Shown: positions 1-64,000 of the stretch, one piece after another | Numbering within the stretch: position 1 is the first letter of the stretch | Layout of the letters: each line of letters starts with the position of its first letter | Source of the DNA: Halosegnis marinus | Lineage (GTDB): Archaea > Halobacteriota > Halobacteria > Halobacteriales > Haloarculaceae | NCBI RefSeq assembly: GCF_029338355.1 | Contig: NZ_CP119802.1 | Location: 2,356,001-2,420,000, forward strand | Direction: 5' to 3' | Length of the DNA: 64,000 nucleotides | Notes under the pieces: generated by a model | Seen by the model: the letters and a program-made list of their open reading frames with translations, nothing else | Database searches by the model: none | What the model was told of the DNA's origin: nothing | Program-made: the position numbers and the translations under genes

Positions 1-1172
1 TCCGCCTCGGTGAACGCTTCCTCGTTCGCCTCCGGCAGGCCGTAGTAGCCCTGCATCACGTTCGGGCCGTTGATGACGAGTTCGCCGACCACGTCGTCCA
101 GCTCCGTCTCGTCGTCGACCGGCCCCTTCGGGACGGGGTCGAGCTTGCGGAACTCGTGGTCGACGATCATCGCCTCCATGCCGGGGAGCGTCTTCCCGAT
201 GGAACCGGGGCGGCGGTCGCCCGGCCGGTTCGCGTGGGTCACCGGCGAGGTCTCCGTCAGCCCGTACCCCTCGAACAGCTCCACGTCGAACATCTCCTCG
301 AACCGCTGCATCACCTCGATGGGGAGCGAGGAGCCGCCGGAGTTGGCGAACTCGACCGAGGAGAGGTGGTACTCCTCGGCGCCGGGCGTGTTCACCACGT
401 CGTTGAACATCGCCGGCACGCCGTGGACGTGCGTGATGCCCTCGCTCTCGATGAGGCCGAGCGCCTCCTCGGCGTCCCACGCCGGGAGCGGCCAGTACGA
501 GCCGCCCTCGAACAGCGTCGATATCATCGTGATGGTCATCCCGTAGATGTGGAACAGCGGGAGCACGCCGAGGAACTTGTCGTCGGGGTCGATGCCGTCG
601 TGTATCTCCGCGGAGGCGCGCGCGTCGAACGCGAGGTTGTGGTGCGTCAGGAGGACGCCCTTCGGCTGGCCGGTCGTCCCCGAGGTGTACGGCTGGACGG
701 CCACGTCGTCGTCCTCGCGGTCGACGGTCGCGAGCGTGTCGTCGGCGAGGAACGCGCCGAACTCGGTCGCGCCGTCGGCGTCGCCGCCAACGGAGACGAC
801 GGTGTGGACGTCGGTGTCGTCCTGGACCTCCTTCACCTGCGGCACCAGGTCGGCGAGGCCGACGACGGCCTTCGCTCCCGAGTCGGAGAGCAGGTGGCTG
901 ATCTCCCGGGACTTGTACTGCGGGTTCATCGGGACGACGATAGCGCCGGCCCGGAGCGTACCGACGAACGCCGTCACGTACTGCGGGAGGTTCGGCAGGT
1001 ACAGCCCCACACGGTCGCCGGGCTCGACGCCCGCGTCGGCGAGCGCCTGCGCGAACTGGCCGGCGCGCGCCCAGAACTGCTCGTAGGTGAACTCCTGCCC
1101 CTGGAAGCCGATGGCGGTCGCGTCCGGGTGCGCCGCCGCGGTCTCCTCGATATCAGCAACGAGGTTACTCAT
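1..1172 (-). CDS. acyl-CoA synthetase (AMP-forming), 3' end cut by window
   Basis: Activates a carboxylic acid, probably a fatty acid, to its CoA thioester through an acyl-adenylate in the cytoplasm. About 390 residues are present. The AMP-binding core is clear: YTSGTTGQPKGV near residue 160, LPLFHIYG near 195 and the adenylation motif GYGLTETSP near 299. The C-terminal lid domain lies beyond the left edge. The start is the ATG reading MSNLVADIEETAAAHPDA, the usual start context of FadD-like haloarchaeal ligases. The frame has no stop to the window edge. Substrate cannot be read from sequence; the several CoA enzymes in the window make beta-oxidation-type metabolism plausible. Confidence 0.9.
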   Translation of the reverse strand, partial: MSNLVADIEETAAAHPDATAIGFQGQEFTYEQFWARAGQFAQALADAGVEPGDRVGLYLPNLPQYVTAFVGTLRAGAIVVPMNPQYKSREISHLLSDSGAKAVVGLADLVPQVKEVQDDTDVHTVVSVGGDADGATEFGAFLADDTLATVDREDDDVAVQPYTSGTTGQPKGVLLTHHNLAFDARASAEIHDGIDPDDKFLGVLPLFHIYGMTITMISTLFEGGSYWPLPAWDAEEALGLIESEGITHVHGVPAMFNDVVNTPGAEEYHLSSVEFANSGGSSLPIEVMQRFEEMFDVELFEGYGLTETSPVTHANRPGDRRPGSIGKTLPGMEAMIVDHEFRKLDPVPKGPVDDETELDDVVGELVINGPNVMQGYYGLPEANEEAFTEA

Positions 1173-1286
1173 ACCGACGAGTCCCGGCGCGGCCTACGAA
1201 AAGTTTGCCATCGGGGTGAACGATGGTAACGAAAGCGCCGCGACGGACGACAACCGTTAGCGCGCTCGCCCCGCTCGGTTACCGCT

Positions 1287-2255
1287 CTACGGGACGAGGA
1301 CGACCTTCCCGCTCGACTTGCGCGCCTCGATGAACTCGTGGGCCTCCGCGGCCTCCTCCAGGTCGAAGGTGTGGCCGACCTGCACCTCCAGCGTGCCGTC
1401 GGCGAGCATCTCCGTCAGCGGCGGGACGGCGCTCATCACCTTCATCGGCTTGCGGTTCGTCGCGCGGCCGAGGTGGTAGCCGATGACGGACTTGTTGCCG
1501 AACAGCAGTTCGTTCGTCGGCGGGCGACCCGGCCGGCCCGAGGCCGCGCCGTAGCTGACCATCCGGCCGAACTCCGTGAGCGCGTGGAGCGACCGCTCCG
1601 AGGTCTCGCCGCCGACGCCGTCGAGCACGAGGTCGACCCCGTAGTCCGTCTCCTCTGCGACCCGCTCGACGAAGTCCTCCTCCTCGTAGTTGATGCCGAC
1701 GTCGCAGCCGAGCGCCGCGGCCTTGTCGAGTTTCTCCTGCGTCGAGGCCGTGCCGATGACGCGCGCGCCGGCCTCGCTCGCTATCTGGACCGCCGCCGTG
1801 CCGACGCCGCCCGCCGCGGCGTGAATCAGCACCGTCTCGCCCTCCTCCAGGTCGCCCCACTCGTGGAGGCAGTTGTGCGCCGTGAGGAACTGGACGGGGA
1901 AGCCGGCGGCCTCCTCCATGCTCATCCCCGCGGGCACGTCGAGCAGGCCGCGCGCGTCGCCGATGGCGTACTCCGCGTAGCCGCCGATGCCGACCATCGA
2001 CACCACCTCGTCGCCGACGGAGCGCCCGACGCCCTCGCCGACGGCGTCGATGACCCCGGCGACCTCCAGCCCCGCGACGTACGGCGGCTCCGGGCCGCCG
2101 TCGTAGTGGCCGCGCCGCTGCATGATGTCGGCGAAGTTGATGCCCGCGGCCTTCACCTCGATGCGGACCTCGCCCTCGCCGGGTTCGGGGACCTCGGTGT
2201 CCACGACTTCCAGATTCGATGCGTCGCCGAACTCGGTGACCTGCACGGCTCTCAT
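1287..2255 (-). CDS. quinone oxidoreductase-like MDR dehydrogenase
   Basis: A 322-residue medium-chain dehydrogenase/reductase, probably an NADPH:quinone reductase or enoyl reductase in the cytosol. The GroES-like N-terminal half is followed by the nucleotide-binding motif AAAGGVGTAAVQ (residues 146-157). The structural and catalytic zinc cysteines of true alcohol dehydrogenases are missing, which places it in the QOR subgroup. The start MRAVQVTEFG at 2255 is typical of the family; the reading frame stays open far upstream only because G+C-rich antisense frames lack stops. It is divergent from the FAD oxidase at 2340, with 84 bases between start codons. The physiological electron acceptor is not known. 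Confidence 0.88.
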   Translation of the reverse strand: MRAVQVTEFGDASNLEVVDTEVPEPGEGEVRIEVKAAGINFADIMQRRGHYDGGPEPPYVAGLEVAGVIDAVGEGVGRSVGDEVVSMVGIGGYAEYAIGDARGLLDVPAGMSMEEAAGFPVQFLTAHNCLHEWGDLEEGETVLIHAAAGGVGTAAVQIASEAGARVIGTASTQEKLDKAAALGCDVGINYEEEDFVERVAEETDYGVDLVLDGVGGETSERSLHALTEFGRMVSYGAASGRPGRPPTNELLFGNKSVIGYHLGRATNRKPMKVMSAVPPLTEMLADGTLEVQVGHTFDLEEAAEAHEFIEARKSSGKVVLVP

Positions 2256-2310
2256 CGTCCGTGTCTCGCCCGCGGCACACTTGGCCGTGTTCATCCGCCG
2301 CGTGGGTAGA

Positions 2311-2316
2311 TTTATG
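2311..2316 (+). promoter_or_regulatory. TATA-like element for the FAD-linked oxidase
   Basis: TTTATG lies 24-29 bases before the ATG at 2340, the spacing expected for an archaeal TATA box on a leaderless transcript. No Shine-Dalgarno sequence is present. Confidence 0.5.
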
Positions 2317-2339
2317 CGCGGGCGGCCGTCCCTGCGGGT

Positions 2340-3764
2340 ATGTCGTACGACACCGCCTTCCTCGCGGACGTGCTCCCCCCGGAGCAGGTGACGACGGGCG
2401 ACTCGGCCCGCGACTCGCACGCCGCCGACTGGGGCGCACAGCAGGCCGGCGAGGGCGTCACCCCCGACGCGGTCGTCTACCCCGAATCGACCGAGGACGT
2501 GGCCGACGTCCTCGCCGCCGCGAACGAGCGGGGCGTTCCCGTCACCCCCTACGCCGCCGGCACGTCGATGGAGGGCAACGCCGTCCCCGCCTTCGCCGGC
2601 ATCAGCCTCGACCTGATGCGGATGAACGAGGTCCACGAGGTCCGCCCCGACGACTTCCAGGTGGACGTGGGGCCGGGCGTGATGGGGTCGGCCGTGGACG
2701 AGGCCGTCGAGGGGCACGGGATGTTCTTCCCGCCGCTCCCCTCCTCGGGGAATATCTCGACCATCGGGGGGATGATAGCCAACGACGCCTCGGGGATGCA
2801 GACCGTCAAGTACGGCGAGGTGGCCGACTGGGTGCTCGAAGTCGAGGCCGTCACCGCCGCGGGGGAGGTGTTCACCGCCGGGTCGAAGGCGAAGAAGACG
2901 AGCGCCGGCTACAACCTCAAGGACCTGCTCGTCGGCTCCGAGGGGACGCTCGCGGTCGTCACACGCGCCACCCTCGAACTCGCGGGGCTCCCCGAGCAGA
3001 TACGCGGCGGCCGCGCGGTCTTCCCCTCGCTCGACGACGCCGCGGAGGCGGTCTTCGACGCCGTGCGCTCGGGCGTGGACGTCGCCAAGATAGAACTCAT
3101 CGACGAGACGGCCGGCGCGATGGCGGCCGCGTATCAGGGCTCTGACCTCCCCGAGGCCGCGATGATATTCGTCGAGTTCCACGCGAACCACGGCATCGAG
3201 GAGGAGATAGCCTTCTGCCGCTCCGTCTTCGAGGCCCACGACGTCGAGTCGTTCGAGATAGCGGGCGACGAGGAGATGGACGCCCTGTGGAAGGCCCGGG
3301 AGGAACTCGCCTACGCGGTCCAGACGTACGACCCGGACCTGACGCCGCTCCACCCCGGCGACATCACCGTGCCCGTCTCGAAGCTCTCGGAGGTTATCCG
3401 CTACGCGAAGGAACTCGGCGCGGAACACGACCTGCTCGTCCCCTGCTTCGGGCACGCGGGCGACGGCAACGTCCACTACTCCGTGCTGGCGGACCCGGAC
3501 GACGAGGAGATGGTCGCGCGCGGCGAGGAGGTGTACGCCGCCATCGTCGAGCGGGCCATCGAGATGGGCGGCACCGCGACGGGCGAGCACGGCATCGGCA
3601 CCGGCAAGCGCGAGTACCTCGAACGCGAACACGGCCCGGTCGCCGTCGACCTGATGCGCCGCGTGAAGGGCGCGTTCGACCCGAAGGACACGCTCAACCC
3701 CGGGAAGGTGTTCCCCGAAACGGCCGAGGCGGGGGGCCGCGTGACGCTCCCGACCGACGACTGA
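2340..3764 (+). CDS. FAD-linked oxidase, GlcD / D-lactate dehydrogenase type
   Basis: A 474-residue flavoprotein of the FAD_binding_4 plus FAD-oxidase C-terminal type, which oxidises a D-2-hydroxyacid (glycolate, D-lactate or D-2-hydroxyglutarate) to the 2-oxoacid. The FAD-binding loop PYAAGTSMEGNAVP is near residues 72-85. The C-terminal domain shows CFGHAGDGNVHYS (near 369-381) and GEHGIGTGKREYL (near 417). It is followed 43 bases downstream by an HpcH/HpaI-type aldolase in the same direction, so the two may act in one 2-oxoacid pathway. There is no fused iron-sulfur domain, so the electron acceptor is a separate protein or the respiratory chain. Confidence 0.88.
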   Translation: MSYDTAFLADVLPPEQVTTGDSARDSHAADWGAQQAGEGVTPDAVVYPESTEDVADVLAAANERGVPVTPYAAGTSMEGNAVPAFAGISLDLMRMNEVHEVRPDDFQVDVGPGVMGSAVDEAVEGHGMFFPPLPSSGNISTIGGMIANDASGMQTVKYGEVADWVLEVEAVTAAGEVFTAGSKAKKTSAGYNLKDLLVGSEGTLAVVTRATLELAGLPEQIRGGRAVFPSLDDAAEAVFDAVRSGVDVAKIELIDETAGAMAAAYQGSDLPEAAMIFVEFHANHGIEEEIAFCRSVFEAHDVESFEIAGDEEMDALWKAREELAYAVQTYDPDLTPLHPGDITVPVSKLSEVIRYAKELGAEHDLLVPCFGHAGDGNVHYSVLADPDDEEMVARGEEVYAAIVERAIEMGGTATGEHGIGTGKREYLEREHGPVAVDLMRRVKGAFDPKDTLNPGKVFPETAEAGGRVTLPTDD

Positions 3765-3807
3765 CGCCCACCGGCCCGCTTTTGCCCCCGTCGCCCGCAG
3801 CACGGGC

Positions 3808-4560
3808 GTGTTCCCCGACCGTCTCGCTTCCGACCCGCTCGTCGGCACGTGGGTGTCGCTGTCGGACCCCGCCGTCGCCGAGATGACCGCGCCCGGCTTC
3901 GACTTCGTCATGCTCGACACCGAGCACGCCCCGAACGACACCGAGACCATCGCCGACGGGATACGGGCCGTCGAGGCCGCCGACGGCGACGCCGTGCCGC
4001 TGGCGCGCGCGCTCGACAACGACCTCGGCGCGATAAAGCGCCTGCTCGATCTGGGCCTCGCGGGCGTGATGGTCCCGATGGTCGAGACGCCCGAGGAGGC
4101 GGCCGCCGCGGTCGAGGCCGCGAAGTACCCGCCCGAGGGGTCGCGCGGCGTCGCCGGGACCCGCGCCTCGAACTACGGCCGCGACCTCGCCGACTACGTC
4201 GAGCGCGCGAACGACGAGACCGCCCTGCTGGTCCAGATAGAGAACGAGCGGGGCGTCTCGAACGCCGAGGCCATCGCCGCGACCGACGGCGTGGACGCCC
4301 TGTTCGTCGGCCCGGCGGACCTCTCCGCGAACCTCGGCGTCTTCGGCGAGTTCGAGGGCGAGCGCTTCCGCGAGGCGGTCGAGTCGGTGCTCGCGGCGGG
4401 CGCGGCGACCGACACCCCGGTCGGGACGCTCGCCACGACGGACGCGGGAATAGAGCGGTACACCTCCTGGGGGTTCGACTTCCTCATCGCCGGCACGGAC
4501 GCCGGCCACCTCCAGCGCGGGGCCGCGTCGATGCGCGAGCGGGCCCGCGAGAACCTCTAA
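3808..4560 (+). CDS. HpcH/HpaI-type aldolase
   Basis: A 250-residue class II pyruvate aldolase-like enzyme that should cleave or form 2-keto-3-deoxy or 4-hydroxy-2-oxo acids with a divalent metal. Family signatures are DTEHAPND (catalytic His40 position), GTRASNYG, QIENERGVSNAEAI (metal-binding Glu) and VGPADLSANLG (metal-binding Asp). The start is a GTG giving MFPDRLASDP; no ATG is nearer the conserved start. It probably shares a transcript with the upstream FAD oxidase. It overlaps the 3' end of the convergent sulfatase-like gene by 4 bases. Confidence 0.87.
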   Translation: MFPDRLASDPLVGTWVSLSDPAVAEMTAPGFDFVMLDTEHAPNDTETIADGIRAVEAADGDAVPLARALDNDLGAIKRLLDLGLAGVMVPMVETPEEAAAAVEAAKYPPEGSRGVAGTRASNYGRDLADYVERANDETALLVQIENERGVSNAEAIAATDGVDALFVGPADLSANLGVFGEFEGERFREAVESVLAAGAATDTPVGTLATTDAGIERYTSWGFDFLIAGTDAGHLQRGAASMRERARENL

Positions 4561-5924
4561 CGGTAGCCGAGCGTCTCCAGCCGCTCCTTCACGTCGTCGG
4601 GCAGTTCCTCGGCCTCCTCGTCGTCCACGATACGGTCGAGGTGGGCCTCGACGGCGTCGCGGAGCCGGCGCACCTCGCGGCTCCCGGACTCCTCGGGCCA
4701 GATGTTCGTCCCCTCGCCGGGGTCCGCGCGCCGGTCGTACAGCTCGTGGCTCCCGTCGGCGGTGTTGTGGATGTACGTCCACCGCGCGGAGCGCGCGCTG
4801 GCGAGCAGGTCGCCGTCCGCGAGCGTCCGCGGGATGGGCTGTTGGGTGACCGTCTCGCCGCGCAGGGCGACGGAGACGACGGGGTCGGCGGGCGGCTGTT
4901 CGCCCTCGGTCACCACCGAGAGGGAGGAGCGGCCGTCGAACGCGCCGGCGACGCCGAGCGCCTCGGCTATCGTCGCCGGCACGGTGTCGAGGCTGACGGG
5001 CGTGTCCACGACGCGCCCCTCGGCGCGCGGGTCGTCCACCACGAGGGGGACGTGCGCGAGTTCGTCGTACAGCTTCGGGTAGTGCGCGAGGTGGCCGTGT
5101 TCGGTGAACTCCTCGCCGTGGTCGCCGGCCACGACGACGAGCGTGTCGTCGCGCAGGCCGGTCGCGTCGAGGGTGTCGAGCAGCCGCGAGAGCGCGTCGT
5201 CCACCTGGAGGGCGGCGGCGTCGTACAGCGCGCGCAGGCGGTCGAGCGTGTGCCCCGACACCTCCCGGCCGAGGCCGGCACGGACGTGCGCGCGGAGCAT
5301 CCCGAGGGTGCCGACGGAGCCGTCGGTCACCTCCCGGACGTACCGCGGCGCGGGGACGTAGGGAGTGTGGGTGTCCATCAGGTGGACCCACAGGAAGAAG
5401 GGGCCCTCGACGGTGTCGAGGAAGTCCGTCGCGCGCTCCTCGACGGCGAGCAGTTTCGAGGTGTCGACGGCGTGGTTCCCCCCGTCGCCGCGGAGGGTGT
5501 CGCGGGCGCGCCGGAGCGGCCACCCGGCGAACTGGAGCCAGCCGTGGACCGTCGGGTGGGCGTCGAGCCACCCCGTCCCGTCGGTGAACGCCTCGAAGCG
5601 GTCGAAGCCGCGGTCGTAGCCCCAGTGCGGCGTGAGGAAGCCGTTCGCGGCGTTGAAGCCGGCCGTCTCGACGCCCGCGTCGCGGAGCGTCTCCGCGAGG
5701 GTGGGACGGTCGGAGGGCCCCAGCGACCCGTCGGTCGTGAAGACCGGGTCCGCGCCGAGTATCGAGGGAAACGAGAAGGGCGTCCAGTTGCCCGTCGCGA
5801 AGGCGTTCTCGAAGCGAGCCCCGCGCTCGCCCAGCGCGGTCAGGGTCGGCATCGTCTCGGGGGCGTCGGCGCGCAGCGAATCCACCGTCACGAGCACGGC
5901 CCCCCGCAGGTCCTCCCGTGTCAC
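4557..5924 (-). CDS. sulfatase-like hydrolase without the formylglycine motif
   Basis: A 455-residue alkaline-phosphatase-superfamily protein. The N-terminal metal site reads VTVDSLRAD (residues 12-20). A second metal site is VAGDHGEEFTEHGH, and the C-terminus has the family's RRADPGEGTNIW stretch. The region that carries C/S-x-P-x-R in true sulfatases reads GNWTPFSFPS (residues 45-54), so there is no cysteine or serine to become formylglycine; Thr48 is the likely nucleophile. It is therefore more likely a phosphoryl-group hydrolase or transferase than an aryl sulfatase. No signal peptide or membrane segment is evident. Its 3' end overlaps the aldolase gene by 4 bases. Confidence 0.8.
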   Translation of the reverse strand: MTREDLRGAVLVTVDSLRADAPETMPTLTALGERGARFENAFATGNWTPFSFPSILGADPVFTTDGSLGPSDRPTLAETLRDAGVETAGFNAANGFLTPHWGYDRGFDRFEAFTDGTGWLDAHPTVHGWLQFAGWPLRRARDTLRGDGGNHAVDTSKLLAVEERATDFLDTVEGPFFLWVHLMDTHTPYVPAPRYVREVTDGSVGTLGMLRAHVRAGLGREVSGHTLDRLRALYDAAALQVDDALSRLLDTLDATGLRDDTLVVVAGDHGEEFTEHGHLAHYPKLYDELAHVPLVVDDPRAEGRVVDTPVSLDTVPATIAEALGVAGAFDGRSSLSVVTEGEQPPADPVVSVALRGETVTQQPIPRTLADGDLLASARSARWTYIHNTADGSHELYDRRADPGEGTNIWPEESGSREVRRLRDAVEAHLDRIVDDEEAEELPDDVKERLETLGYR

Positions 5925-5997
5925 TGACAGGCCGTATGGGGAGCGGGGGTATGAGCGTTGCTACGCCGACTCCGGAGATACACCGAGAACTACGGAG

Positions 5998-7704
5998 TCA
6001 GTCGTGGACGAGCACGTCCACCACGTCCACGCCCGGCGAGTCGAGCGCCTCCCCGACCACGTCCGTGATGTCGTCCGGGTCCTCGACCAGGTGGCCGCGC
6101 GCGCCGTGGCTCTCGGCGTTCATCGGGATGTCCACGTGCGGTTCGAAGTCCATCCCGACGTACTCGCGGTCGGGGTCCTCGCCGAACATCAGCTCGGTGT
6201 TGTCTTTCAGGATGCGGTAGTTGCGGTTGTCGGGCACCACGACCGTCAGGTCGAGGTCGTGGCGCACGGCGGTGTATATCGACTGGGGGTAGTAGAGGTA
6301 CGACCCGTCGCCGATGTGCCCGAGCACGTCGCGCGGCTCGTCGCGCAGCGACTCCGCGAGCGCCGCGCCCACGGAGGCCGGCAGCCCGTAGCCGAGGCCG
6401 CCGCCCTTGTTCGAGAGGTAGTCCTGCGGGCCGAACTCCCAGCGCGTCAACATCGCGTACTTCGTCGTGACGCCCTCGTCGACGACGAACGGGTCCGCGC
6501 CGACGTCGCGCACCGCGTCCACCATCTCGGCCTTCGAGGCGCGGGGGTCGTCGCTCTCGTCCTCCCCCATCGCGGCGATGGTGTCGGCCATCGACTCCTT
6601 CATCGCCCGGACCTGCCCGACGCGCGCCTCGCGGGTGGACTCGTCCAGCCGGTCCCCCACGCGCTCGGCCACCGCGTCCAGCACGCGGCCGGGGTCGCCC
6701 ACGACCGGCACGTCCGTCGGCTCGTTCTTCCCGACCTCCCACGCGTCGTCGGCGATGTGGACCGTCGTGGCGTCCGCCGGCACGAGCGGCCCCTCGTGTT
6801 TGAGCAGGGTCGTGTTCGTCGAACAGCCGGCGAAGACGATGGTGTCCGTGTTTTGGAGCATCGCGCCCAGCTCCTCGCGCGGGGGGAGGAACGATATCCA
6901 CTGGTCGTGGTCCGTCGGGAAGTTGATCTCGCAGGCCAGCATCTCGCCGTGGACCCGCGCGCCCGAGGCCTCCGCGAGGTCGACGGCGGCCTCGACGGCG
7001 TCCGTGCCCGAGCGCGCCACGCCGTCACCGACGACGAGCAGGGGAGAGTCGGCCTCCACGAGCGCGTCCGCGGCGGCCGCCACCTGTCGCGGGTCGCCCG
7101 TCCCCGCGTCGGGAATCGGCCCGAGCGGCTCCGGCTCGGCGTCCGTCTCGGCCATCATCACGTCCACCGGGAGCGCGAGGAACACCGGCCCCGTGGGCGG
7201 CGTGAGCGCGACGCGGAACGCCCGGCGCAGCAGCATCGGAAGCGCCTCGACGCTCGTCACCTCGGCGGAGAACTTGCAGAACTGGTCCGCGAGCGCTTCG
7301 AGGTCGCCCGTCAGGATGGGCTCCTCGTGGCGGAAGTCGAGTTCGTGGTTGCCGGCCGTGAGGACGAGCGGCGCGCCGGTCATCGACGCGCCGTAGAGGT
7401 TGCCGATGCCGTGGGCCAGCCCCGGCGTGACGTGGAGGTTCGCCACGCCCGCGGGGTTGATACCGCCGGCGTCGCCGGGCGCCTCCGACGCCTCGCCGTC
7501 GGCGTGGTACCGTCGCGTCTGTGCGTAGCCCGCGGCCGCGCCGACGGCCACGTCCTCGTGGAGCCCGAGGACGTACTCCACGTCGCCGTCGGGGAGCGCC
7601 TCCATCACGGGGAGCTCCGTCGTTCCGGGGTTGCCGAACAGGTAGGGGACGCCGTACTGGTCGAGCGCGTCCACGAACAGGTCCGCGCCCGTGTACTCGG
7701 TCAT
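5998..7704 (-). CDS. ThDP-dependent decarboxylase (benzoylformate decarboxylase/acetolactate synthase family)
   Basis: A 568-residue thiamine-diphosphate enzyme with the three-domain POX/ALS layout. The N-terminal pyrimidine-binding domain has GNPGTTELP (residues 25-33) and catalytic Glu50 in GLHEDVAVG. The C-terminal domain has the GDGS...N ThDP/metal motif at about residue 458 (HIGDGSYLYYP then VPDNRNYR). The PGTTELP loop resembles benzoylformate decarboxylase more than biosynthetic acetolactate synthase, and there is no IlvN partner nearby. The start MTEYTGADLF is the first ATG of the domain. The substrate is an unidentified 2-oxoacid. Confidence 0.85.
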   Translation of the reverse strand: MTEYTGADLFVDALDQYGVPYLFGNPGTTELPVMEALPDGDVEYVLGLHEDVAVGAAAGYAQTRRYHADGEASEAPGDAGGINPAGVANLHVTPGLAHGIGNLYGASMTGAPLVLTAGNHELDFRHEEPILTGDLEALADQFCKFSAEVTSVEALPMLLRRAFRVALTPPTGPVFLALPVDVMMAETDAEPEPLGPIPDAGTGDPRQVAAAADALVEADSPLLVVGDGVARSGTDAVEAAVDLAEASGARVHGEMLACEINFPTDHDQWISFLPPREELGAMLQNTDTIVFAGCSTNTTLLKHEGPLVPADATTVHIADDAWEVGKNEPTDVPVVGDPGRVLDAVAERVGDRLDESTREARVGQVRAMKESMADTIAAMGEDESDDPRASKAEMVDAVRDVGADPFVVDEGVTTKYAMLTRWEFGPQDYLSNKGGGLGYGLPASVGAALAESLRDEPRDVLGHIGDGSYLYYPQSIYTAVRHDLDLTVVVPDNRNYRILKDNTELMFGEDPDREYVGMDFEPHVDIPMNAESHGARGHLVEDPDDITDVVGEALDSPGVDVVDVLVHD

Positions 7705-7744
7705 ACTCGACCTGTCGAGCCGGCCGACATATAGGTGGCGACGG

Positions 7745-8716
7745 CTACCCGCTCCCGCGGTGGAACCGATGGAGGGTTTCCACCTCCGCCGCGGCCGCCC
7801 CGACCTCGCCGTCGCGCTCGCTCGCCGCCCCGACCGCCGCGCGTAGCTCCTCGGCGTCGAGGAGCGGGTGGCTCCCGTTCGCGTAGCGGTGTTCGAGCCG
7901 GTAGAGCGCGTTCAGCGTCGCGACGGCGCGCTCCGGGTCCGCGATGCGCTCGGCGAGCGCCGCGGCCGTCCCGGCGGTGTCCGCGCGCCCGAGCGCGTCC
8001 AGCACGTCCACGAGGTAGAACAGCACCGGGCGGTCGCCCGCCGGCTCGCGCGCCTCGCCCGCGGCCGCGAGCAGCGCGTCGAGGCGCTCGGCCACCGCTC
8101 CCGGGTCGGCCCGGGCGGCCCGGGCGACGGCGTAGGCGGCGTCCGCGAGGACGGCGAGCCGCTCGTAGTCGCTCGCGCGGTCGGCCCCCCGCTCGCCCTC
8201 GGGGTCGAGGTCCGCGTCCGCGAGCGCCGCGAGGAGGGTGTCGAGGTGTGCGGCGAGCGCCGCGGGCCGGTCCATCGCGAACTGCCGGAGCGCGCCGGTC
8301 GCGCCCGCCTCGGTCGTCTCCCCGCGGCCCAGCGCGGCGACCGGCTCGTCGATGTCCCCCGCGAAGGGCCCGTCGGAGACAGTCCGCGCCGGGTCGTAGC
8401 CGGCCTCCTCGACCAGGTCGCGGGCGAACGGGGTGAGCGCGCGCCACGGCCCCGTCTCGTCGGCGACGTAGAGCACGTACTCGGCGGCGGCGAGCCCCGC
8501 CGCGTCGAGGGGGAACTCCCGCGTGAGCCACCGCTCGCGGACGGGCACGCGGACGTCGCCGCCGTCGTCGAGCGCGGCGAGCGTCACCGTCTCGTCGTCC
8601 GCGTACGCCGCGTTGCCGAAGGCGTTGATGCCGAGCAGGCGGCCGTACGCCGTCTCAGTCGGGTAGTCGGCGAGCGCGCGACCGTGTTTGTCCCGGCGGT
8701 GTGCCGGCGCGTCCAT
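7745..8716 (-). CDS. hypothetical haloarchaeal protein, alanine-rich helical
   Basis: A 323-residue protein that I do not recognise. The chosen start MDAPAHRRDKHGR follows the upstream region shared with the divergent redoxin promoter; the 39 residues open further upstream are Arg/Pro-rich and look non-coding. The N-terminal 100 residues (GRLLGINAFGNAAYADDETV) look globular. The rest consists of Ala/Glu/Arg-rich segments that read as repeated helices. No membrane segment, signal peptide or metal motif is visible. It is divergent from the peroxiredoxin-like gene at 8794, but no functional link can be shown. Confidence 0.7.
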   Translation of the reverse strand: MDAPAHRRDKHGRALADYPTETAYGRLLGINAFGNAAYADDETVTLAALDDGGDVRVPVRERWLTREFPLDAAGLAAAEYVLYVADETGPWRALTPFARDLVEEAGYDPARTVSDGPFAGDIDEPVAALGRGETTEAGATGALRQFAMDRPAALAAHLDTLLAALADADLDPEGERGADRASDYERLAVLADAAYAVARAARADPGAVAERLDALLAAAGEAREPAGDRPVLFYLVDVLDALGRADTAGTAAALAERIADPERAVATLNALYRLEHRYANGSHPLLDAEELRAAVGAASERDGEVGAAAAEVETLHRFHRGSG

Positions 8717-8793
8717 ACCGGGTCGTGGCGCGGCGGGGTCAGGAAGCTTCCGACAGCCGGGACACATAAACGGGAGGAACGCGAGGGGCGACC

Positions 8794-9348
8794 ATGGGCG
8801 ACGCAGACGGGCTCGACGTGGGGGAGACCGCACCCGACTTCACCGCCGAGTTGGTCGACCCCGACGGCACCGTCCGTGAGGCCAGCCTCTCCGAACTGGT
8901 CGACGAGAAACCGGTGCTGCTCACCTTCTACACGGTCGATTTCAGCCCGGACTGCATCGAGGAGTGGTGTTCGTTCCGCGACTTCGACTGGTTCGCCGCG
9001 AGCGAGGACGTCCAGGTCGTCGGCGTCAGCAAGTCCCGGCCGTACCTCCACAAGCGGTTCATCTCGTATCTGGACCTGAACTTCCCGCTCTTCTCGGACC
9101 CGGACCTCGACGTGGCGGAGAAGTTCGAGGTGAGCTACAAGGCCTTCCACCTGTTCTCGCGCTCGCGGCGCTCGTGTTTTCTCGTGGACGGCGACCGCAC
9201 CGTGCAGTACCGTTGGCTGGGCGAACACTGGCTCGACCCCACGCGCGACACGCCCCCGGTCGGCGAAATACACGAGGCGCTGGTGGACATCCTCGACGGC
9301 GGGGGCGACGAGGACCCGGACGACGGCTTCTCCGGCGCGTTCGCCTGA
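8794..9348 (+). CDS. peroxiredoxin-like redoxin (AhpC/TSA fold)
   Basis: A 184-residue thioredoxin-fold peroxidase of the BCP type, expected to reduce peroxides in the cytoplasm. The peroxidatic site reads FYTVDFSPDCIEEWC, with Cys54 at the peroxidatic position and Cys59 five residues later as a possible resolving cysteine, the spacing seen in atypical 2-Cys BCP enzymes. A TATA-like CATAAAC lies about 27 bases before the ATG. The msrA gene follows after 40 bases on the same strand, a sensible oxidative-damage pairing. The C-terminus is an acidic Gly/Asp tail. Confidence 0.85.
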   Translation: MGDADGLDVGETAPDFTAELVDPDGTVREASLSELVDEKPVLLTFYTVDFSPDCIEEWCSFRDFDWFAASEDVQVVGVSKSRPYLHKRFISYLDLNFPLFSDPDLDVAEKFEVSYKAFHLFSRSRRSCFLVDGDRTVQYRWLGEHWLDPTRDTPPVGEIHEALVDILDGGGDEDPDDGFSGAFA

Positions 9349-9388
9349 GCGGCGCAGGAGATAAACGGCTACCGCGCCTACCGCTGCT

Positions 9389-9946
9389 ATGTCCGACACG
9401 GAGACGGCGACGTTCGGCGGCGGCTGCTTCTGGTGTACCGAGGCCGCGTTCAAACAGCTCGCGGGCGTCCGCGAGGTGACCTCCGGCTACGCCGGCGGCC
9501 ACGTCGACAACCCCACCTACGAGGCCGTCTGCCGCGAGCAGACGGGCCACGCCGAGGTGACCCGCGTCGAGTACGACCCCGACGAGATCGGTTACGACGA
9601 ACTGCTGCGCGTCTTCTTCACGGTCCACGACCCGACGACGCTGAACCGGCAGGGCCCCGACGTGGGTACCCAGTACCGCTCCATCGTGCTCTACGAGTCC
9701 GACGCCCAGCGGCGCGCCGTCGAGGCGTTCATCGAGGGGCTGGAGGCCGAGGACGTGTACGACGACGAGGTCGTCACCGAGGTCGAACCCCTCGACGCCT
9801 TCTGGGAGGCAGAGGCGTACCACCAGGACTACTACGAGAAGAACCCCGGCGACGCCTACTGCCAGTTCAACGCCGACCCGAAGATAGAGAAGGTCCGCAA
9901 GCAGTTCGCCGACAAGGTGCGCTCCGAACAGCCGGCCGACGACTAA
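9389..9946 (+). CDS. msrA: peptide methionine sulfoxide reductase MsrA
   Basis: Reduces methionine-S-sulfoxide in proteins in the cytoplasm. The catalytic motif GCFWCTEAAF has its reactive cysteine at residue 13, followed by the family blocks GYAGGH, HAEVTRVEYDP, FFTVHDPTT and GTQYRS. At 185 residues it is normal length, without a fused MsrB domain. It has its own TATA-like GATAAACGG about 27 bases upstream and follows a peroxiredoxin-like gene. The 3' end overlaps the convergent LLM oxidoreductase gene by 4 bases. Confidence 0.95.
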   Translation: MSDTETATFGGGCFWCTEAAFKQLAGVREVTSGYAGGHVDNPTYEAVCREQTGHAEVTRVEYDPDEIGYDELLRVFFTVHDPTTLNRQGPDVGTQYRSIVLYESDAQRRAVEAFIEGLEAEDVYDDEVVTEVEPLDAFWEAEAYHQDYYEKNPGDAYCQFNADPKIEKVRKQFADKVRSEQPADD

Positions 9947-10941
9947 GGGGCCAGCGCCTCGGTCGTCGCCCGTATCTCCTCGACGGTCGCCTCGCGCGGG
10001 AACGACACCGACACCGCGTCGACCTCGTCCATCGCCTCCCAATCGCGTAGCTGTTCGCGCGCCTCGTCGGGCGTCCCCGCGACGGCCAGCGAGTCGAGCA
10101 GGTCGTCGTCGATGGCCGCGACGGCCTCGCCGTGGTCGCCGGCCTGCCACGCGTCGTGGACGGCGTGGGCGGTTTCCTCGTGGCCCTGTCGCGCCAGCGA
10201 GTCACGGTAGTAGGTCCCCATACCGCCGAGGTAGAACGCCGTGTGTTGCCGCACTATCTCCCTCGCGCGCTCGCGGTCCTCCAGCGCCGCGCAAGTGAGT
10301 GACATGGTCGTGCGCGGACGGTCGTCGGCGTCGCCCATCTCCGCGCCGGCGAGCAGGTCGTCGTGTCGCTCGCGCAGGCCGTCGCGCGTGAACATCAGCG
10401 CGTGCCAGCCGTCGGCGAACCGCCCGGCGAGTTCGACGGCCTTCGGACCCATCCCGGCGGTGTCCACGGCCGGGGCGGGGTCGGGCGCGTCGCACCTGAG
10501 CCGGAAGCCCGAGAGGTCGAAGTACTCGCCGTCGTACTCGACCGTCTCGCCCGACAGCACCCGCTTGACGATATCGACCGTCTCGCGCGTGCGCCGGAGG
10601 GGGTTCCCGAAGTCGGCGCCGTGCCAGTTCTCGATGACCACGGGACCGGAGGGGCCGAGTCCCAGCCGGAACCGGTCGTCGGAGACCTCCTGCAGGGTCG
10701 CGGCGGTCTGCCCGATGAGCGCCGGCGACCGGGAGTAGACGGGCATGATAGACGTGCCGATGCCGATCTCGTCGGTGGCGTGGGCGATGCTCGTCAGGAC
10801 GGTAACGGCGTCGCGCCCCCACGTCTCGGGGAGCCACGCGCGACCGTAGCCCAGTTCCTCCGCGGTCTCGGCCATCCCGACGAGCGCGTCCACGCTCGGC
10901 TGGGCCGCGACGGGGAGGAACACCTCGCGGTCGGCGCTCAT
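9943..10941 (-). CDS. LLM-class (F420-dependent type) oxidoreductase
   Basis: A 332-residue luciferase-like TIM-barrel oxidoreductase, closest in appearance to coenzyme F420-dependent Mer-like enzymes. Visible blocks are AWLPETWGRDA, GIGTSIMPVYSRSP, RLGLGPSGP and DTAGMGPKAVELAGRFADGW. The start MSADREVFLP overlaps the stop of the upstream SDR gene in an ATGA arrangement, so the two are co-translated. The pair may act in sequence on a carbonyl substrate, but this is inference. F420 versus FMN use cannot be told from sequence; F420 is favoured because haloarchaea make it. Confidence 0.85.
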   Translation of the reverse strand: MSADREVFLPVAAQPSVDALVGMAETAEELGYGRAWLPETWGRDAVTVLTSIAHATDEIGIGTSIMPVYSRSPALIGQTAATLQEVSDDRFRLGLGPSGPVVIENWHGADFGNPLRRTRETVDIVKRVLSGETVEYDGEYFDLSGFRLRCDAPDPAPAVDTAGMGPKAVELAGRFADGWHALMFTRDGLRERHDDLLAGAEMGDADDRPRTTMSLTCAALEDRERAREIVRQHTAFYLGGMGTYYRDSLARQGHEETAHAVHDAWQAGDHGEAVAAIDDDLLDSLAVAGTPDEAREQLRDWEAMDEVDAVSVSFPREATVEEIRATTEALAP

Positions 10942-11723
10942 ACCTCGTGGCTCTCCTCGATGGCGGGCAGTCCCTTCGCCTCGATGGTCTCGCCGACGAG
11001 ATACGAGGAGGCGTCGCTGGCGAGGAACTGGACGATGTCGGCCATCTCCGCCGACAGACCCATCCGGCGCTTGACGGTGTCGCGCTCGACGTTGTCGGCG
11101 GAGACGCCCATCTGCGACTCGACGCCGGGCGTGGCGACGAAGCCGGGGGCGATGCAGTTCACGCGGATGTCGTGGGCCGCGTACTCGTACGCGAGCGTCG
11201 TCGTGAAGTTCACGACGGCGGCCTTCGCCGCGCCGTAGTGGCTCATGTACGGCGACCCCTTCGTCCCCGCGACGGATGCGAAGTTGACGATGGCGCCGCC
11301 GCCGTCCTGTTCCTGCATCCGCTCGCCCGCGGCCTGCGCGCAGTGGAACGTCCCGTGGAGGTTGATGTCCACGATGGTCTTCCAGCCGTTCTCCGAGATG
11401 TCGTCGAAGCCGGCCATGAACGACGCGCCCGCGTTGTTGACGAGCGTGTCGATGCGGCCGAACTCCTCGACGGTGGCGTCCATCAACGCCTCGACGGCGT
11501 CGCGGTCGCGCACGTCGCACTCGACGGCGATGGCCTCGCCCGGCCGGTCCGACTCGTTGATGCCCTCGGCGACCGCGTCCACCTTCTCCTGGTCGCGCGA
11601 GGAGACGACGACGTTCGCGCCGTCCGCCGCGAGCACCTCCGCGGTGACCTTCCCGATACCCTGACTCGACCCCGTGATGACGACGACGTCCCCGTCGACG
11701 CTGAATCGTTCGTTCCGTGTCAT
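10938..11723 (-). CDS. short-chain dehydrogenase/reductase
   Basis: A 261-residue classical SDR that interconverts a hydroxyl and a keto group with NAD(P). The cofactor loop is TGSSQGIG (residues 17-24) and the structural NNAG is at 96-99. The catalytic Ser150, Tyr163 and Lys167 are all present (FASVAG, HYGAAK). The length and the glucose-1-DH/FabG-like C-terminus are normal. It is translationally coupled to the LLM oxidoreductase downstream. A 13-base palindrome at 11810-11822 sits in the divergent promoter region shared with the metallo-hydrolase. Confidence 0.9.
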   Translation of the reverse strand: MTRNERFSVDGDVVVITGSSQGIGKVTAEVLAADGANVVVSSRDQEKVDAVAEGINESDRPGEAIAVECDVRDRDAVEALMDATVEEFGRIDTLVNNAGASFMAGFDDISENGWKTIVDINLHGTFHCAQAAGERMQEQDGGGAIVNFASVAGTKGSPYMSHYGAAKAAVVNFTTTLAYEYAAHDIRVNCIAPGFVATPGVESQMGVSADNVERDTVKRRMGLSAEMADIVQFLASDASSYLVGETIEAKGLPAIEESHEV

Positions 11724-11809
11724 GTTTACAGTGGTAAGCTCGTTCGCGTTCTCGGGAGTAGCCGTAAATAAAGCTACGCACGCACGCGGCCGGCGTTGCC
11801 TCGGACGGG

Positions 11810-11822
11810 GTTCACAGTGAAC
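11810..11822. promoter_or_regulatory. palindrome GTTCAC-A-GTGAAC in divergent promoter
   Basis: A perfect dyad with 6-base arms and one central base between the divergent SDR/LLM operon and the metallo-hydrolase gene. It is a candidate operator; the regulator is unknown. Confidence 0.4.
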
Positions 11823-11873
11823 GGGTTCGCTCCCGTGGGTAACGCTTATTCGCGCGGGCGAGTCCGTACGGGT

Positions 11874-12836
11874 ATGAATCAGGGCCACGCCGTCGCGGTC
11901 CACCGCATCGAGTTCGGGGTGGACTGGCCGCCCGGCCACGTCGCCTGCTACCTCGTCGACGCCGCCGAACCCGTCCTCGTGGACGCCGGCACCCCGCAGG
12001 GGCTGGCCGGCGGCGAGGAGACGGCGACGTTCCGGGCCGGCCTCGCCGAGGCCGGCTACGAACCGGAGGACATCGAACACCTCGTCGTCACCCACCCGCA
12101 CGTCGACCACGTCGGACAGGTCCCGACGGTGCTGGAGGCGGGGGACCCGACCGTGTACGCGCCGGCCGGCGTCCGCGAGCGGTTCGCCCGCGACGCCGAC
12201 GCGCTGGCCGACCGCGTCCGCGCGAACGCGAGCGCCTACGGCCTCACGGGGGAGACGCTCGACCGGGAGGTCGCCGCCGCCGTCGAGTCGCTGGAGCGCG
12301 ACCGCGACCTCCTCCCGCCCGACCGCGTGGACGTGTGGCTGGAGCCGGGCCGGGTCGAACTCGGCCCGCTCGACGCGACGGCCGTCCACACCCCCGGCCA
12401 CCAGGCCGACCACCTCGCGTACCTGCTCGACGACGACGTGTTGCTGTCGGGCGATACCGCGATGGCCCCGTTCCGCCCCGTCCTGCTCCACGACGGGATG
12501 GACGACGGCCACACGGAGGCGTTCCCCGGCGCGTTCGCCGCGCTCGACCGCCTCGCGGAACACGACCCCGAGCGGGTGTATCCGGGTCACGGCGAGGTCC
12601 ACGACCGCCTCGACGAGGTGGTCGAGCGCGACCGCGGGAAGCTCACGTCGCGGCTCGACCGCGTCGAGTCGCTGGTCGCGGACGGGAACGACACCCTCCA
12701 CGCGGTCGCGGCGGCGCTGACCCCGAGCGTCGAGACGCGCCGGATGTTCTCCGAGACGATGAGCGCGCTCGCCCACCTCGAACGCGAGGGGCGCATCGAG
12801 CGGGAGACGGTCGAGGGGGTGTACCGGTTCCGATGA
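11874..12836 (+). CDS. MBL-fold metallo-hydrolase
   Basis: A 320-residue metallo-beta-lactamase-fold hydrolase. The metal signature THPHVDHVG gives His74, His76, Asp78 and His79; the further ligands appear in HTPGHQADHL and the YPGHGEVHD loop. The C-terminal 70 residues look like a winged-helix tail, as in LACTB2/MBL-fold proteins (ALAHLEREGRIERETVEG). The start MNQGHAVAVHR at 11874 is 26 codons inside a longer open frame; a CTTATTCG element about 27 bases upstream fits it. The stop overlaps the HAD gene start (ATGA), indicating co-translation. Substrate is not predictable. Confidence 0.87.
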   Translation: MNQGHAVAVHRIEFGVDWPPGHVACYLVDAAEPVLVDAGTPQGLAGGEETATFRAGLAEAGYEPEDIEHLVVTHPHVDHVGQVPTVLEAGDPTVYAPAGVRERFARDADALADRVRANASAYGLTGETLDREVAAAVESLERDRDLLPPDRVDVWLEPGRVELGPLDATAVHTPGHQADHLAYLLDDDVLLSGDTAMAPFRPVLLHDGMDDGHTEAFPGAFAALDRLAEHDPERVYPGHGEVHDRLDEVVERDRGKLTSRLDRVESLVADGNDTLHAVAAALTPSVETRRMFSETMSALAHLEREGRIERETVEGVYRFR

Positions 12837-13513
12837 CCCGCTACGACGCGGTCTTTTTCGACCTCGGCGGGGTCGTCGTCGAACTGAAGTCCATCCGCGA
12901 GGGGTACGCGCTGTTTGTCGAACGGCTGACAGAAGAGTACGACCTGCCCGAGGACGCGCTCGACCGCTGGAAATCCGCGCTCGGCGCGCACTTCAAGGGG
13001 CGCGAGGGGACCGAGTACCGGACCGCCCGCGAGGGCTACCGGAAGGCGACGACCGCGCTGTTCGACGGGTCGCCCCCGCCCGAGGCCGAGTGGCGCGCGA
13101 TGCTGGAGGCGGCGAGCGACGAGACGACCCGGCCGGAGCCGGGCGCGGTCGAGGCCGTCCGGGGGGTCGCGGAGCTGGGCGTCCACGTCGGCGTTGTCAG
13201 CGACATCGACACCGCCGAGGCGCACGACCTGCTCGACCGGTTCGGCATCGAGGGCCACGTCGACGCGGTCACCACGAGCGAGGCCGTCGGCCACACCAAG
13301 CCCGACGCCCGGATGTACGAGGACGCGCTCGCGAAGTGGGGCGGCGACGCCGCGGACGGCGTGATGGTCGGGGACCGCTACGACCACGACGTGGCGGGCG
13401 CGGTCGACGCCGGCCTCGACGCCATCGCCTACGGGCCCGACGCGTACGGCCCGAAGGCGACCCACGAGATAGCCGACATGCGCGAGGTGCCCGGCGTCGT
13501 GCGCGGCGAGTAG
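12833..13513 (+). CDS. HAD-superfamily hydrolase
   Basis: A 226-residue haloacid-dehalogenase-type phosphatase. Motif I is FFDLGGVVVEL (nucleophile Asp10, with Gly rather than Asp two residues later, as in the YihX/HAD-IA group). Motif II is VVSDID and the Lys motif is GHTKPDARMY. Motif IV is MVGDRYDHDVAGA. The cap is helical and inserted after motif I (subclass I). It is translationally coupled to the upstream MBL hydrolase. It is probably a small-molecule phosphatase of unknown specificity. Confidence 0.88.
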   Translation: MTRYDAVFFDLGGVVVELKSIREGYALFVERLTEEYDLPEDALDRWKSALGAHFKGREGTEYRTAREGYRKATTALFDGSPPPEAEWRAMLEAASDETTRPEPGAVEAVRGVAELGVHVGVVSDIDTAEAHDLLDRFGIEGHVDAVTTSEAVGHTKPDARMYEDALAKWGGDAADGVMVGDRYDHDVAGAVDAGLDAIAYGPDAYGPKATHEIADMREVPGVVRGE

Positions 13514-13556
13514 CCGCGAACGCCACGGTCTTCACGCGTCGCCCGCTACCCACGCC

Positions 13557-14453
13557 GTGTCCCGTCTCCGCGCCGTCGCGCCGTTCGCCCTCCTCGCCGT
13601 GCTGTGGGGGTTCTCGTTCCCCGCCATCAGCGTCGGCCTCCGCGAGATACCGCCGGTGCTGTTCGCCTCCTTCCGCTACGACGTGGCCGCCGTGCTGCTG
13701 CTCGCGGCGGCCGTCGCCACGACCGAGTGGCGGCCCCGGACGCGCGGCGACTGGGAGGCCGTCCTCGGCGGCGGCGTCTTCCTCGTCGCGGGCAACGGCT
13801 TCCTCTTCGTCGGCCAGCAGACCGTCCCCAGCGGCATCGCGGCCATCATCCAGGGGCTCGTCCCCATCGCCACGGCGCTGTGGGCGATGGCCGTGCTCGG
13901 CGACCGCGTCTCGACGGTCGGCTGGCTCGGCATCCTCGTCGGCTTCCTCGGCGTCGGCCTCGTCGTCCGCCCGACCCCCGCGAACCTCCTCGCGGGCGAC
14001 CTCACGGGGCGACTGCTCGTCGTCGTGCAGGTGGCGTTCGTCTCGCTGGGCGGCGTGCTCGTCGAGCGCGCCGACTCGTCGCTCGACGCCATCCCCCGCG
14101 CCGGGTGGTCGATGTTCGTCGGCGCGGTCGTCCTCCACACGGCCAGCCTCGCGCTCGGGGAACCCGTGGCGAACGGCTACCCGCTCGTCGCCGTCGGCGC
14201 GGTGCTGTACCTCGGCGTGTTCGCCACGGCGCTCGCCTTCGGCCTCTTCTTCACCCTGCTCGACCGCTACGGCGCGCTGGAGACGAGCCTCGTCGGCTAC
14301 GTCGTCCCCGTCGTCGCCACCGTCGTCGGGGTCGCGTTCCTGGAGGAGTCCATCACGGCCGTCTCGCTCGTCGGCTTCGCCGTCGTGTTCGTCGGCTTCG
14401 CGCTCTTAAAGCGCGAGTCGCTCCGCGAACTCGCGGTCGCGCGCTACGGGTAG
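13557..14453 (+). CDS. EamA/DMT-family transporter
   Basis: A 298-residue membrane protein with ten hydrophobic segments in two five-helix EamA repeats, the layout of drug/metabolite exporters. The start is GTG (MSRLRAVAPFALLAVLWGFSFP), with the WGFSFPAI sequence typical of the first helix of the family. The second repeat starts near residue 150 (LLVVVQVAFVSLGGVL) and ends in VVFVGFALLKR. The 3' end overlaps the convergent CoA-transferase gene by 10 bases. The substrate is unknown. Confidence 0.88.
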   Translation: MSRLRAVAPFALLAVLWGFSFPAISVGLREIPPVLFASFRYDVAAVLLLAAAVATTEWRPRTRGDWEAVLGGGVFLVAGNGFLFVGQQTVPSGIAAIIQGLVPIATALWAMAVLGDRVSTVGWLGILVGFLGVGLVVRPTPANLLAGDLTGRLLVVVQVAFVSLGGVLVERADSSLDAIPRAGWSMFVGAVVLHTASLALGEPVANGYPLVAVGAVLYLGVFATALAFGLFFTLLDRYGALETSLVGYVVPVVATVVGVAFLEESITAVSLVGFAVVFVGFALLKRESLRELAVARYG

Positions 14454-15604
14454 TCCACCGCGCCCGACTCCCGGAGCGCGGCCAGTTCCTCGTCGCCGTA
14501 GCCGGCCTCTTCGAGTAATTCGACCGTGTGCTCGCCCTGCGCGGGGAGCGACTCGTCGCCGGCCTCAGTTCCCCTGACGGGACTGCCCACGCGGGCCTCT
14601 TCCCCCTCCCGGTCGACGAGGCCCCGCGCCGCGACCTGCGGGTGCTCGACCGCTTCGCCCGGGGAGTAGACGCCCCCGACGGCGGCGTCCGTGTCGCCGA
14701 GCAGGTCCACCCACTCGTCGCGGGTGCGCTCAGCGAACAGCGACGCCAGTTCCTCGCGCAGGGCCGTGCGCTCGGCCGGGTCCTCGGTCCCGTGGACCGG
14801 AACCCACTCCTCGCGGCCGACCGTCCCGCAGAACGCCTCCCAGAACTGCGGTTCGAGCGCCGCCAGCGTCACGTACCCCTCCGCGGCCTCGTACACGTCG
14901 TACCACGGGTACGCGCCCGTGAGCGGGGTCGCGCCGGGCCGCGGGTTCTCGCCGCGCAGGGCCGCGGGCGCGACCGCCTGCCCGAAGGAGAGCACGGCGT
15001 CCGTCATCGACACGTCGAGGTGTTCCCCGGTTCCGTCGCCGAGTTCGCGCGACAGGAGCGCGCCGCAGACGGCGAAGGCGGCGAACAGCCCCCCGGCCAT
15101 GTCGGCCACCGGGTAGCCGGGGACGCGCGGCGCCTCGTCGGGGGTCTCGCGGGTCATGTCGAGCAGGCCGGCGAGGCCGACGTAGTTCAGGTCGTGGCCG
15201 ACTCGGTCGGCGAGCGGCCCGTCCTGCCCGTAGCCCGACAGCGAGCAGTAGACGAGGCCGGAGTTCGCGCCGCGGAGGTCGCCGTACCCCACACCGAGGC
15301 GGTCCACGACGCCGGGCCGGAAGCTCTCGATCACGGCATCGGCGCCGGCCGCGAGCGCGCGGAACGCCTCGGTTCCGCCCTCCGTCTTGAGGTCGAGCGC
15401 GACGCTCCGCTTGCCCCGGTTGACGGCGTCGAATAGCTCGCCGTGGCCCGCGTCCGTCGTCGGGGGCATCCCGCGGGCGTAGTCGCCCGCGCCGGTGTCC
15501 TCCACCTTCACGACGTCGGCCCCGCAGTCCGCGAGCAGTTGCGTGGCGTACGGGCCGGGGAGCAGGCGCGTCAGGTCGAGGACGCGGACGCCGGAGAGGT
15601 CCAC
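14444..15604 (-). CDS. CaiB/BaiF family III CoA-transferase
   Basis: A 386-residue CoA-transferase or alpha-methylacyl-CoA racemase-like enzyme of the cytoplasm. The N-terminus VRVLDLTRLLPGPYATQLLADCGADVVKVE is shown by short blocks LTRLLPGPYA and GADVVKVED. The catalytic Asp of the family is in GHDLNYVGLAGLLD. The end is the expected ALRESGAV. It shares its direction with the cysteine-less redoxin gene upstream, whose stop is 1 base from this start. Formyl-CoA transferase, carnitine-type transferase and racemase functions cannot be separated here. Confidence 0.88.
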   Translation of the reverse strand: MDLSGVRVLDLTRLLPGPYATQLLADCGADVVKVEDTGAGDYARGMPPTTDAGHGELFDAVNRGKRSVALDLKTEGGTEAFRALAAGADAVIESFRPGVVDRLGVGYGDLRGANSGLVYCSLSGYGQDGPLADRVGHDLNYVGLAGLLDMTRETPDEAPRVPGYPVADMAGGLFAAFAVCGALLSRELGDGTGEHLDVSMTDAVLSFGQAVAPAALRGENPRPGATPLTGAYPWYDVYEAAEGYVTLAALEPQFWEAFCGTVGREEWVPVHGTEDPAERTALREELASLFAERTRDEWVDLLGDTDAAVGGVYSPGEAVEHPQVAARGLVDREGEEARVGSPVRGTEAGDESLPAQGEHTVELLEEAGYGDEELAALRESGAVDYP

Positions 15605-15605
15605 G

Positions 15606-16076
15606 CTACAGGTCGGCGACCGCGGCCTCTATCTCCTCGCGCGGCACGGGCGATATCCAGTCGTCGGCGACCCACGCGTGGCGCACCTCGCGGTCGCCGT
15701 CCAGCACGAAGGCGGCGCGCCGCGCCGTGCGGACGCCGGCCATCCCGTCGCGCGCTTCGAGGAGGCCGTAGGCGTCGGCGGCCGCGCCCTCCACGTCGGC
15801 GAAGGCGGCGAAGGGGGAGTCGATGTCGCGGAGGAAGGCGTTCACGGCGTACGGGCCGTCGCGCGCGACGAGCAGGACGGGCACGTCGAAGTCGGCCCAT
15901 CCGGCGCGGGCGTACCGCTTGTACCAGTTCTCGTTGATGGCGTTGAAGACGAAGCCGGAGAAGACGACGACCGCGCCGCCGTCGAGCGCGTCCGCGAGCG
16001 TGCGGGCACGGAACGTCTCGCCGTCGCAGTACAGCGCCTCGAAATCGGGGGCGACGTCGCCCGCCGTCGGTGTCAT
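15606..16076 (-). CDS. redoxin-domain protein lacking the peroxidatic cysteine
   Basis: A 156-residue thioredoxin-fold protein. The start motif AGDVAPDFEALYCDGETF and the tail FVLDGDREVRHAWVADDWISP are those of AhpC/TSA redoxins, and it resembles the redoxin at 8794. The segment that should hold the catalytic F-S/T-P-x-C site reads FSGFVFNAINENWYKRY (near residues 39-55) and has no cysteine; the only cysteine is Cys17. It is therefore not a normal peroxidase. The ATG at 16076 is preferred to one 20 codons upstream. It is adjacent to the CoA-transferase gene, suggesting a shared transcript. Confidence 0.78.
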   Translation of the reverse strand: MTPTAGDVAPDFEALYCDGETFRARTLADALDGGAVVVFSGFVFNAINENWYKRYARAGWADFDVPVLLVARDGPYAVNAFLRDIDSPFAAFADVEGAAADAYGLLEARDGMAGVRTARRAAFVLDGDREVRHAWVADDWISPVPREEIEAAVADL

Positions 16077-16153
16077 GTGCCGGGGTCGCGGCCCCGCGAC
16101 AAAAGCGGTTCCCCGGCCCGTGGGGTTATGTGCCACGCGCGCCTCGTGCCGGT

Positions 16154-16435
16154 ATGAGCGAACCGCTCACCCTCTACCGGCTGGAAGGCTGCCCGTTCTG
16201 TGAACTCGTCGTCGACGAACTCGACGACCTCGGCCTGGAGTACGACTCCGTCTGGACCGAGGGGCTTCACTCGAAGCGCAACGCCGTCCGGGAGGTGTCG
16301 GGCCAGCGCGCGGTGCCCGTCCTCATCGACCCCGCACACGGCGTCACGATGGCCGAGTCGGCGAACATCGTCGAGTACCTGCACACGACCTACGGCGACG
16401 CCGACTCCCCCGACGAGGTCGAGGTCTCCCTATAG
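16154..16435 (+). CDS. glutaredoxin-like / GST N-terminal domain protein
   Basis: A 93-residue thioredoxin-fold protein with the redox motif GCPFC (Cys13 and Cys16), the cis-proline loop RAVPVLID and the glutathione-site-like AESANIVEYL. The C-terminal GST helical domain is absent, so it acts as a small dithiol oxidoreductase. Because haloarchaea use gamma-glutamylcysteine rather than glutathione, that thiol may be its partner (inference). It overlaps the 3' end of the convergent cupin gene by 6 bases. Confidence 0.85.
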   Translation: MSEPLTLYRLEGCPFCELVVDELDDLGLEYDSVWTEGLHSKRNAVREVSGQRAVPVLIDPAHGVTMAESANIVEYLHTTYGDADSPDEVEVSL

Positions 16436-16828
16436 GGAGTGGGGGTCGAGACCGGGGTCGCTGACGCGCGGGGCGCCCACGGCGAGCACGACGCCGCGCG
16501 TGTCGCCGACGTTCCGGTGGCCGTGGCCCGTCTCGGGACCCGCGACCCAGAAGGTGCCGGGGCCGGCCTCGACGTACTCCTCCTCGCCCGACGCGCCGAG
16601 CTTCAGCGAGAACTCCCCTTCGAGGACGTAGTACAGCTCCTCCTGCTCGGCGTGGGCGTGGTACTGTATCTCCTCGCCCGGCTCGAAGTACCAGAGCTTC
16701 ACGCCGAGGTTCTCCGTCCCGAGCGCGTCGTCGATGGCGCGGATGTTCAGGTCCGGCGGTATCTCCTCCACCCCGGAGAGGTCCTCCTCCTCGACGTCGT
16801 CGGTGTCGACTACCTCGTAGCGTACCAT
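16430..16828 (-). CDS. cupin-domain protein
   Basis: A 132-residue single-domain cupin. The first metal motif is QYHAHAEQEELYYVLEGEF and the second is VAGPETGHGHRNVG, giving the usual His/Glu/His metal set. The start MVRYEVVDTDDVEEEDL is acidic and halophile-like. It may be a small dioxygenase, isomerase or ligand-binding protein; the cupin fold alone does not tell. It is followed on the same strand, upstream, by the Sir2 gene after 31 bases, so the two may be co-transcribed. Confidence 0.85.
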   Translation of the reverse strand: MVRYEVVDTDDVEEEDLSGVEEIPPDLNIRAIDDALGTENLGVKLWYFEPGEEIQYHAHAEQEELYYVLEGEFSLKLGASGEEEYVEAGPGTFWVAGPETGHGHRNVGDTRGVVLAVGAPRVSDPGLDPHSL

Positions 16829-16859
16829 GCCACCCACGAGCGGGGGCGCGAGCAAAAAG

Positions 16860-17621
16860 CTATCCGCGCCCGAGCACCCGGTCGCGGAGCGCCGGCAACA
16901 CCTCGGTGACGTCGGCCCGGAAGTCGAAGGCCGCGCGCTCGGAGACGCGCGTCGGGTCGAGGTTCGCGACGAACAGGTCCGCCCCGGTGTCCGCCGCCCG
17001 GCCGGGGAGCGAGGCCGCCGGCTCGACGGTGAGCGACGACCCGACGACGAGGAAGGCGTCGGCCTCGCGCGCCAGCCGCTTCGCCGTCCCGAGCGGCCCG
17101 GTCGGCATCGCCTCGCCGAACAGCACCACGTCGGGCTTGAGCACGCCGTCGCAGTCGGGACACCGCGGCGCGCCATCGACCTCCCCCGCGCGGACGGACT
17201 CGTAGTACGGGTCGGCCGCGCGCCGCGTCCCGCAGTCCGTGCAGGCGACGCGGTCGCCGCTGCCGTGTATCTCGACGACGTTCTCGCTCCCCGCCGCGGT
17301 GTGGAGGCCGTCGACGTTCTGCGTGACGACTCGGTCGAGGACGCCCGCCGATTCGAGGTCCGCGAGCGCCTCGTGGGCGGCGTTCGGCTCGGGCCCGTCG
17401 TACACCTCCGCGACCATCGCGGCGCGATCGCGCCAGAACCCGTCCGGGTCGGCGCGGAAGCGCCGCACGTGGAAGTCGTCGGGGTTCCACCGCTCCCAGA
17501 TGCCGCCCTCGCTCCGGAAGTCGGGGATGCCCGAGGCGGTCGAGACGCCCGCGCCGGTGAAGGCGACGACGCTGTCCGCGACGCGCAGGCGGTCGGCGGC
17601 CGCGGCGATGTCGGCGTGCAT
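16860..17621 (-). CDS. Sir2-family NAD-dependent protein deacylase
   Basis: A 253-residue sirtuin that removes acyl groups from lysines using NAD. The NAD loop is TGAGVSTASGIPDFR (from residue 22), the catalytic region is TQNVDGLH plus IHGS, and the zinc ribbon is CTDCG...CPDCDG. The pocket motif GSSLTVEP is present. The length matches archaeal class III/U sirtuins. Targets in haloarchaea are not defined by this sequence; chromatin-like proteins and acyl-CoA synthetases are known sirtuin targets in other organisms. Confidence 0.93.
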   Translation of the reverse strand: MHADIAAAADRLRVADSVVAFTGAGVSTASGIPDFRSEGGIWERWNPDDFHVRRFRADPDGFWRDRAAMVAEVYDGPEPNAAHEALADLESAGVLDRVVTQNVDGLHTAAGSENVVEIHGSGDRVACTDCGTRRAADPYYESVRAGEVDGAPRCPDCDGVLKPDVVLFGEAMPTGPLGTAKRLAREADAFLVVGSSLTVEPAASLPGRAADTGADLFVANLDPTRVSERAAFDFRADVTEVLPALRDRVLGRG

Positions 17622-17678
17622 GCTCCGCGGTTCGGCGTCGAGAATGAAAAACCGGCCGCCGTCGGTCTCGGCTCCGGC

Positions 17679-18890
17679 TCAGAACGTGGGGAGGTTCTCC
17701 AGCTCCGCCTCGTCGAAGTCCATGTCGAAGGCGTCGCGGGCGATGACGCGCTTGTGGACCTCGTCGGCGCCGTCCACGATGCGGAACATCCGGACGGACT
17801 CCGAGAAGTCCGCGAGCGGGAGGTGCCGGGAGATGCCGGCGCCGCCGGTACACTGGATGGCGAGGTCGATGGCTTCCTGCGTGGTGTTCGCCGCGAACAC
17901 CTTGCTCATCGAGACGGGGATGCGCGCCTCCTCGCCGGCGGATATCTGCCGGGCGGCGTGGCGCACCATCGTCCGCACCGCGTGGAGCTCCGTCTCCATC
18001 TCGGCGATGTCGAACCGCTGGGACTGCTTCTCGGAGAGCTTGGAGTCGAACGCGTGGCGGTCGTCCATGTACGTCTTCGCGATGTCGAGCGCGCGCGTCG
18101 CCATCCCGGTGAAGCGCATACAGTGGGTGAGCCGCGCCGGGCCGAGCCGCTGTTGGGCGTGCTTGAACCCCTGGTTCAGTTCGCCGAGCAGGCGGTCCTC
18201 GGGGATCCGGCAGTCGTCGTAGCGGACCTCGGCGTGGCTGGAGTGGACGACGTCCGGGCCGAGGTGCGGGGTCGGCTCGACGACCTCGAAGCCGGGGTTG
18301 TCGGCCTCGACGAGGAACAGCGAGGTACCGTTGTACGGGTGGGCGTCCATGTCCGTCCGGGCCATGACGATGAGGAAGTCGGCCTCCGCGCCCTGCGTGG
18401 ACCACCACTTGTGGCCGTTGATGACCCACTCGTCGCCGTCCTTCTCGGCCGTGGTCTTCATCATCTTCGGGTCGGAGCCGGCGCCCTCGCGGGGCTCAGT
18501 CATCGAGAACGCGGAGACGCGCTCGCCCGCGACGAGGGGGTCGAGGAACTCCTCCTTCTGGGCCTCGGTGCCGACGAGTTCGATGGTGTGCATGTTCCCC
18601 TCGTCGGGCGCGTCCACGCGCATCGCCGAGGCGCCGAGCAGCGAGCGGCCGGCCTCCTCGAACAGCGGCAGCACGTCGGCGAACTCGTAGCCGCCCCCGC
18701 CGTGCTCCTCGCCGATCTGCGGGCAGTAGATGCCTCGCTCCCGGGCTTCCGCGCGCAGGTCCTCGATGACGTCGTGCGGCACCGGACCGTCCCCGAGGTA
18801 CTCCCGCTCAGTCGGGATGACGCGCTCGTCCATGAAGTCGCGGGCCTCCGCTGCGAGTTCCGTGGCGACCTCCGAGTCGTGGTACTCCAT
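17679..18890 (-). CDS. acyl-CoA dehydrogenase of the ACAD10/11 type
   Basis: A 403-residue flavoprotein with the acyl-CoA dehydrogenase fold. It carries FSMTEPREGAGSDP (FAD contact), INGHKWWSTQGA, RLGPARLTHCMRFTGMA and CTGGAGISRHLPLA near the end, then DGADEVHKRVIARDA. The GPxRxxHCMR block and the DGxDEVHR-like tail are features I associate with ACAD10/ACAD11 and bacterial LvaC rather than with fatty-acid dehydrogenases. It is divergent from an APH-type kinase that resembles the N-terminal half of ACAD11. The start at MEYHDSEVATE is preferred over an ATG 11 codons earlier. Confidence 0.9.
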   Translation of the reverse strand: MEYHDSEVATELAAEARDFMDERVIPTEREYLGDGPVPHDVIEDLRAEARERGIYCPQIGEEHGGGGYEFADVLPLFEEAGRSLLGASAMRVDAPDEGNMHTIELVGTEAQKEEFLDPLVAGERVSAFSMTEPREGAGSDPKMMKTTAEKDGDEWVINGHKWWSTQGAEADFLIVMARTDMDAHPYNGTSLFLVEADNPGFEVVEPTPHLGPDVVHSSHAEVRYDDCRIPEDRLLGELNQGFKHAQQRLGPARLTHCMRFTGMATRALDIAKTYMDDRHAFDSKLSEKQSQRFDIAEMETELHAVRTMVRHAARQISAGEEARIPVSMSKVFAANTTQEAIDLAIQCTGGAGISRHLPLADFSESVRMFRIVDGADEVHKRVIARDAFDMDFDEAELENLPTF

Positions 18891-18911
18891 ATCAGGTTCT
18901 TCGGGTACACC

Positions 18912-18924
18912 ATTGTAAAACAAT
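18912..18924. promoter_or_regulatory. dyad ATTGT-AAA-ACAAT between the ACAD and kinase genes
   Basis: A short perfect inverted repeat with 5-base arms, just upstream of the dehydrogenase start in the 126-base divergent promoter. A TAAATATTCC element (from 18960) lies between it and the kinase start. The dyad is a candidate operator for joint control of both genes. Confidence 0.35.
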
Positions 18925-19016
18925 CGCCCCGAACCTCCGAGCCGACCGACACGAACCCGTAAATATTCCTACCCCCAGCGGAAACTGACGCTAACAATGT
19001 TCAAACGCGAGGCACC

Positions 19017-20096
19017 ATGACCGGGGGGGACGACTACTTCGGTCGCATCGTGGACGAGGGGAAACTCGCCGCGTACCTCGAAGCCGAACTCGGCCCCGTG
19101 GACGTCTACGACGTCCGTCACCACAAGGAGGGCCACTCCAACGAGACGCTGTTCGTCACGTGGGGGGGCGACGAACTCGTCGTCCGCCGGCCCCCGCCGG
19201 GCGAGACGGCCGACACGGCCCACGATGTGCTCCGGGAGTTCCGCGTCGTGGACGCGCTCCAGGGGACGGAGGTGCGCGTTCCCGAGACCGTCCTCGCCTG
19301 CGACGACCACGACGTGCTCGGCGCGGACTTCTACGTGATGCGGAAGGTGGAGGGCGACGTGTTCCGCGAATCGGAGCCCGAGCGGTTCGCCAACCCCGAG
19401 GCGCGCCAGCAGGTCGGCTACGAACTCGTCGAGAACCTCGCGCGCATCCACGAGGTGGACTACGACGCCGTCGGGCTGGAGTACGGCGACTTCGGCTACC
19501 CGCCGGGGTTCACCGAGCGACAGGTGAAACGCTGGTCCGAGCAGATAATGTGGGGCTTCGAGGTCACCGCCGAGGAGCGCGAGGTCACCGAACTGTACGA
19601 CGTGATGGAGTGGCTCATGGACAACGTCCCGGAGGACCCGCCCGCGACGCTCGTCCACGGCGACTACAAGCTCGACAACGTGATGTACGGCCCCGGCGAC
19701 GACCCCGAGATCGTCGCCGTGATGGACTGGGAGATGGCGACGCTCGGCGACCCGCTGACGGACCTCGGGTGGATGCTCTCGTACTGGTGGGACCCGAAGG
19801 ACCCCGAGCCGCCCCGCTCGACCGACTCGCTGTCGAACACGTTCATGACCCGCGAGGGGTACCCGACCCGGCGCGATCTCGTGAACCGCTACGAGGAGCT
19901 GACGGGCTTCTCCTACGACAACGACCGCTTCTACCGCGCGCTGGCCGTGTACAAGCTGGCCGGCCTCGGCGAGATGTTCTTCCGCCGCTATCTGGAGGGG
20001 AACAGCGACGACGACATGTACCCGCGGATGCGCGAGGGCGTCCCCGCGCTCGCGGAGCGCGCGCTCCGCATCATCGACGGCGAGGAGCCGCTGTAG
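19017..20096 (+). CDS. APH-type kinase resembling the kinase half of ACAD11 / LvaA
   Basis: A 359-residue aminoglycoside-phosphotransferase-fold kinase. The nucleotide-loop region reads EGHSNETLFVTWGGDELVVRR, the catalytic loop LVHGDYKLDNVMY and the metal motif MDWEMATLGDPLTDL, followed by LSYWWDP. These match the ACAD10/11 kinase domain and bacterial LvaA, known to phosphorylate the 4-hydroxyl of 4-hydroxyacyl-CoA. The gene is divergent from an ACAD10/11-type dehydrogenase, supporting that role over antibiotic resistance. The start is the ATG after GCGAGGCACC; an earlier ATG at 18997 is out of frame. Confidence 0.87.
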   Translation: MTGGDDYFGRIVDEGKLAAYLEAELGPVDVYDVRHHKEGHSNETLFVTWGGDELVVRRPPPGETADTAHDVLREFRVVDALQGTEVRVPETVLACDDHDVLGADFYVMRKVEGDVFRESEPERFANPEARQQVGYELVENLARIHEVDYDAVGLEYGDFGYPPGFTERQVKRWSEQIMWGFEVTAEEREVTELYDVMEWLMDNVPEDPPATLVHGDYKLDNVMYGPGDDPEIVAVMDWEMATLGDPLTDLGWMLSYWWDPKDPEPPRSTDSLSNTFMTREGYPTRRDLVNRYEELTGFSYDNDRFYRALAVYKLAGLGEMFFRRYLEGNSDDDMYPRMREGVPALAERALRIIDGEEPL

Positions 20097-20156
20097 TTTC
20101 GCTTCGCTCGGGAGACTGCCACCGCCGCTTTTCCGTCCGCGCCGCGACGACACCCT

Positions 20157-20357
20157 ATGGGTAGCGACGGGCTCATCGAGTTGGACCAGTCCTGCTGGCG
20201 CACGCTCGCCAAGTACAACCTCGCGCTGGCGACGCTGTTCGGGGTGTTCGCGCTCGCGGCGCGCGTCACCGACGCCCCGACCCTGCTCGTCGCGGAGAAC
20301 GGCGCGCTCGCGCTGCTGTTCGGCGCCGTCCAGACGTACGCGTGGCTGTCGGCCTGA
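20157..20357 (+). CDS. small two-helix membrane protein
   Basis: A 66-residue protein. Two hydrophobic segments are visible, NLALATLFGVFALAARV (about 20-36) and NGALALLFGAVQTYAWL (about 48-64). The N-terminus MGSDGLIELDQSCWRT is cytosolic in character. I do not recognise the family. It sits between the kinase gene and an MDR dehydrogenase on the same strand, with gaps of 60 and 38 bases. Confidence 0.65.
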   Translation: MGSDGLIELDQSCWRTLAKYNLALATLFGVFALAARVTDAPTLLVAENGALALLFGAVQTYAWLSA

Positions 20358-20395
20358 CCGGTGGAGTCTTGACGACGGCTCGCGCCACGGTAGCT

Positions 20396-21400
20396 ATGCG
20401 CGCAGCCGCGTTCGCCGAACTGACCGGACCGGACGGCGTCGAACTCATCGAACAGGAGGCCCCGGAGGCGGGACCGGGCGAGGCCGTCGTCGAGGTGCGG
20501 GCCTGCTCCATCAACCGCCACGACCTCTGGATACTGCAGGGCCACTCCGCGATGATACGCGGCGAGGAACTCCCCTTCGTCTCGGGGCTCGACCCCGCCG
20601 GCCTCGTGCGCGAGGCAGGGGAAGGGGCGCCCGTCGAGGAGGGCGACCGGGTGCTGCTGTGTCCGAACCAGACGTGCGGGACGTGCGACCGCTGTCGCGA
20701 GGGGCCGGAGAACACCTGCGAGAGCTTTTCGCTGTATCACGGCGGGCTCGCGGAGCAGGCGCTCGTGGACGCCGACCGGCTGATTCCGGTGCCGGACGAC
20801 CTCTCGCTCGCCGCGGCCTCGGCGCTCCCGACGGCGTACCTCACGGCGTGGCACATGTTGAAGAAGGCCGACGTGACCGCGGGCGACCGAGTGTTCGTCC
20901 CCGGCGCGACCGGCGGGGTCGGCCTCGCCGGGTGTCAGCTGGCTGGCGTCCTCGGCGCGGAGAGCGTCGGCACCACCACCTCCGAGCGGAAGGCCGAGCG
21001 GCTGGCGGACTTCGCCGACGAGGTCGTGGTCGGCCGCGACGCCGGCGACATCGTCGCCGCGGCGGGCGAGGGGAGCGCCGACGCCGCGCTCAATCACCTG
21101 TCGGGCGAGTTCACGGACGTCTGTGGGCGGGTGCTCCGTACCGCGGGCACACAGGTCGTCTGCGGGCGCACGGCCGGCGAGACGCTCGATCAGCACTCCG
21201 CGCCCTTTTTCCTCTCCCACCAGGCCATCCTCGGGAGCACCATGGGCACCCAGCCGGAGCTCGAACGGCTCGTCGGGATGGCCGCCGAGGGACGGTTCGA
21301 CCCGCTCGTCGACCGCACCTATCCCCTCGACGAGACGGCGACGGCGTTCGCCGACATGGAGGAGCGCGACGCGTTCGGGAAGCTGGTCGTCACGCCCTGA
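20396..21400 (+). CDS. zinc-type alcohol dehydrogenase (MDR)
   Basis: A 334-residue MDR dehydrogenase. Unlike the one at 1287, it has the structural zinc cysteine cluster CPNQTCGTCDRCREGPENTC, so it is a zinc-containing member. The cofactor loop is VPGATGGVGLAGCQ. The start MRAAAFAELTGPDGVEL is the family's usual first strand. It lies in the same direction as the APH-type kinase and may supply or consume the hydroxyacyl substrate, although that is only positional inference. It could equally be a quinone or enoyl reductase. Confidence 0.87.
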   Translation: MRAAAFAELTGPDGVELIEQEAPEAGPGEAVVEVRACSINRHDLWILQGHSAMIRGEELPFVSGLDPAGLVREAGEGAPVEEGDRVLLCPNQTCGTCDRCREGPENTCESFSLYHGGLAEQALVDADRLIPVPDDLSLAAASALPTAYLTAWHMLKKADVTAGDRVFVPGATGGVGLAGCQLAGVLGAESVGTTTSERKAERLADFADEVVVGRDAGDIVAAAGEGSADAALNHLSGEFTDVCGRVLRTAGTQVVCGRTAGETLDQHSAPFFLSHQAILGSTMGTQPELERLVGMAAEGRFDPLVDRTYPLDETATAFADMEERDAFGKLVVTP

Positions 21401-21402
21401 GC

Positions 21403-21410
21403 CTATAAGC
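21403..21410 (+). promoter_or_regulatory. TATA-like element for the rhomboid gene
   Basis: CTATAAGC ends 23 bases before the ATG at 21433, which fits a leaderless haloarchaeal promoter overlapping the end of the preceding dehydrogenase gene. Confidence 0.5.
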
Positions 21411-21432
21411 GTCCGCCGTCCTACCGGCCGGT

Positions 21433-23055
21433 ATGGACCCCATCGCGGCGCTCTCGCGGGCCGTCCTCCTCGTCGGCGCGCTCGCGTCCGTCGCTACCCT
21501 GTTCGCGCTCGCCCGCCCCGGCGGCCGGTGGGGGGTTCGCCTCCGCCGCCGGTTCGTCCTCGGCGTTCCGTGGGGGACGCTCCTCACCGTCGCGCTCGTC
21601 GCCGCCGTCTACCTGTTCGTGCAGGGCGGCTGGTCGCAGTGGTACCGGCCCCTCGTCGTCCCGTTCCGGGCGTGGTCGTACTTCTACCCGCTGGGGATGC
21701 TCACCGCGGGGCTCGCCCACTCCGGGCCGGGCCACCTCATGGGGAACCTCTTCGGCACGCTCGTCTTCGGCACCCTCGCGGAGTACGCCTGGAGCCACTT
21801 CCCCACCCGTCGCGGCTCGGAGTCGTTCGTCTCGCTGCGGACGAACCCCTTCGCGCGGATACTCGCCGTCCCCGTCGCGGCGGCCCTCCTCTCGGTCACG
21901 ACCGGCCTGTTCGCGCTCGGGCCCGTCATCGGCTTCTCCGGGGTCGTGTTCGCGTTCGCCGGCTTCGCGCTCGTCCGCTACCCCGTGGCCGCCGTCGTCC
22001 TGCTCGCGGCCGGCGACCTCGTCGGCCTCCTCTACCGCTCGTGGCTCACCCCGGTGGTGTCGGCCTCGGGGTCGGTCGGCTACTCGACGCCGTGGTGGTC
22101 GGGCATCGCCATCCAGGGCCACGCAGTCGGCGTGTTCACCGGATTCGTCCTCGCGGTGCTGCTCTTCCGGGCCCGCGACGAACTCCCGTCCCCGGGGAAG
22201 GTGTGGCTCGGCGCGGTCGCGTACGCGGCCGCACAGGGGCTGTGGGCCGTCTACCTCTTCGAGGGCGGCGACAGCTACGTCCTCTACCGGGCGGCCGGCC
22301 TCGGCCTCGTCTTCCTGCTCGCGGCCGTCGTGACCGCCGCCGCAACGGCCTCCCGGCGCGACCTCGTGGCGGCCATCGACCTCTCGCGCCGGGAGGCGGC
22401 GGTCGGCCTGCTCGTCGCCGTGTTGCTCGCCCTCTCGCTCGCGGCCGTCCCGTACAACCTGCTCACGGTCGACGACGTCGCGCCCGAGGAGGGGAGCGTC
22501 GAGGTGCGCGACTACACCGTCTTCTACGCCGAGGGGGTGACGGACCAGTACGTCGCGGCGTACGACCTCCCCTTCTACGAGGCGTCGAACGTCACCACGA
22601 GCGGGCTGGTCGTGGCGAGCGACCGGCGACAGGTGTGGTGGACCGCGGCCTCGCGGGGGCAAATCGCCTTCGCGGGCCGGGGCGGGGTCCGTATCGGCGG
22701 CCTCGGCTGGCGCGACACCGTCGTCGCCGAGCGTGCCGGCTGGACCGTGGTCGGCAACCGCACCGTCTACACCGTCCACCTGCGCCACGACGGCGAGACG
22801 ACGTTCGCCTACGCCTCCGACCCGTCGCGCGCAGAGCCGACGGTCGCGGGGCGCAACGTCTCCTTCGTCGCCCGCGACACGGGCTTCTCCGTCCGCGTCA
22901 CCGACGGCGGCACGACGCTCGGGCGCGCGGCCGTCCCGACCAACAACTCCAGCGTCCGAGTCGGCGGCCTGACCCTGCGGCGCAACGGGACGCGGCTGTT
23001 CGCCGAGCGCAACGGGACGAGCGTCCGGGTCGGGACGCGGGAGCGGTACGACTAG
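21433..23055 (+). CDS. rhomboid-family intramembrane serine protease
   Basis: A 540-residue polytopic membrane protein. The rhomboid core shows GHLMGNLFGT (oxyanion His and Asn), IGFSGVVFAFAG with the catalytic Ser in GxSG, and GHAVGVFTGF with the catalytic His. After the rhomboid helices there are two more membrane segments. An extracytoplasmic C-terminal domain of about 200 residues follows (from DDVAPEEGSVEVRDY), with many Thr/Asn glycosylation-like sites and no further helix. It should cleave membrane proteins within the bilayer; the large C-terminal domain may select substrates. The 3' end overlaps the convergent methyltransferase remnant by 4 bases. Confidence 0.88.
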   Translation: MDPIAALSRAVLLVGALASVATLFALARPGGRWGVRLRRRFVLGVPWGTLLTVALVAAVYLFVQGGWSQWYRPLVVPFRAWSYFYPLGMLTAGLAHSGPGHLMGNLFGTLVFGTLAEYAWSHFPTRRGSESFVSLRTNPFARILAVPVAAALLSVTTGLFALGPVIGFSGVVFAFAGFALVRYPVAAVVLLAAGDLVGLLYRSWLTPVVSASGSVGYSTPWWSGIAIQGHAVGVFTGFVLAVLLFRARDELPSPGKVWLGAVAYAAAQGLWAVYLFEGGDSYVLYRAAGLGLVFLLAAVVTAAATASRRDLVAAIDLSRREAAVGLLVAVLLALSLAAVPYNLLTVDDVAPEEGSVEVRDYTVFYAEGVTDQYVAAYDLPFYEASNVTTSGLVVASDRRQVWWTAASRGQIAFAGRGGVRIGGLGWRDTVVAERAGWTVVGNRTVYTVHLRHDGETTFAYASDPSRAEPTVAGRNVSFVARDTGFSVRVTDGGTTLGRAAVPTNNSSVRVGGLTLRRNGTRLFAERNGTSVRVGTRERYD

Positions 23056-23673
23056 CCCCAGACGACGCGGAACACCTCGGCGTCGAGGGTGCGCGACGCG
23101 TCGGTGTGGTGGGCGAACTGCCGCGGGAGGTCGAACTCCGCGGCGAAGGCGTGGGTCACCTCGCCGCCGTTGTCGGCGGCGAACGACTCCACGAACTCGC
23201 GGCTCCCGGCGTTGTGGACGGAGTAGGAGACGCGCGCGAGGTCGGCGGCCGCGGCGAGGAAGTCGCGGTCCGCGTGTTCGTTGCCGTCCTGCGCGCCGAA
23301 GGGGGGATTCATCAGGACGGTCGCGCCGTCGAGACACAGCGGCGGCCGGGTCGCGTCGCCGCGGACCCAGTCGACCGACGCGCGCGCGGCCACCTTCCGC
23401 TCGTTCTCGCGGGCCGTTTCGAGGGGGGGCGGGGTCGAGTTCCACGCCGACGACGCGGCCGGGGCCGCGCAGCGCGGCGCCGAGCGTCAACATCCCGGTG
23501 CCGCTCCCGAGGTCGACGACCGTCCGGTTCTCGACGTCGCCGTTCAGGTCCGCGACGTGGACGATGTGGGCCGCGAGGTCGGGCGGCGTGTGGTACTGCT
23601 CCAGCGGCGCGCGCGGGCTCTCGAACCCCGCGACGACGCCGAGTTCCTGTGCGAGCCGCCGGCGCGTCGCCAT
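23052..23673 (-). pseudogene. METTL5-type N6-adenine methyltransferase, split by a frameshift in a C7 tract
   Basis: The N-terminal part begins MATRRRLAQELGVVAGFE at 23673 and contains the SAM-binding DLGSGTGML. The C-terminal part, in the next frame, has the catalytic NPPFG and ends FRVVWG at 23052. The two join at a run of seven C on the coding strand (23423-23429). With six C the product would read VELDPAPLETARENERKVAARAS, a normal methyltransferase. The full-length product would be about 206 residues. It may be a true mutation, a sequencing error in a homopolymer, or recoding. The family modifies rRNA or DNA adenine. Its start overlaps the stop of the upstream gene (ATGA). Confidence 0.85.
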
Positions 23674-24053
23674 TACTCGGCGCGCTCGACGGCGAGGGTG
23701 ACGCCCTCGCGGCGGGCGCGCTCGCGGGCGGCCGACAGCGCGGGCTCGACCTTCGACTCGTCGGCGACGGCCTCGACCGTGACCGAGACGCGCCCCGCGC
23801 CGAGCTGTGCCGCGGCGCGGACGTGGTCGCGCACGCGCTCCACCGTCTCCTGCGTGGCGAACGAGCAGTCCTCGTCGAACGCCACGGCGAGGGTCAGTTC
23901 CGCCGGCGTGCGGTCCTCGTCGGCCAGTTCGCGCCGCAGGTCGCGGAGGTACTCCGGCGCGGTGCTGTCGAGCGCCGACGCCGGCAGCGTCACCGGCTGT
24001 AACCCGGAGGGACGACACGACGCCACCGCCGACCCGAACGAACCCGTACTCAT
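23673..24053 (-). CDS. hypothetical protein upstream of the METTL5-like gene
   Basis: A 126-residue protein that I do not recognise. It starts MSTGSFGSAVASCRPSG and has an alpha/beta look: a helical RDLRRELADEDRTPAELTLA segment, then VAFDEDCSFATQETVERVRDH and GRVSVTVEAV. There are two cysteines and no clear metal site or membrane segment. It overlaps the methyltransferase start by 1 base and lies in an operon with it, so it may be a partner. A TATA-like TCTATTAG element on this strand lies about 28 bases upstream. Confidence 0.72.
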   Translation of the reverse strand: MSTGSFGSAVASCRPSGLQPVTLPASALDSTAPEYLRDLRRELADEDRTPAELTLAVAFDEDCSFATQETVERVRDHVRAAAQLGAGRVSVTVEAVADESKVEPALSAARERARREGVTLAVERAE

Positions 24054-24090
24054 ACGCCTGCATACTCCGTGGACATACTAATAGATTTGC

Positions 24091-24109
24091 GTATGCGCAG
24101 TACGCATAC
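24091..24109. promoter_or_regulatory. inverted repeat GTATGCG-N5-CGCATAC in divergent promoter
   Basis: Perfect 7-base arms separated by CAGTA lie in the 111-base interval between divergent genes at 24053 and 24165. The arms flank the probable promoter of the minus-strand operon. It is a candidate repressor site. Confidence 0.45.
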
Positions 24110-24136
24110 CGCGGCGAGGGTCGACCGACGGGAGGG

Positions 24137-24142
24137 TTAAGG
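24137..24142 (+). promoter_or_regulatory. TATA-like element for the zinc-ribbon gene
   Basis: TTAAGG starts 28 bases before the ATG at 24165, with no Shine-Dalgarno sequence between. Confidence 0.4.
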
Positions 24143-24164
24143 TCGGACGGGCGATAGCGCGGGT

Positions 24165-24389
24165 ATGGACTGTCCCCGCTGTGGCGCGCCGCTCGTGGCG
24201 TACTCGTTCCGCGAGAAGCGGGCGCTGGGCTGTGAGGACTGCGGCTACGTCGGCGTCGAGGTGGACCACCACGCGGAGCGGCGGCCCGAGGAGTCGTGGG
24301 CGGACGCGCTCGAACGGTTCGCGCGCGCTCGGGACGGGACGGCGACCGACGGGGAGGCCGAGCCGGCTATCGTCCCCGTCGAGGACTGA
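24165..24389 (+). CDS. small zinc-ribbon protein
   Basis: A 74-residue protein with MDCPRCGAPLVAY and GCEDCGYVGVE, giving a CPRCG...CEDCG four-cysteine zinc ribbon in the first 26 residues. It is followed by a helical acidic tail. Such one-ribbon proteins are common in haloarchaea and usually have no assigned function. It abuts the convergent actin-like gene (adjacent stops). Nucleic-acid binding is possible but not shown. Confidence 0.8.
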   Translation: MDCPRCGAPLVAYSFREKRALGCEDCGYVGVEVDHHAERRPEESWADALERFARARDGTATDGEAEPAIVPVED

Positions 24390-25403
24390 TCACTCGCCCT
24401 CGGCTCCGGCCTGCTGCTGCTGACGGCCCTCCTCCGAGCGGGCGGCCACGAGCGCGCCGCGCGCGACGGAGTAGAGCGGGTCGTCGACCTTGTTCACGCT
24501 GGAGATGCTGAACGGGATGGAGGCCTGCTCGAACCGCTCCTCGAACAGCGACTCGAAGCCGGCCGGCGAGGACGTGCCGCCGGTGACGACGACGGGGATG
24601 TCGAGGCCCTCCTCGACGTCCTCCTCGTTGACCTCGTCGCTGATCTTCTCGATGACGTAGTCGAGGAGGTTGTCGTAGTAGATGGACAGCGCGCCCTCGA
24701 CGCCGCCCGCGTCGGTGGTGAAGTCAAGCCGGAAGTCGTCCTCCTTGATGGACGTGACCTTGTCGACCGTCTGGCCCGTCGCCGTCGCGGTCTGCTCGTC
24801 GATCCAGTCGCCGCCGCGGGCGACGGAGAACGTCATGACGGGGACCGCGTAGTAGGACAGACAGACGTTCGTCATCCCCGCGCCGAAGGAGATGCCGAGG
24901 CCGGTGAAGTTGGAGTCGGCGAGTTCGGAGTAGATGACGGCCATCCCCTCGTTGATGGGCTCGGGGTCGAAGCCCATGTCGCCGAGGAACGACTCCAGCG
25001 TCTTCTGGTGGTACAGCGTCGAGAGGTCGGAGTCGATGGGGTCGGCGGGCGTCGAGTAGAAGACGCGCTCGCCCGGCTGTTCCGGCTCGCCGAGCACCTG
25101 TTCGATGATGAGCTTGATCATCGGGATGGCGCTCTTCTCCTCGGAGGAGAGGATACCCTGGCTCATGGGCCGGCGCGTCTCCTGATTGAAGATGTTCGCG
25201 AAGTTGAGCGCGTCGTCGCCGACGACGTACACGTCGTCGCCCTTCCGGATGTGGAGGACGTCCGACCGGGAGAGCATCTGCTCGGCCATGTCGGAGTAGT
25301 CTATCTCCACGAAGGAGTTCCGCTGCTGTACGAACACCGTCTCGCCGCCGTCCTGTCGCGCGGAGACGATGTTCATCGTGCCGATGTCGATGCCGCGTGC
25401 CAT
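24390..25403 (-). CDS. actin-family ATPase, salactin/volactin-like
   Basis: A 337-residue actin-fold protein that should bind ATP and polymerise. Phosphate loop 1 is GIDIGTMN (residues 4-11), phosphate loop 2 is [10 protein letters not shown] (170-179), and the adenosine motif is [12 protein letters not shown] (272-283). It is distinct from MreB in having no VGG/HTDMI-type hallmarks. Its start [17 protein letters not shown] and length fit the haloarchaeal actins called salactin and volactin, linked to filament dynamics and cell shape (from memory). A multi-spanning membrane protein gene lies 65 bases upstream on the same strand. Confidence 0.8.
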
Positions 25404-25468
25404 ACCGGAGGGGGGCGCGGCGGGGACAATAAATCCACCCGCCGTCCGGCTCCCCCCGCCTATATAGC

Positions 25469-26389
25469 TCAGTCGAGCCCGAGCCGGTCGCGGAGCCGCT
25501 CGACGGGGCTCCGCTCCTGTTTCCGCTGCTCCTCCTCGTGCTCCTGCTGCTGGCGGAGCTCCGCGAGCGCGGCCGCGGAGTCGCCGGTCGTGTCCTCGGA
25601 GCGCGCCTCCTGTTCGTTACCCCCGCGCATCGCGTCGAGCCCCGACACCGCGGCGTCGACGCCCGAGCCTGAGGAACGCGTCGTCGTCGCGTTCTCCGGG
25701 TCGAACCCCTGTGCGTCCACGTCGTCTATCTCGTCGGGGTTGAGCGAGAGCCGCCGGCTCACGTCGGCCTTCTCGACGCCGCCCCACGTCACGTCCGCGC
25801 CGGCCATCGCCTCCTCGTAGTCGCGTCGCGCCTGCTCGGCGACGGCCTCCTCGTCCTCGCCGTCGGTCGCGTCGGCGGTCGCGGCCTCCCCGTCGCCCGC
25901 GGCGGCGGCCGGGACGCCGCTCGTCCGCTCGACGTGGTAGGAAACGAGCGCCGCGCCGGTCGCCGCGATGACCGTCACGAGGCCGACCGCATAGACGAGC
26001 ACGCCCTGCAGCGCGAAGTCCGTCCCGCCCGTGGTGTTCCACTGGCGCGGGTAGACGCTGACGAACAGCCCCGCCGCCGCGACGGTTATCGCGAGGCCCG
26101 CACCCGCCGCGTAGGAGGCGCGCCGGTCGACGGGGAGGAGGACCGTCACCCCGAGCATCAGCGTCGGGAGGCCGAGCGCGGCGACGACGAAGGCTATCTC
26201 GCGGAGCCACCAGACCGGCCGCGCGCCCGAGACGGCCTGCTCGACGCCGAACAGGACCAGCCCGAGGATGCCGAGCGCGAAGCCGCCGATGAAGAGGGCG
26301 AAGCCGAGATACACGTCGAGGTCGCGCTCCGGCTCGCCGAGGTAGCGGCGGTAGAGCGCGTCCGCGCGGTCGTCCAGAGCGGTGTCCAT
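25469..26389 (-). CDS. four-helix membrane protein with acidic cytosolic tail, next to the actin gene
   Basis: A 306-residue membrane protein with hydrophobic segments at about 28-48, 62-84, 90-110 and 128-150. These are followed by a 150-residue Ala/Glu/Asp-rich cytosolic tail ending [10 protein letters not shown], preceded by a [13 protein letters not shown] coiled-coil-like stretch. I recall similar haloarchaeal proteins catalogued as DUF7139, unverified. It is directly upstream of the actin-like gene in the same direction, so it could be the membrane anchor or regulator of the filament (inference). Confidence 0.75.
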
Positions 26390-26451
26390 GTCGGCCGCTT
26401 ACGCGCGGGGGGTAATATTCGATTGGGTGCGTCCGACGCGCGGCGGACGGC

Positions 26452-27498
26452 CTACCAGGTGCCGTGGAAGGTGTCGAAGGAGAGTTCGTCCAGCGGCTTC
26501 TCGCCGACGGCTATCTCGTACTCGCCGGGGGTGAGCATCGGCTGTTTGAACTGCGGGCCGTCGTCGGTCGTGATGCGCGGGCAGCCGGTGTTGACGTAGG
26601 CGTCGAAGCCGAACTGCGTCAGCCGGTCGGGCGTCACCTCGTCCATCGTCAGGAGGTAGGCGTTCTCGTTGTTCTCGACGATGTCGTTCGCGACCTCCCA
26701 GCGGCCCTGCCCGATCTTCGTACAGAAGACGACGCCCCACTCCTCGGCGTCCATCGCGCGGTGGACCGCGCCGTAGCGCTGCTTGAGGAACTTCTCGGTG
26801 TCGGCTATCGTGACGACGTTGTTCACCGGGTCGGCGATGACGACGTTCTTGTCCGGGTGTTCCATCGCCAGCCCGAGCGGGTGGAACTTCCCGCCGCCGA
26901 CGTACAGCACCTGCTCGGCGTCGATGTCGGCGCTCGCGTAGTTACAGCCGAGCACCTGTCCCTCGTGGGTGAGGCGGTCGTCGCCGCGGCGCGTGTGGAC
27001 GGTGTAGCCGCGCGCCTCGAGCCACTCGCGCATCTCGTCGAACTTGTTCATGTGCTGGGCCGTCGTCACCAGCCCCACGTCCGGGTCGTCGTCGGGGTCG
27101 GAGAGTTCCGCCAGCGACTCCTCCATGATGGGTTCGACCTCGACGTTCGAGAACAGCGGCACGTACAGTATCTTGTCCGACTCCTTCATCGGGGAGTGGC
27201 CGAAGTGGACGAACACGTCCGTCCGGCGCATCATGTACGTGTCGAGGTCGCAGGCCCCGTAACACGGCTGACCGGAGATGAGCACGCGCGTCCCGTCCGG
27301 CAGGAGGTCGCGCAGGTCGTCGGCGACGCGGGGCGCGCGCCGCTTCAGCCCCTCGGGGAACTGCAGGCCGACCTTCTCTGCGTTCCGCTCCTCGACGGCC
27401 TCGACGATACGGTCGAGTTCGTAGTCCCACGTCCGTTCGTGCTTGAGGGCCATCCCCGTGTTGCGGAGGTCACCCTCGGTGAACGATTCCTGACTCAT
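26452..27498 (-). CDS. dph2: 2-(3-amino-3-carboxypropyl)histidine synthase Dph2
   Basis: Carries out the first step of diphthamide synthesis on elongation factor 2, using a radical from SAM at a 4Fe-4S cluster. The protein has 348 residues. The three cluster cysteines are Cys83 (YGACDLDTY), Cys185 (VLGCNYAS) and Cys306 (NTGCPRIT), one in each of the three repeats, as in archaeal Dph2. Other blocks are GLQFPEGL and VFVHFGHSPM. The start MSQESFTEGDLR is chosen because the 16 codons upstream are unconserved-looking. It is divergent from the YlbF-like gene. Confidence 0.95.
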   Translation of the reverse strand: MSQESFTEGDLRNTGMALKHERTWDYELDRIVEAVEERNAEKVGLQFPEGLKRRAPRVADDLRDLLPDGTRVLISGQPCYGACDLDTYMMRRTDVFVHFGHSPMKESDKILYVPLFSNVEVEPIMEESLAELSDPDDDPDVGLVTTAQHMNKFDEMREWLEARGYTVHTRRGDDRLTHEGQVLGCNYASADIDAEQVLYVGGGKFHPLGLAMEHPDKNVVIADPVNNVVTIADTEKFLKQRYGAVHRAMDAEEWGVVFCTKIGQGRWEVANDIVENNENAYLLTMDEVTPDRLTQFGFDAYVNTGCPRITTDDGPQFKQPMLTPGEYEIAVGEKPLDELSFDTFHGTW

Positions 27499-27586
27499 TG
27501 TCCCCGTTACCGACCCGAGCCGTAAAACGAGCGCGCTTCGCCGCACCCTTCGGCAAACCTAAACCGTCGGAGTCCCTGATGCGAGT

Positions 27587-27994
27587 ATGAGCATCGAGTC
27601 CACCGAGTCGGACGACGCCGGGATGGAGGCCGCGGCGCGCGCGACCGAACTGGCGAGCGAACTGGGGACGGCGCTTTCGGAACTCGACTCCTACCGGCGG
27701 TTCGAGGCCGCGAAGGAGGCCGTCGAGAACAGCGAGGAGGCCCAGGAGAAGATACGGGAGTTCGAGCGCCTCCGCGAGGAGTTCCAGATGGCGCGCCAGA
27801 CCGGCGACGCGTCGAACGAGGACCTGGAGCGTCTGCAGGCCGCCCAGCAGGAGCTCCACGACGTGCCGGAGATGGACGAGTACCTGACCGCCCAGTCGGA
27901 GATGGAGATGGACCTGGAGGACATCAACCGGATGATATCCGCGCCCCTCGCCGTCGACTTCGGCGAGAAGGCCGGCGGCTGCTGTCAGGACTGA
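27587..27994 (+). CDS. YlbF/YmcA-family helical protein
   Basis: A 135-residue all-helical protein of the YlbF type (DUF964), with AARATELASELGTAL, FEAAKEAVENSEEAQEKIREF and LERLQAAQQELHDVPEMDEYL. It ends with a vicinal cysteine pair, Cys132-Cys133. Bacterial YlbF/YmcA/YaaT support RNase Y, and some family members carry Fe-S clusters; archaeal roles are unclear. A TATA-like ACCTAAACC is about 26 bases upstream. The stop is followed by T-rich AGCTTTTCCCC and TGTTTT, a likely archaeal termination signal. Confidence 0.85.
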   Translation: MSIESTESDDAGMEAAARATELASELGTALSELDSYRRFEAAKEAVENSEEAQEKIREFERLREEFQMARQTGDASNEDLERLQAAQQELHDVPEMDEYLTAQSEMEMDLEDINRMISAPLAVDFGEKAGGCCQD

Positions 27995-28047
27995 GCTTTT
28001 CCCCTGTTTTCGCGCCCCGACAGCCGTGGCTGTGCGCCCCCGAACGG

Positions 28048-28221
28048 CTACGCCGCGTCGCCCGTGAGGATATCCACGTCGCCGCTGCGGTCCTCGCCGT
28101 CGCCGGGGTCGTCGTCCCGCGTGTCGAGCCGACTCGTCGTCCCGTCCGTCGGTTCCGCGCCGAGGAGTTCGCGCGCGATGTCGTCGCGGCAGCGGACGTT
28201 GTCGTGGAGCGGTCCGTGCAT
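28048..28221 (-). CDS. 57-residue acidic small protein
   Basis: A short gene starting MHGPLHDNVRCRDDIAREL and ending GDVDILTGDAA. Its third-position G/C bias and very acidic second half (RLDTRDDDPGDGEDRSGD) are those of real haloarchaeal coding sequence. A helix around DDIARELLGAE is likely. The upstream codon is GTG, giving a possible one-codon earlier start. The ATG lies inside the left arm of an 11-base inverted repeat (28214-28245), so initiation may be controlled by RNA structure. I do not recognise the family. Confidence 0.62.
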   Translation of the reverse strand: MHGPLHDNVRCRDDIARELLGAEPTDGTTSRLDTRDDDPGDGEDRSGDVDILTGDAA

Positions 28222-28245
28222 CACGGTAACATATGTGATGCACGG
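28214..28245. promoter_or_regulatory. 11-base perfect inverted repeat over the small gene start
   Basis: Arms CCGTGCATCAC and GTGATGCACGG are separated by 10 bases (28225-28234, containing ACATAT). The left arm covers the ATG at 28221 on the minus strand. As RNA it would place the start codon in a stem; as DNA it would be an operator at the transcription start. Confidence 0.5.
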
Positions 28246-28334
28246 GCTTCAATCGCTCGCCGGGTTCGTATAGCGCGAGACGGTGTATCGGTCGCGTCCG
28301 ATGGATTGTTGCTCCGCGCGGGCGCGACCCCGAT

Positions 28335-29174
28335 ATGGCACACGAGTTCCCCGGCAGCGACTGGGGCGACTGGCTCCCGCGGGCCGTCGCCGACGCCGAC
28401 CCGGCGGGCGTCGACGTCTGGTATCTGGGCTGTAACGGCGTGATCCTGAAGGCGAGCGACGGGACCACCGTGTTCGTGGACCCGTACTGCGGGGCGGGCG
28501 ACCCGCCGCGCACCAGACGCATGGTCCCGGTGCCGTTCGACCCCGACGACGTGGCCGCGTGCGACGCGGTGTTCGCGACGCACGAGCACTCCGACCACGT
28601 CCACGGCCCGACGCAGGCCCCGATTCTCGAGAACACGGACGCCCCGTACTACGCCCCGGACGACTCGCTCGCCGTGGCCGACGCCGAGGGGTGGGCTGAC
28701 GAGCACGGCATCGACGGGAAGCAGTTCCACGAGGTGACGGAGGGCGACACCGTCGAGGTCGGGTCGTTCACCGTCCGTGTCGAGGCCGCGAACGACCCCG
28801 ACGCGACCCACCCCGTCTCCTACGTGTTCGAGCACGAGGCGGGGACGTTCTTCCACGGCGGGGACGCGCGCCCGGGCGAGGGCTTCGTGCGCGTGGGCGA
28901 GACGTACGACATCGACCTCGGCGTGCTCGCGTTCGGCTCCTCGGGCTACCTGACCGACGCCGACGGCGAGCGCGCGTTCAAGACCTGGTACTCCGACGAG
29001 AACGAACTCGCGGAAGCCGCCGCGCAGGTGGGGATGGACCGCCTCGTCCCGACCCACTGGGACATCTGGAAGAACCTCACCGCCGACCCCGCCGCGGTGC
29101 GTCCCCACGTCCGGTCGTTCGACGCCCCGCGCACGGTGGAGATACTGGAGATCGGCGACCGCACCTCGCTGTAG
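28335..29174 (+). CDS. UlaG-like MBL-fold hydrolase
   Basis: A 279-residue metallo-beta-lactamase-fold protein of the UlaG (L-ascorbate-6-phosphate lactonase-like) group. The metal motif is ATHEHSDHVHG (His83, His85, Asp87, His88). Later ligands are in FFHGGDARPGEGF and the C-terminal VPTHWDIWKN, the family's conserved His-Trp-Asp. No phosphotransferase system genes are nearby, so a lactonase role in ascorbate use is unlikely and the substrate is open. The HisG-like gene follows after 46 bases on the same strand. Confidence 0.87.
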   Translation: MAHEFPGSDWGDWLPRAVADADPAGVDVWYLGCNGVILKASDGTTVFVDPYCGAGDPPRTRRMVPVPFDPDDVAACDAVFATHEHSDHVHGPTQAPILENTDAPYYAPDDSLAVADAEGWADEHGIDGKQFHEVTEGDTVEVGSFTVRVEAANDPDATHPVSYVFEHEAGTFFHGGDARPGEGFVRVGETYDIDLGVLAFGSSGYLTDADGERAFKTWYSDENELAEAAAQVGMDRLVPTHWDIWKNLTADPAAVRPHVRSFDAPRTVEILEIGDRTSL

Positions 29175-29220
29175 CCGCCGGAACCGTGCCGATTTTAGGC
29201 CGCGCTCGCCACCTGCGCGT

Positions 29221-30105
29221 ATGAGCGTCGTCAGCGTCGCCGTGCCGCGCAAGGGTCGCCCGCTCGAAGCCGTCGTCGAGCGGTTCGCCCGCGGGGCCCC
29301 CGACGCGGTCATCGAGAGCGCCGACGACATCGTCTCCACGCTCCGCTACGAGAAGGCCGTCACGAAGGGCGAGGCCGCCCCCGAGGGCTCCGTCTACGAA
29401 CGGCTGGAACGGTACAGCGACCCCGACTCCGCGCACGCGCCGGAGTTCACGCTGTTGCGCGACTCCCGGCCCGGCATGCCACGGCGCATCGTCTTCGATT
29501 CGCTCACCCTCCCGCTCGGCGACCACACCGTCCGGCTGGTGGGGCGCGAGGAGCCGTTCCGCGCGCTCCGGAAGCACGAGTTCGCGCTCGGCTTCGACAG
29601 CGCCGACCTCGTCCTCGAGGAGGTCGTCGGGCTCTCCGACGAACCGCTCCGGGAGCTCTCGGAGGTGAACGACCGCATCGACCCGCTCGACACGGACGTC
29701 CGCGTCGTGGAAGGCCTGGACGACACGGTTCACCACACGCTGCTCGCGACGCCCGACACCTGCGCGGAGGGGCCGCTCGACCGCGACTTCCTCCGCGGGT
29801 ACGAGGGACCGTTGTGTATCTCGCCGCGCTACGAGCGGTTGGTCGAGGCCGTCGTCGGGACGGGCGCCCTGGAGGGTGTGGAGTTCGTCTACCCGGGCGA
29901 CGACGACCGCGAGGAGGAGGCGCACATCGCCGACGCCGGCGCCGGGGTGTACCTCACCGTCACCGGCTCGACGGCCCGCGACCACGGCCTCGTCGTCGGC
30001 GAGCGCCTGTTCCCGAGCGAGACCGTTCTGCTGGAGAACGCGGCCGAGTCCGGTCCGGAGTCCGAGGCCGTCGTCGATGCGCTGTTCGCCGCCCCGACCG
30101 CTTAG
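29221..30105 (+). CDS. orphan HisG-like (ATP phosphoribosyltransferase-like) protein
   Basis: A 294-residue protein. The first strand SVVSVAVPRKGRPLEAVVERF resembles the HisG start IAVPNKGRL, and the late block HIADAGAGVYLTVTGSTARDHGLVV resembles the PRPP-binding loop DLVSTGTTLRANGL. The middle is divergent and there is no His operon around it. It may be a phosphoribosyltransferase paralogue, a periplasmic-binding-fold sensor, or a haloarchaea-specific protein. A TATA-like ATTTTAGG is 22-29 bases upstream. The 3' end overlaps the convergent acetyltransferase gene by 4 bases. Confidence 0.7.
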   Translation: MSVVSVAVPRKGRPLEAVVERFARGAPDAVIESADDIVSTLRYEKAVTKGEAAPEGSVYERLERYSDPDSAHAPEFTLLRDSRPGMPRRIVFDSLTLPLGDHTVRLVGREEPFRALRKHEFALGFDSADLVLEEVVGLSDEPLRELSEVNDRIDPLDTDVRVVEGLDDTVHHTLLATPDTCAEGPLDRDFLRGYEGPLCISPRYERLVEAVVGTGALEGVEFVYPGDDDREEEAHIADAGAGVYLTVTGSTARDHGLVVGERLFPSETVLLENAAESGPESEAVVDALFAAPTA

Positions 30106-30629
30106 CGCTCGTCCGCGAGCAGTCCGAACACGAGCGTGTCGTAGTAGCGCCCGTCGGCGAAGTGGTTCTCGCGCAGGCGACCCTCGTTCGTGAAGCCGAG
30201 CGCCCCGAGCAGTCGTGCCGACGCTTCGTTGAACGCGAACGCCTCCGCGTGGACCCGGTGGGCGCCGAACTCGTCGAAGGCGTAGTCGAGCAGCGTCGCG
30301 ACCGCGTCGCGGGCGAGTCCCTCGCCCCGCACCTCGGGCACGAGCCAGTAGGCGATCTCGACGGCGTCGGCCTCGGGGCCCGTCACGTCGAGCTCCACGC
30401 CGCCGACCGGCTCGCCCCGCCACCACGTCAGCAGGGTCACGCTGTCGCCGTCGGCGAGGGCGGCCTCGTAGCTCTCGTACTCCTCGGCGAGCGTGAACGG
30501 GACGGACTGGCCCCCCGTCGCGCGCCGCATGCCCGGGTCGTTGTTCCACCGGTGGAGGAAGGGGACGTCGTCGCGCTCCACGGTCCGTAGCTCGACGCGC
30601 TCGCCGGCGAGGAAGACGGCTCCGCTCAT
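30102..30629 (-). CDS. GNAT-family N-acetyltransferase (RimJ/RimL type)
   Basis: A 175-residue acetyltransferase. It starts MSGAVFLAGERVELRTVERDD, and the acetyl-CoA loop is VPEVRGEGLARDA followed by HRVHAEAFAFNEASARLLGALGF, the RimJ/RimL-type arrangement. It probably acetylates protein N-termini or small amines. The start at 30629 is chosen at the domain boundary; an open upstream extension of 37 codons is Arg-rich and unlike the family. Confidence 0.87.
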   Translation of the reverse strand: MSGAVFLAGERVELRTVERDDVPFLHRWNNDPGMRRATGGQSVPFTLAEEYESYEAALADGDSVTLLTWWRGEPVGGVELDVTGPEADAVEIAYWLVPEVRGEGLARDAVATLLDYAFDEFGAHRVHAEAFAFNEASARLLGALGFTNEGRLRENHFADGRYYDTLVFGLLADER

Positions 30630-30839
30630 GCCGGATCCCGAGCGGCGACGGACAAGCCGGTTCCGGTCGCCCTCGGGAAACCGACGGTAGCGGCCTCCTG
30701 TGTCGTGTTCGGGACATTCCGTTCGTCGCTGCGCTCGCACTGATTCTGTATAGTAGTATGTAATTTACAAGTCGCGGGACGGGCGCCGGCAGAGTTGCTA
30801 GTGGAAGGTCAAAATTCCGAATCGAGACGAATCTGACCG

Positions 30840-30861
30840 AAAAAGGGGCTGTGGAGCAGCC
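30840..30861 (-). terminator. hairpin plus T5 after the recombinase gene
   Basis: On the minus strand, GGCTG-CTCCA-CAGCC is followed by CC and five T, starting 5 bases past the recombinase stop codon. It looks like an intrinsic-type terminator; archaeal terminators often need only the T tract. Confidence 0.5.
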
Positions 30862-30865
30862 GGAA

Positions 30866-31903
30866 CTACAGCAGCGAGTAGATGTTCTCCTCGTACGTCT
30901 CGCGGACTTTCCCGCCCCAATTGTGGGTGTAGGTGTCGATGATGTCGCTCGCTACGTCCCCGCGGAGGTACTTCACGACGCCCCTGTCGCCCGTTCTGTC
31001 CCGCAGATGGGTGGTGAAGAAGTGCCGGAAGTAGTGGGGCGTGACGTTCTCCTCGGCGCCGCCGCCGGCCCGGTACCAGCCGTTGGCCTCGGCGTGGCCC
31101 GTGACGGTCTGGCCGACCATGCCGATGGTGAGCCGTCGGCCCCACTCGCTCGTCGAGCAGAACAGCGGCTCCGCGGGCGAGCGCGCGTCCGGCCGAACGG
31201 CGAGCCAGCGTTTGAGCACGCGCTTCAACTCGGAATCGACGGGGACGACCGTCGCGCGCTTGCGCTTGTTCGACTCCGTGCGCTCCTCGCCGTTCGTCTC
31301 GACGCCCCGCGTCGGCGCGCTGTCGACGTATATCGAGTCCGGGCGGCCGTCGAGCGCCCCCCTGTGAGCGGTCTCGTAGGCGTCCGCGACCTCCGAATCC
31401 TCGAGGAAGAGGTCCCGCAGGTCGAGGTTACACAGCTCCCCGACACGCATTCCGGTCTTGAGCAGCGTGACGACGAGCGCGCGGTCGAGCGGGTGGGCGA
31501 TTCCCCCCACGAACGACCGCATCTCGGGGAGCATCACCTCCCGGCGGGCCGGGTCGGTGTCGATGGACTCGTCCATCTCCTCCAGCACGAGTGTCATCGG
31601 GTTCCGGTCGAAGACGCCGACCTGCGTCATATAGGCGTAGAAGCGGTGGAGATAGGACGCGTAGGAGGCCACCGTCGAGGGCGCGCGGTCCGCTCTGAGG
31701 GTGTGGACCCACGCCATACACTCCCGCTGTGTGGCCGTGTCGAGCGTCGTCCCGCGCTCCTCGCGGACGAACGACTCGAACGCCCGCAACACCCGCTCGT
31801 AGGACTCCCGCGTGCGCTCCGTCTTCCCGTGGTAGGTGAGGTCCTGGAGGAAGTACCCCACCGGGTCCTCGGGGCTCGCGCCCCCCGTGGCCTCACTCGC
31901 CAT
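30866..31903 (-). CDS. tyrosine recombinase (XerC/D-like)
   Basis: A 345-residue site-specific recombinase. The N-terminal SAM-like core-binding domain (residues 15-115) is followed by the catalytic domain with Arg153 (TGMRVGELCNL), a Lys near 215, His290 and Arg293 (HYFRHFF), and nucleophile Tyr325 (IIDTYTHNW). It should exchange DNA strands at short inverted-repeat sites. No tRNA gene or att duplication is next to it and base composition is core-like, so a housekeeping or domesticated role is as likely as a provirus integrase. It overlaps the upstream DUF5805-like gene by 11 bases. Confidence 0.9.
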   Translation of the reverse strand: MASEATGGASPEDPVGYFLQDLTYHGKTERTRESYERVLRAFESFVREERGTTLDTATQRECMAWVHTLRADRAPSTVASYASYLHRFYAYMTQVGVFDRNPMTLVLEEMDESIDTDPARREVMLPEMRSFVGGIAHPLDRALVVTLLKTGMRVGELCNLDLRDLFLEDSEVADAYETAHRGALDGRPDSIYVDSAPTRGVETNGEERTESNKRKRATVVPVDSELKRVLKRWLAVRPDARSPAEPLFCSTSEWGRRLTIGMVGQTVTGHAEANGWYRAGGGAEENVTPHYFRHFFTTHLRDRTGDRGVVKYLRGDVASDIIDTYTHNWGGKVRETYEENIYSLL

Positions 31904-32309
31904 CGTCGGTGAGGGTGTAGCCGCCGTGGCGGCCGCTGTACTGGACCCGGTTGCGCCGCTGGAGTTCGCCGAGCGTCTCCTCCAGCCGGTCCTCGATGTC
32001 GTCGGTCAGGCCGGCGACGAGTTCCTCCCACGAGTAGTGGTCGCCCGATTCGAGGAGGTCGAGGAGGCGGTCTTCGAGGCCGTCAACCCCCGGAGTCGCG
32101 CGCGCCTCATCGCCTTCGGCGGGGTTACTCCCGTCGTTTCCCTCCGAACCGCCGAAATCGAAGCTTCTGCGCCCCGCCTGCACCATCGTGCGGACGTACT
32201 CCGCGCGACTCATGTCCATCGACTCCGCCTCGCGCTCCCACGCCTCGCGCTGGTAGCGCGGGACGTAGGTTCGCACCCCGACCCGTTCGGTGTCGCCTTC
32301 CGCGGCCAT
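31893..32309 (-). CDS. DUF5805-like protein, ribbon-helix-helix-like N-terminus plus winged helix
   Basis: A 138-residue protein. The N-terminal VRTYVPRYQREAWEREAE and MSRAEYVRTMVQAG look like a ribbon-helix-helix DNA-binding unit. A linker of low complexity follows, then a C-terminal winged-helix-like part (LLDLLESGDHYSWEELVA, LGELQRRNRVQYSGRHGGYTL). I recall it as DUF5805, commonly placed directly before a recombinase gene in haloarchaea. The coding overlap of 11 bases with the recombinase implies coupled translation and a functional pair, perhaps as recombination directionality factor or repressor (inference). Confidence 0.8.
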   Translation of the reverse strand: MAAEGDTERVGVRTYVPRYQREAWEREAESMDMSRAEYVRTMVQAGRRSFDFGGSEGNDGSNPAEGDEARATPGVDGLEDRLLDLLESGDHYSWEELVAGLTDDIEDRLEETLGELQRRNRVQYSGRHGGYTLTDDGE

Positions 32310-32597
32310 ACTCGGCCGTCACGCCCGGACCACTTCAATCTGTGTCAGACGCTGGAATAAGTGGAGTTATCACAGAATGTAGCGCGCCCAACCGGCGTCT
32401 GAGGCTTGCTTATTCGAATTACTATGCGCATACGATTACCATCGTGGATACTATCTCGGATTACTGTTCGGCAAGTCTTAGTCCTACATGGATGTTCATT
32501 ATACTCTCGCGTGTGGGTGGTAGTACGGATGCACCTCGTACGCACCGCGTGACGAACGACCGAACCGCGCGCCGACCGACCACACCCAACACCACCA

Positions 32598-32771
32598 ATG
32601 CGACAGACCGACGACATCGACCCGATCGTTCCCGAACTCCCGCGAACCCGACGCCCCGTCACCGACGGCGGCCGCCGACCGCCGCGCGCGACGCGTCCGG
32701 AGCGGTTCGACTGCACCCCCGAGGACGAGGGGCGCGAGGCCATCAGTCCGCTCGTTCCCGACCTCGGATAG
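32598..32771 (+). CDS. 57-residue small protein with paired P-x-VP-x-L motifs
   Basis: A short gene starting MRQTDDIDPIVPELPRTRR and ending EGREAISPLVPDLG. The two ends carry the same pattern, DPIVPELP and SPLVPDLG, around an Arg/Pro-rich middle with a single Cys. Codon bias is haloarchaeal. It is too short for ordinary gene finding. The 288 bases between it and the DUF5805-like gene are A+T-rich for this genome and contain an imperfect dyad (TCAGACGC at 32345 and GCGTCTGA at 32395). The glycosyltransferase gene follows after 55 bases. Confidence 0.6.
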   Translation: MRQTDDIDPIVPELPRTRRPVTDGGRRPPRATRPERFDCTPEDEGREAISPLVPDLG

Positions 32772-32787
32772 CGACACCGCGACTGTT

Positions 32788-32803
32788 TTTCGGCGGGCCT
32801 AAA
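32788..32803. promoter_or_regulatory. imperfect iron-box-like dyad at the glycosyltransferase promoter
   Basis: TTTCGG-CGGG-CCTAAA differs by one base from the TTTAGG-N4-CCTAAA dyads at 49.7 and 50.9 kb and merges into a TAAATATC TATA box about 27 bases before the ATG at 32827. It may be only the promoter element. Confidence 0.25.
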
Positions 32804-32826
32804 TATCCGCGCCGCCAGCGACGCGT

Positions 32827-33507
32827 ATGGAGTACACGTTCGACGACCTCAGCGTCGTCATGGGGACGTACAACGAGGAGGCGGCCATCGGCACCGTCCT
32901 CGACGACATCGACCGCGTCACGGACGGCCGGGCCGAGGTCGTCTGTGTCGACGGGAGCGACGACAGGACGCCGGAGATAGCCAGAGAGCACGGCGCACGC
33001 GTCATCGAGCAGGAGCCGCGCGGCTACGGCTACGCCGTCAGAAAGGCGCTCACGGCCGCCTCGCGGCCCGTGATCGTCACGACGGACTGTGACGACACCT
33101 ACCCGATGGACGCGCTCCCGCGCTTTCTGGACCTCGTGAACGAGGGGTACGACGTCGTCTCCGGGGACCGGCTCTACCGCGGCGCGGACGCGATGCCGGC
33201 GTTCAACCGCCTCGGGAACCACGCGTTCGCCGTCATTGCCTCCCTACTGATGGGCGAGCGCGTCCACGACACGACGACGGGAATGCGCGCCTACCGCGAG
33301 GAGGTCATCAGCAACATCCGGTGGACCGAGAACACGGGGCTCTCCGCGGAGCTGCTGATTCGGCCGCTGATGCGGGGGTACGACGTGTACGAACAGCCCA
33401 TCGGGTACGCTGAGCGCGCGGGCGACACCAAGCTCGACCCGTTCGCGGGCGGCTACGCCATCCTCAAGTCGGTCGTCAAGGTGCCGCTGGAGGAGCGACT
33501 GCGCTGA
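32827..33507 (+). CDS. family-2 glycosyltransferase (DPM1-like)
   Basis: A 226-residue GT-A fold transferase. The nucleotide-sugar domain shows VVMGTYNEEAAIGTVLDD, CVDGSDDRT and VTTDCDDTYPMD, with the catalytic-metal Asp pair, and TTGMRAYR near the acceptor site. It lacks C-terminal membrane helices, like soluble dolichol-phosphate mannosyl- or glucosyltransferases. It should transfer a sugar from a nucleotide donor to a lipid carrier for S-layer glycan or glycolipid synthesis. It is the last high-G+C gene before the lower-G+C block. Confidence 0.87.
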   Translation: MEYTFDDLSVVMGTYNEEAAIGTVLDDIDRVTDGRAEVVCVDGSDDRTPEIAREHGARVIEQEPRGYGYAVRKALTAASRPVIVTTDCDDTYPMDALPRFLDLVNEGYDVVSGDRLYRGADAMPAFNRLGNHAFAVIASLLMGERVHDTTTGMRAYREEVISNIRWTENTGLSAELLIRPLMRGYDVYEQPIGYAERAGDTKLDPFAGGYAILKSVVKVPLEERLR

Positions 33508-33536
33508 AATCGGGGCGGTATCTTCCACAAAAGAGT

Positions 33537-33557
33537 AAACAACGAATTGTTGTTTTT
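33537..33557 (+). terminator. hairpin and T tract after the glycosyltransferase gene
   Basis: AAACAAC-GAATT-GTTGTTT, running into further T residues, lies 30 bases past the stop codon. It fits an intrinsic-type terminator marking the edge of the core segment. Confidence 0.5.
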
Positions 33558-33786
33558 GCGCGGGTCGTCGGGCGTCGGACTCGTAAATCCCATATTGCTA
33601 TATCGAAATTGGGTCCCCAGTAGTGCACAAGTTCCGAGTTTGGCCGGGGTGACGTGGGCCGTATTTTTACGGCATTCACGATGAATCGGGGTACATCTCC
33701 TGATTCTCCGGTCGTACAACACCCCATATACCTTGCCGGTAGGTCCGCATCAGAACCCCATCTCCGAAACTGTGATACGGTGCGAT

Positions 33787-33936
33787 TCGAGAAGGATCAC
33801 GGAGCGTTCGCGAAGGAGCGGACGACGCCGATGAACTCCTGGAAGCGCTCAGGACGCTTCGAGACGTAGCGAAGCGGCCCACCCGGGGCGACTGACCATC
33901 ACCTACGAACAATTCGACGGCAAATTCGAGGACTGA
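33787..33936 (+). pseudogene. possible homing-endonuclease-repeat remnant
   Basis: The frame REGSRSVREGADDADELLEA continues to RPTRGD and stops; the next frame gives ITYEQFDGKFED and a stop. The pattern ELLEALRTL...RPTR...TYEQFDGKF recalls the HNH-repeat unit, which has a helix, a Pro-Thr-Arg turn and a Tyr/Phe-rich helix. The resemblance is weak and the fragment is short. Confidence 0.3.
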
Positions 33937-34075
33937 TGTCGTTGACTTTTCGGGGGGACCACCACGGCTGCTTCTGATAGCCTACGTGTCCACGTGGGTT
34001 GCGGTAAGACGAACACTGCCCTCTCGTCGCTGGTTCTCCCGAGTATCACGTTCTGCAGTCGACGCCACTCTGGAC

Positions 34076-35203
34076 TTACTCTGGCTGGTTGCTATTGATG
34101 GAGTCAGGTGGATCAGTGTCGGGGATACGTACGGCCCCACCCTCACCCCGCTTGGTGAGTTCTCGCTGTGGAAACGGGATTTTGATACCTTCTCGCTTGA
34201 ACGCAGATTTGACGCTTTGAACCACGGCCCGGACTGCCTGCCACTTTCGCTGAGGTGTCGGGTTTTCGGTCCAGAATCGAAGTTCGAGGACGACAGCTGA
34301 ATCATCGAATCGTACCGGGATGGCTTCTGGCGCGGGCTGAGCCATAATCTCATCGAGGTCTGCCATTGCTTCTAACGCGACAGTTCCCGCATCCTCGGGA
34401 TCCACGTCATAATCGATTCCGATCTCTACACGATGCCGTAGTTTTCCTTCCACACTCCGGTTGATGATCGTCCGGTTTCCGACGGCCTCGTTCGGGAGGA
34501 CGACGTGCTCACCGTCGAGGTTTCGAAGTCGGACGTGATTGACCGTGATCTCGGTGATGAAGCCTTCGTGTTCACCGATCCGGACCCAGTGGCCGACGTC
34601 GAACGGTCGTGAGATCATCAGAACGAATCCCGCGAGAATAGACGCGAGCGTGCTCTGGAACGCCAAGCCAAGAATAATCCCGAGGACGCCTGCCCCCAAC
34701 AGGAGATTGCTCAGTTGGAATCCCCAGAGTGAGAACGTTCCAAACACCGCGACGGTGTAGAGTACGATCTGACTGACGTAGAAACTGACCCGCCGCTGAT
34801 GCTCCGATGTCGCTCGAGTTGTAGAGCGAGTTCCGCCCAGAAGCAGTCCTTTGAGAACACGTGTGGCGGTGTACGCAGTGACAAAGAGGACGACTGAAAG
34901 AAGGATGCGGACGCCCGTATCGACACCCACCTGGACGAATCCCGCGATCTCCAGCGCATCAGTTGTCGCGTTCCACCTGCGTAACAGGACGAATGCGACG
35001 GCGGTGGCCAGTACGAGTAGCAGTCCCGATCGCACGATTTCGGCAACGTCGGTTCGAACGTGTGACTGAAGGGAGGTTCCGAGGTACCAGATTGCCCCAG
35101 CGACGACAGCTGCGACGGCGATGATCGTCAGAGTGTCATCGAACGGAGAGCTGGACTGGAGCAGGAGTTGTGAAAAAGAGACACAGCACGAAGTTTCTCT
35201 CAC
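34076..35203 (-). CDS. MscS-type mechanosensitive channel
   Basis: A 375-residue membrane protein that opens under membrane tension to release solutes on down-shock. Helices are at about 25-40, 58-75, 92-112 and 138-160, before the pore helix LLLGAGVLGIILGLAFQSTL. The MscS beta domain (RPFDVGHWVRIGEHEGFITEI, LPNEAVGNRTIINRS) and the alpha/beta C-terminal domain follow. The length is that of small-conductance channels. It is divergent from the CNNM/CorC pseudogene. The first in-frame ATG (MRETSCCVSFSQ) is used; a later start is possible. Confidence 0.9.
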   Translation of the reverse strand: MRETSCCVSFSQLLLQSSSPFDDTLTIIAVAAVVAGAIWYLGTSLQSHVRTDVAEIVRSGLLLVLATAVAFVLLRRWNATTDALEIAGFVQVGVDTGVRILLSVVLFVTAYTATRVLKGLLLGGTRSTTRATSEHQRRVSFYVSQIVLYTVAVFGTFSLWGFQLSNLLLGAGVLGIILGLAFQSTLASILAGFVLMISRPFDVGHWVRIGEHEGFITEITVNHVRLRNLDGEHVVLPNEAVGNRTIINRSVEGKLRHRVEIGIDYDVDPEDAGTVALEAMADLDEIMAQPAPEAIPVRFDDSAVVLELRFWTENPTPQRKWQAVRAVVQSVKSAFKREGIKIPFPQRELTKRGEGGAVRIPDTDPPDSINSNQPE

Positions 35204-35410
35204 GGAAGTTATAGATGGGGGCTACTCTCATAAAGAGCGGGAGAGACCGCGTTCAGAAGAGTACGAGTTCCGACTCACCCCTCAACGAGCGAGGGGAGGG
35301 GGTTAGTATATTCTCTCGGCAGCTGGTCGTTCGCGATACCTGGACAGTCTGGATCGCAAAAGGACAGTAGGCATCCACGTCCTACACTGCCCGCACGTCC
35401 GTAATTGACT

Positions 35411-36153
35411 ATGGTGGATCTGTTCTCTCCATGCGGACTGCTTCTCGCGTTCTATCTCGTCATGGTCAACGGGGGCCTCGTGGCTGCAGAGTTGGCGTTC
35501 GTAAAATTCCGGGTCCCAGGTCAACGCGCTCGCCGAACCTGGCAAGCCAAGGAGAACACTCGTACAGGATGTCATCCAGCACTTGGACGACTATCCGGCG
35601 GTCAGTCAACTCGGCATCACACTCTCCTCGCTCGGTCTCGGCTGGATCGGCGAACCGGCTGTTGCAGCTCTCATCGAACCCGTCCTCGGCCAGGTGGTTC
35701 CCCCGGGAACGGTCCATCTCGTTGCGTTCGTCCCCGGATTCGGCTTCATCACGTCCCCCCACGTAGTGTTCGGCGAACTTGCGCCGGAGACGTTTGCCAT
35801 CCAGGAAGCCCCGCGTATCGCGCTCCTCGTTGCACCGCTGATGAAGTTTTCCTACTCGTATTCGTGCCTGGCATCGTCGTCTTTAACGGGACAGCTAACT
35901 ACTTCACTCGCCTCGCTGGAGTTTCGCCGGCATCCGATAGCGAGGGAACCCACACCGAAGAGGAGATTCGGATGCTCCTCACGCGGTCCGAGGAGACGGG
36001 ACACATCGACGTCGGCGGGGTCGAGATGATCGAGAGGGGCCCGAACTCGGTGACACGATCGCTCGCGAGATCATGGTTCCGCGTCCGGACGTCGAGACCG
36101 TCTCCGCCTCGATGTCACTTCCAGACCTCCGGTCGGTTGCTGTGACGAAGTAA
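35411..36153 (+). pseudogene. CNNM/CorC (DUF21-CBS) transporter pseudogene with frameshifts and missing C-terminus
   Basis: Four pieces in shifting frames rebuild one protein: LLLAFYLVMVNGGLVAAELAF; then NALAEPGKPRRTLVQDV to FGELAPETFAIQEAP; then FVPGIVVFNGTANYFTRLAG to THTEEEIRMLLTRSEETGH; then DTIAREIMVPRPDVETVSAS, ending at TAA 36151-36153. This is the DUF21 membrane domain and the start of the first CBS domain. The second CBS and the CorC/HlyC domains are gone. The intact family moves Mg2+/Co2+ or Na+. At least three frame changes are needed, so it is dead. Confidence 0.88.
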
Positions 36154-36427
36154 CCTACACGCGCGATCTCGTGCCATCTCTAGGTCACATCGCGGTCTCG
36201 GAGCGTCTCTGAGTGCCACCTGCGAGCGATGGTATCGTAGTCAGCGTACGTGCTAATAGCGTCAACCGTTATCAAACAGATAGAAGAGTGGGACGGAGAA
36301 GGGTTCTGTCCCCCTGACGACAATTACCGCGTCGCCGCGCAGAGCTATCCGATCGGAAGTCACAACTGGACCACCAGTCGTCCATCGGGATACCAGACCT
36401 TTTCCCGCGCAACTGCCTCTTTACAGT

Positions 36428-38299
36428 GTGCCTTCCTTTTCATTTCCGCTGACAAGTCAAGGCCTGGCTTCGACACCGGTGACAGCGGAGATGCTCGTCG
36501 TCTTTGCTCTCATTGTCCTCGCTCTCGTACTCTTCGCGACCGAACGGTTTCCGATCGACGTCACCGCCATCTTGATAATGGTACTATTGATGCTGCTCGA
36601 ACCGTGGACACAGATATCCCCGCGGGAGGGAATCTCGGGGTTCGCGAACCCGGCAACGATCACGGTCCTGGCGATGCTCATTCTGAGTACGGGAATCAAC
36701 CGAACCGGCATCGTCCAGTTGATCGGCCGCAAGATGGCCGCGTTCGCCGGGACCGACCGCCGCAAGCAACTCGCCGCCACGATCGGCGTCACCGGTCCAG
36801 TCTCTGGGATTATCAACAACACGCCGGTCGTCGCGATTCTGGTCCCCGTCATTGCCGATCTCGCACACGAGGGAAAGACCTCGCCGTCGAAGCTCCTGAT
36901 GCCGTTGTCGTTCGCGTCGATGCTTGGGGGAACGCTCACACTCATCGGGACATCGACGAACATCCTCGCGAGCGATATCGCGGCTCAGCTCGGTGCGGAG
37001 TCACCCGGCCTCGGATTACACGCGTTCGGAATGTTCGAGTTCACCAAGCTCGGCGTCGTCGTCTTCGCCGTCGGTGCCGTCTATCTCATGACGATCGGCG
37101 TTCGACTCCTTCCCGAACGCATCCCGGCTGACGAGGATCTCGTCGAGGAGTACGCGCTCCAAGAGTACCTCGCTGACGTCGTCGTCCCGGCGAACTCACC
37201 ACTGATCGGCCAGACTGTCCGAGAGGCGCTCGGCGACGACGACCTCGATATCGACGTGTTACAGCTGATCCGCTACGGTGAACGGTTCGACGAACCCTTG
37301 GCCAGGAAAGAGATTCACGAAAACGATACGCTCCGACTCAGGACGAGTCGGGAGACACTCGAGTACATCCTAGGTGCGGAAGGCATCACGCTGTCTGGGG
37401 GTCCGCGAACCGAGGACGACCTACATCCGGAGGAGGAAGACCCCGTGCTCGTCGAAGTCGTCGTCCCGTCGGGGTCGTTTCTCGTTGGCGAAACGCTCGC
37501 GAGTTCGTCGTTCCGACAGCGCTACGACGCGAACGTGCTGGCCTTTCGCACCCGTGGAGATGTCATCCGGGATCGGTTCGAGGACATCCGTATTCGTGTC
37601 GGTGACACGCTCCTCGTGCAGGCACCGCCCGATAGCCTCACGCGACTTGTCGAGAACGAGGATTTCATCGTCGCCCACGAGTTCGACGAGGTGACCTACC
37701 GGACCGATAAAATCCCGTTCGCGGTCGGTATCATCGCCGGGGTGGTCGCACTGCCGGCACTGAACATCCTCCCGATCGTCGTTTCGGCACTCGCCGGCGT
37801 CGTGGCGATGATATTCACCGGCGTCCTCAAGCCGACAGAACTCTACTCGTCCGTCGAGTGGAACGTGATCTTCCTTCTCGCCGGCGTCATCCCGCTTGGT
37901 ATCGCCTTACAACAGACGGGCGCTGCGGCGCTGCTCGGTGATGCCGTCGCTGCGACGTCGGTATTCCTGCCACCTATCGGCGTCCTATGGGTCTTCTACC
38001 TCGCGACGGGGCTGTTAACGAGCGTCATCAGTAACAACGCGAGCGTCGTGTTGATGATTCCAGTGGCTGCCAACGCGGCCCAGTCGATCGGGGCAAACGC
38101 GTTCGCGTTCGTTCTGGCGGTCACGTTCGCCGCCTCAACGGCGTTCATGACGCCCGTCGGCTATCAGACGAATCTCTTCGTCTACGGGCCCGGGGGCTAC
38201 ACGTTCTCGGATTTCATTCGAGTCGGTGCCCCATTACAGTTCCTCCTCTCGATTGTCACCACGCTCGGAATCGCGTTCTTCTGGGGTATCCGTGTATGA
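36428..38299 (+). CDS. SLC13/DASS-family permease with two TrkA-C domains
   Basis: A 623-residue sodium- or ion-coupled anion symporter. Membrane segments fill residues 20-225, with the SNT-type motif INNTPVVAILVP and a TSTNILAS loop. Two RCK/TrkA-C ligand-binding domains follow (about 235-310 and 335-415). The second membrane half has SVISNNASVVLMIPVA and TPVGYQTNLFVYGPGGY, the repeated signature loop. Candidate substrates are sulfate, phosphate, citrate or C4-dicarboxylates; the TrkA-C domains suggest gating by a nucleotide. The GTG at 36428 is used; the ATG at 36491 would also give a full first helix. Confidence 0.9.
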   Translation: MPSFSFPLTSQGLASTPVTAEMLVVFALIVLALVLFATERFPIDVTAILIMVLLMLLEPWTQISPREGISGFANPATITVLAMLILSTGINRTGIVQLIGRKMAAFAGTDRRKQLAATIGVTGPVSGIINNTPVVAILVPVIADLAHEGKTSPSKLLMPLSFASMLGGTLTLIGTSTNILASDIAAQLGAESPGLGLHAFGMFEFTKLGVVVFAVGAVYLMTIGVRLLPERIPADEDLVEEYALQEYLADVVVPANSPLIGQTVREALGDDDLDIDVLQLIRYGERFDEPLARKEIHENDTLRLRTSRETLEYILGAEGITLSGGPRTEDDLHPEEEDPVLVEVVVPSGSFLVGETLASSSFRQRYDANVLAFRTRGDVIRDRFEDIRIRVGDTLLVQAPPDSLTRLVENEDFIVAHEFDEVTYRTDKIPFAVGIIAGVVALPALNILPIVVSALAGVVAMIFTGVLKPTELYSSVEWNVIFLLAGVIPLGIALQQTGAAALLGDAVAATSVFLPPIGVLWVFYLATGLLTSVISNNASVVLMIPVAANAAQSIGANAFAFVLAVTFAASTAFMTPVGYQTNLFVYGPGGYTFSDFIRVGAPLQFLLSIVTTLGIAFFWGIRV

Positions 38300-38398
38300 G
38301 ATGTACTCTCTCTAACCCTCGATATCCAGAGAAAAGACGCTGAGAGCAGGTATTTCTCAGTGAATTGCAGAGCTCACGGAGTATAGAAGTGAATCAAT

Positions 38399-38599
38399 TC
38401 ACTCGTCTATGAAGTGGGGATCCGTCATCTTCACGGTATAGACCCGTTCTCTGGGGATGTACGTGTACTCGTCGTCGCCGTGGTGAACCTGCCAGTGCTC
38501 CTCTCGATAGTTCAGTCTCTCATCGTCGATCTCCTCCGAGACAGTGTCCTCTACGCCTTGATAGACAATCATCGCCATGACCGATAATAGGAGGGCCAC
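38399..38599 (-). CDS. small membrane-anchored protein
   Basis: A 66-residue protein with one hydrophobic segment (MALLLSVMAMIVYQGV) and a charged domain DERLNYREEHWQVHHGDDEYTYIPRERVY. The frame is open about 30 codons upstream without a good start (GIGALHVIPVA), so the true N-terminus may be longer and begin at a rare codon. The family is unknown. It lies between the SLC13 permease and a rubrerythrin-like zinc-ribbon gene. Confidence 0.5.
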   Translation of the reverse strand: MALLLSVMAMIVYQGVEDTVSEEIDDERLNYREEHWQVHHGDDEYTYIPRERVYTVKMTDPHFIDE

Positions 38600-38732
38600 A
38601 GGTATAACGTGGAGGGCCCCAATCCCCCAAGGGATCTGTAGCTCATCACAGCGACCATGCCGGGGACGGTGTCTGATTCGTCCGTGATTGAAGAGTATCA
38701 GGTGTTATCACACGTGCCACTAAACGTGCGGT

Positions 38733-38879
38733 ATGGTACCAAAACCCAAAACGAGTTCCGAGCCAACGCTGTACGTCTGTCGTGACTGTGGAGACGGTAT
38801 CGAAAATCCGGAGGACACACGCAAATGTCCGGAGTGTGGTGGCTGGTTAGTGAACAGTAGCGTTCCACACGACGACTGA
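38733..38879 (+). CDS. 48-residue rubrerythrin-like zinc-ribbon protein
   Basis: A short protein with TLYVCRDCGDGIEN and TRKCPECGGWLVNSSVP. The two CxxC knuckles, 15 residues apart, form a rubredoxin/rubrerythrin-like zinc or iron ribbon. The MVPKPK start and the final VP motif match the haloarchaeal family often labelled rubrerythrin-like domain protein (DUF7129, from memory). It may be an electron-transfer or structural zinc protein. Confidence 0.75.
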   Translation: MVPKPKTSSEPTLYVCRDCGDGIENPEDTRKCPECGGWLVNSSVPHDD

Positions 38880-39055
38880 GCGACCGTCGTTCCAATCACA
38901 AGCCGGGAATGAGCCTGTGCCACGGGAGTCACAGCCGGGCCTCGACAGTCGAGCAAGATCGAATACTCTCTGTCTCATCTCAGATCCGTAACCAGTGCGT
39001 GCTCGATCTGAACCACCGTACGAACGTTGATTGCCCCAGCCGTTCACGTAGGACC

Positions 39056-39484
39056 ATGGTCGAGTTTCCAGACGAACGACAGCTCATTCTCAGGGCGCGC
39101 TCCCAGTTGGACCAGTGGACCAAAAGTGCCCGAATGGAAGCGTACACTGAACTGTTCGAAGGCGACGATCCTATCCTCTCTCCCGAGGAGGTACAACTAC
39201 TCGACGCGCTCGACTCGGAACTGGAGCGAGAGGGCGGCGATGGTGTCTGGGGAACTGACCAATACGGAATTCACACAGCGGGACCCTCGAGTTCGGATAC
39301 CTCACTCGGAGTGGTCTGTGTCTATCACCCACAGATCTCCAAGGATTCCGTCCTTCGTGGGGCCGACGATCTCGACGACGAAACCGAAGAGCGACTCAAT
39401 GCAGCGCTCTGGGACTACAGTGAACGGGTTTCGAACCTCATCGAAGCAGCACTCGACGAGTTCGTCCGGCAAACACGGCACTGA
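39056..39484 (+). CDS. haloarchaeal protein of the DUF7539 type
   Basis: A 142-residue soluble protein starting MVEFPDERQLILRARSQLD and containing ELFEGDDPILSPEEVQLLDAL and VVCVYHPQISKDSVLRG. I associate it with DUF7539, with no known function. The internal DDETEERLNAALWDYSERV is a long helix. The ATG at 39056 is chosen because the 49 codons open upstream are Ser/Cys/His-rich and not halophile-like. Neighbours are small unknown proteins. Confidence 0.7.
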   Translation: MVEFPDERQLILRARSQLDQWTKSARMEAYTELFEGDDPILSPEEVQLLDALDSELEREGGDGVWGTDQYGIHTAGPSSSDTSLGVVCVYHPQISKDSVLRGADDLDDETEERLNAALWDYSERVSNLIEAALDEFVRQTRH

Positions 39485-39683
39485 TCCAGAATCTCGTTTC
39501 TGTTGGAACCCGCTGTTGCTGATCGGTTGTTGTGCCCGTGCTGTATAGCGGAAGCGAGTCGGTCACGAGCGAACCACCGCTATCGAGCCGACTGATCGGT
39601 CGACACGGAGCGAATCGACCGGACGGCTGAACCAGACTCACCAGCTGGCTTCTCCGGAGTGGTTCCGCGGGGGGAGAACTCTA

Positions 39684-39917
39684 CTCGGTGAACCCACCCA
39701 GCGACGACATCGGGGTCGACCCGGCAACGATGGCCCCTGTAGCGAGTATCGCCGCAGACAGCACGACGAAATCGCCACCGGGCGAGTACCCGGCTAGCCC
39801 AGCGCCCACTTGGACGATGAACACAGTGATGAAGTAGCTGATGATGGCGAACACCAGCAGAACGATCGATGCGATGATGCTACTGACTAACGCGCCGAAC
39901 GAGTCAAGAATGCCCAT
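39684..39917 (-). CDS. small two- or three-helix membrane protein
   Basis: A 77-78-residue membrane protein that opens MGILDSFGALVSSIIASIV. Hydrophobic segments cover about residues 8-38 and 48-68, joined by AGLAGYSPGGDF. The stop codon lies at 39681-39683. The ATG at 39917 is preferred over one 18 codons upstream that adds a Cys/Arg-rich stretch. No family is recognised. Confidence 0.6.
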
Positions 39918-40345
39918 TAGGTATCGACCTCGCTTACACGACCAGAGGCTCACGGATACGAGTTGGGGCATATCTGTCGGGACTCACACGGATTGCTGTA
40001 ACTGTGTCCCGCGCCGACCACCCACATCGGACAGCCGAGGCGGCAATGACGTACAACAATCCTCGGACAGGGTCGCAGTTCAGTCAGCATTGACCGTCAA
40101 CGTGTAAAGCTGAGAAACTATAGTGGGTAGCGGAAGTAAATACACATCGACCACACACGGCTCACTTCCACTGAGGAACTGTCGTGGAATCGCGATCGGT
40201 ACAACCCATCGTTGCCGGATGTCGTTGTCGGTAAATGCAGAGCTCTTAACGGATATGGAATACTGGTCTGATAATTGAACGTTGAGCTACCTGTCATTTG
40301 AGGGCGCAGTCGCCGACCGGCTCAGCTGTCTCACTCGGCCGCTGA
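39918..40345. other. 428-base intergenic gap
   Basis: It contains A+T-rich promoter-like sequence upstream of the small membrane protein on the minus strand, and the 3' flank of the DHH gene. No open frame with haloarchaeal codon bias, tRNA or repeat was recognised. Confidence 0.5.
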
Positions 40346-41377
40346 TTAACTCGATTGGTCGTCCGGTTCGTCAGTGAGGTTGAGCCCAGCCACGAGACGG
40401 GCCGTGATGACCTGATCGACGATGGCGAGCAACTGGGTATCGTCGCTCGTGTAGTCGGCGAAGATGCCAAGCGGGACTTCGCCACCCGCCATCTCCCGAT
40501 GGCCGCCGGCACTACCAACATCCGCGAACGCCTCGTGGAGCGCGTCGCCGATGTGGACTCGTGCATCCGTCGACCGCGCACTGATCTGGATTGCCTCCGC
40601 GAGCATTCCGAAGACGATGGCGGTATCGACACCCTCCAGTGTGGCGAGATAGTCGGCGGCTTGGAGTAACGCATCCCGCTCGTTCGTCCGGCCGACGTGA
40701 GTGATGAGTACCGACCCTCGTACCGTTCGATTCTGGATGGCGGTCGCGATGGCGTCGACGGTCGCGCCACTGACCGATGGTGAGGACAACTGCCGGAGCA
40801 GGTCTCGATCGGCGTGGTCGTGGAGATACCCCGCCGCGTCGTACTCTGCCCGGGTCGCTCCCCGAAGGAAACCGAGCGTCTCGCGGCGAATTGCAAACAG
40901 GAGCGCCGTCGCGAGGGTCGTATCGAGATCGATGGCGAGTTCCCGGACGTACTCCGTGAGGATCGTCGCAGTCGCTCCGACGGCCTCGCGGTGGTCGACG
41001 AACTGGGCGTCGATGTCTTCACCCGGATGGTGGTCGATGACGATGTCCACGGGGGTCCCCTCTGGGACCCGGTTGTTCGCGCCCGGGACCGCGTGATCGA
41101 CGAACGCAAGCAGCGACCCCTCATCTCGATTCTGAACGGCAGCAGGATCGAAGGGTTCGAGATCGATGTCGAGCAGATTGACGAACGCGCGATTCTGCTG
41201 GTGGGAAATATCGCCACTGTACAGGACCTGCCGCGCGTCGATTCCGGCGGCAGCTGCGATCCGGCCCAGAGCGAGCGCACTTGCGAGACAGTCCGGGTCG
41301 GGATTGTTGTGACAGACGATAGTGAGTTCGCTCGCTTCGGAGAGGAACTCGTAGAGTGTCTGAGCCGGACCCATCAT
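40346..41377 (-). CDS. DHH/DHHA1 phosphoesterase (NrnA-like)
   Basis: A 343-residue metal-dependent phosphoesterase, expected to degrade nanoRNA, cyclic dinucleotide products or pAp. The DHH domain shows VCHNNPDPDCLASALAL, LAFVDHA and the signature VIDHHPGEDIDA. The DHHA1 substrate motif is SAGGHREMAGGEVP near residue 295. The start is the first of two consecutive ATG codons. It is preceded by the MgtE remnant on the same strand. A second family member is cut by the right edge of the window. Confidence 0.87.
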   Translation of the reverse strand: MMGPAQTLYEFLSEASELTIVCHNNPDPDCLASALALGRIAAAAGIDARQVLYSGDISHQQNRAFVNLLDIDLEPFDPAAVQNRDEGSLLAFVDHAVPGANNRVPEGTPVDIVIDHHPGEDIDAQFVDHREAVGATATILTEYVRELAIDLDTTLATALLFAIRRETLGFLRGATRAEYDAAGYLHDHADRDLLRQLSSPSVSGATVDAIATAIQNRTVRGSVLITHVGRTNERDALLQAADYLATLEGVDTAIVFGMLAEAIQISARSTDARVHIGDALHEAFADVGSAGGHREMAGGEVPLGIFADYTSDDTQLLAIVDQVITARLVAGLNLTDEPDDQSS

Positions 41378-41429
41378 CCTGTGTTTCAGCGGCCAGAGTG
41401 AAAGAAGTAGGGAGAGACGTTTCACAGGG

Positions 41430-41778
41430 CACGACCTGTGCCATCCCAAGGAAGATGAAGAACCCGAGGACGTCAGTCGCGGTGGTGATGAAGACGGTCG
41501 CCGACGTGGCCGGATCGTAGCCAGAGTTGACCGAGCACGGCTCCCTGAGTGTCCTCGTCGAGTGACCCAAGCACATCGGTCGCATCGTCGGGATCAAGTC
41601 GGCGGACGAATCGCCGTACTTCCTGACTATCCATGTCATCGAGTACGTCTCGCTGGACCGACTCGGGTAGCTGGAGGAATACGACTCGTTGTCGTGTCCA
41701 CGGTAGAGCCTGGAACTCCGCACCTGGTGTCTCCGAGGCAGCTATCTGCTGTTGGACATCGATCGTGAATTCCTGCAT
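41430..41778 (-). pseudogene. MgtE magnesium transporter remnant with a large internal deletion
   Basis: The 5' part encodes the MgtE N-terminal domain (starting MQEFTIDVQQQIAAS, with RRFVRRLDPDDATDVLGSLD and EDTQGAVLGQL). It then joins, out of frame at about 41525, to the last segment of the same family (SGYDPATSATVFITTATDVL, then GFFIFLGMAQ). The CBS domains and four membrane helices are missing, roughly 300 codons. The product cannot transport Mg2+. The junction lies in GGTCAACTCTGGCTACG, with no element inserted. Confidence 0.85.
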
Positions 41779-41882
41779 ACGGTTCCCCCCTCTCCCGTCG
41801 CATGAATCCCGGAAACCGACGTGACGTACCGGAATTCGGAGTGTTTGAACCGATAGTAAGTCAGAGGTTCCACATACCTTTC

Positions 41883-42074
41883 CTACCCTCGAGATCGCTC
41901 GTGTTCCGGGGCAAGGTTGAGAAACACGTCGTTCTCCGCGCCACACCGTTGGCAGGTATGTACGAAGTGGAGACCGCCCTCATCACGTCTTTCTATCCGC
42001 CATTCCGACCGGGCGCGGGCGATGTTTTCACACTCTTTGCAGCGTTTAGGATGCTCCTGGAGGTACGTCTGCAT
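41883..42074 (-). CDS. small zinc-finger protein
   Basis: A 63-residue protein with RCKECENIARARS and HTCQRCGAENDVF, a CxxC pair 29 residues from a second CxxC, plus His residues between them. It is probably a zinc ribbon. The start MQTYLQEHPKRC is the only ATG. It lies between the CBS-domain gene and the MgtE remnant on the same strand. It is unassigned; nucleic-acid or protein binding is possible. Confidence 0.65.
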   Translation of the reverse strand: MQTYLQEHPKRCKECENIARARSEWRIERRDEGGLHFVHTCQRCGAENDVFLNLAPEHERSRG

Positions 42075-42172
42075 GAAGTCGATGAATGACTACGTTCCAT
42101 GGCGGTGCCCCGGCATACGTTGTTCATTCGGGGTGTAGTCGTACCAGCGTGTTTACCCGCCTTTGGCACTAT

Positions 42173-43381
42173 TTACCCCACGAGCCACCAGCCGTAGAGC
42201 TGTGCCTGCTCGTCAGTGTCGGGATGCTTCTTCGACTGGCCGTAGGTCTTCCCCTTGAGAAGCTGGCGTTCGACAGCGTTCGCAGCCAGACGGAGGGCGT
42301 GAGCGGCGCCATACCCCTCGCCATCGGCCGTAAAGTAGCCGCGGTCTGTGACCAGTCGAATCCGTGCCAGCACCAGCGGCACGCCCCGGCTTTGTTCCTT
42401 ATGCTCCTGCAGTTCGATGCTGGCCTTAATCACGCTCATCTCACCGTACTTCGAGGCCATGCTCTCGATTAATGCGGAGACGTCGTCGTAGTCCATCCCC
42501 TCCAGCAGGTCGAGCCCGAACACCTGCACGGCGTTCCGATCATCGCGCTCCCAGGTGAGCGCCTCGATGACGTCCGTCTTCGTGATGATTCCAATCGGCT
42601 CGCCGGTACCGTCGGCCGTGACAACGAGCGAGGAGATATCCCGCTCGAACATCGTCTCGACGACGTCGTCAAGCGGCGCGCTCCGCTCGACCGTCGCGAC
42701 CGCGTCGGACATCAGGTTCCGGACCGAAAGGTCGAGCATCCGGTCGGCGTCGCCCTCGCGCGCGCCGAACCCACCGCGGTTCTGTCCGCCACCACCGCGG
42801 CCACCGAAGCTGCCCGACGACCCACCCTGGCTCTTGCTGCCGCCCCGCGTCGTGAACTCGATGACGTCGTACAGGCTCAACATTCCCGCGAGGTCATCCC
42901 CGTCGACGACCGGAAGATGTGCGATACCGGCTTCTCGGAGCAGATTGAGCGCTTTCCCGATCGTGGTTTCGGGCGTCGCACTGACCAACTCCGCCGTGTA
43001 GGCGTCGTCGACGGTCGCCGCGTCAAGAAACGGACGGACTGCCTCGAGTACGGCATCCCCAGTCACCACACCGACGACACGGTCACCGCGGAGTACGGGG
43101 AGCGTTTTGGCGTCGCTCCCGATCATGAGTCGCGCGACCTCGCGGACGTCCTCGGTGCGGTCGACCGTCGGGACGTGCTGGACCTGTGAGCCGACCTTCG
43201 CAGAGGGCTGATTGGACGAGGACGCCAACTGTCGACGGCTGACGATGCCGCGATACTCGTCGCCGTCCGTTACGATGACCGCATCGAGTTCCTGATTCTC
43301 GAACGCACCGGCGACCTTCGAGAGCGGTGTGCCGATGTCGAACTCGGTGAACTTCGGTGAGAGTATCTCGGAGATATCCAT
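42173..43381 (-). CDS. four-CBS-domain protein with C-terminal ribosome-hibernation-factor-like domain
   Basis: A 402-residue cytoplasmic protein. CBS motifs occupy about residues 5-55, 65-115, 128-178 and 220-275, and a Gly/Ser/Arg-rich linker is at 180-208. The last part (about 284-378: VQVFGLDLLEGMDYDDVSALI, GYGAAHALRLAANAVERQLL) has the beta-alpha-beta-beta-beta-alpha layout of HPF/RaiA (S30AE) proteins. CBS pairs bind adenine nucleotides, so this could couple energy state to ribosome dormancy. The HPF assignment is by fold pattern and needs structural confirmation. It faces the high-G+C core on its upstream side. Confidence 0.75.
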   Translation of the reverse strand: MDISEILSPKFTEFDIGTPLSKVAGAFENQELDAVIVTDGDEYRGIVSRRQLASSSNQPSAKVGSQVQHVPTVDRTEDVREVARLMIGSDAKTLPVLRGDRVVGVVTGDAVLEAVRPFLDAATVDDAYTAELVSATPETTIGKALNLLREAGIAHLPVVDGDDLAGMLSLYDVIEFTTRGGSKSQGGSSGSFGGRGGGGQNRGGFGAREGDADRMLDLSVRNLMSDAVATVERSAPLDDVVETMFERDISSLVVTADGTGEPIGIITKTDVIEALTWERDDRNAVQVFGLDLLEGMDYDDVSALIESMASKYGEMSVIKASIELQEHKEQSRGVPLVLARIRLVTDRGYFTADGEGYGAAHALRLAANAVERQLLKGKTYGQSKKHPDTDEQAQLYGWWLVG

Positions 43382-43501
43382 GGGTGACTCTCTAGTGTGA
43401 GGGGTGCAGGACGGTTATGCCTGTCCCAGCCCTGATATTTGTGGGAGGAACGGGGGAAGTAGTGTTTGAGTGGAACATCTACCTGCGTCGGCCGTATGCA
43501 G

Positions 43502-43518
43502 TGAGACAGGCAGTCTCA
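43502..43518. repeat. TGAGAC-N5-GTCTCA inverted repeat at the block edge
   Basis: A perfect dyad with 6-base arms near the point where composition returns to high G+C, between the CBS gene and the membrane transferase. It may be a terminator or operator; no T tract follows. Confidence 0.3.
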
Positions 43519-43600
43519 ACTACTGTGCCCGCGAGGTTGTTCCGTACGGGACAGCGACCCCGACCGAGAGGCCCGCTCGGGCACGGTTCCCGCCGCCTCG

Positions 43601-45712
43601 CTACGAGACGCTCTGGTTCACGGCCACGCCGCTCAGGTAGTCGCCGCCGTCGACCCACATCCCCTCGTAGCTGCAGTCGGGCGTGAGCCGACACACCTCG
43701 ACCTCCGGGGGCCAGACGAGCCGGACGGTGTCGCCCCGCTCCTCGACCGCGACCTCCTGGCGGTAGGTGACGGTCGCGCCGCCCTCCTGCACGTAGGTGA
43801 CGGCGACGAACACCTCGGCGCTGCCGTCGAAGTCGACGACACCGAGCCCCCGCTTGTCCACGCCGTCGCCCGTGACGCGGACCCGACCGGGCGTGAGCGT
43901 CCACTCGACGGCGAAGGTGTCGTCCGGCGTTCCGGTCACGTCGTAGGTCACGGCGTCGTTCCCGTCGCCGACGCGGACGGTCGAGGGCGTGCCGACGACG
44001 CCCGTCTCGAACCGGACGCGGAGTCGCTCGCCGGAACGCACGTCGAGCGGCTGGAGTTCGGCGACGATATCGCCGCGCGGCACGCCGGTCCACGCCCCCC
44101 GGTAGGTGTAGCGGTAGAGGTCCCGGTCGGCGTAGGTGTCGATGACGGCGAAGTCCTCCCCCGGCGAGCGGTCGAGGGCGTACACGGTCCGGCCGTCCAG
44201 CCCGGCGTCGTTGTAGAGGCTCTGGAACGGGTGGCCGAGCCAGCCGCCGTACGGCGTCGGGACGAAGACGACCCCCTCGGGCTCGCCGTCGGCGAACGGC
44301 TCGTAGGCGTTCGCGTACCGCTCGGTGTACTCCGCGTTCTCCTCGACGGGGCCGTCGAGCGCCGCGACCTGCGCCCCGCCCGCGACGAGCGCGACGACGA
44401 GCGCGACCACGACGAGGACGGTTGCCGCGCGACGGCGGTCGGTACGACGGGCCGCGAGCGCGCGGAGCCGCCGACCGCCCGCGACGAGCGCGCTCGCGCC
44501 GAACGCCGACAGCGGGAGCAGGAGGTCGTAGTGGTAGAACGGGCCGAACTGCGCGATGAGGCCGTCGGTCGGGTCCGTGAGGTCCGAGAGGACGTTCAGG
44601 TTCCCCCAGAAGGCGACGTTGCCGACGACGACCGAGAGCAGGACGCCGGCGAGCAGTAGCCGGATGGTCGTGTCCGACAGCGTCGCGGCCGGCCCGCTCC
44701 CGAACCTCTCGGCGAGCGACCCGACGCGCCGGCGGGCGGCGTCCCTATCGCGGCGGAGCCGACGGGCGAGCAGGCCGAGGCCCGCGAACGCGGCGACGGC
44801 ACCGAGCGGCGGGGCGGCGACGAATCTGGTTGCGAACGTCCACAGCACGCGGGCGTTCGCTTCGAGCCCGAGCGCGGGGGTGTACTCGCGTTCGTAGCCG
44901 AGTATCTCGCGATGCCCGAACCCGATGCCGTCCTCGGGGGCGAACGCGAGGAACGGGAACTCCAGCGGGTCGCCCGTGAGGAGCAGGTTGTACGCGAGCG
45001 CGAGGGCGACGAACGCCGTCCCGAGGACGGCGACCGGGAGGAGCCGTTCCACCCGCCACCGGAGCGCGGGCCGGTCCCCGCGGGCCCGCCACAGCGACAG
45101 ACACGCGTGGGCGATGAAGGGGAGGGCGAACAGCACCGCGGTGTACGGCCGCGCGAAGAAGGCGAGTCCCGTCGCGGTCCCCGCGAGGAGCGCCCACCCC
45201 CTGCCGCCCGACCGGAACAGCCGGACGTACGCGTACGCGAACGCGAGGTTCAACAGCGCCGTCGGGGCGTACGGGAGGAAGACGCTCGTCGTAAGCAGGA
45301 ACAGCGGCGAGGCGAGCACGAGCGCCCCGGCGACGACACCCGTGGGGCCGTCGTACGCCTCCCGGGTCAGGAGGCCGACGAGCGCGACGACGCCCGCCCC
45401 GACGGCCGCGAGGACGAGCCGGGGCGCCCCGACCGCGAGGCCGACGGCGAACATCGCGGGCACCACGGGCTGGTACTTCGAGTACAGCGTCGCCCCGTCC
45501 TCGACGAAGAACCACCAGCGGAAGGCGTCGGGGAGCGGAGTCCGGAAGCCGAGCGCGCCGTCCAACAGGAGGTGTGCCTGCTGGAGGTAGACGCCCTCGT
45601 CGTGGTTCGAGGAGTGGTGCGGGAACAGTTCGACGGCGACGAACAGGACGACGACACCCGCCGCGACCGACAGCGCCGCGAGCAGCAGGGTGTCGCGGTC
45701 GGGGCGCTCCAT
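43601..45712 (-). CDS. GT39-like multi-spanning membrane glycosyltransferase
   Basis: A 703-residue membrane protein. After the first helix comes SSNHDEGVYLQQA, with the acidic pair at the luminal catalytic position of PMT/ArnT/AglB-like enzymes. About eleven further helices lead to a C-terminal extracytoplasmic domain of about 230 residues (from VAALDGPVEENAEYTERY). It should transfer a sugar from a polyprenyl-phosphate donor to a surface acceptor. The family is close to what I recall as DUF7846. It begins immediately after the ABC ATPase gene (adjacent bases), the last gene of the iron-type transporter operon. Confidence 0.8.
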   Translation of the reverse strand: MERPDRDTLLLAALSVAAGVVVLFVAVELFPHHSSNHDEGVYLQQAHLLLDGALGFRTPLPDAFRWWFFVEDGATLYSKYQPVVPAMFAVGLAVGAPRLVLAAVGAGVVALVGLLTREAYDGPTGVVAGALVLASPLFLLTTSVFLPYAPTALLNLAFAYAYVRLFRSGGRGWALLAGTATGLAFFARPYTAVLFALPFIAHACLSLWRARGDRPALRWRVERLLPVAVLGTAFVALALAYNLLLTGDPLEFPFLAFAPEDGIGFGHREILGYEREYTPALGLEANARVLWTFATRFVAAPPLGAVAAFAGLGLLARRLRRDRDAARRRVGSLAERFGSGPAATLSDTTIRLLLAGVLLSVVVGNVAFWGNLNVLSDLTDPTDGLIAQFGPFYHYDLLLPLSAFGASALVAGGRRLRALAARRTDRRRAATVLVVVALVVALVAGGAQVAALDGPVEENAEYTERYANAYEPFADGEPEGVVFVPTPYGGWLGHPFQSLYNDAGLDGRTVYALDRSPGEDFAVIDTYADRDLYRYTYRGAWTGVPRGDIVAELQPLDVRSGERLRVRFETGVVGTPSTVRVGDGNDAVTYDVTGTPDDTFAVEWTLTPGRVRVTGDGVDKRGLGVVDFDGSAEVFVAVTYVQEGGATVTYRQEVAVEERGDTVRLVWPPEVEVCRLTPDCSYEGMWVDGGDYLSGVAVNQSVS

Positions 45713-46891
45713 TCAGTCCGGGCCGTCGTCGGGGAGCACCTCGCCCCCGTCGGCGACCCGCTTGGCCCCGGCGGGGAACCACGCGAGGTCGTGGTCGGCC
45801 GCCAGCTCCACGCGCACGGGTTCGTCGAGCGGCACCTCCTCCGCGTGGTTGTGCATGCAGCCGACCACGTCCCCGGTGTCGAGTTCGACGCGGTAGAGGA
45901 CGGTGGGGCCGAGGTAGCGCCGGTGGACGACCCGGCCGTTGGCCGCCTCGCCCGCTCCGGGCCGACGCGCCGTCACGTCGTCCGGCCGGACCATCACGTC
46001 GATGTCGGTCCCGTCGTACTCCGTGGCGAGCCCGTTGATGGAGGCGATGGGCACGTCGCCGACGCCCGTCCCCACGGCGTCGCCCTCGACGGAGCCCGAG
46101 AGGAAGGAGGCGTGGCCGAGGAAGGAGGCGACGAACCGCGAGCGGGGCTGCTGGAACACCCCTTCGGGGGAGTCCACCTGCTCGAGCTGACCCTCGTACA
46201 TCACGGCCACGCGGTCGGAGATGGACATGGCCTCCTCCTGGTCGTGGGTGACGGAGACGGCGGTGACGCCGGCCTCCTTCAGGATGCGGCGCACCTCCTC
46301 GCGCATCTCGACGCGGAGGTCCACGTCGAGGTTCGAGAACGGCTCGTCGAGCAGGAGGAGGTGGGGCTCGGGCGCGAGCGAGCGCGCGAGGGCGACCCGC
46401 TGCTGTTGCCCCCCCGAAAGCTCCTCGGGCCGCTTGTCGCCGTGGTCGACCAGCCCGACGAGTTCGAGCAGGTCGTCCACGCGGCGCTCGCGCTCGTCCT
46501 CCGCCATCCCGTCCAGGCCGAACGCGACGTTCTCCCGCGCGCTCAGGTGGGGGAACAGCGCGAACTCCTGGAAGACGACGCCCACGTCGCGCACCTCCGG
46601 GGGCTCGAAGGCCTCGCCCGCGACGGAGCGGCCGTTCAGCCGTATCTCGCCGCCGCTCGGGCGTTCGAGGCCGGCGATGAGCCGGAGCGTCGTCGTCTTG
46701 CCGCAGCCGGACGGCCCGAGCAGGGTGAGCAGTTCGCCCTCCCGCACCGTGAGCGAGAGGTCGTCGATGACGGTCGTGTCGCCGTACCGCTTGGTGACGC
46801 CGTCGAGTTCGAGCACCGCGGGACCCTCCTCGGGGTCGCGCTCGCGCTCCTCGGCGTCGCTCCGGTCGGGGGTGCGTAGCTCACTCGACAT
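45713..46891 (-). CDS. ABC transporter ATPase, iron(III)-type
   Basis: A 392-residue ATP-hydrolysing subunit of an importer. Walker A is GPSGCGKTT (about residues 60-68), the Q-loop is VFQEFALFPH, the signature is LSGGQQQRVA, Walker B is LLLLDEPFSNLD and the switch His is in VTHDQEEAMS. The C-terminal TOBE domain (after residue 280) is present, as in FbpC/PotA. It overlaps the permease gene by 11 bases at its start and abuts the membrane transferase gene at its end, so all are one operon. The acidic N-terminal extension is haloarchaeal. Confidence 0.93.
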   Translation of the reverse strand: MSSELRTPDRSDAEERERDPEEGPAVLELDGVTKRYGDTTVIDDLSLTVREGELLTLLGPSGCGKTTTLRLIAGLERPSGGEIRLNGRSVAGEAFEPPEVRDVGVVFQEFALFPHLSARENVAFGLDGMAEDERERRVDDLLELVGLVDHGDKRPEELSGGQQQRVALARSLAPEPHLLLLDEPFSNLDVDLRVEMREEVRRILKEAGVTAVSVTHDQEEAMSISDRVAVMYEGQLEQVDSPEGVFQQPRSRFVASFLGHASFLSGSVEGDAVGTGVGDVPIASINGLATEYDGTDIDVMVRPDDVTARRPGAGEAANGRVVHRRYLGPTVLYRVELDTGDVVGCMHNHAEEVPLDEPVRVELAADHDLAWFPAGAKRVADGGEVLPDDGPD

Positions 46892-48500
46892 CGTATCCCT
46901 CCATTCTGAGTATCAACAGCATCGACAGCGCGGAGACGAACAGCAGGACGAACGCCGGCAGGGCCGCCTGTCCGACGTAGCCCGACTCGTAGGCCGTCCA
47001 CACCCGGGTGACGAGCGTGTCGAAGCCCGCGGGCCGGAGCATCAGCGTCGCCGGCAGTTCCTTCATCGTCGTGAGGAAGACGAGCGCCGCCCCGGCGGCG
47101 ACGCCGGGCGCGACGAGCGGCAGGGTCACGTCGCGGAACGCCTCGGTCGGGGAGCGGCCGAGGGTGCGGGCCGCCTCGGGGAGGCGGCCGCTCACCTGTT
47201 CGACCGACGCGCGCGACGACCCGACCGCCTGCGGGAGGAACCTGACCACGTACGCGAAGACCAGAAGGGGGAGCAGAATAAGCCCGTTGCGGTAGAGGTC
47301 CCCGCCGTAGCGCGCGCCGAAGTAGACGAGCGCGAGCCCCATCACGACGCCCGGGACGGCGTAGCCGACGTAGGAGGCCCGTTCGAACAGCGACGGGAGC
47401 GTCCGGTCGGACCGCGCCGCGAGGTAGGCGATGGGGAGCGCGGCGAGGCCGGCGAACAGCGCCGCCGCCGCCGCGACGGCCACGCTGTTCGTGACGTAGC
47501 CGAACTCGAAGGCGAGCGCGCTGTTCGTCGGGCTGCCGGCGACGAGGAGCCAGTTCGTCAACACGCCGAGCGGGACGGCCATGGCGAGCGCCGCGACGAA
47601 CAGGCACGCGCCGACGGCGACGTAGCGCCACCGTCCGAGCCGGAGCGGCGTCGCCCGCGCGTTCGGTGACTCCGCGGTGACGCCGGAGCCGCGCACCCGT
47701 GACTCGATGGCGAGGATGACCGTCGTGACGACGACCAGCTGGAGCGAGAGCATCGCCGCGAGGTCGCGCCCGCCGCCGAGCACGTCGCCGTAGACGGAGT
47801 AGATGACGCTCGTGAACACGCTGTAGCGCATCACGGAGGGGGTCCCGAAGTCCGAGAGCGCGTACAGCGCGACGAGCAGCGCCCCGGCGGCGATTGCCGG
47901 GCGGATCTGCGGCAGCGTCACGCGGCGGAACGCCTCCCGGCGGCCGAGCCCGAGGGTCCGAGCGGCGTCGACGAGCGTGGTGTCCATCGACTTCAGCGCC
48001 GCGCGCGTGGTGAGGAACACGTAGGGGTAGGTGTACAGCGTGAGCACGAGCACCGTCCCCGCGAGCCCGTAGATGGAGGGGAGCGACTCCACGCCCAACG
48101 GGACGAGGAAGTCCTGAACCGTCCCGCGCGGGCCGAACGCGGAGACGAACGCGAACGCGCCGATATAGGAGGGGATGACGAGCGGCATCGCCAACAGGAC
48201 GGTGAGCGGCCGCTTGAACGGCATGTCCGTGCGTACGGTGAGGTACGCGGCCGGGACGCCGACGACGAGCGAGCCGAGCGTGACCCCCGCGACGAGGAAG
48301 CCGCTGTTGACGAACACCTCGACGGTCGTCGGCGCGGTGAGCAGTTCGAGGGCGCCGTCGGCGTCGAGGGCGTTGGCGACGACCCAGACGAGCGGCGAGA
48401 GGAACAGGGCGGCGAGCGCACCCGACAGCAGCGTCAGCGCGACCGGACGCGACCCCTCGGCGTCGCGGTCGAACACGGCCGTCAGGTCGCTCGTCGCCAT
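46881..48500 (-). CDS. ABC transporter permease, iron(III)-type (double-length)
   Basis: A 539-residue permease with twelve membrane helices, formed by two fused six-helix units as in FbpB/SfuB. Each half has an EAA-like loop: DAARTLGLGRREAFRRVTLP, and in the second half EAARTLGRSPTEAFRDVTLP. These coupling loops contact the ATPase. It begins 2 bases after the binding-protein stop codon and overlaps the ATPase gene. The membrane-spanning pattern and operon position favour Fe3+ over polyamine, thiamine or phosphate import. Confidence 0.9.
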   Translation of the reverse strand: MATSDLTAVFDRDAEGSRPVALTLLSGALAALFLSPLVWVVANALDADGALELLTAPTTVEVFVNSGFLVAGVTLGSLVVGVPAAYLTVRTDMPFKRPLTVLLAMPLVIPSYIGAFAFVSAFGPRGTVQDFLVPLGVESLPSIYGLAGTVLVLTLYTYPYVFLTTRAALKSMDTTLVDAARTLGLGRREAFRRVTLPQIRPAIAAGALLVALYALSDFGTPSVMRYSVFTSVIYSVYGDVLGGGRDLAAMLSLQLVVVTTVILAIESRVRGSGVTAESPNARATPLRLGRWRYVAVGACLFVAALAMAVPLGVLTNWLLVAGSPTNSALAFEFGYVTNSVAVAAAAALFAGLAALPIAYLAARSDRTLPSLFERASYVGYAVPGVVMGLALVYFGARYGGDLYRNGLILLPLLVFAYVVRFLPQAVGSSRASVEQVSGRLPEAARTLGRSPTEAFRDVTLPLVAPGVAAGAALVFLTTMKELPATLMLRPAGFDTLVTRVWTAYESGYVGQAALPAFVLLFVSALSMLLILRMEGYDVE

Positions 48501-48501
48501 C

Positions 48502-49671
48502 CTAGACGTTGAGCCCCGCCTCCCGCATGACCTCGAGCGTCGGCCCGAGGTCGGCCAGCTGCGAGAGGTCGAGCCCCTCGGGCGGGTTCAGCTGGTCGAT
48601 GGTCGGCAGGTCGATACTCCCCGGCTGGACCGGCTCGACGCCGGGTATCATCGGGTACTCGAACGTCGTGGTCGCGAAGTACTCCTGTGCCTCCGCCGAC
48701 AGCAGGTGGCGGACGAAGTTCTCCGCCAGCTCGCGGTCCTCGCCGGCGGTATCGACGACGGACGCGCCCGCGACGTTGAAGATGGCGCCCGCGTCGCCCT
48801 CGGTGAAGGCGATGTCGAGCGGCGCGTCCGGCCGCGCGTCGAGCACGCGAAGCGTGTAGTAGTGGTTCGCGAAGCCCGCGCCGAGTTCGCCGTCGGCGAT
48901 GGCCTGCGCGATGGCGAACTCGTCGCCGTACTGCTGGACGCCGGCGTCCTGCATCCCGTTGAGCCACGAGAGCGTGGTCTCCCGGTCGTTGAGCACGCGC
49001 ATCGCGGTGACGAACGCCTGGAAGGAGCCGTACACGGGCGCCCAGCCCGTCGAGCCCGCGAGGTCGGCGTCGTCGGGGAACGCGAGCACGTCGGTGGGGA
49101 TGTCGCTCTCGTCGTAGCGGTCGGTGTTGTACGGAATCGTCCGCGCTCGCCCGGACGTCCCTATCCAGCGTCCCTCCGCGTCCTGGTACGCGTCGGGGAC
49201 GACGGAGGTGACGCGCTCCGGCAGTTCGAGGGTCCGCCCCTCGGCGGCGAGCGCGCCGAGCGCGCCCGCGTTGACGGAGTAGAACACGTCGGCGGCGGCG
49301 TTCGACCCCTCGGTGAGGATGCGGTTCACGAGGTCCGTCGAGCCGTCGTAGCGCGGCCGGACGCTGAAGTCAGGGTAGATGTCCTCCAGTTCGGAGAACA
49401 GCGGGCCGACGAGCGCCTCGCCGCGGCCGGAGTAGACGTCGAGTTCGCCCGAGAGGTCGGGGAGCTCGGCGATGGGCGTTCCGCCCGGCGCCTCGCGCCC
49501 CTCGCGGCCGGAACCGATCTGACCCACGTCGGGGTCCTCCTCGTCGCCCGTGTCCGTCCCGGTCGGCGTTCCGTCCCCGCCGAGCAGGCTGCCACAGCCG
49601 GCGAGCCCGGCCGTGACGGCGGTCCCGAGCCCCGCGAGGTAGCGGCGGCGGCTCGCGGACGAGTCGTTCAT
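48502..49671 (-). CDS. iron-type ABC substrate-binding lipoprotein (Tat-exported)
   Basis: A 389-residue extracellular binding protein. The leader has SRRRYLAGLG (Tat-like, residues 7-16) and the lipobox LAGC with Cys26 as lipid anchor. A Gly/Thr/Asp-rich linker and the type-II binding fold follow, with LDVYSGRGEALVGPLF and DVFYSVNAGALGALA; a tyrosine-containing NHYYTLRVL could bind metal as in FbpA. The start is the ATG at 49671, 2 bases from a perfect iron-box dyad; an upstream in-frame start would run through that dyad. It is the first gene of the permease, ATPase and transferase operon. Confidence 0.88.
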   Translation of the reverse strand: MNDSSASRRRYLAGLGTAVTAGLAGCGSLLGGDGTPTGTDTGDEEDPDVGQIGSGREGREAPGGTPIAELPDLSGELDVYSGRGEALVGPLFSELEDIYPDFSVRPRYDGSTDLVNRILTEGSNAAADVFYSVNAGALGALAAEGRTLELPERVTSVVPDAYQDAEGRWIGTSGRARTIPYNTDRYDESDIPTDVLAFPDDADLAGSTGWAPVYGSFQAFVTAMRVLNDRETTLSWLNGMQDAGVQQYGDEFAIAQAIADGELGAGFANHYYTLRVLDARPDAPLDIAFTEGDAGAIFNVAGASVVDTAGEDRELAENFVRHLLSAEAQEYFATTTFEYPMIPGVEPVQPGSIDLPTIDQLNPPEGLDLSQLADLGPTLEVMREAGLNV

Positions 49672-49673
49672 AC

Positions 49674-49697
49674 CCGATTTAGGGGTTCCTAAATCGG
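49674..49697. promoter_or_regulatory. iron-box dyad before the binding-protein gene
   Basis: Perfect 10-base arms CCGATTTAGG and CCTAAATCGG around GGTT. The core TTAGG-N4-CCTAA is the pattern expected for DtxR/SirR/Idr-type metalloregulators in haloarchaea. It starts 3 bases upstream of the ATG, overlapping the probable transcription start, so binding should block initiation. Confidence 0.8.
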
Positions 49698-49738
49698 ATA
49701 ACGCTGTCGGTAGCGGACGGCCGCCCTCGTCGCCTCCC

Positions 49739-50914
49739 TCAGTCATCGGCCGCCACCTCCGCGGTCGCGCGGGCGGACTCGTCGAGCGCGTCCAGCGCCG
49801 CGAGCCAGTCGCGCATGTGCTCGCCGACGAAGTTGAGGAAGTCGCCGTTCGTCCACTCGTCGAAGTCGCCCTCCGCGAACGCCTCCGCGAGCGCCTCGAA
49901 GGTCGCGCGGTAGGTCGCGGCCTCGGGGCCGCTCGCCCCGACCTCGACGGCGTCGGCGACCTCCCAGACGTGCTCGTTGAGTTCGAGGGCGGGCACCTCG
50001 TTGTTCAGGTCGTCGAAGGTCGGCCGCGGCGCCTTGTTGTGTTCACACAGCGGCGACCCGGTGAGCACCTTGTCGCCCGCGGCGTCGGCCGCCCGCTTCA
50101 GGAACACGCCCGACCAGATGTCGTCGAACCGGCCCACGTCCCACTCGTTGTCGTCCATCGGGAGCTGGTAGAACGCGGGGACGACGCGCCGGCGGAAGGC
50201 GAGGTTCATCGAGCAGACGGTCGTGTAGTCGCCCTCGGCGACGAGGAAGTCGTCCTCGTAGTCGTCGGCCGTGGTGCGGGTCTGAGCGAGCCCTTCGAGG
50301 TCGCCGTCCATCAGGATACGGACGGCGTCGAGGTCGGGGACGTTCGTCCACAGCCCCTGCGAGGCGACGACCTCGCCGCCGTCGAGGGTCACCGTGGTCT
50401 CCTCCTCGTCGGCCGCCATCGCGGCGTAGGGGTAGCCGCGCGGGTAGAGGCCGTGCTCCTCGACGTTCTCGTAGAGGACGTTCACCCACCGTTCCGGGGA
50501 GGAGACCTCGGTTACCTCCCCCGACCGCGCGAGGTTGTCGTAGTGGCCGCCGAAGTAGTCCGTGTCGTGCGGGAGGGTGTCGTCGTCGATGAAGAAGCCG
50601 AACTCGAAGTCGCCGGCCCACATGTACAGCAGGCCGAAACTCGTCTCCGCGTGCGAGGCGGCGGGGACGACGTGGCCGTACTCGGCCATCCCGTTCGTCT
50701 CGTACCAGTCCTCGCGGTCGCTCCCGTCGAAGACGGCGCCCTCGACGCCGAGGTCGTCCAGCATCGCCTCCATGTCGTCGGTGTCGCAGAACTCCTCGGT
50801 GACGAGCAGGAAGAACAGCCGGTCGGCGTGGCCGTGCTCCCGCGCGTTCGCGACGTACTCGCGGACGCACTCGTACTCCCGTATCGTCGGCACGATGACG
50901 CAGGTGTCCGTCAT
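49739..50914 (-). CDS. GT75-like protein (reversibly glycosylated polypeptide / glucan-protein synthase-like)
   Basis: A 391-residue GT-A-like protein. It starts MTDTCVIVPTIREYECVREY and has the nucleotide-sugar motif FGFFIDDDTLPHDTD (DDD at 110-112), plus CSMNLAFRRRVVPAFYQLPMDD and DDIWSGVFLKR. This resembles plant RGP/UDP-arabinopyranose mutases and archaeal alpha-1,4-glucan-protein synthase annotations (from memory). It may make or mutate a nucleotide sugar. Two iron-box dyads lie between it and the divergent MFS gene. The start used is the ATG 14 bases after the nearer box. Confidence 0.75.
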   Translation of the reverse strand: MTDTCVIVPTIREYECVREYVANAREHGHADRLFFLLVTEEFCDTDDMEAMLDDLGVEGAVFDGSDREDWYETNGMAEYGHVVPAASHAETSFGLLYMWAGDFEFGFFIDDDTLPHDTDYFGGHYDNLARSGEVTEVSSPERWVNVLYENVEEHGLYPRGYPYAAMAADEEETTVTLDGGEVVASQGLWTNVPDLDAVRILMDGDLEGLAQTRTTADDYEDDFLVAEGDYTTVCSMNLAFRRRVVPAFYQLPMDDNEWDVGRFDDIWSGVFLKRAADAAGDKVLTGSPLCEHNKAPRPTFDDLNNEVPALELNEHVWEVADAVEVGASGPEAATYRATFEALAEAFAEGDFDEWTNGDFLNFVGEHMRDWLAALDALDESARATAEVAADD

Positions 50915-50927
50915 TGGCGACACGTGG

Positions 50928-50943
50928 TTTAGGCCGTCCTAAA
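50928..50943. promoter_or_regulatory. iron-box dyad 1 of the divergent GT75/MFS promoter
   Basis: TTTAGG-CCGT-CCTAAA, a perfect 6-base-arm dyad, starts 14 bases upstream of the GT75-like start codon. It has the same core as the sites at 49674 and 55140. Confidence 0.78.
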
Positions 50944-50954
50944 GGCTGTCGATG

Positions 50955-50970
50955 TTTAGGGGGGCCTAAG
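50955..50970. promoter_or_regulatory. iron-box dyad 2 of the divergent GT75/MFS promoter
   Basis: TTTAGG-GGGG-CCTAAG, with the TTAGG-N4-CCTAA core intact. Its centre is 27 bases from that of dyad 1, so two dimers could bind side by side and control both directions. The MFS start codon is 52 bases further on. Confidence 0.72.
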
Positions 50971-51021
50971 AACACGGGCGCGAACGGACGCGTTCAAGGC
51001 CGGCGGCCACCGCGGACGAGT

Positions 51022-52233
51022 GTGCCCGACGACGAGCGACTCGTGACCGGCTACGGCGGACGGCTGCTCCTCGCCGTCTCCGTCGGCTGGATGTTCATCC
51101 AGGCCGGCCGCCTCGTCGTCTCCCCCCTCCTCCCAGAGATATCGACGACCTACGGGCTGACCCCGACGCAGGAGGGGTTCGCCGTCACGACCATCTGGGG
51201 CGTCTACGCGCTGTTGCAGTACCCGAGCGGCCGACTCTCCGACCGACTGACCCGGACCACCCTGCTCGTCGCGGGGCTGGTCGCCGTCGTCGTCGGCTTT
51301 CTCCTGCTCGCCGTCGCCCCGTCCTACCCCGCGTTCCTGTTCGGGGCCGTCGTCGTGGGCGTCGGCGCGGGACTGTACCCGACGCCCGCGCGCGGCCTCG
51401 TCTCCGACCTGTTCGTCGAGCGCCGCGGGCAGGCGTTCGGCCTCCACACCGCCTCCGGCGACCTCGGCGGCATCGCGGCCGCGGGGCTGTCGGTCGCCGC
51501 GCTCGCCGTCGCCGGCTACGCGGCCGGCCTTCCGGACGCGCTCGCGGCACTCGCCCGCCTCGGCTGGCGCACCGCCTTCCTTCCCGTTGTGCTCGTTCTC
51601 GCGGGGGTGGCGCTGTCGCTCCACGTCTGGAGCCGCGAGGGGTACCGCCTCGCGTCCGTGGACCTCGAGGTCGCGGCGACGGCCCGGCGACTGCTGGGGC
51701 GGCCGGGACTCCGGCGGCTGGTCGTCGCCTACGCGCTGTACGCGTTCGTCTGGCAGTCCGCCACGGGCCTGTTGCCGACCTTCCTCCGGCGCGCGAAGTC
51801 CTTCTCACCAGGGGTCGCCGCCGCGGGGTTCGCGACCCTGTTCGTCGTCGGCGCGGTCGTGAAGCCGCTGGCGGGCGGCCTCGGCGACCGGGTGGCCCGC
51901 GACCGCCTAGCCCCGGCGGTCCTCGCGCTCGCGGCCGTCGCGCTCGGCTGGGTGGTCGTCGCCGAGTCCCCGACCGCGGTGACGCTCGGCGTGGTCGTCT
52001 TCGCGGCCGGCCTGATGGCCTACCCGCCCGTGATGCAGGCCTACCTGATGGACACCTTCCCGGACGACAGCATGGCCGGAGACCTCGGCGGGATGCGGTC
52101 GGTGTACATCGGCCTCGGCGCGCTCGGGCCGACCGTGGTCGGTGCCGTCGGCGGGTTCGCGGGCTACGGCGTCGGCTTCGCCGGCCTCGCCGCCTGTCTC
52201 CTCGTCGCGGGCGCGCTCGTGCTCACCTCGTGA
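51022..52233 (+). CDS. MFS transporter under an iron-box promoter
   Basis: A 403-residue major-facilitator permease with twelve helices. The motif A-like loop is YPSGRLSDRLTRTTLL between helices 2 and 3. The N-terminus has VSVGWMFIQAGRLVVSPLLP, and the second half has VVKPLAGGLGDRVARDRL. GTG at 51022 (MPDDERLVTGYGG) is the start; the 36 codons open upstream overlap the operator region. Because it shares two iron-box dyads with the GT75-like gene, it could move a siderophore or metal chelate (inference). It could also be a general exporter. Confidence 0.85.
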   Translation: MPDDERLVTGYGGRLLLAVSVGWMFIQAGRLVVSPLLPEISTTYGLTPTQEGFAVTTIWGVYALLQYPSGRLSDRLTRTTLLVAGLVAVVVGFLLLAVAPSYPAFLFGAVVVGVGAGLYPTPARGLVSDLFVERRGQAFGLHTASGDLGGIAAAGLSVAALAVAGYAAGLPDALAALARLGWRTAFLPVVLVLAGVALSLHVWSREGYRLASVDLEVAATARRLLGRPGLRRLVVAYALYAFVWQSATGLLPTFLRRAKSFSPGVAAAGFATLFVVGAVVKPLAGGLGDRVARDRLAPAVLALAAVALGWVVVAESPTAVTLGVVVFAAGLMAYPPVMQAYLMDTFPDDSMAGDLGGMRSVYIGLGALGPTVVGAVGGFAGYGVGFAGLAACLLVAGALVLTS

Positions 52234-52273
52234 CCGGCGGAAGGGTCTTGTCGCCCCCGTGTGACCCCCGGAC

Positions 52274-53428
52274 ATGACCGACGTGGCAGTTATCGGCGCG
52301 TCGATGACGCGCTTCGGCGAACGCGACGGCTGGGTACGCGACCTGCTCGCGGAGGCGGGCGGGGCCTGTCTCGACGACGCGGGCGTCTCGCCCGACGCCG
52401 TCGACCACCTCTACGTGTCGAACATGGCGAGCGGCGAGTTCGAGGGGCAGACGGGCGTTCCGAACATGCTCGCCCACGACCTCGGTGCCGTCCCCGCCTA
52501 CACCCAGCGCGTCGACCAGACCTCCTCCTCGGGGGGCGCGGGCATCTACGCCGCGTGGCAGTCGGTCGCCTCCGGCGCGAGCGACATGACCCTGCTCGTC
52601 GGGGGCGAGAAGATGACACACCGGACGACCGGCGAGGCGACCGACGTCATCGCCTCGCTCACCCACCCCGTCGAGTACAAGCACGGCGTGACGCTCCCCT
52701 CCTTCGCCGGCCTCACGGCGCGCGCCTACCTGACCGAGTACGACGCCCCGCGCGAGGCGCTCGCCGAGGTCGCGGTGAAGAACCACCGCAACGGCGTGGA
52801 CAACCCCCACGCGCAGTTCCGCAAGGAGATAGACACGGAGACGGCCCTCGACTCGCCGATGGTGGCCGACCCCCTGCGGCTGTACGACTTCTGTCCCATC
52901 ACCGACGGCTCGGCGGCCCTCCTCTTCTGTCCGGTCGAGGTCGCGCGCGAACACGCCGACCAGTTCGTCCGCGTCGCGGGCGTCGGAGGCGCGACGGACA
53001 CCCACGTCGTCCACGAGCGCGCCGACCCGACGACGATGGGCGGCGTGGTCGAGTCGGGCCGGCAGGCGTACGAGACGGCCGGCTACGGCCCGGAGGACGT
53101 CGACGTGGCCGAACTCCACGACATGTTCACCATCCTCGAACTGCTCCAGTACGAGGACCTCGGCTTCGCCGACAAGGGGGCCGGCTGGGAGGACGCCGTC
53201 GAGGGGGTGACCGCGCGCGACGGCGCGATGCCGGTGAACACCTCGGGCGGCCTGAAGTCCAAGGGGCATCCCCTCGGCGCGTCGGGCGTCGCACAGGGGT
53301 ACGAGATATACAAACAAGTGCTCGGCGAGGCCGGCAAGCGGCAGGTCGAGGCCGACGTGGGGCTGGCGTGCAACGTGGGCGGGTTCGGCAACTGCGTCAC
53401 GACCGCGATACTGGAGGTGGCCGAATGA
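52274..53428 (+). CDS. thiolase-family protein with Ser at the nucleophile position
   Basis: A 384-residue archaeal thiolase of the type paired with a DUF35 protein. The region normally ACASGG reads QTSSSGGAG, so the nucleophilic Cys is Ser84. The His motif KGHPLGASG (His332) and GFGNCVTTA (Cys374) remain, as does AELHDMFT. In other archaea such thiolases make acetoacetyl-CoA for the mevalonate pathway or cleave 3-ketoacyl-CoA. Loss of the Cys may mean altered chemistry or a non-catalytic partner. It overlaps the DUF35 gene start (ATGA). Confidence 0.85.
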   Translation: MTDVAVIGASMTRFGERDGWVRDLLAEAGGACLDDAGVSPDAVDHLYVSNMASGEFEGQTGVPNMLAHDLGAVPAYTQRVDQTSSSGGAGIYAAWQSVASGASDMTLLVGGEKMTHRTTGEATDVIASLTHPVEYKHGVTLPSFAGLTARAYLTEYDAPREALAEVAVKNHRNGVDNPHAQFRKEIDTETALDSPMVADPLRLYDFCPITDGSAALLFCPVEVAREHADQFVRVAGVGGATDTHVVHERADPTTMGGVVESGRQAYETAGYGPEDVDVAELHDMFTILELLQYEDLGFADKGAGWEDAVEGVTARDGAMPVNTSGGLKSKGHPLGASGVAQGYEIYKQVLGEAGKRQVEADVGLACNVGGFGNCVTTAILEVAE

Positions 53429-53781
53429 GCCTCGACGCCGGCCGCTGTCCGGACGGCCACGTCACCTACCCCCCGCACCCGCGCTGTCCGGAGTGTGGGG
53501 AGGAACAGACAGACACCGTGGACCTCTCCGGCGACACCGCGACCGTCGTCACGTGGACCACCTCCTACGCGACGCCCCCGGGCGTCCGGGAGCCGAACAC
53601 CCTCGCCATCGTTGCGTTCGACGGGCACGACGTGCGCGCGCTCGGGCAGGTCGAGGGCGAGGTGGACATCGGGGACACCGTCGAACCCGTCCACGTCGAG
53701 GAACTGCGCGACCCCGACGCCGGCATCCGCGAGCCGGAGAGTCAGGCGTGGGACGGCTACCGCTTCGAGCGCGTCGAGTAG
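53425..53781 (+). CDS. DUF35 OB-fold / zinc-ribbon protein, thiolase partner
   Basis: A 118-residue protein with a short N-terminal zinc ribbon (GRCPDGHVTYPPHPRCPEC) and a C-terminal OB-fold (ATVVTWTTSYATPPGVREP, ALGQVEGEVDIGDTVEPV). These proteins bridge thiolase and HMG-CoA synthase or act as acyl-CoA-binding subunits. It is translationally coupled to the thiolase and lacks a neighbouring HMG-CoA synthase gene. It ends 1 base before the convergent DUF7547-like gene. Confidence 0.88.
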   Translation: MSLDAGRCPDGHVTYPPHPRCPECGEEQTDTVDLSGDTATVVTWTTSYATPPGVREPNTLAIVAFDGHDVRALGQVEGEVDIGDTVEPVHVEELRDPDAGIREPESQAWDGYRFERVE

Positions 53782-54366
53782 TTACCGGTCGTCTTCCCCG
53801 TCGTCTCCGTGGACCTCCCGCTTGATGGTGTCGAGTTCGGCGTCCACGTCCACCGACGGCTCGTCGGCCGGGTCGGCCACGGGCGACGGCGACTCCCCCT
53901 CCGCGGAGACGGGGATGGTCGTTCCCGCGTCGGCGTCGGCCGCCCGCGACACGGAGCGGGTCGCCGTCCCGCCGCGCGACTCGTCGACCCGGTCGCGTAT
54001 CTCGTCGCGGAGCGCCCGCGCCTCGCCCAACAGTTCGCGGGCCTCGGGGTCGGTCGGCGTTCCGCGCACGGCGTCCGAGACGTCCGAGAGCGCGCGGTCG
54101 AGCGTCGCCAGCGCCGTCTCCCGTCCCCTCGCGGTTCTTCCCTCTGACTCGCGACCCTCCGCGACGCGGATAGCCCCCGCGACGGCCTCCAGCACGCGGA
54201 TGTTCGCCTCCAGCATCGCCACCGTCGTCGGGATGGCGTACTGCTCCGTGAACCGGAGGAACGCGCGTCGGCGCGGCGGGTCCGCGTCCGCGCGGCGTTC
54301 GAGCCGGTCGAGCGTCTCCGACAGCTCCGCGACGAGCGCCGCGAGGTCCTCCGAATCGTCGCTCAT
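53782..54366 (-). CDS. haloarchaeal helical protein of the DUF7547 type
   Basis: A 194-residue soluble protein. The N-terminal half is helical and coiled-coil-like (LVAELSETLDRLERRADADP, RRAFLRFTEQYAIPTTVAML) and is followed by a conserved-looking LEANIRVLEAVAGAIRVA. The C-terminal third is acidic and low-complexity, ending DTIKREVHGDDGEDDR. I recall the family as DUF7547 with no function. It is divergent from the DUF7504-like gene with 87 bases between the starts. Confidence 0.7.
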   Translation of the reverse strand: MSDDSEDLAALVAELSETLDRLERRADADPPRRRAFLRFTEQYAIPTTVAMLEANIRVLEAVAGAIRVAEGRESEGRTARGRETALATLDRALSDVSDAVRGTPTDPEARELLGEARALRDEIRDRVDESRGGTATRSVSRAADADAGTTIPVSAEGESPSPVADPADEPSVDVDAELDTIKREVHGDDGEDDR

Positions 54367-54421
54367 AGGGGGAAGAACGGCCGCCGTCGCTAAAACGTCG
54401 TCCCCCGCGGGAGGGGAACGC

Positions 54422-54430
54422 TTATAATAT
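54422..54430 (+). promoter_or_regulatory. TATA box TTATAATAT for the DUF7504-like gene
   Basis: A near-consensus archaeal TATA box 24-32 bases before the ATG at 54454. A T-rich stretch (TTTTTCTG) precedes the start. It is one of the strongest promoter elements in the window. Confidence 0.65.
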
Positions 54431-54453
54431 GTGGAGTCGATTTTTCTGAAAGA

Positions 54454-55116
54454 ATGGGTGTCGAGAGCGACGAGGGAACGGTCGCGTTCACGCGGGCGTT
54501 GGCCGCGCTGAAGCGCGAGGGGAGCAACGTCCTCGTGACCGGCGCGGGCGCCGAGACGGCCCACGGCGAGGCGTGCGTGCGACTGATGGGCGACAGCGTG
54601 GACGACCGTCGCCGCGCCGTCGTCACGACCGAGCGGGGGGGCTGTGTCCCCGACCGCTTCCTTGACGGGGACGCTCCGACCGTCCGCTACGAGACGGCGA
54701 CCCGGAGCGCCGCCGTCGCCCCGTCGGGGACCGGCGACCTCCCCGCGGCGTCCGACAGGGTCCGCGACCTCGCCGCGCTCGGCGACGCCGTGGCCGGCCT
54801 CGTGGACGACGCCGAGCGCGCGGCGGGCGGCCTCGCCCCCGCCCAGTTCCGGCTCTGTGTCGATTCGCTCCGACCGCTCGTGGAGGAGTACGACGAGCGC
54901 GAACTGTTCCGCTTCCTGCACGCCGTCACGGCCGACGTGCGCGCCGCGCGCGGCATGGCCCACTACCACCTCCCGCTCGGCTACGACGCAGAGACGGCCC
55001 GGACGCTCGCGCCGCTGTTCGACGCGGTCGTCGAGGTCCGCGACGGCGACTCCGGCCCCCGACAGCGCTGGCACCTCGACGACGCCGGCGTCGGAACCGA
55101 GTGGCTGCCGCTGTGA
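54454..55116 (+). CDS. DUF7504-like protein (degenerate RecA/KaiC-type fold)
   Basis: A 220-residue soluble protein that starts MGVESDEGTVAFTRALAALK. It has NVLVTGAGAETAHGEACVRL where RecA-like proteins have a P-loop, but no Walker A Lys-Ser/Thr. CVDSLRPLVEEYDERELFRFL resembles the Walker B helix region of KaiC-like ATPases. I associate it with haloarchaeal DUF7504 proteins, often near sensory or chemotaxis genes. It is probably a non-hydrolysing regulatory protein. Confidence 0.68.
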   Translation: MGVESDEGTVAFTRALAALKREGSNVLVTGAGAETAHGEACVRLMGDSVDDRRRAVVTTERGGCVPDRFLDGDAPTVRYETATRSAAVAPSGTGDLPAASDRVRDLAALGDAVAGLVDDAERAAGGLAPAQFRLCVDSLRPLVEEYDERELFRFLHAVTADVRAARGMAHYHLPLGYDAETARTLAPLFDAVVEVRDGDSGPRQRWHLDDAGVGTEWLPL

Positions 55117-55139
55117 CCGCCGCCGGAACCCTTTAATCG

Positions 55140-55153
55140 TTAGGCTCGCCTAA
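55140..55153. promoter_or_regulatory. iron-box dyad before the 49-residue gene near dpsA
   Basis: TTAGG-CTCG-CCTAA, with a TATA-like CTTTAATC directly upstream (55131-55138) and the ATG 8 bases downstream. The regulator would therefore sit between TATA box and start. It has the same core as the sites at 49.7 and 50.9 kb. Confidence 0.75.
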
Positions 55154-55161
55154 AATCGGAT

Positions 55162-55311
55162 ATGGACTCACAGGGCGGGGACCGGCGCGAGGACCAGCGC
55201 CCGGTCGACCTCGCCGTTCACTGTACCTCCCCGGACCGGACCGTGTACACGGAACCGGGCAACTCCGAGGCGTGGATCGCGACCGACTACACGGTCCCCT
55301 GCGACGACTGA
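55162..55311 (+). CDS. 49-residue iron-box-controlled small protein (DUF7331-like)
   Basis: A short protein opening MDSQGGDRREDQRPVDLAV with a conserved-looking core VYTEPGNSEAWIATDYTV. That core resembles the Y-D-x-x-N-x-x-A-W pattern I recall in haloarchaeal DUF7331 proteins. There are two cysteines (21 and 47). It follows a TATA box and a perfect iron box and precedes the convergent dpsA gene by 28 bases. Likely roles are a small iron-responsive regulator or adaptor; none is proven. Confidence 0.7.
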   Translation: MDSQGGDRREDQRPVDLAVHCTSPDRTVYTEPGNSEAWIATDYTVPCDD

Positions 55312-55339
55312 CGCGCGACGACGAAAGAAACCGGCTCTC

Positions 55340-55888
55340 CTACCGGAGCGACTCCTCGGTGACGAGCGTGTCGTCCTCCAGGTAGTGCTGGAAGTGGTGG
55401 GCGTGCTCCTCCATCGTTTCGAGGTTCCGACGGAGGGTTTCGCCCGTCGTGTAGTCGCCGAAGCCCTCGACCAGCGCGATGTGGTCGCGCAGCGTCTCGA
55501 TGACGTCGCCGAACATCGCCATGTCGTGGGCGAGCGACGTGCGGATGTCGTAGACGTCCTCGCCCTCCGGCTCGACGGGGGCGTGGTCCTCGAACGCCGC
55601 GCCGCCGGAGAGCGGCACGCCGCCGAGCGCCTGCGCGCGCTCCGCGAACTCGTCGGCCGCGGCCTCCAGGTCCGCGGCCACCTCGCCGAGATACACGTGG
55701 ATGTCGCGGAACTCCGACCCCTCGACGTTCCAGTGGTGCTTCTTCACCTGGTGGTAGGCGACGTACGCGGCCGCGAGGTCGGTGTTGAGCGCGTCGACGA
55801 CCTGCTCGGCCTTCCCCTCGTCGAGCCGCAGCGCGTTCTCCTCGATCTCGCCGCTCCGCTGCCGTAGCTGCTCCTCGTGGGTGCTCAT
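55340..55888 (-). CDS. dpsA: DpsA ferritin-like DNA/iron protection protein
   Basis: A 182-residue four-helix Dps protein that oxidises and stores iron as a dodecamer and protects DNA. Ferroxidase ligands are in KHHWNVEGSEF (His52) and AADEFAERAQALGG (Asp79, Glu83), with the Trp53 neighbour typical of Dps. The length and EEHAHHFQHYLED C-terminus match halophilic DpsA. No iron box is seen upstream of its start; a GTTAAG element lies about 28 bases before the ATG. It is convergent with the iron-box small gene. Confidence 0.95.
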   Translation of the reverse strand: MSTHEEQLRQRSGEIEENALRLDEGKAEQVVDALNTDLAAAYVAYHQVKKHHWNVEGSEFRDIHVYLGEVAADLEAAADEFAERAQALGGVPLSGGAAFEDHAPVEPEGEDVYDIRTSLAHDMAMFGDVIETLRDHIALVEGFGDYTTGETLRRNLETMEEHAHHFQHYLEDDTLVTEESLR

Positions 55889-55965
55889 ACGCTCTCTAGT
55901 ACTCGCGCCGGGAACTTAACCGTTGGCAACAGGGGAATCTTTCTTCTGCGAATGAAAAGTAATGT

Positions 55966-56751
55966 TTAGCCCTCGGGAACGGAACCGGGCACCTCGACGC
56001 CGACGAGGTCCCGCTGTGCGGCCAGCACGTCGCGGTCGAGCGTCGCCACGAGGTCGTCCGGCGCGTGGGCGAGTTCGGCCGCGACCACCCCGTCGGGACG
56101 CGCGACGAGCGAGCGACCCGCGTACTCCGCGACGCGCGCGTCGGGCACTTCCTTCCTGCCGGTGCGGCCACAGGCGACGACCCACCGGACCCCGTCGAGG
56201 GCGCGCGCCCGGACGAGGAGCTTCCAGTTCGGCGCGTGCGTCGCGGGCCACGCCCCGACGACGAACAGCGCCTCGACGCCCCGGTCGAGGAAGGCGACGC
56301 TGTCGCGCGCGGAGTTCAGGTCGTAGCAGGTGACGAGGCCCGTCGGCCCGGCGGGCGTCTCGACGACGACGTACTCCTCGCCCGGCTCGAACACCGCCGA
56401 CTCGCCGCCCCACAGGTGGCGCTTCCGGTACGGGGTCGTCTCCCCGTCCGGGGCGACGTAGGCCGCGGTGTTGTGGTACGCGCCGTCGCGCTCCTCGGCA
56501 AAGCCGACGACGACGGCGGTGTCGGTCGCGGCGGCGTGTTCGCGCACCCGGTCGAGGACGGGGCCGTCGAGTCGGAGCGCGGCCTCGCGCGCCCGGTCGT
56601 CCGGGACGAACCCCGTCAGTCCGAGTTCGGGGAACAGCGCGACGTCGACGGCGTCGGGGAGGCCGGCCAGCCGGTCCGCGACCCGCGCGACGTTCGCGTC
56701 CGGGTCGAGGTCGGCCACCTCGACCTGACAGGCGGCGACGGTCCGGTCCAT
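55966..56751 (-). CDS. nitrilase-superfamily carbon-nitrogen hydrolase
   Basis: A 261-residue amidase or nitrilase-like enzyme. The catalytic triad is in FPELGLTGF (Glu), PYRKRHLWG (Lys) and LVTCYDLNS (Cys). The start MDRTVAACQVEVADL matches the family. It could act on omega-amides, N-carbamoyl compounds or nitriles. The C-terminus GVEVPGSVPEG closes the fold normally. No partner genes suggest a pathway. Confidence 0.87.
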   Translation of the reverse strand: MDRTVAACQVEVADLDPDANVARVADRLAGLPDAVDVALFPELGLTGFVPDDRAREAALRLDGPVLDRVREHAAATDTAVVVGFAEERDGAYHNTAAYVAPDGETTPYRKRHLWGGESAVFEPGEEYVVVETPAGPTGLVTCYDLNSARDSVAFLDRGVEALFVVGAWPATHAPNWKLLVRARALDGVRWVVACGRTGRKEVPDARVAEYAGRSLVARPDGVVAAELAHAPDDLVATLDRDVLAAQRDLVGVEVPGSVPEG

Positions 56752-56817
56752 ACCGGCGCCTCGGTCGCCGCGGGTAAATCCCCGTGGTACTATGCCGCCC
56801 GGCGACGACGACGGGGT

Positions 56818-56979
56818 ATGGTCGAAGTCTACAAGCTGTTCGGTCGCGGGCTGAAGTGGAGCTACGAGGAGTACGGACTGAAAGGCGCCGTCGCGTTCGT
56901 CGCCGTCGCGGGGCTGGCCTACTACCTCGTCTCGTCGCGGCTGGACGACCTGTTCTCGGACGAGGAGACCGCGGCGTAG
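56818..56979 (+). CDS. 53-residue single-pass membrane protein
   Basis: A short protein, [20 protein letters not shown], then a membrane helix ([17 protein letters not shown]) and an acidic tail [14 protein letters not shown]. Its composition is that of a real haloarchaeal small protein. It may regulate a larger membrane complex. It is convergent with the MFS permease gene, 4 bases between stops. Confidence 0.68.
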
Positions 56980-56983
56980 CGGG

Positions 56984-58300
56984 TCACTGCCGCCCCCCGT
57001 CGGGGCTGGCCGGCGCGTCGGTCCTCGCGCCCCGCCCGCCCGTCGCGAGCAGCGCGAGCGCCCCGGCGAGAACGACGGCGGCGGCGACGCCGAACGTCGT
57101 GACGTAGCCGACCCCGTCCGCGAGCGCGCCGCCCGCCACGGAGCCGAGTCCCCCGCCAACCCCGACGAGCGCCGCCTGTGCGCCGAACGCCTCGCCGCGC
57201 TGTGTGGGCATCGCCAGCCGCGTGACGAGGCTCGTCGTGGTGACCGCGATAACCGCCCACGTCACCCCGATGAGCGCGAAGCAGACGGCGAGCGCCGGCG
57301 CCCCGAGCGCGATGCTCCCGACGACCCCGACGAGCGGGAACAGAACCACGCGGGCCGCGAGCGCGGCGGCCTGTGCCGGCGCCGGGCCGACCCGCTCCGA
57401 GACGGCGCCGACCCGCGAGTAGGTGACCGCGGAGCCGAGGTTACCGACGAGAAAGAGCAGAAACGTGGTTCCGTCCGAGATACCCTCGACGGCGAGGTAC
57501 GCCGGCATCGGGCCCCAGAACACGGCGAACCCGACGGAGAAGAGCGTCACCGCGGCGAGGTAGCGGCCGAGCGGGGAAGCGAGTTCGGCCACCCGGCCGC
57601 GGCGGAGCGTCGCCAGCCCCCAGTAGACGCGGCTCGGTCCGTACGGGACCGTACGGAGGACGCGGCCGGCGCCCCAGCCGTCGCGAGAGAGCCGCCGGTA
57701 CACGCGCCGGAAGTACGCCTCCGAGAGGCGAACGGGGTCGGGGTAGCGGCGATAGACGAGCAGGCCGCCCGCGGCGGCGCCGACGGCGAGGAGCGCGAAC
57801 AGTGTCCGGAGCGCGTTCACCTCGCCGAGGAACCGCGGCGCGAGCGCGGTCCAGACCGTGCCGAGCGCGAGGCCGGCGACCCAGCCGTACCCCTGGTACG
57901 CGTTCAACAGCCCGATGCGGGCCTCCCACTCGCGCTCGGGGACGCCGTCCACCATCACGAGGTTGAGGACGGGCGCGGCCGCGGAGACGGCGAACCACAG
58001 CCCGGCGTTCACGGCCAGGAGGAGCCACGGCTCCGTGACGAGCGCCGCCGCGGCGAGGACGAGCGCCGTCGCCCCGAGCGAGACGAGCAGGAACGGTCGC
58101 CGACGGCGGGTCCGGCCGGCGAGTCCGCCCCACAGCACCGCACCGGGGACGCCGGCGAAGGCCGCGGCGGCGGCGAGGAGGCCGACGAGCGTCGCGTCGC
58201 CCCCCAGTGCGAGCGCGTACAGGGGGACGAGCAGCGACGCGGCGCCGACGGCGGCGTAGCCGACCGCCCATCCGTAGAGCCAGCCGTCGCGGGAGTCCAT
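56984..58300 (-). CDS. MFS permease
   Basis: A 438-residue major-facilitator protein with twelve helices. The motif A-type loop is [17 protein letters not shown] and the central loop is long and basic ([20 protein letters not shown]). The start [19 protein letters not shown] is the first ATG of the first helix. There is no iron box or operon partner, and it is divergent from the MaoC gene by 79 bases. Drug or metabolite export is most likely. Confidence 0.83.
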
Positions 58301-58378
58301 GCGGAGGGGCGCGCCGGGGACCCACTTCCGGCTGTCGGTCCGCGACACGCTTACGGTGCCGGTGTGACAGGGACGGGT

Positions 58379-58813
58379 ATGGACTACTTCGAGGACATGG
58401 CGGTCGGCGACACGATGGAGTTCGGCTCCCACACCGTCACGCGCGAGGAGATACTCGACTTCGCCGAGCAGTTCGACCCCCAGCCGTTCCACGTCGACGA
58501 GGAGGCGGCCGAGCGGTCCCAGTTCGGCGGCCTCATCGCCTCCGGCTGGCACACCGCCTCGTTGTGTATGCGGATGCTCGTGGACAACCACCTCTCGGAG
58601 GCCGCGAGCGCCGGCGCCCGCGGCGTGCGCGAACTGAAGTGGATACGCCCGGTGCGTCCCGGAGACACGCTCACCTGCCGGCTGGAGGTGCTCGACACCG
58701 ACCCCGGCGACGGTCCCATCGGCACCGTCCACAACCAACTCACGGGGCTGGTGGACGGCGAGCCGGTCATCCGGTGGAAGGCCGACGCGATGTTCGAGAA
58801 ACGGGAGGCGTGA
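58379..58813 (+). CDS. MaoC-like (R)-hydratase/dehydratase
   Basis: A 144-residue hot-dog-fold enzyme that hydrates enoyl-CoA or similar. The catalytic blocks are [22 protein letters not shown] (Asp-His pair in DPQPFHVD), [12 protein letters not shown] and [13 protein letters not shown]. The start [16 protein letters not shown] is family-typical; an ATG 5 codons earlier would be unusual. It fits the window's acyl-CoA metabolism. Dimer formation is expected. Confidence 0.9.
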
Positions 58814-58922
58814 GCGGAGCGAGCGCCTCGAACCAGCGACGAGACCGCGAGAAACGGCAGGTCGAGTCGTGGACGAGGCCCCGGACCGAACCCTTCTTGC
58901 CCCGCGACCCGGGGCACCGACT

Positions 58923-59222
58923 ATGGACGAACAGGAACGCGTCGCCCGTTTCGTCGCCGAGAACGACATGGAGTGTCCGCCCGCCTACCGCCTGCTCGAC
59001 CTCGCGGCCGAGGTGGGCGAACTGGCGGCGGACGCGAACGACGCGACCGGCTACGGGGCCGACCCCGACGCGTTCGACGTGAAGCGCGACGAACTCGGGG
59101 ACGCGCTGTTCGCGCTGCTGGCGCTGTGTGACGACCTCGGCGTGGACGCGGGCGCGGCGCTCGACGAGTCGCTCGCGAAGTACGGCGACCGCGTCGCGGA
59201 GACCGGCGACGCCGGGAGCTGA
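58923..59222 (+). CDS. MazG-like nucleotide pyrophosphohydrolase
   Basis: A 99-residue all-helical protein with LAAEVGELAADANDATGYG and VKRDELGDALFALLALCDDL. These give the ExxE...ExxD metal-binding pattern of MazG/dUTPase-like enzymes that hydrolyse (d)NTPs to monophosphates. It is a single-domain member, near the short end of the family. It abuts the convergent lipoprotein gene (adjacent stop codons). Confidence 0.83.
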   Translation: MDEQERVARFVAENDMECPPAYRLLDLAAEVGELAADANDATGYGADPDAFDVKRDELGDALFALLALCDDLGVDAGAALDESLAKYGDRVAETGDAGS

Positions 59223-59753
59223 TTACTCCGCGAAGGTGACGGTACCCGCGGCCTCGCCGTCGTGGGTCACCGCGACCTCGCCGGGGCGGCCGCCGCGGAC
59301 GACGACCGCGAGTTCGTAGTCGATGGCCGTGAGACACTGCGTACAGGCCAGTCCCTCGTCCTCCTCCGGCACGTACGTCTCCACGCCGACGGCCATGGTA
59401 CCGCCGTCCGGGCCCCGCTCGAACGAGGCGAGGCGGGCGGACTCACAGCCGTTTCGGCCCTCCAGCGTCCCCGTCAGGGTGACGGTGGACTCCGCGGCGC
59501 CGGGCGCGGGGGATTCGGGGTCGATGCTCCCGCTCACGCGCGAGGCCGGGGTGGAACACTCGACGGACGTGACGGAGAACGTCCGGTTCGCGACCCGGTA
59601 GTCGCCGTCGCCACCCCCGGTCGCCGTCGCGTTCGGGGAATCCGTCGGGTCGCCGTCCGACCCGTTGCCCGGGTCCGACCCGGTTCCGGTACAGCCGGCG
59701 ACCAGCGCGGCGGCGCCCGCGGCCGCCGTGCCGAGGAGGGTGCGTCGCCTCAT
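59223..59753 (-). CDS. Tat-exported lipoprotein of unknown function
   Basis: A 176-residue secreted protein. MRRRTLLGTAAAGAAALVAGC provides a twin-arginine leader and the lipobox VAGC with Cys21. A Thr/Asp/Gly linker follows, then a beta-rich domain with three cysteines near SVECSTP, GRNGCESAR and LACTQCLTAIDYE. The CTQC motif and a GGRPGEVAVTHDGEAAG tail recall small haloarchaeal lipoproteins without function. Surface anchoring is the main safe inference. Confidence 0.78.
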   Translation of the reverse strand: MRRRTLLGTAAAGAAALVAGCTGTGSDPGNGSDGDPTDSPNATATGGGDGDYRVANRTFSVTSVECSTPASRVSGSIDPESPAPGAAESTVTLTGTLEGRNGCESARLASFERGPDGGTMAVGVETYVPEEDEGLACTQCLTAIDYELAVVVRGGRPGEVAVTHDGEAAGTVTFAE

Positions 59754-59806
59754 CGTTCCGTCGCCGGACCGGGCCGGGATAGCCCTTGTGGCGGCGACGC
59801 CGACCG

Positions 59807-59814
59807 TTTATACC
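59807..59814 (+). promoter_or_regulatory. TATA-like element for the YbaK gene
   Basis: TTTATACC lies 22-29 bases before the ATG at 59836. Confidence 0.55.
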
Positions 59815-59835
59815 GTGGCCGGTGCACCGCCCGGT

Positions 59836-60306
59836 ATGCACCCCCGCGCCGCGGAGTTCCGCGAACAGGCACGCGACCGCTACGGCTTCGACCCCGAGGT
59901 CGAGGAGTTCCCCGACGGAACCAAGACGGCGGCGGACGCCGCGGCGGCCGTCGGCTGTGACGTCGCGCAGATCGCCTCCTCCATCGTCGTGGAGACGGAC
60001 GACGGGCTGGCCGTCGTCGTGACGAGCGGCGCGAACCGGGTGGACATGGACGCCGTCGCCGCCGAACTCGGCGTCCCGTCGGCGCGGATGGCCGACGCGG
60101 ACGACATCAGCGCGACGGTCGGCTGGTCCATCGGGGGCGTCCCGCCGTTCTGTCACGCGGCCGACCTCCCCGTACTGCTGGACGAGACGCTGCTCGCACA
60201 CGACCGCGTGTGGGCCGCGGCGGGGACCCCCGAAGCGGTGTTTCCGCTCGCGCCGGCGGAGCTCCGCGAGCTGTCGGGCGGCCGGCCGGCGGCCGTCGCC
60301 GAGTAG
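59836..60306 (+). CDS. YbaK/EbsC-type aminoacyl-tRNA deacylase
   Basis: A 156-residue editing-domain protein that hydrolyses mischarged aminoacyl-tRNA. Signature blocks are EEFPDGTKTAADAAAAVGC, QIASSIVVE, ARMADADDISATVGW and GGVPPFCHA, with Lys/Asp and Gly-x-x-P positions as expected. The start is MHPRAAEFREQARDRYG. It is convergent with the UspA gene, with adjacent stop codons. Confidence 0.87.
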   Translation: MHPRAAEFREQARDRYGFDPEVEEFPDGTKTAADAAAAVGCDVAQIASSIVVETDDGLAVVVTSGANRVDMDAVAAELGVPSARMADADDISATVGWSIGGVPPFCHAADLPVLLDETLLAHDRVWAAAGTPEAVFPLAPAELRELSGGRPAAVAE

Positions 60307-60747
60307 TCAGACCTCGTCCGCGGCGTCGTCCCCGACGACGAGCGTCGGCACACCGACGTTGGCGAGGACCCGTTCGGTCGTGGAGCCGAGCAGGTGGTCG
60401 ACGCCGTGGCGGCCGCGCGTCCCCATCACGACGAGGTCGATGCCGTGACGGTCGACGTACTCCTCGATGGCCTCGCTGACCTTCATGCCGCGGACGACGG
60501 TCGTCTCGGTGGGAACGTCGCCGGCCGCGGCGAGGGCGCGCTCGACGGCCGACTCGCCCTCGGCCTCCAGCGCGTCGAGGACCTGAGCCATCGAGTCGCC
60601 CGAGAGGAGGAAGGAGGACGCCGACTCGTCGACCACGAAGACCACGTGGACCGTCGCGCCCGTCGCCCGCGCGAGGTCGAACGCCTCGCGTGCCGCGCGC
60701 ACCGCCACCTCGCTGCCGTCCGTCGGGACCAGTATCGTGTCGTACAT
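60307..60747 (-). CDS. universal stress protein (UspA family)
   Basis: A 146-residue nucleotide-binding stress protein. The start MYDTILVPTDGSEVAVRA and the ATP motif MGTRGRHGVDHLLGSTTERVL (G-2x-G-9x-G) are clear. Most haloarchaea carry many copies. The intergenic region upstream has two tandem hairpins (60819-60868), which may affect its control. Confidence 0.92.
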   Translation of the reverse strand: MYDTILVPTDGSEVAVRAAREAFDLARATGATVHVVFVVDESASSFLLSGDSMAQVLDALEAEGESAVERALAAAGDVPTETTVVRGMKVSEAIEEYVDRHGIDLVVMGTRGRHGVDHLLGSTTERVLANVGVPTLVVGDDAADEV

Positions 60748-60818
60748 ACCCCGACGTTCACCCCCCGAGCCGATAAACGACCGTGTGGATTCATGTGAGT
60801 GTGTAACAAATACTGTGT

Positions 60819-60834
60819 GGAGCCGTTCGGCTCC
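60819..60834. repeat. hairpin GGAGCCG-TT-CGGCTCC
   Basis: A perfect 7-base-arm inverted repeat in the 206-base interval between uspA-like and the dehydrogenase gene. It has no T tract. It lies 14 bases from a second hairpin. Confidence 0.55.
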
Positions 60835-60847
60835 GTAGTGTCACCAC

Positions 60848-60868
60848 GAGGGTGTGCACACCACCCTC
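60848..60868. repeat. hairpin GAGGGTG-N7-CACCCTC
   Basis: Perfect 7-base arms around a loop; the inner GGTGTGCACACC (60851-60862) is itself a 12-base palindrome. A CTTCC follows. It could be an operator, a structured RNA or a repeat element. Confidence 0.55.
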
Positions 60869-60953
60869 TTCCGACCCGGGCCGGTCGGCGGCCGGGGGAG
60901 CGAGGGGAGTTCTCACCGACCGTCGTTAAGTGACCGGCGGCCGAACCGCGGCT

Positions 60954-61910
60954 ATGAGCCACCGCGTCGTCACGACGGACGGCAAGACGGCCGAGGTGCT
61001 GCCCGAGGCGTTCACGTGGCGCGGCTTCGACGCCGACGTGCGGGCGGTCTCGCCCGACACGACGGACGCGCTGGTCGCGGCCGCGGCGGGTGCGGACGCG
61101 CTCGTCGTGGACGCCGGGACCGAGGTGACGGAACGGGTGTTCGTCGAGACGCCCGTGCGGGTCGTCGCGCGCGCCGGCATCGGCGTGGACAACATCGACC
61201 TCGACGCGGCCGAGCGGCTGGGCGTCCCCGTCGTGAACGTCCCCGACTACTGCGTCGAGGAGGTGGCGACCCACAACCTCGCGCTCCTGCTGGCCGTGTG
61301 GCGCGACCTCCGGCCCGCGGACGCGGCCGTCCGGGGCGGGGAGTGGAGCCGCCGCGAGGAACGGCGAGTCGGTCGCCTCTCGGAGGCGACGGTCGGGCTC
61401 GTCTCGTTCGGCGACATCGCGCGCCGGCAGGCCGACCTCCTGTCGGCGTTCGGCGCGGACCTCCTCGCGTACGACCCGTACGTCGGCGCCGAAACCATGG
61501 ACCGCCACGGCGCCGCGAAGGTCGGCTTCGAGGAGCTCTGCCGGCGGTCGTCGGCCGTCGCCGTCCACGCGCCGCTCACCGGGGAGACGGCCGGGCTGTT
61601 CGACGCCGACGCGTTCGCCCTCCTCCCCGACGGGGCCGTCCTCGTGAACACGGGTCGCGGGGGCGTGGTCGACGAGTCGGCGCTCGCGGCGGCGCTCGAC
61701 ACCGGCCGGCTCGCGGGCGCGGGCCTCGACGTGTTGGCCGAGGAGCCGCCCGCGGCGCTCCCGACCGACCACCCGAACGTCGTGTACACGCCCCACACCG
61801 GCTGGTACTCCGAGCGCGCGGTCGAGGAGTGCGCGCAGGGGGTCGCGGCCGACGTGGCCCGAGTCCTGATGGGGCGGGAGCCGGCGAACCCGGTGGTCGG
61901 CGACTGGTAG
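60954..61910 (+). CDS. D-2-hydroxyacid dehydrogenase (SerA/CtBP-like)
   Basis: A 318-residue NAD-dependent dehydrogenase. The NAD motif GLVSFGDIARRQA, the catalytic Arg in NTGRGGVVDE, Glu in AEEPPAAL and His in YTPHTGWYSE form the standard triad. There is no ACT or ASB domain, so it is not a full-length SerA; glyoxylate/hydroxypyruvate or phosphoglycerate oxidation is possible. A TTAAG element (60927-60931) is about 25 bases before the ATG. The 3' flank has a GGCCGTGC/GCACGGCC dyad. Confidence 0.88.
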   Translation: MSHRVVTTDGKTAEVLPEAFTWRGFDADVRAVSPDTTDALVAAAAGADALVVDAGTEVTERVFVETPVRVVARAGIGVDNIDLDAAERLGVPVVNVPDYCVEEVATHNLALLLAVWRDLRPADAAVRGGEWSRREERRVGRLSEATVGLVSFGDIARRQADLLSAFGADLLAYDPYVGAETMDRHGAAKVGFEELCRRSSAVAVHAPLTGETAGLFDADAFALLPDGAVLVNTGRGGVVDESALAAALDTGRLAGAGLDVLAEEPPAALPTDHPNVVYTPHTGWYSERAVEECAQGVAADVARVLMGREPANPVVGDW

Positions 61911-61942
61911 GATGCGAAACGCCCGGGCGGGCGACCCGAGCG

Positions 61943-61963
61943 GGCCGTGCGGGCGGCACGGCC
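61943..61963. repeat. GGCCGTGC-N5-GCACGGCC inverted repeat after the dehydrogenase
   Basis: Perfect 8-base arms in the 258-base gap before the HTH gene. It may aid transcript termination, although no T tract is present. Confidence 0.4.
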
Positions 61964-62138
61964 GAACGCGGCGCGGACCGGGCGAGTCCGTGCCGCGGCC
62001 GGGGGTGTCAGAGGCGTCCCGGCACCCTCGGTTCGGCGGTACGGGGTTTCAGTTCACTCTCCGACGCGACCGTGCACGGTTCGGGCATCGGGTATCAAAC
62101 CACCGGCCGTTGAAGTGGCCTCGGGGGATGAACGAAGG

Positions 62139-62144
62139 TTTATG
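62139..62144 (+). promoter_or_regulatory. TATA-like element for the HTH regulator
   Basis: TTTATG lies 25-30 bases before the ATG at 62169; this supports that start over an in-frame ATG at 62142 that lies inside the element. Confidence 0.5.
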
Positions 62145-62168
62145 CGCGCGTCGTGGCACGTGTCACCA

Positions 62169-62957
62169 ATGACGGACGTCGCCGACCTGCTCCCGGTGGT
62201 CGCCCGGCGCGAGCCGCTCGTCTCCGCGCTCCACGGATCGCCGGCGGCGAAGTGCGACCTCGTGGACGCGCTCGACGTGTCGCGCTCGACCGTCGACCGG
62301 GCGGTGAGACGGCTGGAGGCCGAGGGGGTCGTCGAGCGTCGCGACGGCGGATACGGGCTGACGCTCGCCGGCAGACTCGTCTTCGAGGAGTACCGTACCC
62401 TCGAACGGCGGGCCGCGGGGGTGTTCGAGGCCCGTGACGCGCTCGACGCGCTCCCGGCGGACGCGGATATCGAACCCGCGGCCCTCGTCGGCGCGACGAC
62501 CACCGTCTCGGACCGAACGACCCCGTACCGGCCGGGGGACCGCCACCTCGAACTCGTCGCCGAGGCCGACAGCATCGACCTGCTCTCGACGGCCGTCGGG
62601 CCGCGCTACGTCGAGGCCGTCCACGACGCGGTCGTCGAGGGCGGGACGCGGCTCCGGCTCGGGGTCGCGCCGGGCGTCGCCGAGCGGCTCGTCGCGGGCC
62701 ACGGCGACACCGTGACCGACGCCGTCGCCACCGGCCGGGCCGAGATACGCGAACTCGCTGACCCGCCGGCGTTCTCGCTGGCGACCTTCGACCGCGGCGA
62801 CGACGCCGTGCTCGGCCTGCTCGTGTACGCCGACGGCGGGCCGCGCGCGTACGTCGAGAACGACGCGCCCGCCGCGGTCGCGTACGGCCGGGACCGCTTC
62901 GAGCGTCACTGGGCGGAGGCGGAGCCGGTGGCGACGCCGGCCGCCACGGACGGCTGA
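62169..62957 (+). CDS. winged-helix transcription regulator with C-terminal sensor domain
   Basis: A 262-residue haloarchaeal regulator. The N-terminal winged helix covers residues 5-75 (CDLVDALDVSRSTVDRAVRRL, EAEGVVERRDGGYGLTLAGR). The C-terminal two thirds (from YRTLERRAAGVFEARD) is a domain common in haloarchaeal HTH proteins with unknown ligands, containing ESxDLLSTAVGPRY-like and LGVAPGVAERLVAGH segments. It could control neighbours, but no operator was recognised. Confidence 0.85.
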   Translation: MTDVADLLPVVARREPLVSALHGSPAAKCDLVDALDVSRSTVDRAVRRLEAEGVVERRDGGYGLTLAGRLVFEEYRTLERRAAGVFEARDALDALPADADIEPAALVGATTTVSDRTTPYRPGDRHLELVAEADSIDLLSTAVGPRYVEAVHDAVVEGGTRLRLGVAPGVAERLVAGHGDTVTDAVATGRAEIRELADPPAFSLATFDRGDDAVLGLLVYADGGPRAYVENDAPAAVAYGRDRFERHWAEAEPVATPAATDG

Positions 62958-63001
62958 GACGGCCGAGGCGGCAGACGCACGTCGGACGGACGCCGGCAGT
63001 G

Positions 63002-63007
63002 TTAAGG
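63002..63007 (+). promoter_or_regulatory. TATA-like element for the PRC-barrel gene
   Basis: TTAAGG lies 24-29 bases before the ATG at 63031. Confidence 0.45.
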
Positions 63008-63030
63008 AAACGGCCCCACTCCCGGCGCGT

Positions 63031-63321
63031 ATGAACGACGACGTGCCACAGGAGATCACCTCGCTCGTCGGCCGGGAGGTGTACTCCAAGAACGGGGTCT
63101 TCGTGGGTCAGGTCGAGGACCTCCGGCTCGACCTCGACGCGGAGTCCGTGACCGGGCTCGCGCTCGCCTCGCTGAACGACGACCTCTTCGCCGGCCGGGC
63201 GGCCGGCGCCCGCGGCGTCATCCTCCCGTACCGTTGGGTGCGCGCCGTCGGGGACGTCATCATCGTGAACGACGTGGTGGAACGGATGAAGACCGAGGAG
63301 GGCGAGGAAGCGCCGGCCTAG
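63031..63321 (+). CDS. PRC-barrel domain protein
   Basis: A 96-residue single PRC-barrel. The core reads ITSLVGREVYSKNGVFVGQV, GLALASLNDDLF, RGVILPYRWVRAVGDVIIV and VNDVVERMK. In haloarchaea such small PRC-barrel proteins include the CdpB cell-division factors that work with SepF, and others linked to RNA metabolism (from memory). Which group this belongs to is not settled. It overlaps the convergent ogt gene by 4 bases. Confidence 0.82.
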   Translation: MNDDVPQEITSLVGREVYSKNGVFVGQVEDLRLDLDAESVTGLALASLNDDLFAGRAAGARGVILPYRWVRAVGDVIIVNDVVERMKTEEGEEAPA

Positions 63322-63722
63322 TAGGCGCTCAGTTTCTGTTGGCCGCGCTCGTGGTCGAGCAGCGCCCGCTTCGCCGCCGGGCCGCCGGCGGCCGAGAAGC
63401 CGCCGAGCGAGTCCGTCCCGACGACGCGGTGACACGGTACGACCACGGGGACGGGGTTCGAGCCGCAGGCCTGCCCGACGGCGACGGCGCCGGTGTCGAG
63501 TTCCGCGGCGAGGTCGCCGTACGTTCGCGTCTCGCCGTACGGGATCGCCAGCATCGCGGCCATCACCTCCCCGAGGAGTCCCTCGGGGAGCGCCACGCCG
63601 AGGTCGAACGCCGTCCGCTCGCCGGCCCCGTAGGCGGCCACCTGCTCGCGGACCTTCTCGGGCGGGGCATCGAGGAACCGCTCGTCGAGGTCGAACGGGT
63701 AGCCGCGGACGGTGACCTGCAC
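63318..63722 (-). CDS. ogt: methylated-DNA--protein-cysteine methyltransferase
   Basis: Removes O6-alkyl groups from guanine in DNA by transferring them to its own cysteine. The active site VVVPCHRVVG has Cys97, and the DNA-binding helix region is IPYGETRTYGDLAAEL, with GFSAAGGPAAKRALL at the end. At 134 residues the N-terminal domain is reduced. The start is a GTG (MQVTVRGYPFDLDE) preceded by AAGGAGAGG, one of the few clear Shine-Dalgarno sequences in the window. Confidence 0.92.
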   Translation of the reverse strand: MQVTVRGYPFDLDERFLDAPPEKVREQVAAYGAGERTAFDLGVALPEGLLGEVMAAMLAIPYGETRTYGDLAAELDTGAVAVGQACGSNPVPVVVPCHRVVGTDSLGGFSAAGGPAAKRALLDHERGQQKLSAY

Positions 63723-63762
63723 GCCCTCTCCTTCGCGCGCCGGGGCAAAACGGTGTCGTCGG

Positions 63763-64000
63763 TCAGGAGCCGTTCCCGGACTCGCCGCCGGACTCGACGC
63801 CCATCGCGGAGAACAGCTTCCCCTTCACGGCCTCGCGCACTAGGGAGAGCAGCGTCTCGCGGTTGTCCTCGTTCGCCTCGATGCCGGTGAAGATGCCGAG
63901 CGGTATCTCGACGGAGGCGTCCGTCGAGTGGCCGACCACCTCGCCGATGTCGCCGAAGCCGTCGTCGAGGACGGAGCCGATGTTCATGCGGATGTCCTTC
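63763..64000 (-). CDS. DHH/DHHA1 phosphoesterase, 5' part cut by window
   Basis: Only the C-terminal 78 residues are present: KDIRMNIGSVLDDGFGDIGE, then VVGHSTDASVEIPLGIFTG (the DHHA1 substrate-binding loop) and a helical end REAVKGKLFSAMGVES. This is the end of a haloarchaeal DHH-DHHA1 exonuclease or nanoRNase. The internal Met (63987) is not the true start, because the frame continues to the edge. It is a different copy from the DHH gene at 40346. Confidence 0.8.
   Translation of the reverse strand, partial: KDIRMNIGSVLDDGFGDIGEVVGHSTDASVEIPLGIFTGIEANEDNRETLLSLVREAVKGKLFSAMGVESGGESGNGS

Follow-up and report, generated by a model that had tools for sequence, protein, structure and literature searches.

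A divergent kinase and acyl-CoA dehydrogenase pair in Halosegnis marinus as a probable split archaeal form of the ACAD10/ACAD11 and LvaA/LvaC module

Introduction

What reaction is served by a haloarchaeal gene pair in which an acyl-CoA dehydrogenase (ACAD) family protein and an APH-type kinase are encoded back to back, with their starts facing away from a common promoter region? The pair lies in a 64,000-nucleotide stretch of the Halosegnis marinus genome, here called the window, and the original prediction took it for a split ACAD10/ACAD11 system that handles 4-hydroxyacyl-CoA. Two groups of known systems provide the comparison. The bacterial lva operon encodes the kinase LvaA, LvaB, the ACAD LvaC, the SDR LvaD and the ligase LvaE, and in Pseudomonas putida LvaB is needed together with LvaA; in this species the kinase–ACAD step is described as required for growth on levulinate. 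In mammalian ACAD10 and ACAD11 an APH kinase and an ACAD are fused, ACAD10 additionally containing a HAD domain, and phosphorylation by the kinase followed by elimination in the ACAD has been shown for both (PMC12440821, PMC11342911). These papers cite LvaA and LvaC for the same kinase–elimination reaction (PMC12440821, PMC11342911).

Results

The open reading frames, strands, coordinates and sequence blocks that had been described all match: the ACAD starts at an ATG at 18890 (−) and the kinase at an ATG at 19017 (+), leaving a gap of 126 bases (Table 1). The ACAD is covered by the three Pfam ACAD domains N, M and C (E 1e-36, 8e-24 and 1e-15), with RLGPARLTHCMR at residues 248-259 and DGADEVHKR beginning at residue 373. 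The kinase matches Pfam APH (PF01636, E 2e-45), with LVHGDYKLDN at residues 212-221 and MDWE at residue 236. Neither protein scores above the cut-off of any curated NCBIfam model, and LvaA and LvaC of the Pseudomonas lva operon likewise fall below every such cut-off, so that automatic annotation is unable to decide the family.

Table 1. Positions of the gene pair, its sequence elements and candidate partner genes in the window.
Feature	Position	Strand	Basis or remark
Acyl-CoA synthetase, cut by window edge, candidate activating ligase	1..1172	-	60% to H. mediterranei cluster ligase
SDR-family dehydrogenase, candidate 4-oxoacyl-CoA reductase (putative LvaD role)	10938..11723	-	68% to H. mediterranei SDR
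HAD-superfamily protein, DxGGV motif I, candidate accessory protein	12833..13513	+	46% to H. mediterranei HAD
ACAD-family protein, 403 aa, predicted 4-phosphoacyl-CoA phospholyase/isomerase, LvaC/ACAD10-11 type	17679..18890	-	Pfam, identities, tree
Codon of catalytic Asp D373, = ACAD11 D753	17772..17774	-	Alignment; Glu in conventional ACADs (EGTSEIQ)
Phosphate-pocket motif RLGPARLTHCMR	18114..18149	-	Residue alignment to 8v3u/2wbi; conserved in haloarchaeal homologues
Divergent intergenic/promoter region	18891..19016	.	126 bases; elements kept in relatives
ACAD-proximal element ATTGTAAAACAAT (TTTTACAAT in gene orientation)	18912..18924	.	TTTTACA-type, kept in relatives
Kinase-proximal element CTAACAATGTTCA, degraded copy of palindrome CTWACAATGTTAG	18991..19003	+	Two mismatches
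APH-type kinase, 359 aa, predicted 4-hydroxyacyl-CoA kinase	19017..20096	+	Pfam, PDB matches, kept HGDYKLDN/DWE/RQVKRW

Cryo-EM and mutagenesis of ACAD11 have shown that R626, H634, R637 and the catalytic D753 are needed for the ACAD step (PMC12440821), and all four are present in the window ACAD. By residue alignment its R248, R253, H256 and R259 correspond to R626, R631, H634 and R637 of mouse ACAD11, and an Asp stands in the D753 column, where conventional haloarchaeal paralogues have Glu. The position of this catalytic Asp is fixed by the structures, as the A* mutant entry 8v3v has Asn in the D373 column whereas 8v3u and the window protein have Asp. The conventional ACAD paralogues in the haloarchaeal loci that we fetched carry EGTSEIQ-type sequence and lack HCMR. 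A proline described as specific to ACAD10/11 (human ACAD11 P463), yet not shown to be needed (PMC11342911), is Ala in the window ACAD and Ala, Pro or Gln in its relatives, the column being taken from our own alignment; the LvaC and Thermus ACADs carry Pro there.

Among PDB entries the ACAD matches 4hr3 first and then ACAD11 (8v3u, 8v3v, 2wbi), ahead of conventional ACADs. The structural-genomics entries 4hr3 (ACAD) and 3dxp (kinase), among the best PDB matches of the pair, have names that assign no activity, and 4hr3 carries HAMR where the window ACAD has HCMR. Identity is 41% to LvaC (the protein encoded in the lva operon of Pseudomonas plasmid p12939-PER), 42% to the Thermus homologue, 34% to ACAD11 and 30-37% to conventional ACADs. 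In a 64-row tree of haloarchaeal proteins, LvaC, Thermus, Rhodococcus, ACAD11, others and conventional ACADs, a branch of 1.16 with support 100/99 separates the HCMR-type from the conventional ACADs, and the 39 haloarchaeal rows form a single clade (100/99) adjoining LvaC and Thermus (98/92). The Thermus row has RLDPARLTHCMR, outside the strict HCMR pattern, and is placed with the HCMR-type group. AU tests did not reject other orders of the haloarchaeal, LvaC and ACAD11 branches, the deepest haloarchaeal branch included (p 0.28-0.47), and we therefore limit the claim to group membership and propose no branch order. Judged by residue alignment and tree, the window ACAD is a member of the ACAD10/11–LvaC phospholyase-type group and falls with ACAD11 and LvaC, not with the ordinary beta-oxidation enzymes.

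The kinase leads to a similar assignment. In ACAD11, D220, N225 and R176 are catalytic or CoA-contacting (PMC12440821), and D216, N221 and R168 of the window kinase align to them; the protein thus carries the HGDxxxxN block, the DWE motif (D237) and the CoA-contacting Arg. Its PDB matches are 9o56, ACAD11 (8v3v; E 2e-48) and 3dxp (E 2e-47), and by search scores it is nearer ACAD11 than LvaA, to which it is 22% identical. In the kinase tree it groups with ACAD11, 3dxp and 9o56, apart from LvaA and the Thermus kinase, with AU tests retaining a grouping with LvaA (p 0.10-0.21). Both the matches and the tree favour a place among ACAD11-type kinases. We also considered a mosaic origin, an LvaC-type ACAD joined to an ACAD11-type kinase, at which the trees hint; as the AU tests keep the alternatives, we do not make this a firm claim. 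Separately, haloarchaea contain a second APH kinase family, about 39% identical to the window kinase (L077:6077-9083, and loci L026, L027 and L031-L034). In Halorussus vallis a kinase of this second family is divergent from an ACAD of 594 aa that lacks HCMR, and the two may form a further kinase–ACAD pairing.

Do the two genes travel together? In a class-level sample of 292 genomes, at thresholds of E <= 1e-70 for the kinase and E <= 1e-110 for the ACAD, each is found in 145, and the two genome lists are identical. The DNA pattern GPxR..HCMR matched 127 of the 292 genomes, every one among those with the pair; four of the remaining 18 were inspected and have RLGGGRLTHCMR (G004, G016, G143) or RLSPARLTHCMR (G005). 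Where genomes of one genus differ (for example g4, g6, g10, g24, g37 and g38), the presence or absence of kinase and ACAD changes together, and some genomes hold several copies of both. Across 295 genomes sampled from the phylum, kinase matches are confined to the window's own order. An HCMR-type ACAD lies within about 1.1 kb of the kinase in 45 of 80 named kinase loci, and the two are divergent in all 45, across many genera. Identity to the best homologues in other species reaches 84% for the kinase and 81-82% for the ACAD. The conservation of both proteins, their shared distribution and the recurring divergent layout place the locus above chance.

Three genomes of the window's genus (G002, G003 and G004) keep the kinase in place with no adjoining ACAD and have another family ACAD on the kinase contig at a distance of roughly 30-55 kb, the G003 match being partial, which indicates that the partners travel together even when unlinked. 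The distant ACADs are different family members, that of G004 with RLGGGRLTHCMR, an exchange of partner inside the genus.

Which other genes might belong to the pathway? On plasmid pHME132 of Haloferax mediterranei the divergent pair, kinase E6P09_RS18925 and ACAD E6P09_RS18920, has as flanking genes a HAD gene, an SDR gene, a gene for a hydroxyacyl-CoA dehydrogenase (HCDH) fused to an enoyl-CoA hydratase (ECH), another ACAD gene and a gene for a fatty acyl-CoA ligase. Over 112 kinase loci we count an SDR at 51 (16 named genera), a HAD at 44 (14), an HCDH-ECH gene at 35 (10) and a winged-helix regulator at 34 (12), numbers that partly reflect shared descent; incidental linkage is nonetheless unlikely, as these neighbours occur in many genera and persist beside kinases without an adjoining ACAD. 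Neighbourhoods otherwise vary and include HCDH/ECH fusions, MaoC, CaiB-type CoA-transferases and branched-chain transporters. The SDR and ligase beside the H. mediterranei pair are of the right families, yet only 32-34% identical to LvaD and LvaE, and the ligase at the window edge is 27% identical to LvaE.

The expectation that thiolase, MDR and other genes of the window would complete the pathway is borne out only in part. The MDR gene is a local neighbour, present in four named genera, and the thiolase (52274-53428) scores highest with models of the archaeal acetoacetyl-CoA-thiolase type and looks, from these model scores, like such an enzyme and not like a beta-oxidation thiolase, so that a complete pathway within the window is a weakened proposal. 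The SDR, HAD and ligase, relatives of which flank the H. mediterranei pair, would be better partners than the thiolase or the MDR enzyme. Four strong 3-hydroxyacyl-CoA dehydrogenase genes occur in the genome, and the pathway product could therefore be consumed. A plasmid of Natrinema caseinilyticum (L085:16273-17206) carries a gene annotated as hydroxyacid-oxoacid transhydrogenase, an enzyme type active on 4-hydroxybutyrate, about 7 kb from an HCMR ACAD.

The LvaB family (DUF6285) was found in none of 116 haloarchaeal genomes, with Caulobacter and Thermus controls positive. In the HAD proteins near haloarchaeal kinases motif I is nearly always DxGGV, and DLG-type motifs also occur in some active HAD phosphatases. 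The second Asp is missing from the ACAD10 HAD domain as well, and this domain reportedly holds back the kinase (PMC11342911); the HAD protein beside the haloarchaeal kinase may act as a phosphatase or have a regulatory role.

The intergenic DNA holds one element ahead of each gene. The palindrome CTWACAATGTTAG occurs exactly, as one copy per genome and at the kinase, in five related genomes (G002, G004, G005, G013 and G020); the window copy, with its two changes, is by itself not above chance within the window. On the ACAD side, 21 of 25 divergent loci have a TTTTACAATGT-like element of the TTTTACA type at -26 to -37 from the start of the ACAD, and some unlinked ACAD genes (L036, L052 and L090) are preceded by one like it. 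Its TTTTACA part may be a TATA box. The shared core ACAATGTT suggests a common operator, and the kinase-promoter palindrome together with the ACAD element suggests a dedicated putative regulator, with CTAACAATGTTAG as its candidate binding sequence.

Discussion

Our preferred reading, which we hold at a probability of about 0.86, is that the pair is a split archaeal ACAD10/ACAD11–LvaA/LvaC module that phosphorylates 4-hydroxyacyl-CoA and then eliminates the phosphate to give trans-2-enoyl-CoA. The kinase would use ATP to phosphorylate the 4-hydroxyl group, yielding 4-phosphoacyl-CoA, from which the ACAD would eliminate phosphate with a redox-active FAD and no net oxidation, and the trans-2-enoyl-CoA would enter beta-oxidation. 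The substrate would be supplied, and the product consumed, by an acyl-CoA ligase, an SDR interconverting 4-oxo- and 4-hydroxyacyl-CoA, and enzymes of beta-oxidation, with genes close to the pair or in other parts of the genome; the roles given to the SDR, the HAD protein and the ligase are putative. The kinase-then-elimination chemistry is well supported by homology, and the route, known only from bacteria and eukaryotes, is probably shared by Archaea. Pocket residues, tree, kinase matches and co-occurrence agree on the split ACAD10/11-type module that the original prediction proposed, and none of the outcomes that it named as refuting came about.

How close is the pair to each known system? 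With ACAD10/ACAD11 it shares the two domain types, the catalytic Asp, the pocket equivalent to R626/H634/R637, the catalytic residues of the kinase, a nearby HAD gene and the lack of LvaB, without which ACAD10/11 function. It differs from them in that the genes are separate and divergent, the ACAD identity is 34%, the proline is not kept and the HAD scores best with a different subfamily model (TIGR02253) from the ACAD10 HAD domain. The proposed likeness to LvaA/LvaC stands for the ACAD, which at 41% identity shares the motif with LvaC, and for the separate genes; in H. mediterranei an SDR and a ligase of the corresponding families also lie close to the pair. The likeness does not extend to the kinase (22%), the divergent layout, the archaeal host or the conserved HAD neighbour, and the absence of DUF6285 rules out strict membership of the lva operon. 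The Thermus thermophilus pTT27 cluster (ACAD–kinase–DUF6285–histidine phosphatase) has an ACAD 42% identical to that of the window, whereas its kinase is LvaA-type with DUF6285 and its operon co-directional.

What would the substrate be? Levulinate, by way of 4-hydroxyvalerate, is the leading candidate, with activity and chain length predicted from homology. The pair could instead, with the same chemistry, serve longer, branched or cyclic gamma-hydroxyacyl-CoA, for instance from isoprenoids, steroids or oxidised lipids. This proposal disputes the substrate alone and leaves the chemistry of the split module intact; ACAD11 takes longer chains (PMC12440821), and varied neighbourhoods and multiple kinase and ACAD copies in some genomes fit it as well. 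However, H. mediterranei bears the pair and can use levulinate for growth (mu 0.097 per h at 0.6 g/L, in a study that does not name the genes; PMC12455835), and the SDR and ligase by its pair correspond in kind to the arrangement of the lva operon, so that we consider a longer or branched substrate a serious competitor that is nevertheless somewhat doubtful. Considerably less probable is a kinase acting on a hydroxyl elsewhere, as in 3- or 5-hydroxyacyl-CoA, followed by a related elimination: kinase regiospecificity is not readable from sequence and the pocket proline differs, yet the residues that hold the 4-phosphate in the ACAD11 model are conserved, and ACAD10 is reported as a 4-hydroxyacyl-CoA kinase, with 5- and 6-hydroxyhexanoate as comparison substrates (PMC11342911). 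Finally, that a conventional beta-oxidation dehydrogenase and an unrelated small-molecule kinase lie together by accident, as the database names 'acyl-CoA dehydrogenase family', 'isovaleryl-CoA dehydrogenase' (one haloarchaeal member) and 'aminoglycoside phosphotransferase' might suggest, is very improbable and, for a conventional beta-oxidation ACAD or an aminoglycoside kinase as such, ruled out by the catalytic Asp and the HCMR/Arg pocket where ordinary ACADs carry other residues, by the tree and by the shared genomes and uniformly divergent linkage.

Returning to the split 4-hydroxyacyl-CoA module, we tentatively suggest, at a little under even odds, that about half of haloarchaea have a third architecture, composed of an LvaC-like phospholyase and an ACAD10/11-like kinase, without LvaB, with a co-located HAD protein that might control or clear the phospho-intermediate, and with a dedicated operator. 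If so, the gene set would resemble the HAD–kinase–ACAD domain set of ACAD10.

Archaea go unmentioned in both ACAD10/11 papers (PMC12440821, PMC11342911), and the mostly open-access literature that we searched contains no archaeal assignment of this reaction module and no biochemistry on an archaeal member. A paper that appeared after Rand et al. 2017 and cites it gives lvaABCD homologues for Alpha-, Beta- and Gammaproteobacteria only. What is new, as far as sequence comparison can tell, is that a reaction module already described elsewhere occurs in another domain of life, in an architecture that is split, divergent, free of LvaB and accompanied by putative HAD and SDR partners.

In conclusion, about half of the sampled haloarchaea contain these two families, annotated as 'acyl-CoA dehydrogenase' in one case and as 'phosphotransferase' or 'aminoglycoside phosphotransferase' in the other, and the assignment would give both a function. 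It offers a candidate mechanism for levulinate use in Haloferax mediterranei, an archaeon that makes bioplastic and can be cultured, and a naturally separate, LvaB-free kinase and lyase may provide material for studying the mechanism of ACAD10/11.
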